DNA from: Halorubrum persicum
GTDB taxonomy: Archaea; Halobacteriota; Halobacteria; Halobacteriales; Haloferacaceae
Direction: 5' to 3'
Assembly: GCF_002727125.1 (NCBI RefSeq)
Contig: NZ_NHOA01000060.1
Span: forward strand, 1-34,066
Length of the DNA stretch: 34,066 nt
Part shown: positions 1 to 34,066 of the stretch, piece by piece
Layout: every line of letters begins with the position of its first letter
How positions within the stretch are numbered: the first letter of the stretch is position 1
Notes under the pieces: generated by a model
Databases searched by the model: none
What the model was told of the DNA's origin: nothing
What the model saw: the letters and a program-made list of their open reading frames with translations, nothing else
Program-made: the position numbers and the translations under genes

Positions 1-146
1 TTCTCCTCGAGCGTCTCCTCGGCCGAATTCCACCCGTTCACGTACCCCTGATGATGGGTGTCGTGATGCCATTCCAGCACCTGCTCGGAAATGTGCGGCT
101 CTAACGCGTCGTAATCGTACGGCAGCGGATCGAGTTCGTAGCTCAT
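1..146 (-). CDS. sod: Superoxide dismutase (Fe/Mn family), N-terminal part, cut by window edge
   Basis: The first 48 codons are visible, beginning [20 protein letters not shown]. The segment contains [14 protein letters not shown], the Fe/Mn-superoxide dismutase signature whose first histidine region contributes an active-site metal ligand. The enzyme dismutates superoxide to peroxide and oxygen in the cytoplasm. The start is supported by a Shine-Dalgarno-like AGGTGAT about 8 nt upstream of the ATG on the minus strand. A TTATAG/TTTAA-rich stretch at about 160-190 is a plausible promoter. The C-terminal metal ligands lie outside the window, so Fe versus Mn preference cannot be judged. Confidence 0.93.
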
Positions 147-541
147 TGTTGTATCACCTGTCTATAACGTGTTCGGGAACGCTGTTAAAGATAATGCGGC
201 ATACGATACCACGCGTCATCGGACGTGACATCGTATCGAGGAGCACGGGCGGAGAGCGCTGGGTTCGCGGTTCAGGCCGATCCGAGTTCGTGAGAGCAAG
301 TGGGTCGCGCTCGGCGTCGCTCCGAGATGAATCTGGACGCGGTTCCCTGAGGCAACCTGCGAACGGGTTCCCGTCATTCTGGACGAAACGCGCGCGACGC
401 GAAGTGCGTCGCGCGCTGACGGTGGGACTGGGATTCGAACCGATGCGAGACGGTCGCCCTCGCTCTGCTCGGGCGCTGCGACTCGCAGGCTTCGAATCTC
501 TTGTGCGAAACGCGCGCGACGCGAAGTGCGTCGCGCGCTGA
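147..541. other. Repeat- and hairpin-rich intergenic region between sod and tRNA-Ser
   Basis: I see no convincing protein gene here. The stretch holds the sod promoter (about 150-195), two copies of a 58-bp direct repeat (384-441 and 506-563) that include the tRNA-Ser 3' end, a hairpin downstream of each copy, and a third hairpin-forming segment between them (444-487; outer arms TGCGAG/CTCGCA, inner arms CGCCC/GGGCG). Apparent reading frames across it are frames of the tRNA and repeat DNA. Confidence 0.7.
384..441 (-). repeat. 58-bp direct repeat, outer copy: tRNA-Ser 3' fragment plus hairpin
   Basis: Identical to 506-563 (offset 122 bp). Read on the minus strand it contains the T-loop and acceptor 3' strand of tRNA-Ser (GGTTCGAATCC then CAGTCCCACCG), followed by a perfect hairpin at 390-416: 11-bp arms GCGCGCGACGC/GCGTCGCGCGC with a 5-nt loop. 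A partial 3' tRNA end repeated downstream of an intact tRNA is the classical footprint of an attachment site. Here only 64 bp separate the copies, so any element that once lay between them has been lost, or this is a local duplication. Confidence 0.85.
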
Positions 542-563
542 CGGTGGGACTGGGATTCGAACC
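506..563 (-). repeat. 58-bp direct repeat, inner copy, overlapping the intact tRNA-Ser 3' end
   Basis: Exact partner of 384-441. Its left part is the perfect hairpin 512-538 that begins 3 nt after the tRNA 3' end. Its right part is the tRNA T-loop and acceptor strand. Identity stops at 563, inside the T-stem. Confidence 0.85.
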
Positions 564-625
564 CAGGAAGCCGTGAGGCTACCGGTTTTCAAGACCGGCG
601 CAATAGGCCGCTCTGCCACCCCACC
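542..625 (-). tRNA. tRNA-Ser (anticodon UGA), complete, at the left end of the integrated element
   Basis: An 84-nt class II tRNA folds cleanly. The acceptor is GGTGGGG with TCCCACC plus discriminator G. The anticodon arm is CCGGT-CTTGAAA-ACCGG, giving UGA. It has a long variable arm (TAGCC...GGCT) and T-arm CTGGG-TTCGAAT-CCCAG. CCA is not encoded. The last acceptor pair is a G7.U66 wobble. The integrase gene lies on the 5' side of this tRNA and a perfect hairpin (512-538) follows the 3' end. A related but truncated tRNA-Ser(UGA) lies at 10510-10553. The 5' body may be element-derived and the 3' strand host-derived. Confidence 0.95.
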
Positions 626-767
626 GAGAAATCTCAGTGGTACACCCGTGCCGTCCCGGACATTTCGGCTTCTGGACGGTAAACAAAATGACGAACGCTC
701 GTTCCATCGCGGCTCGATTGAATCGGCTTCAAACCACCGGAAACGTCCGTCATAGGGGTGTATTCGC

Positions 768-1871
768 ATGAAATCCCCCGAGAAAGTTGAAGGTATCGTT
801 CTCATCCCCGGCCCCTCGCGCGACTACCTCAACGAACGGCAACTCGTCGCGTACAAGAACCACCGCAAGTCTCTCATCAAGTGGCTCACGCGGCGCGGGA
901 AAGCACCTGATAAACTGGAGGGCTACGCCGATGACACCGCCGAGGCCTATGCCTCCATCCTCGACAAATTCCACCGATGGGCGTGGGACCGCAAGGACTG
1001 CTACACTCTCAACCTTGACCACGACGACGCCGACGCCTATCTCGAAGAACGTGTGATGGCCGACGAAGACTACTCGTCGTCGTACCTGCACAACATCAAA
1101 CTCGCACTGAAGGCGTACTTTCGATTCAGGGACGACACCGATGAGTGGGACCCTAACCTGAAAGTCCGGTCCTCGTCGGGCGTCAGTCAACCCCGTAACT
1201 TTCTGTCAGCCGACGAGCGGCGAAGGCTCCGCGAGGCGGCACTTGAATACGGTAGCGTACCGGCCTACGCCGCGCTCGACCCCGATGAGCGCCGCGAGTG
1301 GAAACGATACCTCGCCCGTCGCTTCAGCAAGCCCATGAACGAAGTCACACGCGACGATTGGGGACGGGCAAACGGATTCAAGTACCCGAGTATCATCCAC
1401 ACTGCACTTGATGCGGGACTGCGCCCCATCGAAGTCGGACGCGCACGAACCTACTGGGTAGACTTGGAGAACTCTGTCCTCCGTATCCCAGAGGAAGAAT
1501 CATCGAAAAACGCCGACAACTGGACGGTCAGTCTTCGAGAGGAGACAACTGATTACCTCGCACGCTGGCTCGAAGAACGGGAATTGTACGAGAAGTACGA
1601 CGACACTGACCGGCTATGGCTCACTCGCCACGGGAACCCGTACAGCGGGTCGTCACTCCGCTACGTCCTCGATGCCGTCTGCGAGGAGGCGGGTATCGAC
1701 CGGGACCTCTCGTGGTACGCTATCCGTCACTCGACGGGCACGTACATGGCCCGAGAAGAAGGCCTCGCCGCGGCACAATCACAACTCCGACACAAGAGTA
1801 TCAACACGACGGCCAAGTACGACCAAGCCCCAGTCGAAGACCGACGCGACGCGCTCGACAAGATGGGGTAA
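768..1871 (+). CDS. Tyrosine recombinase / integrase of the element
   Basis: A 367-aa site-specific recombinase of the tyrosine (phage integrase) family, expected to integrate and excise the island at tRNA-Ser. Residues about 20-125 form the helical core-binding domain. The catalytic domain shows Arg219 (DAGLRPIE), a probable catalytic Lys247, YAIRH at 317-321, His342 (LRHKSINTT) and nucleophile Tyr351 (AKYDQ). The usual first histidine of HxxRH is a tyrosine here (Tyr317), a substitution I believe recurs in some haloarchaeal integrases but cannot verify. It reads away from the tRNA, starts 142 bp from the tRNA 5' end, and is convergent with the zinc-finger gene with a 29-bp gap. All essential residues appear intact, so it may be active. 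Confidence 0.93.
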   Translation: MKSPEKVEGIVLIPGPSRDYLNERQLVAYKNHRKSLIKWLTRRGKAPDKLEGYADDTAEAYASILDKFHRWAWDRKDCYTLNLDHDDADAYLEERVMADEDYSSSYLHNIKLALKAYFRFRDDTDEWDPNLKVRSSSGVSQPRNFLSADERRRLREAALEYGSVPAYAALDPDERREWKRYLARRFSKPMNEVTRDDWGRANGFKYPSIIHTALDAGLRPIEVGRARTYWVDLENSVLRIPEEESSKNADNWTVSLREETTDYLARWLEERELYEKYDDTDRLWLTRHGNPYSGSSLRYVLDAVCEEAGIDRDLSWYAIRHSTGTYMAREEGLAAAQSQLRHKSINTTAKYDQAPVEDRRDALDKMG

Positions 1872-1900
1872 CCCGGAAGGGCTTGCTTCAGTAGCCGTCG

Positions 1901-2767
1901 CTACTCGTTGTTTTGGAACTCACCGAACCGTCGTTCCTCGCTGGTTTCACCGCCGAGTGTACCTGCCGCGTCGCGCAACCACTCGATGAGGCCGCGCAGG
2001 TCGTCGTCCAGCCCCTCCTCGTGTTCGGCGGCCTGTTCCAACTCATCGGCGAGCCGCCGGGCCTCATCGGCTGTCAGCGTCGGTGAGCGGTCGCCCGCCT
2101 CGACGTGGACGCCGTCGTCTTCGAGTGCGGTCGTGACGCCGTCGCTGACTTCGTGCTGGCGAGCCTCGGCGAGAATAGGCTCGAAGACTGGGGACAGGAG
2201 TGCAGGCTGTTCGCGGTCCCCAGTTTCGAGCAGGTGGCGACGCGCCCTGCGTGCCGCTCCCTGCTTGTTCTTGGCGAGCAGTTCGGCGATGTAGCGGTAG
2301 ACCCTCTCGGCGGGAACCGTCGGACCTTCGGCGCGGTCGCTGTCTTCGGGGTCGTTCTCGATGAGTCGGACGACGTTCTCGTCTTCGTCCACGCCAACGC
2401 GAGGGAAGTCCCGCGGTTCGTGTCGTTCCGCGGCGTCATCGGGATGATTCTTCCGACCGGCGACTTGCCCGAGGTGGATGAGCACGCCCTGTTTGCCCGT
2501 GAACGCCTCTCCGCAGTAGGGGCACAGGCGGGCCTCCTGCTCAGTGTCGCGCTCGGTGGGGTATTCCATCTCGACTGTCTCAGTTCCGGCGGTCACCATC
2601 TCCTCCAGCGACACGTCGTCCGGTAGAACTCCCTTCGGACCGTGGCCGTCGCCCTCTGAGTGCAGGACGTGCAGGTGCATCCCTCGGGCCAACTTCTCGG
2701 CATCGCATCCTTCGACCGGGCAGATGACTGTCCGCTCCTCGTTCTCGTGCGTCTCGCGGTCGGTCAT
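1901..2767 (-). CDS. Two-zinc-finger protein of the island, unknown function
   Basis: A 288-aa, very acidic protein with two zinc-finger-like sites near the N-terminus. The first has C16 (ICPVEGC), C21 and histidines at 31, 33 and 36. The second has C82-x2-C85, H98 and H108 (CPYCGEAF ... HLGQVAGRKNH), a C2H2 arrangement. The rest (about 150-288) looks helical: YRYIAELLAKNKQGAARRARRHL, then a charged C-terminus resembling dimerising or protein-binding helices. Its ATG overlaps the stop of the upstream SWIM gene by 4 nt (ATGA), so the two are one operon and probably translationally coupled. A nucleic-acid-binding regulator or accessory factor is plausible; the exact role is not known to me. Confidence 0.82.
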   Translation of the reverse strand: MTDRETHENEERTVICPVEGCDAEKLARGMHLHVLHSEGDGHGPKGVLPDDVSLEEMVTAGTETVEMEYPTERDTEQEARLCPYCGEAFTGKQGVLIHLGQVAGRKNHPDDAAERHEPRDFPRVGVDEDENVVRLIENDPEDSDRAEGPTVPAERVYRYIAELLAKNKQGAARRARRHLLETGDREQPALLSPVFEPILAEARQHEVSDGVTTALEDDGVHVEAGDRSPTLTADEARRLADELEQAAEHEEGLDDDLRGLIEWLRDAAGTLGGETSEERRFGEFQNNE

Positions 2768-3303
2768 CGAGCATCACCCCGCTCGTCGGCGACCTCGAAG
2801 CAGTCGAAACACGGCAGGTCGTCGCCGTCAGGGCCGGGGCATCGCTCGTCCCCGTTGGGGCAGGTATCTGCCGACTCATCGGACTGTGACGCCACAGCGG
2901 CGATTCCTCCGTCCGTCTTCAGGGCATCTGCCCCAGTCGTCGCGCTGTCCGGGAGTCCATCCGATGAGGGCGCGGCGTCGTTCTCGAAAGCGAGGGCCGC
3001 GTTCAACACGACCGGGCCGCCGACCGTCGCCAGCGCGACCTTGTGCTTGCAGTCCCGCTCACGGTGAACGTCTGCCGGACACTCGCACTCTGCGGGCACC
3101 GGGACGCCGTCGCGCTCATCGACACCGACCACGTAGGCGTGGTCGTCTTTCTCGAAGCCGTAACTGGCGTTGGTGACTTCGACTTGGTAGGGACCGACAA
3201 CCGTCAGTTCCCACGTTTCCCACGCGACACGCTTGGCCGTCTTCGGGCCGAAATCCAGTTGCTCAACGATACGCTTTTCTGACGCAGAGGTGTTCTGTCT
3301 CAT
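2764..3303 (-). CDS. SWIM zinc-finger protein with C-terminal Cys4 cluster
   Basis: The open frame continues upstream to 3459, but I place the start at the ATG at 3303 (MRQNTSASEK), giving 179 aa. The upstream extension runs through the operator and promoter region and looks non-coding. Residues 73-87 carry CxC...CxH (CECPADVHRERDCKHK), the SWIM zinc-binding signature. SWIM modules bind DNA or protein partners and occur in recombination mediators and plasmid/virus proteins. The C-terminus adds four cysteines (C148, C155, C165, C168) that could form a second zinc site. It is first gene of a two-gene operon with the zinc-finger gene and diverges from the winged-helix gene at 3513, sharing a control region with twin palindromes. 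Confidence 0.82.
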   Translation of the reverse strand: MRQNTSASEKRIVEQLDFGPKTAKRVAWETWELTVVGPYQVEVTNASYGFEKDDHAYVVGVDERDGVPVPAECECPADVHRERDCKHKVALATVGGPVVLNAALAFENDAAPSSDGLPDSATTGADALKTDGGIAAVASQSDESADTCPNGDERCPGPDGDDLPCFDCFEVADERGDAR

Positions 3304-3398
3304 GGTCTTTGGCTCCACCGAAGACCACCCGTCCGGTGTACCAGCACCGGGCGTTTTCCGCGAGTCACGCCCCAAGAGACGGGCCGCCTTCGCATTTC

Positions 3399-3414
3399 TA
3401 CCGTTGGCGGTAAC
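3399..3414. promoter_or_regulatory. Palindromic operator, copy 1 (TACCG-N4-CGGTAAC)
   Basis: TACCGTTGGCGGTAAC is a perfect 5-4-5 palindrome (TACCG/CGGTA). It lies upstream of the SWIM gene start at 3303 and 67 bp from an identical-architecture site at 3466-3481. The core TACCG-N4-CGGTAAC is shared and only the four central bases differ, which is typical of a repressor-dimer site. Confidence 0.7.
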
Positions 3415-3465
3415 AAAGTTAAAACTAACGGAGTACGCACTATGCGTGTGCAGAAACACAGTTAC

Positions 3466-3481
3466 TACCGCTAACGGTAAC
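3466..3481. promoter_or_regulatory. Palindromic operator, copy 2 (TACCG-N4-CGGTAAC)
   Basis: TACCGCTAACGGTAAC is the second 5-4-5 palindrome, 32 bp upstream of the winged-helix gene at 3513. Nearby GTTAC (3461-3465) and GTTAAC (3483-3488) half-site-like words extend the symmetry. The two operators sit in the shared divergent control region and could mediate cooperative binding by the product of 3513-3758 (inference). Confidence 0.7.
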
Positions 3482-3512
3482 AGTTAACTACGAGCCACGA
3501 CTCCACTCATGC

Positions 3513-3758
3513 ATGAGCGACGACGCGAAACCGGGGCGAAAGCCACGGGTGACAGACGAGGAGATTCTACAACTCTTTCGGGAGACTGACGACCCGGTGC
3601 TCTCGACTGGCGAAGTAACCGAGCAGTTGTCAATTGGGCGGAGCGCCACGTACAAGCGACTCAAATCACTGCGAGAGGGAGGACGACTCCAAGCCAAGAC
3701 GATTGGTAAGAAGAACACTGTGTACTGGCTCGATGAGGCGGAGAAGGGGGAGACGTAG
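3513..3758 (+). CDS. Small winged-helix transcriptional regulator of the island
   Basis: An 81-aa protein that is almost entirely one winged helix-turn-helix domain. Residues 15-60 (TDEEILQLFRE, STGEVTEQLSIGRSATYKRL) give the helix-turn-helix with recognition helix around GRSATYKRLKSL. Residues 58-75 (GRLQAKTIGKKNTVYWL) form the beta-wing. It has the size and composition of haloarchaeal virus/plasmid repressors of the MarR/ArsR-like wHTH type. It is divergent from the SWIM/zinc-finger operon with two identical-pattern palindromes between them, so it is the best candidate for the binding protein and an element switch. The exact family is not determined. Confidence 0.85.
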   Translation: MSDDAKPGRKPRVTDEEILQLFRETDDPVLSTGEVTEQLSIGRSATYKRLKSLREGGRLQAKTIGKKNTVYWLDEAEKGET

Positions 3759-4214
3759 GTTATTACATGAGTGCCCCCGGGTGTGGGTGTAGTATTGGTA
3801 AGTCACCGCGCGTTGGTCGGTGCGATTTGCCTGAATTTCGGGGGTAACGGTTGACCAGCGCGTGCGGTTTCCACGGATAGCGACGAGATGGAACGTGCCG
3901 CATGGAGGGTCGCTGACTCGGCGAGTTTCGGCTCGCACACCATATTCAAAATCGGTATCTATGGACAGTCAACGCAACCTCAGGTTGCAGTTGACGGCCT
4001 GCGGAAGATGTCAAAGACGAATCGAAAGCAATTTTTAGTCTTCGACTCCTCCATTAGAGTGAAGGCAGTTCCTCGCTGGCGGCGTCCCCGACCGTTTCCA
4101 TTTCCTGTCTGTTCAACGCTTGAGTGACCAGTCTGCGCTGTGTCCGGTTGTCTGTTGTTAGCCGCGTAGCCTCGCGTACGACTGTCTGAACAGTGAGAGT
4201 CCGATGAGTGCGGC
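3759..4214. other. Intergenic region with one long palindrome, no convincing gene
   Basis: This is 456 bp of mixed composition. Short open frames (for example 3888-4127) lack the acidic bias of haloarchaeal proteins and have no start signals. The notable content is a near-perfect 28-nt palindrome at 3968-3995. Nothing else was recognised. Confidence 0.6.
3968..3995. repeat. 28-nt near-perfect palindrome (cruciform-capable)
   Basis: The left arm is GTCAACGCAACCT (3968-3980), the centre is C3981, and the right arm is AGGTTGC then GTTGAC (3982-3988 and 3990-3995), with a single bulged A at 3989. The 13-bp arms with a 1-nt centre make this more likely a protein-binding site, cruciform or end-processing site than an RNA terminator loop. 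It lies alone in the gap between the regulator and the orphan gene. Confidence 0.65.
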
Positions 4215-5096
4215 GTGAGCGAAGAACTGCCAAAACACCGACTCATGAGCGTCGAAATTCAATCTGTCGATAGTGCTGACTCTGAAGTACCGACCGGCTA
4301 CCGAATCGAACCAATCCAGCCACAACGGTTCAGAGATTGGAACGATGGACAAGCCGTGGCTCATCGACCGGAGAACCGTCGAGACGACGTACTCCTTGAG
4401 CGGCCAACGATGGAAATGAGCAACGACCACGTGATTGGAAGCACGGAAAAGGGGAGATTTGAAGCGGTTCCGCCTCTCTATTCTTACTCTGTCAAGGGAG
4501 ATAATCTATTCGAGAGGTTCCAGAATCATAACCGGGATAACTGGTGGCGATACAGAAAGGACGTTGAGTCTTCCTCACCATCCGTCGATAACGATTTCAA
4601 ACGACACACTATCCAAGCACTTGCATCTCAATTGGGCCTGCCGCCGTATCAGCGTCGTCGTGCATTTGTCCGGTTCATGAAACTGGACGCTTCGAAGGTA
4701 ACCGGGACATCAGTAGTACACGCTTTCGTTGTCTGCGCGGTTGTTGCTAACAACGAGGCAGAGGCGATGGACAAGTCCAAGGTCTATCATCCTCAGCAGA
4801 GCGACGAAAACAACGACTCACGGTTCCTCCAAATCCACAACACCCTCACGGAAGACCGGATGGAGTTCCCGAGCGACGACCCGCACGAGTGGTTTGATAG
4901 ATGGGTTGATGAAGACCTGTTCCATCCGCCCGTCGATGAAGGAGAGATTACTAAAGTTTACAACAAGCACGTTCAGGGAGACTTACCGACACGACCGGAG
5001 CAGAAATGGGAGTCATTTGTACAGGAAGAGTTGGAAGAAGAACGTTCACGTCCGCAACGGGAACATGAAGGCGCGGTGATGGAATCATCGGACTGA
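4215..5096 (+). CDS. Orphan protein with cyclin-like helical core, possible RNA-polymerase-epsilon-like family
   Basis: A frame of up to 293 aa from a GTG. The true start is uncertain: ATGs at 4245 and 4410 are alternatives, and the protein-like composition begins around the latter. The central part (VPPLYSYSVKGDNLFERF, NRDNWWRYRKDVES, ALASQLGLPPYQRRRAFVRF) resembles, from memory, haloarchaeal proteins annotated as RNA polymerase subunit epsilon, and its middle recalls a TFB/cyclin fold. I could not confirm this. Typical wording DENNDSRFLQ and a C-terminal acidic helix follow. It stands alone, with no operon partner. A transcription-associated accessory protein carried by the island is possible; hypothetical protein is the safe label. 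Confidence 0.6.
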   Translation: MSEELPKHRLMSVEIQSVDSADSEVPTGYRIEPIQPQRFRDWNDGQAVAHRPENRRDDVLLERPTMEMSNDHVIGSTEKGRFEAVPPLYSYSVKGDNLFERFQNHNRDNWWRYRKDVESSSPSVDNDFKRHTIQALASQLGLPPYQRRRAFVRFMKLDASKVTGTSVVHAFVVCAVVANNEAEAMDKSKVYHPQQSDENNDSRFLQIHNTLTEDRMEFPSDDPHEWFDRWVDEDLFHPPVDEGEITKVYNKHVQGDLPTRPEQKWESFVQEELEEERSRPQREHEGAVMESSD

Positions 5097-5511
5097 CACG
5101 GACCTGTGTGACACCCCCTACATAAAGGCGTGAACACTTGTTGTACTGACGGGAGGAAGGCAGAGAGAATTGTTACTCTCACGGACTGGGTTTACACTGC
5201 GTACTGTGTCCACGGGCGTTGAACAGTGTCGGTATCCTCACCTGTCCATTTACATCCATGGTCCGCCGGTCTCCCACCTCTGATGATTAAAGCCCACGAG
5301 TCAAGTTCCGATGAGCCGGCGGAGTGAGGACGCCCGGCATCGCACCGCAGGCGAGCGAAGCGAGCCGAGGAGCGAAGCCCGGAACTCTCCTGCCAACACC
5401 ACGACGGTACTGCGGGGTCCTGCCCGGCGCGTCATCGAGTCAGTCCCCGTCCAAACTCAGTACCGTTCTGGATTCAGGAATCGTACCCCGTGGGTCAGAA
5501 CCCGGAGGCCA
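5097..5511. other. Intergenic region between orphan gene and restriction-modification gene 3' end
   Basis: These 415 bp lie downstream of two convergent genes. I see no gene. The right part is enriched in GAGCGAAGC-type repeats (about 5350-5390). It ends in an 18-bp word (5432-5449) that recurs exactly at 10193-10210 beyond the restriction-modification cassette. Confidence 0.6.
5432..5449. repeat. 18-bp direct repeat flanking the restriction cassette, left copy
   Basis: TCATCGAGTCAGTCCCCG is identical to 10193-10210. A degenerate relative (CTCATCGAGCAGTCGCCG) sits at 9091-9108 inside the divergent promoter of the cassette. The two exact copies bracket the restriction-modification gene and its divergent partner, about 4.8 kb. 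Confidence 0.6.
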
Positions 5512-8500
5512 CTACCAGACTTCCAAGAACTCCTCTACGACCTCCACGTCCTCGTCATCGAGGTCGTACACGTCGTGGAGAATCACGTCATCCAGTTCTA
5601 CCTGCAACTCCTCGGCTTCCGCTTCCAGTTCCGCTATCCGCGCCTCATCGGACTCGTACTCGTCCATGAGCGCCAGCACGTCGTCACGGGTCGGCACGTC
5701 CATGTTCAGAATCTCCATGCGACCGAGCCGCTTGTCCTGCGCTTTCAGCAACTCGAAGACGAAGTCCCGAACCTCCTCGCGCTCGAAGTCCAGCGTGTGG
5801 CCTCGTTTCATCACGACCTGATAGACCATCTTCGAATCGACCTCCATCTTGTCGTTGGTCCGAATCGGGTCTTGGCGGTAGTCGTCGTCATCGAGGCTCG
5901 TGGACGAAACGAGGTCAAGAACCGTGCTATCCCGGTCGTAGTCTTCGAGGTAGTTCCGAACATCCGAAGTCTGGTACTTGAGGTCCGTTCGCTCCTTCCG
6001 CTTCTCGGTAATCTGTTCGGCCTTCGTCTCAATCTGGTCGTCCGGGGCGTTCTCAGAAACGACGATGGGGTGCGGTTCCAAGTACCGCTTGTTGTAGGAG
6101 TAGTATTTCCCACCGAAGATGGGTGCGATGTGCTTGTGGAAGAACTCCAAGACCTTCGAGTTCAGTAGAGCGACGTAGTACAGCAGGTCGTCAGAACTCG
6201 GGGCGTACTCATCTCGCAGTTGGATTCCGTAGCCTCCCGCGTTTCCTCCGCCGACAAAGTAATATTCACCAGCAGTATCGGCGACAAAACGATTGTAACT
6301 GCTCATGATGTTTGTCATAATCTTGTCTGGTTCCATCTTCTCGACGTTCTGACGCCGACCGAAGGCCCACCACTGTTCTTCGTTCTGAAGACTACGGTCC
6401 TTGAGATAATCCTCATGTGCCTTGAAGAAGTCCCACGCATGGCTGAAGTCCTCCCTCAAGGTTTCTTCGGTCATCATGTCTGCATCGCCGTTCTCAACTT
6501 CGTAGGGGAAAATGAGCCACAGGCCTTCCCAGTTTACGCCCCATCGGTCAATCTCTGGTCCTCGGAGTAGACGACGCAAGATGTCTCGTTCCATCGGCAT
6601 GGCTTCGTCGTCGCCCTTGGCGCGGAACTGGACGACTTCTTGGTCAGGATTATCTTCGACATATCCGAGGTACACTGGATTCGCGCTCGTCTGTATCCCC
6701 ACGAAGACTTCTTTTGAAATTTCCCTGATTCGAGTACCTGCGGACGTTTTCAGATGGTCAAAGACTCGCTGTTCGTCTTGAGGCATCGGCTTCCATGAGG
6801 CCAAGTAGTCATCCTGATTGTCCTCTCGAAGATTCTGCTGTGGATAGAGGAATAGGTCGTACTCTGTCACGTCATCCGGTGTCTCCCACTGTTCAAGGTG
6901 GTAAATTTCTTCGAGAACCCCCTCTCTTTCATCTGCAAACCGGGCACACTGTACCGTGTTGTCATCCGGGTCCTGCTCTCTATCTACGGAAACGATACAG
7001 GGGTACGGCGTCGCGGCGTCAAAGACTTCCGTATCCTTGAAGTCCAGTAGTTGAGCAATCGGTTCCTCGGTGAGTTGTTCACGGATTTTCTGTGCGTAGT
7101 CGTTAGTGAACAACCGATTGGGGCAAATGTAGGTCAACTTCCCGTCCTCGCTCAACCACTCCAATCCTCGCTCGATGAACGGGACGTAGATGTCGAAATT
7201 CTTGATTGCACTCGCATATCGCTTCGAGTACTCGTCTTTCATCCCACTCAGGTTCTGGATTCGGACGTAGGGCGGGTTCGCCACGACAACGTCGAACTCC
7301 TCCTCGTCCTTGATGCGGTCAACCTCGTTACGGTCCTCGATGAAAGACTTCGCCCGACCGTTGTACTCCTCGAACTGGTGGAGTGCTGACTGTTGGCCTT
7401 CGTGTTCCGTGCTCCCGTCTTGCTTTTCGAGGAGGGTCGGCGAGAGTGTGTCTGCAACGTGAATCTCGAACCCGTCCATCGTGTAGCCCGGGTTCTGCTC
7501 GGTCACTTTGTCGTAGAGGTCGATGGTACGGAACAGCAGATTGATTTGAGTGATGTGGGCGGCGAAAGGATTGATGTCAACACCGTAGACGTTCTCCTCG
7601 ACTCGTTCGAGAATCGTGCGGGCCTCATCGGGTTCGAGCCGATGAACGCTCGTTCTCCCGAACTTGTCCACGTAGTGCTTGATGAGCCGCTCAGTGACTT
7701 CGGTGAGGAACGTCCCACTACCACAGGCAGGGTCAAGCACCTGCTTGTCCCCAAGGCCCTCGCCCGGTCGGTAGTCCACCGAGTCGAGCATGAACTGGAC
7801 AACTTCGAGTGGCGTGTAGTACTCGCCCAGTTCTTTCCGTTCCTGCTTGGGGAGGTAGTCCTCGTAGACGTGGCCGAGGATGTCGCGGTTGACGTACTCG
7901 AAGTCGAAGCGATTCAGCCGCTTTAGCACGGTCCCAAGCGTGTGGTTGAGGTCGTCTTCGAGGTCTTCCTGTCGCTTCTTCTCATCGGAGTCGAAACTCG
8001 TCCGTTTGTCGCGGCTGACCCACCACCAGTCGAAGATACCGAGTTCGTAGAGGTCCGGGTAGTGGTCGTCTATGTCGTCGTACGTATCCATCAGCGCGTC
8101 GAGATACGGACTTTCGTCGCGGTCCAAGGCATCGGCCATCCCTCGGGAGGAAAGACGTGTGTGGCCCACGATTTCCTTGTCTTCGGCGATACGTGCGAAC
8201 AGTGCGCGGTTCAGGATGATGTACGCCGTTTCCCGGCAGAAGGCTTCTTTCGCGTTCCCGCTCTGCCCGGTGTACTCCCGCCAGTCTTTCCAGTCGGGGA
8301 ACGTCGAATCAAGGAACGAACGCGGGTAGGAATCCTCGGGGCGGTCCCGGTAATCCTCGAAGAACTCTTTCAGAACGTCGGTCAGAACATCCAGCGAGTC
8401 CTTGACTGCGTCCAAGAACAGTTCGTACCCCTCGTCGTCAGTGCCCGGCTGGTACTGGACGGGCACTTCCTGATACGTCTCGCGGAAGTACTCGGCATCC

Positions 8501-9006
8501 CCGAGGTCAACGAATCGACTGCGGTGTAGAGATTCCAGTTCCGAGAGCGCACGCCGCTGGTCATCGGACAGGTCCTCGAAGTCAGTATCCGCGACGGCAT
8601 CTACCTCGAAATCGTCGATGACGCTCACGGCCCGGTCGTCGCCATCGTAGTCATAGAGCCGGAACTCGTGGCCGTTGGTCAGGATACCGTAGTCGGCACT
8701 CCCGACTCCGTTCATGTAGGTTTCCAACTGCTCTACGTCGTCCAGTCCGAGGTTGTGAGAGGGGCGTTTCGTCTCGCAGACGATGACCGGGAACGGTGGG
8801 TCACTGTCGTCGTAGCACAGCACGTCTTTCCGCTCGTCCTCGAAGTTGACGTGACCCTCTCCGACTGTCCGTGACCAGTCCAGCGCGTTGGTAAACAGGT
8901 GGTCCACGAGACTGAATCGGAAATCGAACTCGCTTCCTTCCTGCCGGATTTCGTCAGAGACAGTCACAAAGGCGTCATGGAGGCTTCGTAGCGAGGTGTC
9001 CGACAT
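5512..9006 (-). CDS. Type IIG restriction-modification enzyme (Eco57I-like, nuclease-methyltransferase fusion)
   Basis: The open frame extends to 9093, but the ATG at 9006 ([13 protein letters not shown]) fits a TTTTATC box 30-36 bp upstream, giving 1164 aa. One polypeptide combines three parts. The N-terminal PD-(D/E)xK nuclease has ERKD with Asp61 and VCETKRP with Glu78 and Lys80. The gamma-class N6-adenine methyltransferase shows GEYYTP (394-399), motif I DPACGSG (425-431), VDIN, and catalytic NPPY (577-580). The C-terminal half is a TaqI/Eco57I-like target-recognition region ending in a charged coiled coil. Such enzymes methylate one strand of an asymmetric site and cut nearby, defending against foreign DNA. 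All catalytic motifs are intact. It is divergent from the gene at 9165; recognition sequence cannot be predicted. Confidence 0.93.
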
Positions 9007-9164
9007 TTGCCTCGGCTTCTCCCCCTTGAGTGATAAAAGCAACCGGAACTCGTAGAGGAATACCCCGAATTGTTCTGACCGCGGCGGCCTCATCGAGCAG
9101 TCGCCGCCTGAGTTCGCACGGAATCGTCCGCAGTCTTTTGCCCCGTGGAGGCCAACGCTGTCAT
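9007..9164. promoter_or_regulatory. Divergent promoter region of the restriction cassette
   Basis: 158 bp separate the two divergent genes. Minus-strand TTTTATC at about 9033-9042 is placed as a TATA element for the restriction enzyme. CTTTTG at about 9136-9140 lies 27 bp before the ATG at 9165. A degenerate copy of the flanking 18-bp repeat (9091-9108) lies between, so both genes could share one control site. Confidence 0.5.
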
Positions 9165-10157
9165 ATGTCTTTCAGTACGAGTTGGCACAACCTGCTCGAT
9201 AACGTCGAGGAGGTGGCCGACGACGCGACCCTCTACACACCGCTCTCGCGGAAGGCGTTTCGCGTGACTGACGTGCAAGAACACCGCGTGGTCATCGAGT
9301 TCGAGGACAAAGACGAGACGCGCCCACTCCAGCGCGACCAGTTCGAGACGCTGTTCCAGCGCGTCAACGATGCCCACGATGGCTTCGACCTTGACCGACT
9401 CCCACCGGACGGTGAACCCTATGCGACGGTGTTGAGTCTGCATCCGCGCTTCGAGTTAAACGACCGCGAGAGTACGCTGACCGAGACCGAGACCTCCACC
9501 GGCTCGCCACTCGTGGAGGCACAGCTCTCCGCGGAGGCGACTGCCGAGGCTGACCGTGAGGAACCGGACGTATCCGTGTACTCCGATGCACTGCTTTTGA
9601 TTGACGCCCTCGAACGCCACGACCCGACCGACCTCAACGGGATGGAGACACCGGCGCTGGTGAATCTCTACACACTTCTTTCGGACGTACAGCGCAACGC
9701 CAACGACCTCCGGCAGGACGTTCGGAGTGTGTTGCTCGACCGGCTCCACCACGACCGGCCCGTCAGTGGGCAGTTCGGTTCGGTCCAGCGGACCACGCGA
9801 CGGAATCGCTCGCTTAAAGACGAGGAGACGGTTCTCAACGCGCTGGAAGCCGCTGGCATCGACAGAGAGCGCGTGACGAGTGTAGACGCCAGCAAGGTAG
9901 ACGACGCACTGGACGTGACCGAACTCTCTGAGTCCGACCTGTACGAGATTGAAGAAAGCGAGTACGTCCGCAAGGCCGAGGTGGATGAAGCCGAGAAAGA
10001 GACGCGACTCCAAGGACTGAAAGACCAACTGGCCGCCGCCGACGAGGACACCGAAGACCTCCAAGAGGAAATCGAGGAGTTAGAGGACCGGATTGACGAC
10101 CTCACGAGTTTCGACTCCGCGTCATCCTTCCACACGAAATCAGGGGGTGAATCGTAG
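9165..10157 (+). CDS. Uncharacterised coiled-coil protein paired with the type IIG enzyme
   Basis: A 330-aa protein starting at ATG 9165 ([18 protein letters not shown]); the longer frame from 9030 runs through promoter DNA. Residues 1-85 look like a compact alpha/beta module ([35 protein letters not shown]). Residues 130-200 form a helical middle. Residues about 285-315 form a strong acidic coiled coil ([19 protein letters not shown] continuing to LEDRIDDL). No nuclease, ATPase or methylase motif is visible. I do not recognise the family. Divergent placement beside the restriction enzyme, and the shared flanking repeats, suggest a partner or controller of that system or a separate defence protein. 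Confidence 0.8.
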
Positions 10158-10192
10158 CGGTTTGGTGGACTCAGTCGGCTACTCTCGCCGCC

Positions 10193-10210
10193 TCATCGAG
10201 TCAGTCCCCG
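10193..10210. repeat. 18-bp direct repeat flanking the restriction cassette, right copy
   Basis: Exact match to 5432-5449. On the minus strand the word spells a Gly-Thr/Asp-Asp codon context followed by TGA and then CTCGATGA, so at least this copy coincides with the 3' end of a former gene. Confidence 0.6.
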
Positions 10211-10293
10211 GTCATCTCGAACGCCTCGCGGCGCAATTCTCGTTTCTCGCTCTCCGTCCGGGCGTCGTAGTGTTTTCCAGAATCTCCACACGG
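10201..10293 (-). pseudogene. C-terminal remnant of an unknown gene
   Basis: On the minus strand 30 sense codons precede a TGA, with typical haloarchaeal charged composition (HYDARTESEKRELRREAF followed by EMTGD and stop). An in-frame stop immediately upstream means only the C-terminus survives. I do not recognise the parent protein. It supports the idea that the island's right end has been rearranged. Confidence 0.35.
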
Positions 10294-10509
10294 TCAGTCG
10301 TCCCCCTTAACAACAGTCTCCTAAAGAGCAAACTGTCCCCATCATGTTCTCATTTCGAGTAGAACCTCTTTCTTTCGAGAAGAAAGTAAAGGAAGGAACT
10401 AATCAGGTCAGTTTATCCAACCACCTATTTTTTATGGCACCGTAAACTAAGCATCGGGTAGAAGCCGGAATACGGGGTATTGCACGAGACTCAGGGCGGA
10501 ATAATATCA

Positions 10510-10553
10510 CCTGCTCTCAAGGCAGGCGCAATGGGCCACTCTGCCATCCCACC
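10510..10553 (-). pseudogene. Truncated tRNA-Ser(UGA): 5' half only, right boundary of the island
   Basis: These 44 nt match the first 44 nt of the intact tRNA-Ser with 8 differences: acceptor 5' strand GGTGGGA, D-arm GCAGAGTGGCC, and anticodon arm CCTGC-CTTGAGA-GCAGG (UGA). Two anticodon-stem differences are compensatory pairs (G-C to U-A and U-A to C-G), so it descends from a functional tRNA. The variable arm, T-arm and 3' acceptor strand are missing. Its acceptor strand would pair perfectly with TCCCACC, the 3' strand now found at the island's left end. Confidence 0.85.
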
Positions 10554-10579
10554 GCACCCGGACCGTCGGGGGCGTCCGA

Positions 10580-11110
10580 CTAAGGGGTGTCGGTGTCGGT
10601 CGCCGCGGTCCCCCGAAGCCGGTAGTGGATCGCGAACACGCTGAGCGCGGCGAGGATCGGCGGCACGACGCCGGCGACCCGCGGGAGCCCGTAGAGGGCG
10701 CTGACGACGACCGACTCGGTCGGGTCGCGGAGCTCCGCCGGCGCGGAGATGATCATGCCGGCGTACAGCGAGAGGAGGAACAGGAAGCCGGCGTACGCGA
10801 GCTTCCGGTCGTATCCCGGTTTCACGGGGTCGCCGCGGCGGTGCCGGCGAGCGACGAACAGCAGGGGCGCGAGCAGCGGCGCGACCGCGGCGAAGCCGGC
10901 GATCACGTACAGCGACCGCGAGAACAGGAACGTCCCACCCTGTACCTCCGCGGTTTCGGCCATCCAGACGATGAGCGCGAGGGTGACCACCGTCGCGATC
11001 AGCCCGGCCGCGAGCGCCCCGATCACGCCGTAGACGCGCATGGTCCACGACTCCGTCTCGCGGATCGCGTAGGGGATCGCACCGAACACCCCGCGGTAGC
11101 TGTCTGCCAT
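10580..11110 (-). CDS. Four-helix integral membrane protein, unknown function
   Basis: A 176-aa protein when started at the ATG at 11110 (MADSYRGVFGAIPY); an ATG two codons upstream (11116) is the alternative. A TTTAAT box at 11135-11140 lies about 27 bp before 11110, which supports a leaderless start there. Four hydrophobic segments are visible: about residues 26-47 (VIGALAAGLIATVVTLALIV), 65-85 (LYVIAGFAAVAPLLAPLLFV), 104-120 and 140-160. A short basic loop (ARRHRRGDP) follows helix 2. It looks like a haloarchaeal conserved membrane protein without a known role. It is the first intact gene outside the island and diverges from the prenyltransferase-like gene. Confidence 0.8.
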   Translation of the reverse strand: MADSYRGVFGAIPYAIRETESWTMRVYGVIGALAAGLIATVVTLALIVWMAETAEVQGGTFLFSRSLYVIAGFAAVAPLLAPLLFVARRHRRGDPVKPGYDRKLAYAGFLFLLSLYAGMIISAPAELRDPTESVVVSALYGLPRVAGVVPPILAALSVFAIHYRLRGTAATDTDTP

Positions 11111-11129
11111 CGACATCGCTACGGCCGAC

Positions 11130-11180
11130 GGCGAATTAAACCCCTCGTCGCGACGTTCCGGGTGACGGGGCTTTTATACT
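11130..11180. promoter_or_regulatory. Divergent leaderless promoters
   Basis: Minus-strand TTTAAT at 11135-11140 serves the membrane-protein gene (start 11110). Plus-strand CTTTTATA at 11171-11178 lies 27 bp before the GTG at 11201. Both spacings match archaeal TATA-to-start-site distance, so both messages probably begin at or next to their start codons. Confidence 0.6.
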
Positions 11181-11200
11181 CCGCAGTGGGACCTTCCGGC

Positions 11201-11869
11201 GTGGGTCTGTACGATACGTACCTCGCCGTCCGCCACCGCCTCCACGACGGCGACCCGCCCGAGCACGTCGCGATCGTCATCACCGAGCGCGACCTCCTCG
11301 CCGACGGCGCGTTCGACACCCTCTCGGCGGCGCTCGGGTGGGCCTTCGAGTACGGCGCGGCGCGCGTCACCGTCTCGGTGTCCGTGCTCGACGCCGCCGT
11401 CGTCCCGACGCTCGTCCGCGAACTCCGGCAGGTCGACGCCCCTCGGCCGCTCGTCGTTCGCGGGCCGGAGGACGCGACGCGCGACGGGAGCGCGCTCGAG
11501 CCCGAAAGCGACTCGGGACGGAGCACGCGCGACGACCGACCGGACGACGCGCCGATCCGGATCACGGTCGGGCTCGGCGGCAAGGCCGAGTTCGCGGCCG
11601 CGGTGCGGGAGCTGGCGGCCGACGTGGAGGCCGGCAGCCTCGATCCGGAGTCGATCGACGCGGACGCCGTCTCTGACCGGCTGGTGTTCCCCGAGGAGCC
11701 GGATCTCGTGATCAAGACGGGTGCGGAGCGGCTCTCGGACTTCGCCATCTGGCAGTCGGTGTACGCCGAGCTCTACTTCACCGACGTGAACTGGCGGGAC
11801 TTCAGAAAACGCGACTACCTTCGCGCCGTCCTCGACTTTCAGGACCGCCAGCGCCGGTTCGGTCGGTGA
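11201..11869 (+). CDS. cis-Prenyltransferase (UPP synthase) family protein lacking the N-terminal Asp signature
   Basis: A 222-aa protein from GTG 11201 (GLYDTYLAVRHRLHDGD), the start fixed by a TATA box 27 bp upstream. The C-terminal half is unmistakably UPP/DHPP-synthase family: GLGGKAEFAAAV, LVIKTGAERLSDFAIWQSVY, ELYFTDVNWRDF and a final DFQDRQRRFGR. In active cis-prenyltransferases the N-terminal segment reads IMDGNGRWA, with Asp binding the allylic pyrophosphate. Here the equivalent is VAIVITERDLL, so that aspartate and the NGR loop are absent. It may be a non-catalytic partner subunit, as in heteromeric cis-prenyltransferases, or have changed activity; polyprenol lipid carriers for N-glycosylation are the likely pathway. 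About 50 acidic residues (RSTRDDRPDDAP region) form a linker. Confidence 0.85.
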   Translation: MGLYDTYLAVRHRLHDGDPPEHVAIVITERDLLADGAFDTLSAALGWAFEYGAARVTVSVSVLDAAVVPTLVRELRQVDAPRPLVVRGPEDATRDGSALEPESDSGRSTRDDRPDDAPIRITVGLGGKAEFAAAVRELAADVEAGSLDPESIDADAVSDRLVFPEEPDLVIKTGAERLSDFAIWQSVYAELYFTDVNWRDFRKRDYLRAVLDFQDRQRRFGR

Positions 11870-11923
11870 TCGCGGGGCGGCGACGCGCTCCCGCGTTCCC
11901 GTCGCCGAGAGCGCGTCGAGGTC

Positions 11924-13090
11924 TTACCAGACGAACCGGAACAGCACCGTGAACGTGACGAGCGCGCCGACCGTCGAGAGGATCGGGACGACGTTCTGCA
12001 TCAGCACCACGCGCGCGCTCGTGCTCGGATTGAACAGGTCCGACGCAGAGGGGATGTCGGTCGGGTCGCCCTCGCCGATCGGTCCCGTCTCGTCCGCCTT
12101 CAGCGCGCCGACGGAGACCTTCGGCTCCTTCTCGCCGCTGATCCCCTGTCGGACCGTGACGGTCCGCGTCGCGCGCCCCCAGCCGAGACCGACGATCGAC
12201 ATCGTCGCGATGATGACGAACGACGCCGGGATCCCCACCGCCGAGAGGCTGATGACGATCCCGGAGGAGACGCAGGCGACGACGATCGCCGCGGTCAGCG
12301 GGAGGTCGGTGATGTCGTTGCCGAGCGTGTCGAGCGTCCGGCGCGCGATCGTGAACGCGCCGACCGCGACCGCCGCGCTCCCGAGGAGGATCATCGGCGT
12401 CATCTCGACGTTGTCGAGCGCGACGAGCGGCGCGATCGCGTTCGCGATGTTCGACGTGCCCGAGGAGAAGGCCATCAGACAGCCGATCGCGATGACGACG
12501 AAGCCGCCGACGAGCTCGCGGCGCGTCGTGTTCGGGCCCGGAACCGGCTTGGGGACGATCCCCGACCGGTCGACCTCGAACAGCGCGCCGTCGGTGCTCT
12601 CGATCGCCACCCAGCTGTCGATCGCGGGGTAGAAGTACCGCCCGACGACGCCGGAGACCCAGAAGCCGATGATCGGCGCGACGATCCACCAGATGGCGAT
12701 CTCACCCATCACGGCTCGATCGAGGGTGCCGGTCGCCAGTCCGAGCCCGGCGATGGCGCCCACGGCCGTCATCGACGTCGACGCCGGCACTCCGGCGAAG
12801 TTCCCGACGAACAGCGCGCCGCCGATGAAAAAGAGGACGACGATGCTCGTCTCCAGGGTGAACACGTTTCCGCCGGTGACCAGATCTTCGCCGAGCGTGG
12901 TCACGACGCGCTGTCCCAGCGTCCCCGCGCCGATGAAGAAGAACACCGACATCAGCGCCGCGGCGCCCGACTTCGAGATCACGTCCGCGCCGACCGCCGG
13001 GCCGAACGCCGGCCCGGTCGTCGCGCCCCCGATGTTGTATCCGACGAACGCCGCGACCACGAACCCGATGAGAAGTAAGACCTCAACCAT
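11924..13090 (-). CDS. Inorganic phosphate transporter, PiT family
   Basis: 388 aa when started at ATG 13090 (MVEVLLLIGFVVAAF); an upstream ATG at 13108 is less likely because GTTTAACCC at about 13113-13121 is a TATA element 27 bp from 13090. It is a cation-coupled low-affinity phosphate permease of the cytoplasmic membrane. The two internally repeated PiT signatures are visible: GYNIGGATTGPA near residue 17 and SSGTSNIANAIAPLVA near residue 215, with NFAGVPASTSMTAVG in the first half. About ten hydrophobic segments surround a hydrophilic loop (residues 160-200). A second soluble segment (TRTVTVRQGISGEKEPKV to DLFNPSTSARV) precedes the last helix. No phoU-like gene is adjacent. Normal family length. 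Confidence 0.93.
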   Translation of the reverse strand: MVEVLLLIGFVVAAFVGYNIGGATTGPAFGPAVGADVISKSGAAALMSVFFFIGAGTLGQRVVTTLGEDLVTGGNVFTLETSIVVLFFIGGALFVGNFAGVPASTSMTAVGAIAGLGLATGTLDRAVMGEIAIWWIVAPIIGFWVSGVVGRYFYPAIDSWVAIESTDGALFEVDRSGIVPKPVPGPNTTRRELVGGFVVIAIGCLMAFSSGTSNIANAIAPLVALDNVEMTPMILLGSAAVAVGAFTIARRTLDTLGNDITDLPLTAAIVVACVSSGIVISLSAVGIPASFVIIATMSIVGLGWGRATRTVTVRQGISGEKEPKVSVGALKADETGPIGEGDPTDIPSASDLFNPSTSARVVLMQNVVPILSTVGALVTFTVLFRFVW

Positions 13091-13295
13091 ATACACCCAC
13101 AACGACACACGATGGGTTAAACGAACAGGTTTCTACATCCGGACGGCGGCAGCCACGACCGCTCACACCGCGACAGACGCACCCACGACCGGCGATCGGT
13201 GGGATCGAAACGACCGTCGAACGCTCGGACACGGAGCGGTCCGTCGGCGAGTCGGATACCGGGAGTATTTGTCTCGCGGTTGCCTCCGGTCAGAC

Positions 13296-14732
13296 ATGCG
13301 AACGCTCGTTTTCGACGGTCGGACCGGCGCCGCCGGCGACATGATCTGCGCCGCGCTGATCGCGGCCGGCGCCGACCCCGACGCCCTCGCGCCCGTGAGC
13401 GACCGGCTTCCGGTCCGGTACGAGGTCGGCGACGCGACGAAAAACGGAATCCGGGCGACGACCGTCGACGTGGTCCTCGACGGCGACAGCGACGAGGAGG
13501 GCGACGACGCCGGCGGTTCCGGTGCGGATAAGCACGGCCATGCCCACGAGCACGACCACGCGCACGGACACAGTCATACGCACGGGCACGACCATTCCCA
13601 CGAGCACGGTCATACGCATGACCACGACGACGCGGAGCACACCGACGATGACCCCGAGCACGCCGAAGGAGCCGGCGTCCACCGCAGCTACCCCGAGGTC
13701 GTCACGCTCGTCCGGTCGATGGGTCTCCCCGAGTCGGTCGAGTCCGTCGCGCTCGACGCCTTCGAGCGACTCGGTCGCGCTGAGGCCTCGGTCCACGGCA
13801 CCGACCTCGACGAGACGCACTTTCACGAGGTCGGTGCCGACGACGCGATCGCCGACGTGGTCGGCGCGGCGCTGCTCCTCGACGACCTCGACCCCGACCG
13901 CGTCGTGACGACCCCGGTCGCGACCGGCGGCGGCGAGGTCGAGATGAGCCACGGCGTCTACCCGGTTCCGGCGCCGGCGACGACCGAAATCGCGTCCGGA
14001 GCCGACTTCGCGATGGTCGGCGGGCCGGTCGACCGCGAGCTGCTCACGCCCACGGGCGCCGCGATCCTCGCCGCGGTCGCCGAGGGCGTCGACGCGATCC
14101 CGGACCTCGACCTCGACGCCGCCGGCTACGGAGCGGGCGACGCGACGTTTGACCGGTATCCGAACGTGCTCCGGGCGCTGGTCGGCGAGGAGCACGAGCC
14201 GGGAGATGAGCGGCACGGACGCGGCGACGCCGCCCGCGCTCCCGACGACCGCGCCGGCGGCCTCGTCCACGACGACATCGCCGTTCTCGAAACGAACCTC
14301 GACGACGCCTCCCCCGAGGTGCTCGGCGGGCTCCAGGAGACGCTCAAACGCGCCGGCGCGCGCGACGTGACGATCGTGCCGACGACGATGAAGAAGTCCC
14401 GCCCGGGCCATCTCGTGACGGTGATCTGCAAGCCCGACGACGCCGAGGCGGTCGCGGAGCGGCTCGCTCGCGAGACGGGCACGCTCGGGGTTCGTCAGTC
14501 GGGCGCGAGCCACCGGTGGATCGCCGAACGAGACTTCGAGACGGCGGTCGTCTCGGTCGACGGCGACGAGCACGAGGTGACCGTGAAGGTGGCCTCGACC
14601 GTCGACGGCGACGTGTACGACGTGAGCGCCGAGTACGACGACGCCGCCGCGGTCGCCGAGGCGACCGGGCTGCCGATCCGGGACGTGGTCCGCCGGGCGG
14701 AGCGGGACGGACGCGACCGGATCGGCGAGTAG
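13296..14732 (+). CDS. larC: LarC, nickel-pincer cofactor nickel-insertion protein, with histidine-rich insert
   Basis: 478 aa starting at ATG 13296; the frame upstream is antisense to the phosphate transporter gene. LarC inserts nickel into the pyridinium-bisthiocarboxylate mononucleotide to form the nickel-pincer cofactor of lactate racemase-type enzymes. Family features include FDGRTGAAGDM at the N-terminus, THFHEVGADDAIADVVG, ATGGGEVEMSHGVYPVPAPAT, LLTPTGAAIL, and ETNLDDASPEVLGGL with TMKKSRPGHLVTVIC in the C-terminal domain. Residues about 76-112 form a His-rich run (alternating H with G, D, E, T), longer than I would expect and suited to nickel storage. LarB, LarE and LarA homologues are not in this window. 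Confidence 0.92.
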   Translation: MRTLVFDGRTGAAGDMICAALIAAGADPDALAPVSDRLPVRYEVGDATKNGIRATTVDVVLDGDSDEEGDDAGGSGADKHGHAHEHDHAHGHSHTHGHDHSHEHGHTHDHDDAEHTDDDPEHAEGAGVHRSYPEVVTLVRSMGLPESVESVALDAFERLGRAEASVHGTDLDETHFHEVGADDAIADVVGAALLLDDLDPDRVVTTPVATGGGEVEMSHGVYPVPAPATTEIASGADFAMVGGPVDRELLTPTGAAILAAVAEGVDAIPDLDLDAAGYGAGDATFDRYPNVLRALVGEEHEPGDERHGRGDAARAPDDRAGGLVHDDIAVLETNLDDASPEVLGGLQETLKRAGARDVTIVPTTMKKSRPGHLVTVICKPDDAEAVAERLARETGTLGVRQSGASHRWIAERDFETAVVSVDGDEHEVTVKVASTVDGDVYDVSAEYDDAAAVAEATGLPIRDVVRRAERDGRDRIGE

Positions 14733-14757
14733 GCGTTACCCGCTGAGACCGCTCCGG

Positions 14758-15069
14758 TCACCCCGGCGGGTCGACGCGCTCGACGCGCTCCGGTTCGACG
14801 CCGAACCCGTCCGCCAGCCGGTCGGCGACGCAGTCGGTGAACGCATCGGCGGGTCGGTCCCCGCCCCGGACTGAGAGGGTCGCGACCGCCTCGACGGTCG
14901 TGTCGTTGAGCCCGGGCTGGAGGCCCGCGATCGACAGGTCCTCGACGGCGACGCCGTCGACGCGCTCCAACTGCGCGCGGGCGCCGGCGACGAGGTCGCC
15001 GGTGGCGGCCTGCGAGACGCGCACCATGACGGTCGCTTCCACGGTCTGCGTGTGAATGGCGGCTGCCAT
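14758..15069 (-). CDS. Small 103-aa cytoplasmic protein, unknown function
   Basis: The open frame extends to 15258, but the ATG at 15069 (MAAAIHTQTVEATVMVRV) gives the natural protein. The upstream part is arginine-rich and non-coding in character. The predicted chain is beta-alpha-beta-like (VEATVMVRVSQAATGDLVAGA, LSIAGLQPGLNDTTVEAVATL, ADAFTDCVADRLADGFGVEP) with no signal peptide, membrane segment or metal motif. I do not recognise the family. It is convergent with larC, separated by 25 bp. Confidence 0.7.
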   Translation of the reverse strand: MAAAIHTQTVEATVMVRVSQAATGDLVAGARAQLERVDGVAVEDLSIAGLQPGLNDTTVEAVATLSVRGGDRPADAFTDCVADRLADGFGVEPERVERVDPPG

Positions 15070-15597
15070 AACCCCTCGCCGCGAGTCGAACGCGGTGCGG
15101 ACCGGTCCGCGGCCTCGAACGCGGCTCCGTCCGAGACGGACCCGACGCTCGCGAGGGGGGACGGTCGCGTCCGGCGGTCGGTGGGCGACACAGCGGCGGC
15201 TGGAGAAGTCGGGCGGTGGTCCGTCCCGCGGGGAACTCCCCCAGCCGACGCGCGTCACGCGGTCGGGCGGACGGACCGTGTCTCCGGAATCCCGTAGCCG
15301 TTCCAGCCGAGGAGCGCGCCGCTGACGAGGGCGGCGGACGCCGAGGCGGCGGAACGGAAGCGGGTCATACGTGAATTCCGGCGGCGCAACGCGCCGTTGG
15401 TGACTCGGTTTATCGGAGAGATATTAAACCTGTGGCGGCCGCGAGCATTGGTAACTGTTCGCTTACACGTCGTGAGCGGCGACCCCGACTGCGACCACAA
15501 ATCCCGTGCAGATGTCCCAGATCGTCCGGTTCCGGCGAGGGCGAGACGACAGGCCTATGACGAACGCCCGACCAGTTGCGCGTAAGCAGTCACCGTC
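15070..15597. other. Gap upstream of aspS with a possible micro-gene and promoters
   Basis: 528 bp between the small protein gene and aspS. It holds one candidate micro-ORF (15255-15368, minus). A TTTATC/ATATTAAACC cluster at about 15408-15430 could act as promoter toward either strand. No other support was seen. The left half is GC-rich without coding character. Confidence 0.5.
15255..15368 (-). CDS. Possible 37-aa membrane/secreted micro-protein
   Basis: Begins at ATG 15368 with MTRFRSAASASAALVSGALL, then GWNGYGIPE. That is a short basic N-terminus plus one hydrophobic stretch followed by a polar tail, which resembles a single-helix micro-protein. A TTTATC-like word lies about 40-60 bp upstream on the minus strand. 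There is no homologue I can recall, and chance frames of this size are common in GC-rich DNA, so confidence is low. Confidence 0.3.
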   Translation of the reverse strand: MTRFRSAASASAALVSGALLGWNGYGIPETRSVRPTA

Positions 15598-16902
15598 ATG
15601 ATCGAGCGAATCCACACGTCGGACGTCGAACCGGACGCGGACGAGGTCGCCATCGCCGGCCACGTCCACGAGATCCGCGACCTGGGAGGCCTCGTTTTCC
15701 TCATCGTGCGCGACCGCGAGGGACTCATCCAGATCGTCTTCAAGGAGGAGCGCGAACCGGAGCTGTTCGAGGCGGTCCAGGACGTGGGCGCCGAGGACGT
15801 GGTCCGCGTCGTCGGCGAGCCGCTGGAGAGCGATCAGGCGCCCGGCGGCGTCGAGATCGCGCCGACCGAGTACGAGGTCATCGACGAGGCGGACTCGCCG
15901 CTCCCGCTCGACATCTCGAAGGACATCGAGGTCGACCTCTCCACTCGGCTCGACAACCGCGCGCTCGACCTCCGCAAACCGGAGACGCTCGCGGTGTTCA
16001 CCCTCCGCTCGAAGCTGATGACGGCGATGGAGGAGTGGTTCGACGACGAGGGGTTCGTCGACATCAAGACCCCCCTCATCTCGAAGGGCGGCGCCGAGGG
16101 CGGCGCCGAGCTGTTCCCGATCCTCTACTACAACCAGGACGCGTTCCTGTCGCAGAGCCCCCAGCTGTACAAGCAGATGCTGATGGCGTCGGGGTACGAG
16201 GCCGTCTACGAGACGGGCACCGCGTTCCGCGCCGAGGACTTCGCGACCTCCCGACACGTCTCCGAGATCGCGATGTTCGACGTGGAGCTCGCGTACATCG
16301 ACGACCACGACGACGTGATGGACGTTCAGGAGGAGTCGCTGCGCCACGCGCTCCGTGCGGTCGCCGAGAACGCCGAGCGCGAGCTCGACCTGCTCGACGT
16401 CGACCTCGACGTACCCGAGGACGACTTCCCGCGGATCACCTTCGACGAAGCGCTCGACATCCTCGAAACCGAGTTCGGACACTTCCCGGACGACCCGACC
16501 GACCTCGACACGAAAGGCGAGAAGCTGCTCGGCGAGCACTTCGAGGAACAGGGCCACCCCGCGTTCTTCGTCGTCGGCTACCCCGACGAGAAGTTCTACT
16601 ACATGCAGGACGTCGAGGGCGACGACATCGCCTCGCGGAAGTTCGACCTCATCTACAAGGGGCAGGAGCTCTCCTCGGGCGGCCAGCGCGAGCACGACGT
16701 CGACCGCATGGTCGAGGTCATGGAGGAGGAGGGCGTCGAGACGGCCAACTTCGAGTTCTACATCGAGGCGCTCAGCTTCGGCACCCCGCCCCACGGCGGC
16801 TACGGGCTCGGGATCGACCGCCTCGTCCAGAAGGTCGCCGACCTCGACAACATCAAGGAGGCGATCATGTTCCCGCGCGACCCGAACCGGCTGGAGCCCT
16901 GA
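15598..16902 (+). CDS. aspS: Aspartyl-tRNA synthetase (archaeal type)
   Basis: 434 aa, the compact archaeal/eukaryotic-type AspRS without the bacterial GAD insertion. It charges tRNA-Asp; many archaeal enzymes of this type also charge tRNA-Asn when AsnRS is lacking, which cannot be decided here. Residues 1-105 are the OB-fold anticodon-binding domain ([23 protein letters not shown]). Class II motif 1 lies around [24 protein letters not shown]. Motif 2 is [17 protein letters not shown]. Motif 3 is [17 protein letters not shown] near residues 396-412. Normal length, all motifs intact. Single gene; no clear TATA box immediately before the ATG. Confidence 0.96.
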
Positions 16903-17021
16903 GCGAGTCGACACCCCGCAGGGCCGGAGCCCCACCCGAGGCGCCCCGGCCGTCGCGCGCAGACGCGCTTCGCTGATCCGGTCCGCGGCCGAGCCACCGC
17001 GCGTGGCCACCCGACGCATTC

Positions 17022-17030
17022 TTTTATAAG
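17022..17030. promoter_or_regulatory. Strong TATA-like box without an obvious gene
   Basis: TTTTATAAG is one of the best TATA boxes in the window, yet the next plus-strand gene starts 130 bp later and has its own TTAAAG box. On the minus strand it would fire into the 3' end of aspS. It may drive a small RNA, an antisense RNA or a leader for 17159. Confidence 0.35.
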
Positions 17031-17158
17031 TAGCGCGCCGTTCTCGCCGAACCGCCGTCGAGGCGCTGTTCCCGCCGCCTAAACCGAATTAAATCGGGCA
17101 CAAGTCGGCTAAACCGCTTGGGGTATTAAAGCAGACAGCGCCCCGAGCGGAACCCGTC

Positions 17159-17473
17159 ATGAACGCGATCCGAACGACGCTGCTCGTGGCGCTCGCCACG
17201 GTGGTACTGATCGGGACCGGCGCGGCCGCCGGCGCCGTCGCGGCGACGCCCGGACCGGACAACGCTCCGGGGGACGCGGGGCCGCCGAGCGATCTGCCGG
17301 AGCAGGTACCGGAGTTCGTCGGGGACATCCTGCAGAGCGTGAACGACTTCCTCTCCGGGGAGGCCGACGACCTCGGTGAGAACGTGAGCGACGTGGCCGG
17401 CGACGGAACCGGGACCGACGACGGGTCCGGTTCCGGCGGCGGGCCCGATTCGGACGATGAGGAGGGGGTGTAG
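17159..17473 (+). CDS. Small secreted acidic protein
   Basis: 104 aa with a Sec-type signal: basic MNAIR, hydrophobic TTLLVALATVVLIGTGAAAG, and probable cleavage near AVAATPGP. The mature part is short and acidic, with a helical middle (LPEQVPEFVGDILQSVNDFL) and a Gly/Ser/Asp-rich tail. One N-glycosylation sequon (NVS) is present. A TATTAAAG box 31-40 bp upstream supports the start. The stop is followed after 1 nt by the next gene's GTG, so both form an operon. The family is unknown. It could be a surface-anchored partner of the lipoprotein encoded next. Confidence 0.75.
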   Translation: MNAIRTTLLVALATVVLIGTGAAAGAVAATPGPDNAPGDAGPPSDLPEQVPEFVGDILQSVNDFLSGEADDLGENVSDVAGDGTGTDDGSGSGGGPDSDDEEGV

Positions 17474-17474
17474 C

Positions 17475-18209
17475 GTGACTGACCCCACTTCCAGTCTCGA
17501 CGCGCTCGACCGGCGGACCTACCTGCAGGCGACCGGCGCCGCGGCGCTCGGGGCCGCCGGGCTGGCCGGCTGCGTCGGCCGCGCGACCGGGACGCTCGCC
17601 ACCGCCGTCACCGACCAGCCCGCCGACATCGGCGACTTCGAGTCGCTCGTGGTCACCGTCGAGGGGATCTGGCTCGGGCCGGAGGGCGCCGAGAGCGGCG
17701 CGGACGGGAACGCGACTGACGAAGGGAACGCGACGGACGGAGAGGCCCCGACGGACGGTGCCGACGGCAACGAGACCGACGACGGCGATGACGGAGACGA
17801 GGCCGGCGACGGCGACCCCTCCGGCCGCGAGTATCACGAGTTCGACGAGCCGCAGGACGCCGACCTCGTTCAGCTCCAGAACGGGGAGACGCAGCTGATC
17901 GACGAGCGAGAGCTGTCCGTCGGGACGTACCGATTCCTCCAGCTGGACATCTCGGGCGTCGAGGGCACGCTGGAGGGCGGCGACGAGGCTCAGGTCGATC
18001 GGCCGGGAAACGCCCCGCTGACGTTCAACGCGGAGTTCGACGTTCGCGAGAACACCCGAACGGTGTTCACCGCCGACTTCGCTCCGGTCCGGCGCGGCAA
18101 CGGGCGATACCTCCTTCGACCGGTTCCGAGCGGGATCGAGGTCGATTACGTGGAGACGAACGGCGGCGAGAGCGACGACAACAACGAGAGCGCCGACGAG
18201 ACCGGGTAG
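17475..18209 (+). CDS. Tat lipoprotein with DUF4382-like domain and glycosylated acidic insert
   Basis: 244 aa from GTG 17475; GGAGGGGGTG just upstream is a strong Shine-Dalgarno inside the previous gene's end. The N-terminus RRTYLQATGAAALGAAGLAGC is a twin-arginine signal with a lipobox, predicting export folded and lipid anchoring at the cell surface. The mature protein matches the DUF4382 pattern: LATAVTDQPADIGDFESLVVTV, then GTYRFLQLDISGVEG, and a C-terminal FTADFAPV...LLRPVPSGIEVDY. A roughly 50-residue Asp/Gly-rich insert (about 70-120) carries three N-glycosylation sequons (NAT, NAT, NET). The role is unknown; such domains are thought to be extracellular beta-sandwich modules. Confidence 0.85.
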   Translation: MTDPTSSLDALDRRTYLQATGAAALGAAGLAGCVGRATGTLATAVTDQPADIGDFESLVVTVEGIWLGPEGAESGADGNATDEGNATDGEAPTDGADGNETDDGDDGDEAGDGDPSGREYHEFDEPQDADLVQLQNGETQLIDERELSVGTYRFLQLDISGVEGTLEGGDEAQVDRPGNAPLTFNAEFDVRENTRTVFTADFAPVRRGNGRYLLRPVPSGIEVDYVETNGGESDDNNESADETG

Positions 18210-18480
18210 AAAGCGGCGCATCGCGTTCCCCCACGGTCCCCCGTTGAAGCCGCGGTCCGGTCGCCGGGCGATATCCGCTCCGGCCATCGGCGGCCACGGC
18301 TTCGGGGTCAGGGCTGGGAGCGGTCCCGGGATTCGGGGACCAGGGGAATGCACGTCGGCATCGGTCCCCCGTCGGAGGCACACGACCCGTTCGACCGTCC
18401 CGTCACGTCGATCGCGGCGGGACGGTCGGGTTTTCGTTCGGTACGACGCACCACGTCGACGCGCGTAGTGCCAACGCCGG

Positions 18481-19158
18481 TCAGGCGGTCGGCGACGCGC
18501 GGTCGCTTACGACTGTCCGATACAGCGGTCCGGCGAGCAACAGCGCTCCGAGGCCGGCCATCGCGACGATCGCGGTCGGGTCGATCGAGGCGACGCCGCC
18601 GGACGCGAGCCGGTCGACGGAGACGCCGATCGCGACACCGATGACCGCCCACGGAAACTCGCCGAGCGCCGTGCCGACGGCCAGCGACCGGAGGCGGATC
18701 CCGGACCCGGCGGCGGCGACCGAGACGGCGTCCGAGGGGATCGGTAGCAGCCGGATCGCGGTGACGGCCCGAACGCCGCCGGTGGTCTCGGCAAGCCGCT
18801 CGCCGGCGCCGCAGAGCCGATCGGCGATCCGCGACCCCTCTCGGGCTCTGACGCGCCCGGCCCGCGTGAGCCAGTACGGCGGCAGCGCGGTCGCGACCAT
18901 CGCGGCGACGCCGATCGGGAGTCCGGCCCACCCGTATCCGAAGCCGGCGACGACGGCGAGCAGGGTCGTCGGCCACGCGAGGAGGGGCCTGATCGCCGTC
19001 AGCGCGACCAGCGCGGCGCCGAATCGGACCGGGTCGTCGGCGAGCCACGTCAGCGGTCCGAGCACGACCTCGGGGGAGACGACCCACGCGGCCGACGCGA
19101 TCGCGGCCAGCGCGACGCCCGCGAGCACGTACCCGACGGCCCCGGTTCGACGGTTCAC
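18481..19158 (-). CDS. TVP38/TMEM64 (VTT/SNARE-associated) family membrane protein
   Basis: The frame could start at a TTG at 19182, but an AATAAA/TTTATT box at 19181-19186 sits 27 bp before GTG 19158 (NRRTGAVGYVLAG), favouring a leaderless 225-aa product. Five to six hydrophobic segments are visible. Family hallmarks include ALTAIRPLLAWPTTLLAVVAG, GYGWAGLPIGVAAMVATALP, RLLPIPSDAVSVAAAGSG and ALGEFPWAVIGVAIG, corresponding to the re-entrant-loop motifs of DedA/VTT proteins. These are implicated in membrane lipid scrambling or homeostasis; substrate is unknown here. Convergent neighbours, no operon partner. Confidence 0.88.
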   Translation of the reverse strand: MNRRTGAVGYVLAGVALAAIASAAWVVSPEVVLGPLTWLADDPVRFGAALVALTAIRPLLAWPTTLLAVVAGFGYGWAGLPIGVAAMVATALPPYWLTRAGRVRAREGSRIADRLCGAGERLAETTGGVRAVTAIRLLPIPSDAVSVAAAGSGIRLRSLAVGTALGEFPWAVIGVAIGVSVDRLASGGVASIDPTAIVAMAGLGALLLAGPLYRTVVSDRASPTA

Positions 19159-19210
19159 GAGCGATGGTGTCTCCTCGGGCAATAAACGCTTTGTGGAGCG
19201 CTCCGGGGAG

Positions 19211-20038
19211 TCACGACAGCTTCCCGAGCGCCTCGAAGAAGTCGGACTGGGGGCCGGCGATCCGCATCGGCGGAGTCGTTCGATCGACGGTCACCTCGGT
19301 CGGTGCGGTGAGGGTCGTCACGTTCCGCCCGTCGCTGGCGACGACGGCCTCCTCGACGCCTTCGACCGTCACGGTCACCGTCGCGTCGGCGTCGACGACG
19401 AGCGGGGGCATTCCCTCCTCGGCGACCATCTCGTTGACCACGAGCCCGCTCACTCCCGGGTGGACGAGCGGCCCGCCCTCCGAGAGGTTGTACGCCGTCG
19501 AGCCGGTCGGCGTCGCGACGAGGACGCCGTCGGCGTGGCCGCCGGCGTACCGGCTCCCGTCCACGCGGACCTCGTAGTCGATCCCGGCGCCCGGACCGCG
19601 TCGCCCGCTCTGGATAACGATCTCGTTGGCCGCGGGGACCGAGGTCCAACTGTCGGTCCGCGCGGCGAGCCGCGGCGCCTCCCGCACGTCCATCTCCCCG
19701 CGGTCGAACGCCGCGACCTCCGAGAGGACGGCCTCCTCGGCCGCCTCCGGGGGGACCGCGTTGAGAAAGCCGACCTCGCCGAGGTTGACGCCGACGATCG
19801 GGGTGCCCTCGGCGTTCCGCGCGACGAAGAGAAACGTCCCGTCCCCGCCGACCGCGACCGCGAGGTCGCAGTCAGCGAGGGCGGCGACCGCCCGGCCGGC
19901 CTCCGGATCGTCGAGCGCGTCGGCGGTCTCCGCGTCGAGCCAGACGGATGCGCCGGCGCCGACGACCGCGTCGCGCAGCTCGTTGGCGACGGCGACCGCG
20001 CGCTCGCTTCCCTTCCGAGCCACGATTCCGACCTCCAT
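19211..20038 (-). CDS. nadK: NAD kinase
   Basis: 275 aa started at ATG 20038; CTTTTGTC at about 20063-20070 is placed as a TATA element 27 bp upstream, and the 9 extra codons of the longer frame are unlikely. It phosphorylates NAD to NADP in the cytoplasm. The ATP/diphosphate-binding GGDGT is at 64-68 (AVGGDGTFL). The NAD-binding ANEIVI follows, then HADGVLVATPTGSTAYNLSEGGPLV and GVSGLVVNEM. Length and motif order are normal for archaeal NadK. The window also encodes NadE, which makes the substrate, but the two genes are not linked in an operon. Confidence 0.95.
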   Translation of the reverse strand: MEVGIVARKGSERAVAVANELRDAVVGAGASVWLDAETADALDDPEAGRAVAALADCDLAVAVGGDGTFLFVARNAEGTPIVGVNLGEVGFLNAVPPEAAEEAVLSEVAAFDRGEMDVREAPRLAARTDSWTSVPAANEIVIQSGRRGPGAGIDYEVRVDGSRYAGGHADGVLVATPTGSTAYNLSEGGPLVHPGVSGLVVNEMVAEEGMPPLVVDADATVTVTVEGVEEAVVASDGRNVTTLTAPTEVTVDRTTPPMRIAGPQSDFFEALGKLS

Positions 20039-20159
20039 GCGCCACCGATTCTCGCCACCGGACAAAAGGATGCGGACATCGGACCGCGGTTCCGGAAAGT
20101 TTCAAGCCGTCGGCCCGCCTTGCCTGAACCATGTCGACCCCCCACGGCCGACTGGAACC

Positions 20160-21572
20160 ATGAGCGAGGAGGACGACTGGTTCGAGCGCGCGCTGCAGGA
20201 CGACGCGGACAGCGATGCGGCCGACGACGGGGAGGGGGACGAGGCGAGCGGAGACCGAGGCGGGGAAGGCGCCGAACCCGACGAGGCGGGCGGCGAGGAC
20301 GAAGCCGGCGGGGAACGGAGCCAGAAGCGGGACGACGAAGGCGACGACGAGAGGGACAGTGACCCGTTCGGCGGGATCCGAGAGGGAGAGGGGGACTCCT
20401 CGCGCGATGTCGATAGCGGCCTCGGCGCGGACGAGTTCGGGGATGACGACTCCGACGGCGAGCCCCCCGACAGCGGTGTCGCCGCCGATGACGACCCGTT
20501 CGGCGGTGGCGCGTTCGGAGACGAGGCGTCCGAAGCCGATACGTCCGGCGGCGATGCGTTCGGTGGCGGCTCTTTCGGCGGGGAGGATCCCTTCGACGGC
20601 GGATCGACGGGGAGCGACACCGCGGACCCGACGGGATCCGGGGGGTTCGGCGGGGAGTCGTTCGGTGAGGACGACCCGTTCGACGAGGGGGGAGGTAGCG
20701 CCGAGAGCGGCGGGCCGACCGGAGGCGGCTCGGCCGACCCCTTCGGCGGCTACAGGGGGAACGCGGCGGGGGCGTCGGGAGGGCCGGACGATGTCGGTTT
20801 CGGCGACTTCGAGGGCGGAGAAGGCGGGGACGCGTCCTCGGAGTTCGATGTCGATCCCGACGAGTTCGAGTCGTCGATCGACCGCACCGACATCGGGATC
20901 GAGGGGCTCGACGAGATGATCCTCGGCGGGGTCCCGCGCCGCTCCCTCCTGTCCGTCATCGGCGGCGCCGGGACCGGGAAGACGACGTTCGCGCTCCAGT
21001 TTCTCAACCAGGCGCTCGAAGCCGGTCGGAAAGGGGTGTACATCACCCTCGAACAGACCCGCGAGTCGATCCTCTCGACGGCCGAGGAGAAGGGGTGGTC
21101 GTTCCGCGAGCACGCGGCGGAGGACCGACTCGCGGTGGTCGCTATCGACCCGATCGAGATGGCGAACTCGCTGGCGTCGATCCGGAACGACCTCACCCGG
21201 CTCATCGCCGACTTCGACGCCGACCGGCTCGTGCTCGACTCCGTCTCCCTGCTCGAAATGATGTACGACCACCCGGCGAAGCGCCGCTCGGAGGTGTTCG
21301 GCTTCACCCGGTCGCTGAAGGAGGCCGGGGTCACCACCCTGCTCACCTCGGAGGCGAGCGAGCAGAACCCCTTCGCCTCTCGCCACGGGATCGTCGAGTA
21401 CCTCACCGACGGGGTGTTCGTCCTCCAGTACATCCGCGGGACCGACTTCCGCGAGACGCGTCTCGCCGTCGAGATCCAGAAGATCCGCGACGCGAATCAC
21501 TCGCGGCAGTCGAAGCCGTACGAGATCACCGACACCGGCATCTCGGTGTACGGACAGGCGAACATCTTCTAA
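20160..21572 (+). CDS. KaiC/RAD55-type RecA-fold ATPase with long acidic DPFGG-repeat N-terminus
   Basis: 470 aa from ATG 20160. Residues 1-235 are a low-complexity acidic region rich in Gly/Asp with recurring Asp-Pro-Phe motifs (DPFGG or DPF at 68, 112, 143, 172 and 193) interleaved with AFGGGSFGG-like segments. Residues 240-470 form a single KaiC-type ATPase domain: IEGLDEMILGGVPRRSLL, Walker A GGAGTGKTT (268-276), YITLEQTRESI, Walker B LVLDSVSLLEM, and a C-terminal VEIQKIRDANHS. Single-domain archaeal KaiC-like proteins are signalling or regulatory ATPases; the substrate here is unknown. The repeats suggest an intrinsically disordered interaction arm. Followed by a large hairpin and tRNA-Gly. 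Confidence 0.88.
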   Translation: MSEEDDWFERALQDDADSDAADDGEGDEASGDRGGEGAEPDEAGGEDEAGGERSQKRDDEGDDERDSDPFGGIREGEGDSSRDVDSGLGADEFGDDDSDGEPPDSGVAADDDPFGGGAFGDEASEADTSGGDAFGGGSFGGEDPFDGGSTGSDTADPTGSGGFGGESFGEDDPFDEGGGSAESGGPTGGGSADPFGGYRGNAAGASGGPDDVGFGDFEGGEGGDASSEFDVDPDEFESSIDRTDIGIEGLDEMILGGVPRRSLLSVIGGAGTGKTTFALQFLNQALEAGRKGVYITLEQTRESILSTAEEKGWSFREHAAEDRLAVVAIDPIEMANSLASIRNDLTRLIADFDADRLVLDSVSLLEMMYDHPAKRRSEVFGFTRSLKEAGVTTLLTSEASEQNPFASRHGIVEYLTDGVFVLQYIRGTDFRETRLAVEIQKIRDANHSRQSKPYEITDTGISVYGQANIF

Positions 21573-21607
21573 CCCGGCGCTCGCCGTGACAGAGCCACAC
21601 GAGAAGA

Positions 21608-21659
21608 TGCACCGTCCGGGAGTCACGCGAGTGGAGCGAGCGTGACAACGGACGGTGCA
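21608..21659. repeat. Nested inverted repeat containing a copy of the tRNA-Gly 3' end
   Basis: Outer arms TGCACCGTCCG (21608-21618) and CGGACGGTGCA (21649-21659), inner arms GTCACGC (21622-21628) and GCGTGAC (21640-21646). The left arm with following bases (TGCACCGTCCGGGA, 21608-21621) duplicates the tRNA-Gly 3' end at 21722-21735, offset 114 bp. It may be a remnant of an integration event or a transcription-end structure between convergent genes. Confidence 0.7.
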
Positions 21660-21698
21660 CGAACGAAGTGAGTTTGCCGACCCAAGGGAGGCAACCGT

Positions 21699-21717
21699 CG
21701 ACTGACGTAGTCAGTCG
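21699..21717. terminator. Hairpin immediately downstream of tRNA-Gly
   Basis: A perfect 8-bp stem CGACTGAC/GTCAGTCG with a 3-nt loop begins 4 nt after the tRNA 3' end (minus strand). It mirrors the 11-bp hairpin that follows tRNA-Ser. A processing or termination role is inferred; no T-run follows. Confidence 0.4.
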
Positions 21718-21721
21718 GGAG

Positions 21722-21792
21722 TGCACCGTCCGGGAATTGAACCCGGGCTATTAGCTTGGGAAGCTAATGTCCTACCACTGGACCAACGGTGC
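21722..21792 (-). tRNA. tRNA-Gly (anticodon CCC)
   Basis: 71 nt folding as a standard cloverleaf: acceptor GCACCGT/ACGGTGC plus A73, D-arm with AGTGGTAGGAC, anticodon arm TTAGC-TTCCCAA-GCTAA (CCC), and T-arm CCGGG-TTCAATT-CCCGG. CCA is not encoded. No intron. A 14-bp copy of its 3' end lies 114 bp downstream inside a nested inverted repeat. Confidence 0.97.
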
Positions 21793-21883
21793 GCACTCGA
21801 ACGTACCGAATCGTCACACTTGAACGTAGCGTTTCGGGTGCCGGGAGCCACACCCTTAACCCGCCGCCGACGGAGTCGTCTCC

Positions 21884-23335
21884 ATGCACTCACAGCCGAA
21901 CGAGACGGACGTATCGGCCGATCCAGCGGCCATCGAGCGCGTCCGGGAGCGACGCGCCGCCCTGGCGCCGGCGCTCGGCCGAACGTGGACCGACGACGAG
22001 CCGCGGCGCTTCCTCACCAACCTGACCGCGCTCGGGAGCCGGATGGCCGGCAGCGAGGGAGAGCGCCGAGCCGCCGCGATCGTCGCCGACGCGTTCGCGC
22101 GGGCGGGGCTCGCCGACATCGAGACGAGGCCGTTCGAGATGGCCGCCTGGGAGCGCGAGAGCGCGACGCTCCGGCTGACGGCGCCCGGACGCGACGGCGC
22201 GGCGACGACCCGCGAGTTCGAGGCGATCGCCCTGCCGTACTCGCCCGCGGGACGCGTCACCGGCGAACTCGTGGATGTCGGCTACGGCACGCCCGCCGAG
22301 ATCGACGAGCGGGCGGTCGAGGGGCGGATCGCGGTCGCGTCGACGACGACCCCGGAGGGGAGCCGGTTCGTCCACCGGATGGAGAAGTTCGGCTACGCGG
22401 TCGACGCGGGCGCGCTCGGGTTCATCTTCGTCAACCACCTCGACGGCCAGCTCCCGCCCACGGGGTCGCTGACGTTCGGCGAGGAGGCCGACGCGGTCGC
22501 CGTCGGCGTCTCGAAGGAGACCGGCGCGTGGCTCCGGGAGTACGCCGTCGACGGTCGCGGCGGGGACGGGCGAGGCGGAGCGACGGAAGGCGACTCCGCG
22601 GTGACCGCCGAACTGTCGGTCGAGGCGACGACCGAGCCGGGAGAGAGCCGGAACGTGGTCGGTCACGTGGGTCCGCAAACCGACGAACGGCTACTTCTGC
22701 TCGCGCATTACGACGCACACGACATCGCGGAGGGCGCGCTCGACAACGGCTGCGGGATCGCGACCGCCGTGACCGCCGCGGCGATCCTGGCCGAGGCGGC
22801 GCTCCCGATCGGCGTCGACGTGGTCGCCGTCGGCGCGGAGGAGGTGGGGCTCCTCGGCGCGGAGGAACTGGCGGAGCGGCTCGATCTCGACCGGATCCGA
22901 GGCGTGGTCAACGTCGACGGCGCGGGGCGGTTCCGCGACCTCGTGGCGCTTGCGCACGCCTCCGAGGCGGCCGCCGAGGTCGCCGACGCCGTGTCGGTGG
23001 GCGCCAATCACCCGATCACGGTGGACGCGGAGCCGCATCCGTTCTCCGACCAGTGGCCGTTCGTCCGGCGCGGGGTGCCGGCGCTCCAGCTCCACAGCGA
23101 CTCCGGCGACCGGGGACGAGGATGGGGGCACACGCACGCGGACACCCGCGACAAAGTCGACGACCGCAACGTTCGGGAGCACGCGATGCTCGTCGCCCTC
23201 CTCGTCGCCGAGTTCGCGGCCCCCGAGCGCGAGGTGGATCGGCTCGACCGCGGCGACCTGATCGCCGCGCTCCGCGAGGCCGACTTCGAGACGGGGATGC
23301 GCGCGGCCGACCTGTGGCCCGCCGGGTGGGAGTGA
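21884..23335 (+). CDS. M28-family zinc aminopeptidase with PA domain
   Basis: 483 aa from ATG 21884; CCCTTAACC about 28-33 bp upstream is a suitable promoter box. It is predicted to remove N-terminal residues from peptides with two zinc ions. Metal ligands and catalytic residues are visible: HYDAHD (His275), ALDNGCGIA (Asp287), GAEEVGLLGAEEL (Glu319/320), VNVDGAG (Asp345) and HTHADTRDKVD near residue 433. Residues about 125-230 form a protease-associated insert (GELVDVGYGTPAEID, GALGFIFVNHLDGQ). There is no signal peptide, so it is probably cytoplasmic peptide turnover. Convergent with nadE, 6 bp between stops. Confidence 0.92.
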   Translation: MHSQPNETDVSADPAAIERVRERRAALAPALGRTWTDDEPRRFLTNLTALGSRMAGSEGERRAAAIVADAFARAGLADIETRPFEMAAWERESATLRLTAPGRDGAATTREFEAIALPYSPAGRVTGELVDVGYGTPAEIDERAVEGRIAVASTTTPEGSRFVHRMEKFGYAVDAGALGFIFVNHLDGQLPPTGSLTFGEEADAVAVGVSKETGAWLREYAVDGRGGDGRGGATEGDSAVTAELSVEATTEPGESRNVVGHVGPQTDERLLLLAHYDAHDIAEGALDNGCGIATAVTAAAILAEAALPIGVDVVAVGAEEVGLLGAEELAERLDLDRIRGVVNVDGAGRFRDLVALAHASEAAAEVADAVSVGANHPITVDAEPHPFSDQWPFVRRGVPALQLHSDSGDRGRGWGHTHADTRDKVDDRNVREHAMLVALLVAEFAAPEREVDRLDRGDLIAALREADFETGMRAADLWPAGWE

Positions 23336-23341
23336 CGCCGG

Positions 23342-24259
23342 TCAGTTCCCGCGGCCCTCCGGCATCGGCGGCGGCGCGCGCTTGTGCGCCGTCGCGCGGT
23401 GGCGCGCGAGCAGTTCCGCGACCGTCTCCGCGTCGGCCTCGGTCGCGACCCGTTCGGCGACCGTCTCCGCGTCGAGCCCGCGATCCACGGCCAGCCGCAG
23501 CACGGTATCGATCACGTCGTACGGGGCGCCGAGATCGTCGGCGTCGCGCTGTCCGGGGAGAAACCCCGCGGTCGGCGGCTTCTCGACGACGAACGCGGGC
23601 ACGTCGAGCTCCTCGGCGAGCGCGCGAACGTCGGTCTTGTACAGGTGTCCGAGCGGCAGCAGGTCCGCGGCGCCGTCTCCGTGTTTCGTCACGTAGCCGA
23701 GCAGGTGTTCGCTCCGGTTGGTCGTCCCGCAGACGAGCCGGTTCGTCGCGTTGGCGGCGAGATACGCCACGGCCATCCGGAGCCGCGCGATCGCGTTCCC
23801 GGACCGAATCGGCTCGTCGTGGAGGTCGAACCGGTCGGGTGCGACCGCACCGAACTGCGCGAACAGCGGCTGAAGGTGGACGGTGTCGTGGTCGATCCCG
23901 AGCGCGTCCGCGAGCGCCTCGGCGTCGCGGGCGTGCGGCGCCCCGACCTTGTTACAGGGGAGAATCAGCCCGTACACGCGGTCGGCCCCGAGCGCCTCGA
24001 CCGCCAGCGCCGCCGTGACCGTCGAGTCGAGGCCGCCGCTCATGTTGACGACCACCCCGTCCGCGCTCGCGTCCGCGACCGCGTCCTGGATGAACGCCCG
24101 GATCCGCTCGCGCTCCGCGGCCGGGTCGGGTGTGTCCAGCGATTCGGTGCCGTCAGCGAGGTCCGCACGGTCCCGCTGATCCGCGGTCCCCGACGCCGGG
24201 GCCGCGGAGCGGTCGGGCACGGTCTCCGACTCGAACGCGGTCGGCTGCGGGTCACCCAT
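23342..24259 (-). CDS. nadE: Ammonia-dependent NAD synthetase
   Basis: 305 aa. Converts nicotinic acid adenine dinucleotide to NAD using ATP and ammonia; no glutaminase domain is present. The PP-loop SGGLDST is at residues 74-80, followed by YGLILPCNKVGAPHARDAE, GNAIARLRMAVAYLAAN, CGTTNRSEHLLGYVTKHGDG and EKPPTAGFLPGQRDAD, all typical of NadE. The N-terminal 45 residues are a low-complexity acidic extension, so an internal start is possible, but no TATA box or Shine-Dalgarno distinguishes one. Regulation not visible. Confidence 0.95.
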   Translation of the reverse strand: MGDPQPTAFESETVPDRSAAPASGTADQRDRADLADGTESLDTPDPAAERERIRAFIQDAVADASADGVVVNMSGGLDSTVTAALAVEALGADRVYGLILPCNKVGAPHARDAEALADALGIDHDTVHLQPLFAQFGAVAPDRFDLHDEPIRSGNAIARLRMAVAYLAANATNRLVCGTTNRSEHLLGYVTKHGDGAADLLPLGHLYKTDVRALAEELDVPAFVVEKPPTAGFLPGQRDADDLGAPYDVIDTVLRLAVDRGLDAETVAERVATEADAETVAELLARHRATAHKRAPPPMPEGRGN

Positions 24260-24703
24260 CGGTCCGCCCCCCGAACGACCGCCTTGGGACCGATCCGCCC
24301 GAGGAGAACCCGAGCGAAGCGAACGATGTTCCGGCGATCCGAACGGACCCCGGATCGCGGGCGTCCGGCCGACACGTACGGGCGTCGGTTCGATGGCTCA
24401 TAGTCGTCCACCGCTTTCGAATCGACGGATAAATACTCGTGGTAGGGGTTGTTTAAGGAATTACACGAATAACACACAGTAAGATCTATTCTGCATCCAA
24501 TACCAAATCAGACGCCCAACAAAATCTCAAAAGACCTCCAGGATACAGAAGCAGTCGTATTTGGATCCAGTAATGCCACGATAAGGTTCAAAATCACGGT
24601 AGAGCACAAAATACACAAAATTATCTCACCATAACATTCTTTATCAACCATATAAGGTGATTTTATCACAACATTTATCCAATGCTGGTCGCTCGATACG
24701 CGC
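24260..24703. other. AT-rich intergenic island before the HTH regulator
   Basis: 444 bp without a convincing gene. From about 24430 to 24690 the composition falls to strikingly low GC compared with both neighbours. It contains TTTAAGG, several TTTATC words and the palindrome GTGAT-TTT-ATCAC (24657-24669). A minus-strand frame (24508-24723) has a hydrophobic run but non-haloarchaeal composition. It could be a residue of foreign DNA or an extended regulatory region. Confidence 0.55.
24657..24680 (+). promoter_or_regulatory. Palindrome plus TATA box of the HTH regulator gene
   Basis: GTGAT-TTT-ATCAC (24657-24669), a perfect 5-3-5 inverted repeat, lies directly upstream of CATTTATCC (TTTATC at 24674-24679), which is 25-30 bp before the ATG at 24704. 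The palindrome occupies the BRE/upstream position, fitting an operator for autoregulation. Confidence 0.5.
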
Positions 24704-25237
24704 ATGTCGACGATACAGCTCACGAGCAGTCAGAAACGGGTGCTCACGGCGCTCGTAAACCTCGCAGAGAACGCGGATCGGCCGGTGTCGGGAGCGCGGA
24801 TCGCCGAGTCGATCGACCGAAACGCCGGGACGGTTCGAAACCGGATGCAGAGCCTGCGCGACGTGGGTCTGGTAGAGGGCGTCGCCGGGCCGAAGGGCGG
24901 CTACGTCCCGACCGACGCGGCCTACGAGACGCTCGGCGTCGAGCGGATGGACGGCGCCGCGACCACGCCCGTCGAGTGCGAGGGTGATCCGGTAGAGGGC
25001 GTGAACGTCGAGGAGATCGACCTCTCCAGCGTCGCCAACCCCGAACTGTGTCGGGCGGAGCTCGTGATCCGCGGTCCGGTCGGCACCTTCGACGCCGGCG
25101 ACCGGGTGACCGTCGGTCCGACGCCGGGCGAGGGGCTCCGGCTCTCGGGGGTCGTCGACGCGACGCACGTCGACGGCAACACCCTGTTGGTCCGCGTCGA
25201 GGGGATGGAGACGGGGGGCGGCGAGCAGGCGGCGTAG
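24704..25237 (+). CDS. Haloarchaeal winged-helix regulator (Rrf2/TrmB-like)
   Basis: 177 aa from ATG 24704, probably leaderless. Residues 5-70 form a winged helix: TSSQKRVLTALVNLAEN, SGARIAESIDRNAGTVRNRM as the HTH, and VAGPKGGYVPTDAAY as the wing, with the GxxGGY turn seen in Rrf2-type proteins. Residues about 90-170 are a beta-rich C-terminal domain (VEGVNVEEIDLSS, CRAELVIRGPVGTFDAGDRV, LSGVVDATHVDGNTLLVRV) that may sense a ligand. No cysteine cluster for Fe-S binding is seen. Targets are unknown; a palindrome at its own promoter suggests self-control. Confidence 0.82.
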   Translation: MSTIQLTSSQKRVLTALVNLAENADRPVSGARIAESIDRNAGTVRNRMQSLRDVGLVEGVAGPKGGYVPTDAAYETLGVERMDGAATTPVECEGDPVEGVNVEEIDLSSVANPELCRAELVIRGPVGTFDAGDRVTVGPTPGEGLRLSGVVDATHVDGNTLLVRVEGMETGGGEQAA

Positions 25238-25238
25238 G

Positions 25239-26120
25239 TCACGACCGGTCCGGTCCCGCGATCCGAGACCGGATCGCCCCCGTCGCCGCGGCGGCGTGTC
25301 GGGCGTCGCGGTACCGGTCCCCGAAGGCGACGCGCGCGCTCTCGGCCGCCTCGGGGTCGACCTCGAATTCGACACCCCCGTAGCTCACGTCCCAGAGCAC
25401 CAGCGGCTCGGGCGGCGCGGGCCCGACGCCGAACTCTCCGGGGACCGGATCGGGGGCAAGCAGACGGTCGATCAGGGAGCCGTCAGCCGTGCCGCGGCCG
25501 ACCGCGCGGACCGCGGCGACGAGTCGGCGCACGAGCTTCCGCGGGAACCCCCCGGCGCTCACCTCGACGACGAGGAGGTCCCCGTCTCGGGTCGCGGTCG
25601 CGTCCAGGTCTCGGACGGTTCCGGTCTCGTCGCTCGTCAGGTTGTGAAAGTCGTGCTCGCCGGAAAACCGAGCGAGCGCGTCCCGAACGCGACCGTCGTC
25701 GACCGCGTGATCTCGCTCCGGCTCCGCGGTGCGGGCCGGCGCGTACAGGTGATAGCGGTAGGTCCGCCGGGTCGCGTCGTGAGTCGCGTGAATCCCTTCA
25801 GACACGTCGGCGGCCGCCCAGACCCGCACCGAGCCCGGGAGGCGCCCGTTGAACGCCCGGGGCGTGAGCCAATCGGGCGCCGCGAACGCGACCGTCTGCG
25901 CGACCGCGGAGACGCCGGCGTCCGTCCGGCCCGCGGCGGCGTACCCCGGCGGCGTCGCGTGCGTGGGCCCGTCGCCGCGGTCGATGATCCCGTGTTCGGC
26001 GAGCGCGCGCAGCAGGGTTCCCTCGACGGTCGTCGCGTGCGGCTGCCGCTGGAAACCGGCGTACTCGCGGCCGTCGTACGCGACCCGGAACGCGCGGGTC
26101 GCCGTCGGCCCGTCGGTCAC
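25239..26120 (-). CDS. truA: tRNA pseudouridine synthase A
   Basis: 293 aa from GTG 26120. Converts uridines in the anticodon arm (positions 38-40) of tRNAs to pseudouridine. The catalytic aspartate is Asp67 in AAAGRTDAGVSAVAQ. Family segments include FRVAYDGREYAGFQRQP, the TYRYHLY strand, RFSGEHDFHNLTSDETGTVRD and GGFPRKLVRRLVAAVRAVGRG. Its GTG overlaps the stop of uspA by 4 nt (GTGA), so it is translated from a uspA-truA message with likely coupling. Normal length for archaeal TruA. No adjacent tRNA genes. Confidence 0.94.
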   Translation of the reverse strand: MTDGPTATRAFRVAYDGREYAGFQRQPHATTVEGTLLRALAEHGIIDRGDGPTHATPPGYAAAGRTDAGVSAVAQTVAFAAPDWLTPRAFNGRLPGSVRVWAAADVSEGIHATHDATRRTYRYHLYAPARTAEPERDHAVDDGRVRDALARFSGEHDFHNLTSDETGTVRDLDATATRDGDLLVVEVSAGGFPRKLVRRLVAAVRAVGRGTADGSLIDRLLAPDPVPGEFGVGPAPPEPLVLWDVSYGGVEFEVDPEAAESARVAFGDRYRDARHAAAATGAIRSRIAGPDRS

Positions 26121-26605
26121 TCCGCGTCGGCGGCGTCGCCCGCGCCGACGGCCGCCTCCGAGTCCGCCGCTTCCTCCAGGTCGGCCATCGGCACCGTGAC
26201 GACCGGGACGGGAGAGACGCGAACGATCTTCTCGGTGACGCTCCCGAGGAGGACGCGCCGGAGGCCGGAGCGCGCGTGGCTCGGCATCACGACGATGTCG
26301 GCACCCACGTCGTCGATCGCGTTCTCGATGACGTCGACCGGCTCACCCTGAATGACGTTGCCGACCACCTCGATGCCCGCCGACTCCAGCTCCGCCGTCA
26401 CGGTCTCGACCCGCTCCGCGGCCGCGTCCTCGACGCGCTCCGCGAACGCGCCGGCCTGTGGGCCGCGAAGCGTCTGGGCGATCGTGTCGATGGCGGAGAC
26501 GACGTACACGGTCGCGTCGTAGCGCTCCGCGAGGCTTTTGGCGTGCGGTATGGCGTCGTTCCCTTCGCCGCCCGGCGCCACTGGAAGGAGGATGTCGTCG
26601 TACAT
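26117..26605 (-). CDS. Universal stress protein (UspA family)
   Basis: 162 aa from ATG 26605 (MYDDILLPVAPGGEG); the nine upstream codons are unlikely. Small cytoplasmic nucleotide-binding fold. The ATP-type signature G-2x-G-9x-G(S/T) is approximated by MPSHARSGLRRVLLGSVTEKIVRVSPVPVVTV near residues 108-140, preceded by DVIENAIDDVGADIVV. Its stop overlaps truA, so the two are co-transcribed. The last 25 residues are an acidic Ala/Asp tail. The physiological role is not evident from sequence. Confidence 0.9.
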   Translation of the reverse strand: MYDDILLPVAPGGEGNDAIPHAKSLAERYDATVYVVSAIDTIAQTLRGPQAGAFAERVEDAAAERVETVTAELESAGIEVVGNVIQGEPVDVIENAIDDVGADIVVMPSHARSGLRRVLLGSVTEKIVRVSPVPVVTVPMADLEEAADSEAAVGAGDAADAE

Positions 26606-26677
26606 ACGCGAGGCTCCGCCCGCCGGATGCAAAACGGTACCGGCCGTCGGATGGACCGACGCCGCGGGGCGGCGAGG

Positions 26678-26878
26678 TTACAGCCCGAGCGCGTCGAGCA
26701 GGTCGAAGCCGACACCGGCGTAGCCGACGAGCTTGAACCCCAGATAGATCCCGACGATGGCCACCACCCCCGGCAGCTCGGGCGGGGCGGGAATGGGCAC
26801 GCGGAGGAAGGCGAACAGCGCGCCGACGGTGAGGCCGACGATCAGGGCCGCGACCGTCAGCACGGGCGTGGAACTCAT
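26678..26878 (-). CDS. XapX-domain small membrane protein
   Basis: 66 aa with two transmembrane helices (VLTVAALIVGLTVGALFAFL and LPGVVAIVGIYLGFKLVGY) separated by VPIPAPPELPG, the hallmark of XapX/DUF1427 proteins. CTTAAG at about 26905-26911 is a TATA-like box 27-33 bp before the ATG. Function unknown; in some bacteria XapX accompanies purine or xanthosine metabolism, but no such gene is nearby. Same strand as uspA, gap 72 bp, own promoter. Confidence 0.85.
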   Translation of the reverse strand: MSSTPVLTVAALIVGLTVGALFAFLRVPIPAPPELPGVVAIVGIYLGFKLVGYAGVGFDLLDALGL

Positions 26879-27012
26879 GTCGCCGATTCGGCGTCGTTGG
26901 TTCTTAAGGCCGACGTTCGCGGTCGGTGCGGTGAGACCGATGGGCAGTCGCGAACTCCCCGCTGACGCCGCGGATGGGCAGGGTTTTCAGACGGGCGCTC
27001 CTCCACGGGAAC

Positions 27013-27579
27013 ATGGCACGAGAGGTTTCCAACCCCGGCAACCCGCAGGTGACGCTTCACACGAATCACGGCGACGTCGTCGTCGAGCTGTTCGAGGACC
27101 GCGCGCCGAAGACGGTCGAGAACTTCCTCGGGCTGGCGCGTCACGACCCCGCCGCCGACGCGGATCCCGCCCGCGAGACGAACACGTGGGAGGACCCCGA
27201 GAGCGGCGAGGTCCGCGGCGACTCGCTGTACGAGGGCAACGTCTTCCACCGCGTCATCGAGGACTTCATGATCCAGGGCGGCGACCCGCAGCAGAACGGT
27301 CGCGGCGGCCCCGGCTACCAGTTCGACGACGAGTTCCACGACGACCTGACTCACGACGGCCCGGGCATCCTCTCGATGGCGAACTCCGGCCCGAACACGA
27401 ACGGCTCGCAGTTCTTCATCACGCTGGACGCGACGCCCCACCTCGACGGCAAGCACGCCGTCTTCGGGCAGGTCATCGACGGGATGGACGCGGTCGAGGA
27501 GATCGGCTCCGTCCCGACCGACCGCCGCGACGAGCCCCGCGACACGGTGGAGATCGAGCGGGTCACGGTCGACGAGTAG
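27013..27579 (+). CDS. Cyclophilin-type peptidyl-prolyl cis-trans isomerase
   Basis: 188 aa from ATG 27013 ([20 protein letters not shown]); the longer frame from 26974 is upstream DNA. Cytoplasmic protein-folding catalyst acting on Xaa-Pro bonds. Key cyclophilin elements are present: [38 protein letters not shown] with catalytic Arg in [22 protein letters not shown], and [19 protein letters not shown]. An extra acidic loop ([20 protein letters not shown]) lies between strands, common in haloarchaeal homologues. No signal peptide. Confidence 0.95.
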
Positions 27580-27713
27580 GACTCTGCTCGCGGAGCCGTG
27601 TATCGGTAGATCGGCCGGTCGACGTCACCAGCGGACGGACGGTTCGGCCCCGCGTCGCTCGGTACGGGCGGGTTATGCACGTCAGTCGGCGACCGGATTC
27701 GCGGCCGGGCGGC

Positions 27714-27896
27714 TTACCGAGCGAGGCGCTCCTCGCGGGACCGGTGGAATCCGTACGCCCCGACGATCACCGAGAGCCACATGAGAGCCGTGTACGGCCA
27801 GACGTAGCCGAACCCCTGTCCGTAGATTCGGATCGCTCCGAAGCAGGCGATCACGCCTAACAGAATCGCAAGCCGCTGGAGGGACTCACCGTGCAT
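27714..27896 (-). CDS. Two-helix small membrane protein
   Basis: A GGATAAACAC TATA-like element at about 27926-27936 overlaps the first possible ATG (27938) and sits about 27-35 bp before the second (27896, MHGESLQRLAILLG), so I favour the 60-aa product; the longer option is 74 aa. Two hydrophobic helices (LAILLGVIACFGAIRIYG and YVWPYTALMWLSVIVGAYGF) are followed by a basic tail HRSREERLAR, placing the C-terminus inside. Family unknown to me. Confidence 0.68.
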   Translation of the reverse strand: MHGESLQRLAILLGVIACFGAIRIYGQGFGYVWPYTALMWLSVIVGAYGFHRSREERLAR

Positions 27897-28054
27897 CGAC
27901 TGGTCGGTTGGACGCACCAACGGATAGTGTTTATCCATACTCGTGCGCGGCGGAGCTGGCAAACCGCCTCGTCGCAACTCGCGCCAGTCAGCGAACGACT
28001 GCGTCGCGCGCTGTGGCTTCCGGGGCGCGCGAGCGACTCGACGAAGAGTCGCAG

Positions 28055-29002
28055 TTACACGACCCGATTCTCCAGCTCCTCCCCGTCGTCGAGTCGGCCG
28101 ACGTTCCCGGCGAGGATGTCGGCGACGCGCTCGTAGTAGTGTGGAGTGTGACCGGCGTTGTGCGGGGTGATCGTCACGTTTCCGAGCCCCCACAGCGGGT
28201 GGTCCTCGGGGAGCGGCTCGGGGTCGGTCACGTCGAGCGCGGCCCCGCCGATGCGGTTGTTCCGGAGCTCCGAGACGAGCGCGTCCGTGTCGACGACCGG
28301 TCCGCGCGCGATGTTGACGAGGACCGCGTCAGCCCGCATCGACCGAAGCGCGTCGGCGTCGACGAGCCCGCGGGTCGCCTCCGTGAGCGGGCACGCGAGC
28401 ACGACGTACTCGGCGTCCGCGATCGCGTCGTGGAACTCGTCGAACCCGTACACCTCGTCGGTCGGGCCGCCCTTCTCGGGCGAGTACCTGACGCCCGTCG
28501 TGTCGACGTCGAAGGGCTCCAGCCGGTCGGTGATCGCCGAGCCGATCGCGCCGAGCCCGACGACTGCGACGGTGGACCCGTACACCTCGGTCGTCTCGTA
28601 GCTCCGCCACTCCCGGCGGTCCTGCTGGCGATGCGCGCGCGTCCACTGGCGGGCGTGCGTGATCATCGACCCGAGCACGTGTTCGGCGATGTTCGGGCCG
28701 TGGACCCCCGAGGCGTTCGTCAGGGCGACGCCGTGGTCCGCGAGCGCCTCGCGCGGGAGGTGGCCGGTGCCGGCGAACACGCACGCGAACAGCTCCAGGT
28801 TCTCGGCGACGGCCAGCAGCTCCTCGTCGATGGTGAGCCCGACCGCGACCCGCGCGGTCTCCAGCAGCTCGCGCTCCTCCGCCGGCGTCCGCGCCAGCGC
28901 GACCGATCGGTCGGGGAGGCGTTCGCGGATCGCCGCGGCCAGCTCCGCGCCATCCGAGCCGTGGATCGTCTGTCGCAACACGAGGATGTCTGGGTCGCTC
29001 AT
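28055..29002 (-). CDS. D-isomer-specific 2-hydroxyacid dehydrogenase
   Basis: 315 aa from ATG 29002; TTTTTAC at about 29029-29036 is a TATA-like box 27-34 bp upstream. NAD(P)-dependent reduction of 2-oxoacids, such as glyoxylate, hydroxypyruvate or phosphoglycerate relatives. The Rossmann motif is VVGLGAIGS (148-155). Catalytic Arg233 is in VNIARGPVVDTDAL, Glu262 in DVTDPEPLP, and His281 in TPHNAGHTPHY. There is no ACT domain, so it is probably not the regulated serine-pathway SerA. It lies downstream of the trans-sulfuration gene on the same strand with a 101-bp gap. Substrate unassigned. Confidence 0.92.
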   Translation of the reverse strand: MSDPDILVLRQTIHGSDGAELAAAIRERLPDRSVALARTPAEERELLETARVAVGLTIDEELLAVAENLELFACVFAGTGHLPREALADHGVALTNASGVHGPNIAEHVLGSMITHARQWTRAHRQQDRREWRSYETTEVYGSTVAVVGLGAIGSAITDRLEPFDVDTTGVRYSPEKGGPTDEVYGFDEFHDAIADAEYVVLACPLTEATRGLVDADALRSMRADAVLVNIARGPVVDTDALVSELRNNRIGGAALDVTDPEPLPEDHPLWGLGNVTITPHNAGHTPHYYERVADILAGNVGRLDDGEELENRVV

Positions 29003-29103
29003 GGCGGAGAGACTCGTCGCAACGAGTAAAAAGGGTGTTCGTCCGGCGACCGCTGCCGGCATCGGCGGGCCGCTGGCGTCTCGCCGCCGTTCCCCCCGAC
29101 CGC

Positions 29104-30306
29104 CTACTCCAGCGCCGCGTCGAACGCGGCCTGCAGGTCGGCCTTCATGTCGTCGGCGTGCTCGATCCCCACCGACACCCGGATGAGGCCGTCGGTGAGC
29201 CCGGCCGCGAGCCGCTCCTCGCGGGGGATCGCGGCGTGGGTCATCGCGGCGGGCTGCTCGATCAGGCTCTCGACGCCGCCGAGCGACTCCGCGAGGGTGA
29301 ACACGTCGGTCTCGCTGACGACCGTCGACGCCTGGTCGAGGGTGCCGTCGAACTCGAAGGAGAGCATGCCCCCGAACGCGTCCATCTGCTCGGCCGCCAG
29401 CTCGTGGTCGGGATGGCTCTCCAGCCCGGGGTAGTAGACGCGGCTCACGTCGTCGTGGCTCTCCAGCCACTCGGCCAGCTCCATCGCGTTCTCGCAGTGG
29501 CGGTCCATCCGGACGGAGAGCGTCTTGGTCCCGCGAAGCACGAGGAAGGAGTCGAAGGGGCCGGGCGTCGCGCCGACCGAGTTCTGGTAGAAGCCGAGCC
29601 GCTCGTCGAGATCGGCGTCGTCCACGATCAGCGCGCCGCCGATGGTGTCGGAGTGACCGCCGAGGTACTTCGTCAGCGACTGGGAGACGATGTCGGCGCC
29701 GTGTTCGAGCGGGCGCTGGAGGTACGGGGTCGCGAACGTGTTGTCGACCGCACAGAGCGCGTCGTTCGCGTGGGCGATCTCGGCGAGGGCACCGATGTCG
29801 TTGACGTTCATCAGGGGGTTCGTCGGCGTCTCGACCCACACCAGCTCCGTCTCTTCGCACATCGCGTCCCGGACCGCGTCGTGGTCGGTCGTGTCGACGA
29901 ACGAGGTCTCGATGTCGTACTGTTCGTACACCTGCGTGAGGATCCGGTGGGTCCCGCCGTACACGTCGTCGCCGGCGACGACGTGGTCTCCGGATTCGAG
30001 GAGGTTCAAGACGGTGTTTATCGCGGCCATCCCGGAGGCGAAACAGCGCGCGTGGCTCCCCGACTCCAGCGAGGCGAGGTTGGCTTCGAGGTCGGTCCGG
30101 GTCGGGTTCCCGGTCCGGCTGTACTCGTAGCCGCGGTGCTCGCCCGGCCCGTCCTGCTGGTACGTGGAGTTCGCGTGGATCGGCGTCATCAGCGCGCCGG
30201 TCTCCGGGTCGGGCTCCTGCCCGGCGTGGATGGCGCGTGTCTCGAAGTGGCGGTCGTCGCCCTCGCGGGACTCATCGCCCTCGCCGGCATCGGATCGGTC
30301 GCTCAT
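29104..30306 (-). CDS. Cystathionine gamma-synthase/lyase family PLP enzyme
   Basis: 400 aa from ATG 30306 (MSDRSDAGEGDESREGD); the longer frame upstream runs through tRNA-Glu. Fold-type I PLP enzyme of the trans-sulfuration group. PLP lysine is Lys213 in SQSLTKYLGGHSD. Other signatures are GYEYSRTGNPTR (phosphate-binding Tyr/Arg of the neighbouring subunit), FASGMAAINTVL, DDVYGGTHR, VWVETPTNPLM, VDNTFATPYLQRP, and SLGGVESLIEQPAAMTHA. The sequence cannot separate gamma-synthase from gamma-lyase activity. The first 20 residues are an acidic halophilic extension. Confidence 0.92.
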   Translation of the reverse strand: MSDRSDAGEGDESREGDDRHFETRAIHAGQEPDPETGALMTPIHANSTYQQDGPGEHRGYEYSRTGNPTRTDLEANLASLESGSHARCFASGMAAINTVLNLLESGDHVVAGDDVYGGTHRILTQVYEQYDIETSFVDTTDHDAVRDAMCEETELVWVETPTNPLMNVNDIGALAEIAHANDALCAVDNTFATPYLQRPLEHGADIVSQSLTKYLGGHSDTIGGALIVDDADLDERLGFYQNSVGATPGPFDSFLVLRGTKTLSVRMDRHCENAMELAEWLESHDDVSRVYYPGLESHPDHELAAEQMDAFGGMLSFEFDGTLDQASTVVSETDVFTLAESLGGVESLIEQPAAMTHAAIPREERLAAGLTDGLIRVSVGIEHADDMKADLQAAFDAALE

Positions 30307-30403
30307 ACTCGGCGGTCGTCGCCGAGGGAGGTGATTCTTCCCCTTCAGAGCCGGAGCGTGCCAACAGCGGGCGCCGTCGCTAAAGGTGTGAGGCTGTGAG
30401 AAG

Positions 30404-30514
30404 TGCTCGGTCAGGGATTTGAACCCTGGTCGTCGGCTGTCTTCCAAACCGGCGCGCCGTCGCGCCGCGTCTGCCGAAAGGCCAACATGATTGGCCGGAC
30501 TACACCAACCGAGC
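30404..30514 (-). tRNA. tRNA-Glu (anticodon UUC) with a 36-nt intron
   Basis: The exons form GCTCGGT...ACCGAGC plus A73 with anticodon arm TTGGC-CTTTCGA-GCCGA (UUC) and T-arm CAGGG-TTCAAAT-CCCTG. A 36-nt intron at 30439-30474 interrupts between G37 and A38. A canonical bulge-helix-bulge is visible: helix CTTT/GAAG, 3-nt bulges CGG and ACA cut after their second base, and intron helix CAGAC/GTTTG capped by GGCGCG/CGCGCC. The mature tRNA is 75 nt without CCA. The splicing endonuclease must act for function. Confidence 0.95.
30439..30474 (-). other. Archaeal tRNA intron (bulge-helix-bulge)
   Basis: 36 nt, at the canonical 37/38 position of tRNA-Glu(UUC). Starts GCAGACGC and ends GGAAGAC on the minus strand. 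A GC-rich terminal hairpin lies inside. No open frame or snoRNA-like C/D boxes seen. Confidence 0.9.
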
Positions 30515-30688
30515 GCAATTTCGGGTAATGCCGCATCCGATTTAACTCTTCTCAAGTCGCGGCACCGTGGGAAGCGTCGGCAGGGTGGCGGCGCCATCGT
30601 TCGGTTCGCTGACCGTTCCGGGCGATCGACCCCACCGGTTGAAAGGTTAACGTGCAGGTTGATAGGGCGGCACGTGCTTCGTTTTCGT

Positions 30689-31495
30689 ATGCCGAGAGTG
30701 ACACGCGACGGCGTCGATATCCACTACGCCGTCGACGGGCCGCGCGACGGTCCGACGGTACTCCTGTTGGAGGGGCTGGGGTACGGTCGCTGGATGTGGC
30801 GGTGGTTGACCGAGGACCTCGCGGACGAGTACGAGGTGCTTCGGCCGGACAACCGCGGTACCGGCGACTCCGACGCGCCCGACGGCCCGTATGCGATCAG
30901 CGAGATGGCCGCCGACGCGCGGGCCGTCCTCGACGACCGCGACGTCGACCGCGTCCACGTCTGCGGGGCGTCGATGGGCGGGATGATCGCACAGGAGCTC
31001 GCGCTCGCCGACGACCGAGTCGCCTCGCTGACGCTGCTGTGCACCTCGCCGGGGGGTGAAGAGGCCCCGGAGATGCCGGCCGAGGTACGGGAACACATCT
31101 TCTCCGCGCCCGACGACCTCGGCCCGCGCGAGCGAATCAGATACCTGATGGAGCCCGCCGTGAGCGACGGGTTCTACGAGCGCGAGCCCGACCTCGTCGA
31201 CCGGATCGTCGACTGGCGGCTCGCCGGCGACGCGACGCCGAGCGGCCGAGAGGCGCAGGCCGCGGCGGTGACCGCGTTCGACGCGACAGACCGGCTCGAC
31301 GAGATCTCCGTTCCGACGCTCGTGCTCCACGGCACCGACGACCGGGTGCTCCCCGTCGGCAACGCGGAGCTGCTCGCCGCGCAGCTCCCGCACGCGAGCG
31401 TCGAGCGGGTCGAGGGCGGCCCACACCTCTTCTTCATCGAGGAGCGGGACGCGATCGACAGTCGGATCCGGTCGTTCCTCGACGAGGTGGCCTGA
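30689..31495 (+). CDS. Alpha/beta-hydrolase fold protein
   Basis: 268 aa from ATG 30689 (MPRVTRDGVDIHYAVDG); the longer frame overlaps tRNA-Glu. Probable esterase, lipase or thioesterase. The nucleophile elbow is GASMGG (Ser95). The acid is in VLHGTDDRVLP, and the catalytic His in GGPHLFFIEE. The oxyanion-region LLEGLGYGRWMW and DNRGTGDSDAP follow the family. It ends 1 nt before the ligase ATG, so the two form an operon. Hydrolysis of a CoA-thioester or ester that feeds the ligase is a reasonable inference; the substrate is unknown. Confidence 0.9.
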   Translation: MPRVTRDGVDIHYAVDGPRDGPTVLLLEGLGYGRWMWRWLTEDLADEYEVLRPDNRGTGDSDAPDGPYAISEMAADARAVLDDRDVDRVHVCGASMGGMIAQELALADDRVASLTLLCTSPGGEEAPEMPAEVREHIFSAPDDLGPRERIRYLMEPAVSDGFYEREPDLVDRIVDWRLAGDATPSGREAQAAAVTAFDATDRLDEISVPTLVLHGTDDRVLPVGNAELLAAQLPHASVERVEGGPHLFFIEERDAIDSRIRSFLDEVA

Positions 31496-31496
31496 C

Positions 31497-33080
31497 ATGG
31501 AGGCGAACGATCCGCGGGCGACCGGTGGCACCGACGACTCCAGACCGCACCCGCACGCCGACCGGGGGTACGACTGGGTGGGGTCGCTGTCGGCGCGGCG
31601 CGCCCGCCTCTCCCCGGACCGCGTCGCCGTCACGGACACCGTCGCCGGCGAAGAGTACACGTACGCCGACCTCGACGAGCGCGCCAACCGCACCGCTCGG
31701 TTCCTCCGCGACGCCGGCGTCGCGAAGGGCGACCGAGTCGCGGTGATCTCGCGGAATCGGGTGGAACTGGTGGACCTGTTCTTCGCGACCGGCAAGATCG
31801 GCGCGGTGCTCGCCCCGCTGTCGCACCGACTCGCCGAGCGCGAGCTGGCCGCGGTCCTCGGCGATGTCGACCCCGGGCTGCTCATGGTCGAGACGCCGTT
31901 CGAGGGCGACGTGGTCGACGCCTTGGAACGCGCCGACGCGGAACCCCCTGTTCGGGCGATTCCCACCGACGAAGACAACGCGTGGCGGCCGTACACCGCC
32001 GATCTGCCGACCGACGGGTCGCCGGTCGAGACGGCGTCGGTGTCGCCCGCGGACCCCCATCTCTTCCTTCACACCGGCGGCTCGACGGGCGTTCCGAAGG
32101 AGACGGTGATAAGCCACGGGGCGATCCACTGGAACGGGTTCAACACGATCACGGCGTGGGGGCTCCGCGAGGACGACGTGACTCCGATGGTGTTCCCGAT
32201 GTTCCACACCGGCGGCTGGAACGTGCTCACGGTCCCCTTCTTCCAGATGGGCGCGCGAATCCTCTTGAGCCCGGAGGTCGACCCCGGTCGCGTCCTCGCC
32301 AACGTGGAGCGGGAGGGGGCCACGACGCTCGTGGCAGTCCCCGCCGTGCTCCGGATGATGGCCCGGCACGACGACTGGGAGACGACGGACCTCTCGACGC
32401 TCCGATTCGTCAAGAGCGGTGGGGGGCCCTGCCGCGAGAGCGTGATCGAGGCGTGGCGCGATCGCGGCGTCGAGATCTCGCAGGGGTACGGGCTCACCGA
32501 GTGCGGTCCGAACAACTTCGCGATGCCCGACGGGTTCCCGGACGAGAAGACGCAGAGCGTGGGCGTCCCCGCGCTCGGGGTCGACGCTCGCGTCGTTGAC
32601 GACGACGGGCGGGTGCCCGACGGGACGGTCGGGGAGCTGGAACTCGCCGGTCCCGCGGCCGCCGACGGCTACTGGAACAACCCGGAAGCGACCGCCGACA
32701 CGTTCGGCGACTGGGTCTCGACCGGCGATCTGGCCCGGATCGACGACGACGGCTACTACCACATCGAGGGGCGCAAAAAGAACATGTTCGTCTCCGGCGG
32801 CGAGAACGTGTATCCGCCCCGCGTCGAGGACGCGCTCACGGATCACCCGGGGATCGAGGAAGCCGTGGTGGTCGGGGTCCCGAGCGAGGAGTGGGGGACC
32901 GTCGGGAAGGCGGTGCTCGTGGGCGACGAGTCGCTGACGCTCGACGACGTGGAGTCACACCTCGCCTCCCGCGTCGCGCGGTTCGCGGTGCCGAAAGCGC
33001 TCGCGTTCGTCGACGAGATGCCCACGTCCGGGCCGTCGAAGATCGACCGAACGGCCATCGAAGAGCGGTTCGGAGAGTGA
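31497..33080 (+). CDS. AMP-forming acyl-CoA synthetase (ANL superfamily)
   Basis: 527 aa from ATG 31497, two nucleotides after the hydrolase stop. Activates a carboxylic acid through an acyl-adenylate to acyl-CoA. The P-loop TGGSTGVPK is at 193-201. Further motifs are SQGYGLTECGPNNF (adenine-binding), YWNNPEATADTF, STGDLARIDDDGYYHIEGRKK (hinge Asp, with catalytic-domain rotation), and a C-terminal GPSKIDRTAIEERF with the probable catalytic lysine. Usual family length. The chain-length preference cannot be predicted. Residues 1-20 are a haloarchaeal acidic/His extension. Confidence 0.93.
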   Translation: MEANDPRATGGTDDSRPHPHADRGYDWVGSLSARRARLSPDRVAVTDTVAGEEYTYADLDERANRTARFLRDAGVAKGDRVAVISRNRVELVDLFFATGKIGAVLAPLSHRLAERELAAVLGDVDPGLLMVETPFEGDVVDALERADAEPPVRAIPTDEDNAWRPYTADLPTDGSPVETASVSPADPHLFLHTGGSTGVPKETVISHGAIHWNGFNTITAWGLREDDVTPMVFPMFHTGGWNVLTVPFFQMGARILLSPEVDPGRVLANVEREGATTLVAVPAVLRMMARHDDWETTDLSTLRFVKSGGGPCRESVIEAWRDRGVEISQGYGLTECGPNNFAMPDGFPDEKTQSVGVPALGVDARVVDDDGRVPDGTVGELELAGPAAADGYWNNPEATADTFGDWVSTGDLARIDDDGYYHIEGRKKNMFVSGGENVYPPRVEDALTDHPGIEEAVVVGVPSEEWGTVGKAVLVGDESLTLDDVESHLASRVARFAVPKALAFVDEMPTSGPSKIDRTAIEERFGE

Positions 33081-33100
33081 AACGTGTCTCTAAGGAACAA

Positions 33101-33125
33101 CCGTTATATATGTGGGGGATAACGG
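33101..33125. promoter_or_regulatory. Inverted repeat around the TATA box of the HTH gene
   Basis: CCGTTAT (33101-33107) and ATAACGG (33119-33125) form a perfect 7-11-7 inverted repeat. The TATATA element (33105-33110) is embedded in its left arm, and the right arm ends 6 nt before the ATG at 33132. A dimer bound here would cover both TATA box and transcription start, fitting repression of 33132-33833, perhaps by its own product. Confidence 0.65.
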
Positions 33126-33131
33126 CTGGCC

Positions 33132-33833
33132 ATGATCGACGTCACGATGGATATGGAGCAGTTCGACTGCCCGTTCATCGATACGTCCGCCGACCACGAT
33201 GTCGACTTCTCCGCGATGCACTGGCAGCTCGACACGGCTGCCGAGCAGTTGGAGACGCGGCTGCTCGTCGAGTCGTCGGACCGCTACGAGCTTGGCGAGG
33301 GGCTCGCGGCGCTCCGCGACCACGAGAACATGGCGGAGTACAAGCAGTTCTCGAAGCAGGATGGCACCGCGATCATCCGGACCGTCATCGAGGAGACGAA
33401 CGCGATGTCGACGATCACCGACCACGGCGGGTACATCACCGGCCCGTTCCGGATCGCGGACGGCTCCGAGCAGTGGCAGGTGGGGTTCGACGACGAGGCG
33501 ACGACGGAAGCGGCGCTCCACGACCTCGAGAAGGGCAACGAGTTCGTCGTCGAAGACCAGTCTGAGCTGTCGATGGAGTCGCTGTTCGACACGATGCGGA
33601 ACGCGAACGCGGCGTCGACGATGCTTGACGCCTGCCGCGATCTCACCGACGTCGAGCGCGACACGATCGAGACCGCCGCCGAGGAGGGGTACTTCGAGTC
33701 GCCTCGCGACGCGACGCTGTCGACCCTCGCCGACGAGTTCGACGTGTCGACCGCGGCGGTCTCAAAGAACATGCGCCGCGGCGAGAAGAAACTGCTCCGC
33801 AGCGTCGTCGCCGCGCTCGATCGGATAAACTAA
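33132..33833 (+). CDS. Bacterio-opsin-activator-type HTH transcriptional regulator
   Basis: 233 aa from ATG 33132, about 27 bp after a TATATA box (leaderless). Residues 1-150 are an N-terminal sensor-like domain (FDCPFIDTSADHDVDFSAM, TAIIRTVIEETNAMSTI, GGYITGPFRIADGSEQWQV). Residues about 175-230 are the HTH_10/Bat-type DNA-binding domain: LTDVERDTIETAAEEGYFES, TLSTLADEFDVSTAAVSKNM, RRGEKKLLRS. There is no PAS or GAF domain, so it is a short Bat-like regulator. It is 51 bp after the ligase gene. Targets are unknown, but the ligase operon and its own promoter are natural candidates. Confidence 0.9.
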   Translation: MIDVTMDMEQFDCPFIDTSADHDVDFSAMHWQLDTAAEQLETRLLVESSDRYELGEGLAALRDHENMAEYKQFSKQDGTAIIRTVIEETNAMSTITDHGGYITGPFRIADGSEQWQVGFDDEATTEAALHDLEKGNEFVVEDQSELSMESLFDTMRNANAASTMLDACRDLTDVERDTIETAAEEGYFESPRDATLSTLADEFDVSTAAVSKNMRRGEKKLLRSVVAALDRIN

Positions 33834-33928
33834 TGACCGGATTCGGAACCGCACCGCTCAGCGCCCGAACGAGTCGGTTTGGGGTATTCCCGCGTCGCTT
33901 GTTAACATCTTAACTCGCCCCCTTTTGT

Positions 33929-33944
33929 CGGTGTGTTCACACCG
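33929..33944. promoter_or_regulatory. Palindrome over the start region of the lipoprotein gene
   Basis: CGGTGTG-TT-CACACCG, a perfect 7-2-7 palindrome ending 8 nt before the ATG at 33953. CTTAAC at about 33909-33914 is a TATA-like box placing the transcription start within the palindrome, as for a repressor operator. Confidence 0.6.
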
Positions 33945-33952
33945 TTATTGGT

Positions 33953-34066
33953 ATGCGAGACGTGACCACACGGCGATCGTATCTGCGACGAACTGGTGCC
34001 GCGGTCGGGGGAGTCGGGCTGGCCGGCCTCGCCGGCTGCACGGGCAACGGCGGCGACGGGAGCGAC
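33953..34066 (+). CDS. Tat lipoprotein N-terminus, cut by window edge
   Basis: 38 codons are visible. RRSYLRRTGAAVGGVGL then AGLAGLAGC form a twin-arginine signal with a lipobox, followed by a Gly/Asp spacer. This is typical of haloarchaeal lipid-anchored substrate-binding proteins of ABC transporters. The binding domain lies beyond the window, so function is not assignable. Placement after an acyl-CoA ligase operon would suit a branched-chain amino acid or organic-acid uptake protein, but that is speculation. Confidence 0.85.
   Translation, partial: MRDVTTRRSYLRRTGAAVGGVGLAGLAGCTGNGGDGSD

Follow-up and report, generated by a model that had tools for sequence, protein, structure and literature searches.

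A haloarchaeal element that probably replaces the 5′ half and 5′ flank of its host's tRNA-Ser(UGA) gene

When an island is bounded on one side by an intact tRNA gene and on the other by a fragment of one, which parts of the working gene belong to the host and which to the element? We asked this of a locus in Halorubrum persicum, contained in a stretch of 34,066 nucleotides (NZ_NHOA01000060.1, positions 1 to 34,066; hereafter the window). ARAGORN called a tRNA-Ser(tga) at 540-626 on the minus strand, and the far end of the island holds a 44-nucleotide fragment on the same strand, GGTGGGATGGCAGAGTGGCCCATTGCGCCTGCCTTGAGAGCAGG. An earlier note, made from the letters of this DNA alone, had counted mismatches between fragment and intact gene at 8 of the 44 positions, which our comparison reproduced (positions 7, 16, 21, 30, 32, 38, 40 and 42), and had correctly observed that TCCCACC, the 3′ strand of the acceptor stem, forms a complete set of pairs with the fragment's GGTGGGA, whereas with GGTGGGG of the intact gene it leaves a G7-U66 wobble. 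It proposed that a host 3′ part and an island-supplied 5′ part make up the present gene, with the host's own 5′ half stranded at the right end, and it took compensating pairs in the anticodon stem as a sign that fragment and intact gene both come from functional genes.

Relatives lacking the island carry exactly the tRNA that this proposal predicts. The gene to the right of the island (10580-11116) is present in 51 of 52 genomes of the genus, and among the loci fetched we found ten same-genus loci where an uninterrupted tRNA-Ser(UGA) adjoins its homolog, most of them with a superoxide-dismutase-like gene (window 1-146) on the other side, as in the window. All ten empty sites have A7 and the anticodon arm GGTCTTGAAAACCGG, while positions 16 and 21 vary between T and C. 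Upon joining positions 1-24 of the fragment to the intact gene from position 25 (any join within 22-29 is equivalent), we obtained an 84-nucleotide tRNA identical to that of three genomes (G023, G004 and G027); in G023, the 41 bp of host 5′ flank that adjoin the fragment are identical as well, the nearest empty-site genomes being other species with ~83-90% local identity. The alignment with island-free relatives that the earlier note had called for thus returned an uninterrupted tRNA with a fragment-like 5′ end and a window-like 3′ part, and the outcome it had named as damaging, an empty site identical to 542-625, did not occur among the ten.

The same comparison divides the fragment in two. 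Because the empty sites carry GGTCTTGAAAACCGG, positions 30-44 of the fragment, with the anticodon arm TGCCTTGAGAGCAGG, are element DNA, so that the fragment is a host 5′ half over about positions 1-29 and not over its full 44 nucleotides. As the reconstructed tRNA matches the empty sites and the reconstructed attP half, GGTGGGGTGGCAGAGCGGCCTATTGCGCCTGCCTTGAGAGCAGG, is the native tRNA 5′ half of two genomes of other families (G111 and G223), both ends are chimeric. The compensating pairs belong to the attP remnant and so lose their value as proof of a second host gene; instead, they show that the attP site was copied from a functional tRNA of another tRNA-Ser lineage. The working tRNA is a chimera of an island 5′ part, together with its 5′ flank, and a host 3′ part, and the island-borne 5′ half came from a foreign tRNA-Ser lineage. 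We likewise take the G7-U66 wobble to be a scar of the swap: the native G7 tRNAs of the genus (G005, G007 and G013) have C66, and G7-U66 occurs only in the window among the loci read. A metagenome-assembled Halorubrum (G043) holds both an empty contig (L092, T16) and an integrated one (L093, C16), the two sharing 98% identity across the 482 bp that extend outward from the tRNA.

Our preferred reading, to which we assign a probability of about 0.9, is that a site-specific element exchanged the 5′ half and 5′ flank of the tRNA gene by recombination in the D-arm. The element's attP would carry a tRNA-Ser(UGA) 5′ half with the element's upstream sequence on the integrase side, and an HSTV2-related tyrosine integrase would recombine it with the host tRNA-Ser(UGA) gene in the D-arm. 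Strand exchange at about tRNA positions 22-29 would then join the element 5′ half to the host 3′ half, forming the working tRNA; what remains at the far end would be the host promoter, the host's tRNA positions 1-29 and, after them, the attP remnant (Table 1). The insertion, the swap, the chimeric nature of both ends and the recurrence in a clade can each be traced by comparison with relatives, while the exact crossover position is one that we infer. The layout agrees with that of Islander-type islands, as the whole tRNA and the displaced fragment flank an interval with an integrase gene, both lie in direct orientation on the minus strand with the 5′ fragment upstream of the tRNA, and the target is uninterrupted in relatives. 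Since an intact tRNA-Ser(UGA) and a 5′ fragment flank an integrase gene in several other genomes, and colinear empty sites exist, a chance arrangement can be discounted.

Table 1. Features of the element and of its two tRNA-derived junctions in the window.
Feature	Position	Strand	Basis
Working tRNA-Ser(UGA), chimeric	542..625	-	ARAGORN; empty-site comparison
Working tRNA, host-derived part (tRNA 30-84)	542-596	-	
Working tRNA, element-derived part (tRNA 1-22)	~604-625	-	
Probable crossover interval ATTGCGCC (tRNA 22-29), within dyad GGC[CYATTGC]GCC at 597-609	597..604	-	Haplotype switch points; dyad centre 23.5
Integrated element, ~9.9 kb, between the two junctions	626..10509		Absent at colinear-flanked empty sites, ten same-genus loci
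Integrase-tRNA spacer of conserved length, now tRNA 5′ flank and presumed promoter region	626..767		Clade distances; spacer alignment
Integrase-side arm-like motif ATTTCGGCTTCT	662..673	+	11/12 inverted match to distal motif; 0/100 shuffles as good
Tyrosine integrase, 367 aa, HSTV2-related	768..1871	+	Pfam Phage_integrase 1.9e-18
Type IIG-like restriction-methylase, 1193 aa, cargo	5512..9093	-	PADLOC REase_MTase_IIG 9e-70; Pfam Eco57I 9.5e-35
Distal arm-like motif ATTCCGGCTTCT	10460..10471	-	Conserved GGCTTCTAC/CCTTCTAC at +90/91, eight elements
Displaced 5′ fragment, chimeric	10510..10553	-	1-29 equal G023, G004, G027; 30-44 do not
Fragment, attP remnant (anticodon arm of foreign tRNA-Ser)	10510-10524	-	
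Fragment, probable crossover interval	10525-10532	-	
Fragment, host tRNA 1-22	10532-10553	-	
Original host tRNA 5′ flank, conserved CCGACACCCCTTAGTCGG	10554..10600	-	41 bp beside fragment identical to G023 empty site

Two kinds of evidence indicate that the exchange probably took place in the D-arm, at positions 22-29, rather than in the anticodon loop. The haplotypes of the window switch at 22-29, the identity block of a related locus (L077) stops at position 30, and at another (L120) the fragment has C21 where the tRNA has T21. By haplotypes alone, exchange may also have occurred further upstream, at 8-20, which is compatible with them because positions 16 and 21 vary in the genus. In addition, eight elements share inverted GGCTTCTAC-like motifs, the integrase-side one ~47 bp upstream of where the tRNA starts and the distal one at +90/91, and these arm motifs would be the sites that bind the integrase. 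A scan for inverted 12-mers in seven elements, which are related and hence do not amount to seven independent observations, gave a best shared centre of 23.5 with a mean of 8.86, compared to a maximum of 7.57 in 200 shuffled sets and a background of 5.61 (sd 0.68); read from the sequence, this centre falls midway along GGC[CYATTGC]GCC, a part of the tRNA D-arm. The dyad at 23.5 was not recovered in L077 or in the tRNA-Arg/Leu sister group, and it was shifted in L119 and weaker, at 20.5, in L120. At L067, the anticodon arm of the fragment fits no single exchange neatly and extra DNA lies between fragment and host flank, which suggests a more complex history there.

The swap might be real and yet have involved exchange in the anticodon loop, as in relatives of the 3′ type, with the stem differences arising from later gene conversion or mutation. 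The SSV1 integrase does exchange at the anticodon loop (PMC8371274), the loop CTTGA is common to both copies, and in the 3′-type relatives, where dyads were clear in 3 of 5, the best ones (L072, L076 and L078, at 36.5, 33 and 35) lie at most 1 nt from the anticodon middle. Such an exchange would, however, mean that the anticodon stem was already broken before integration, and both the end of the L077 shared block and the 23.5 centre of the tRNA-Ser clade speak against it; we consider it improbable, though clearly the best of the alternatives.

Two further accounts dispense with a swap by the element altogether. The intact gene could be wholly the host's, with the fragment an unrelated remnant that some other element left behind or that arose by duplication of part of a tRNA, given that other repeated tRNA pieces occur at tRNA-Ser loci of the genus and that C16/T21 is native in some Halorubrum (G017, G019). 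Against this stand the fusion of the fragment to the native host tRNA 5′ flank, the sharing of the intact gene's 5′ flank by homologous elements, and A7 at every empty site read, which leave this account with very little probability. Haloarchaea recombine freely across species, and gene conversion or homologous recombination with the tRNA gene of another species could have brought in the 5′ half, with the island inserted independently, as the resemblance of the element-derived 5′ half to tRNAs of other genera would allow. Yet the switch coincides with the element ends in both copies, and one integrase clade recurs with a fixed spacing and the same layout, and we rate this account lowest of all.

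The integrase that would perform the D-arm exchange has all of the motifs GLRPIE, YAIRH, LRHK and AKYDQ and shares 46.4% identity with the HSTV-2 integrase across 98% of the query. The HSTV2-like family of a 2021 review is delimited by 30% identity over 60% of the protein, with Phage_integrase as the sole Pfam domain (PMC8371274); in the window's protein, Phage_integrase is clear and a SAM-like N-terminal domain is marginal (22.5 bits at a cut-off of 22.3), and homology places it near this family. Its gene is one uninterrupted frame outside the junction, starting 142 bp from the tRNA 5′ end. As the host flank CCGACACCCCTTAGTCGG, conserved at the empty sites, was left ~9.9 kb from the working gene, this 142-bp spacer must supply transcription, and the element would thus be the source of the promoter. 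Alignment of the spacers revealed conserved blocks, none nameable as a promoter with confidence.

We found no second tRNA-Ser(UGA) in the assembly (97.65% complete) upon searching with the 3′ and 5′ halves, which recovered only this gene and its pieces; most genomes of the genus likewise have a single 5′ half. With no other copy found, decoding rules imply that the host very probably relies on the chimeric gene for UCA codons, as the earlier note had suspected, and the tRNA would accordingly count as functional and essential. Because the working gene relies on island DNA, losing that end by anything other than precise excision should be lethal, which predicts relics that keep only the tRNA end. 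One genome (G031) looks like it holds such a fixed relic: the integrase is reduced to ~37 aa, the element-type 5′ flank is kept beside the tRNA, ~2 kb lie between the tRNA and a flank that in relatives is ~50 bp away, and no second tRNA 5′ half was found there. This suggests a mechanism of maintenance, as an element that provides a single-copy tRNA with its promoter and 5′ half should be lost only by precise excision.

The 5′ swap is not isolated and appears to be a property of the whole integrase clade. At ~15 loci from several haloarchaeal families, the integrase gene lies beside tRNA-Ser(UGA) with the 5′ end of the tRNA toward the integrase start, at a spacing of 139-148 bp in the core loci (L065-L070, L093, L119-L121 and L123; L091 and L101 are truncated), and in most clade loci the opposite end, some 3-14 kb distant, carries a 5′ fragment. 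Integrase identity is ~58-77%, L074 and L077 being more distant (~56%) with a larger spacing. All 56 tree rows with another neighbouring tRNA (Glu, Arg, Gly, Cys, Met, His, Pro or Leu) have its 3′ end toward the integrase. The 12 tRNA-Ser rows cluster together in the integrase tree, with one change in 86% of bootstrap trees and support of 88/45 at its base and 100/100 for a ten-member core. The sister rows include a 3′-type tRNA-Met case (L072) as well as rows (L073, L179-L181) where the integrase adjoins a 5′ fragment of tRNA-Arg(UCG) or tRNA-Leu(GAG) and the element's other end holds the restored tRNA, a second, mirrored layout of 5′ replacement. Intron-containing tRNAs, considered as targets where ARAGORN gave none, were not found, the sister-group cases being 5′ fragments. 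Differing tRNA 5′ flanks in G044, G051 and G018 raised the prospect of another type of 5′ element, an idea we dropped, as no relative of the integrase turned up at these sites and, in G044 and G051, chromosomal genes for amino-acid transporters occupy the flank.

That 5′-replacing islands are unusual, as the earlier note held, agrees with the literature: Islander records 5′ fragments in 159 of 3919 islands (PMC4383910), and the 2021 review calls pTN3-like integrases unique in archaea for using the tRNA 5′ half (PMC8371274). No description of a haloarchaeal tRNA-Ser(UGA) 5′ clade was found in the literature searched, a body outside which most subscription journals fall. Rare 5′-replacing islands and the pTN3-like mode are thus known, and new would be a haloarchaeal clade with an unsplit integrase that works like pTN3 integration. 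The pTN3-like integrases of Thermococcales (PMC5495485, PMC8371274) likewise have the tRNA 5′ half as attB, and their rebuilt tRNA is likewise cut off from its original promoter and dependent on integrase-side DNA. The pTN3 integrase is, however, suicidal, its gene being split on integration, whereas the gene in the window is whole and 142 bp away, for which reason we set the haloarchaeal clade outside the pTN3 family; furthermore, pTN3 uses tRNA-Leu with a 41-bp shared site, as opposed to tRNA-Ser(UGA) with an exchange placed in the D-arm.

The HSTV2-like 3′-end relatives have a homologous integrase (~50-58% identity) beside the target tRNA and inverted arm-like motifs, as in the window. They are, however, turned toward the 3′ end of the tRNA and rebuild its 3′ half, the host promoter staying where it was, and their dyad lies at the anticodon loop where it is clear. 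The 5′-fragment islands of Islander, scattered database entries likened here by layout alone, also have a whole tRNA at one boundary and a displaced 5′ fragment at the other (PMC4383910). In mycobacteriophage tRNA-dependent lysogeny, an essential host tRNA is similarly made reliant on element-encoded tRNA sequence, but in that system the host gene is disrupted at a ~10 bp core and a complete, separate phage tRNA takes its place (PMC10865867), whereas in the window a chimeric gene is rebuilt at the junction, where ARAGORN calls an intact tRNA and finds no other in the element. Two genomes of our set (G405 and G274) have full-tRNA attP forms, nearer to the mycobacteriophage case. Islands at the 5′ end of dusA, as an excerpt of their description has it, likewise involve a family of integrases that specifically target a conserved gene at its 5′ end, here with a protein-coding target and bacterial integrases (PMC4482086).

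We lean, with less assurance than for the swap itself, toward a broader reading: in one clade, the exchange would have shifted out of the anticodon loop and into the D-arm of tRNA-Ser(UGA), with a reversal of polarity, so that each integration swaps both the promoter and the 5′ body of a tRNA that is essential and single-copy, makes intergeneric chimeric tRNAs and leaves a host that cannot lose the element's tRNA end. If this is true, the D-arm would be an exchange site beyond the three tRNA gene regions usually described, namely the anticodon arm, the T arm and the 3′ end (PMC8371274). The same review remarked that pTN3 cleavage could border the D loop, and D-arm exchange has therefore been considered before. 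A 5′-replacing clade nested in a 3′-restoring family, with attachment sites ranging from full tRNAs to trimmed ones, would let changes in the site and polarity of integrases be tested by comparison, while tRNA bodies traded between genera by mobile elements would bear on tRNA genes as vertical markers.

As to what the element carries, the seven element proteins tested included no recognisable capsid protein or relaxase and gave only weak scaffold-like matches, and scanning viral contigs with the integrase returned no relative. Beside the restriction-methylase (Table 1), the cargo comprises a SWIM zinc-finger protein, a winged-helix protein and uncharacterised proteins that are also found in viruses.

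In four loci of the sister-integrase group, the HSTV2-related tyrosine integrases next to the tRNA-Ser clade on the integrase tree, the 5' fragment of a tRNA-Arg(UCG) or tRNA-Leu(GAG) adjoins the integrase and the rebuilt tRNA lies at the far end (L073, L179, L180 and L181), a layout that is 5' replacement in mirrored form. In L179 and L181, the sequence after the tRNA-Leu 5' half stranded beside the integrase is TTGGACCCACGCC. This stretch is able to re-pair with GCGTGGG, the acceptor 5' strand, to give a shortened tRNA-like fold.

Essentially whole copies of tRNA-Ser(UGA) were found at both element ends in two loci, L119 (genome G405) and L074 (genome G274), and the attachment site (attP) of these elements therefore contains a full-length copy of the tRNA, possibly representing the ancestral, untrimmed state. 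In L103 (genome G051), a 5' fragment from position 5108 onward has 28 host-like nucleotides that give way to a different hairpin (CTAATCTTGACAGATTAG), and the patterns used in our search found no intact tRNA-Ser(UGA) in this 99% complete assembly. In L067 (Halobellus salinus, G181; 13422-13482), the anticodon arm of the tRNA fragment is mismatched (GGT/GCAGG), and ~700 bp of extra DNA separates the fragment from the conserved host flank; integration at this locus probably proceeded in several rounds.

Upon reading 47 tRNA-Ser(UGA) loci, we found the last 21 nt of the gene, comprising the T-arm and the acceptor 3' end, repeated 80-370 bp downstream in 21 of them, with at most three copies per locus, while no upstream copies were found in any of the 47. 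As empty sites carry these repeats as well, they lie outside the island's own content. They are reminiscent of the repeats behind E. coli tyrT. Among the remaining features of the window, the tRNA with a four-base anticodon called by ARAGORN is probably a false positive.

Repeats and other features located in the window
Feature	Window position	Details
Repeat of the tRNA-Ser(UGA) 3' end	384-441 and 506-563	Trailer hairpin included in the repeated unit
Type IIG-like restriction-methylase, island cargo	5512-9093	HSDR_N and TaqI_C-like regions
tRNA with four-base anticodon (cgcg)	33648-33744	ARAGORN; probable false positive
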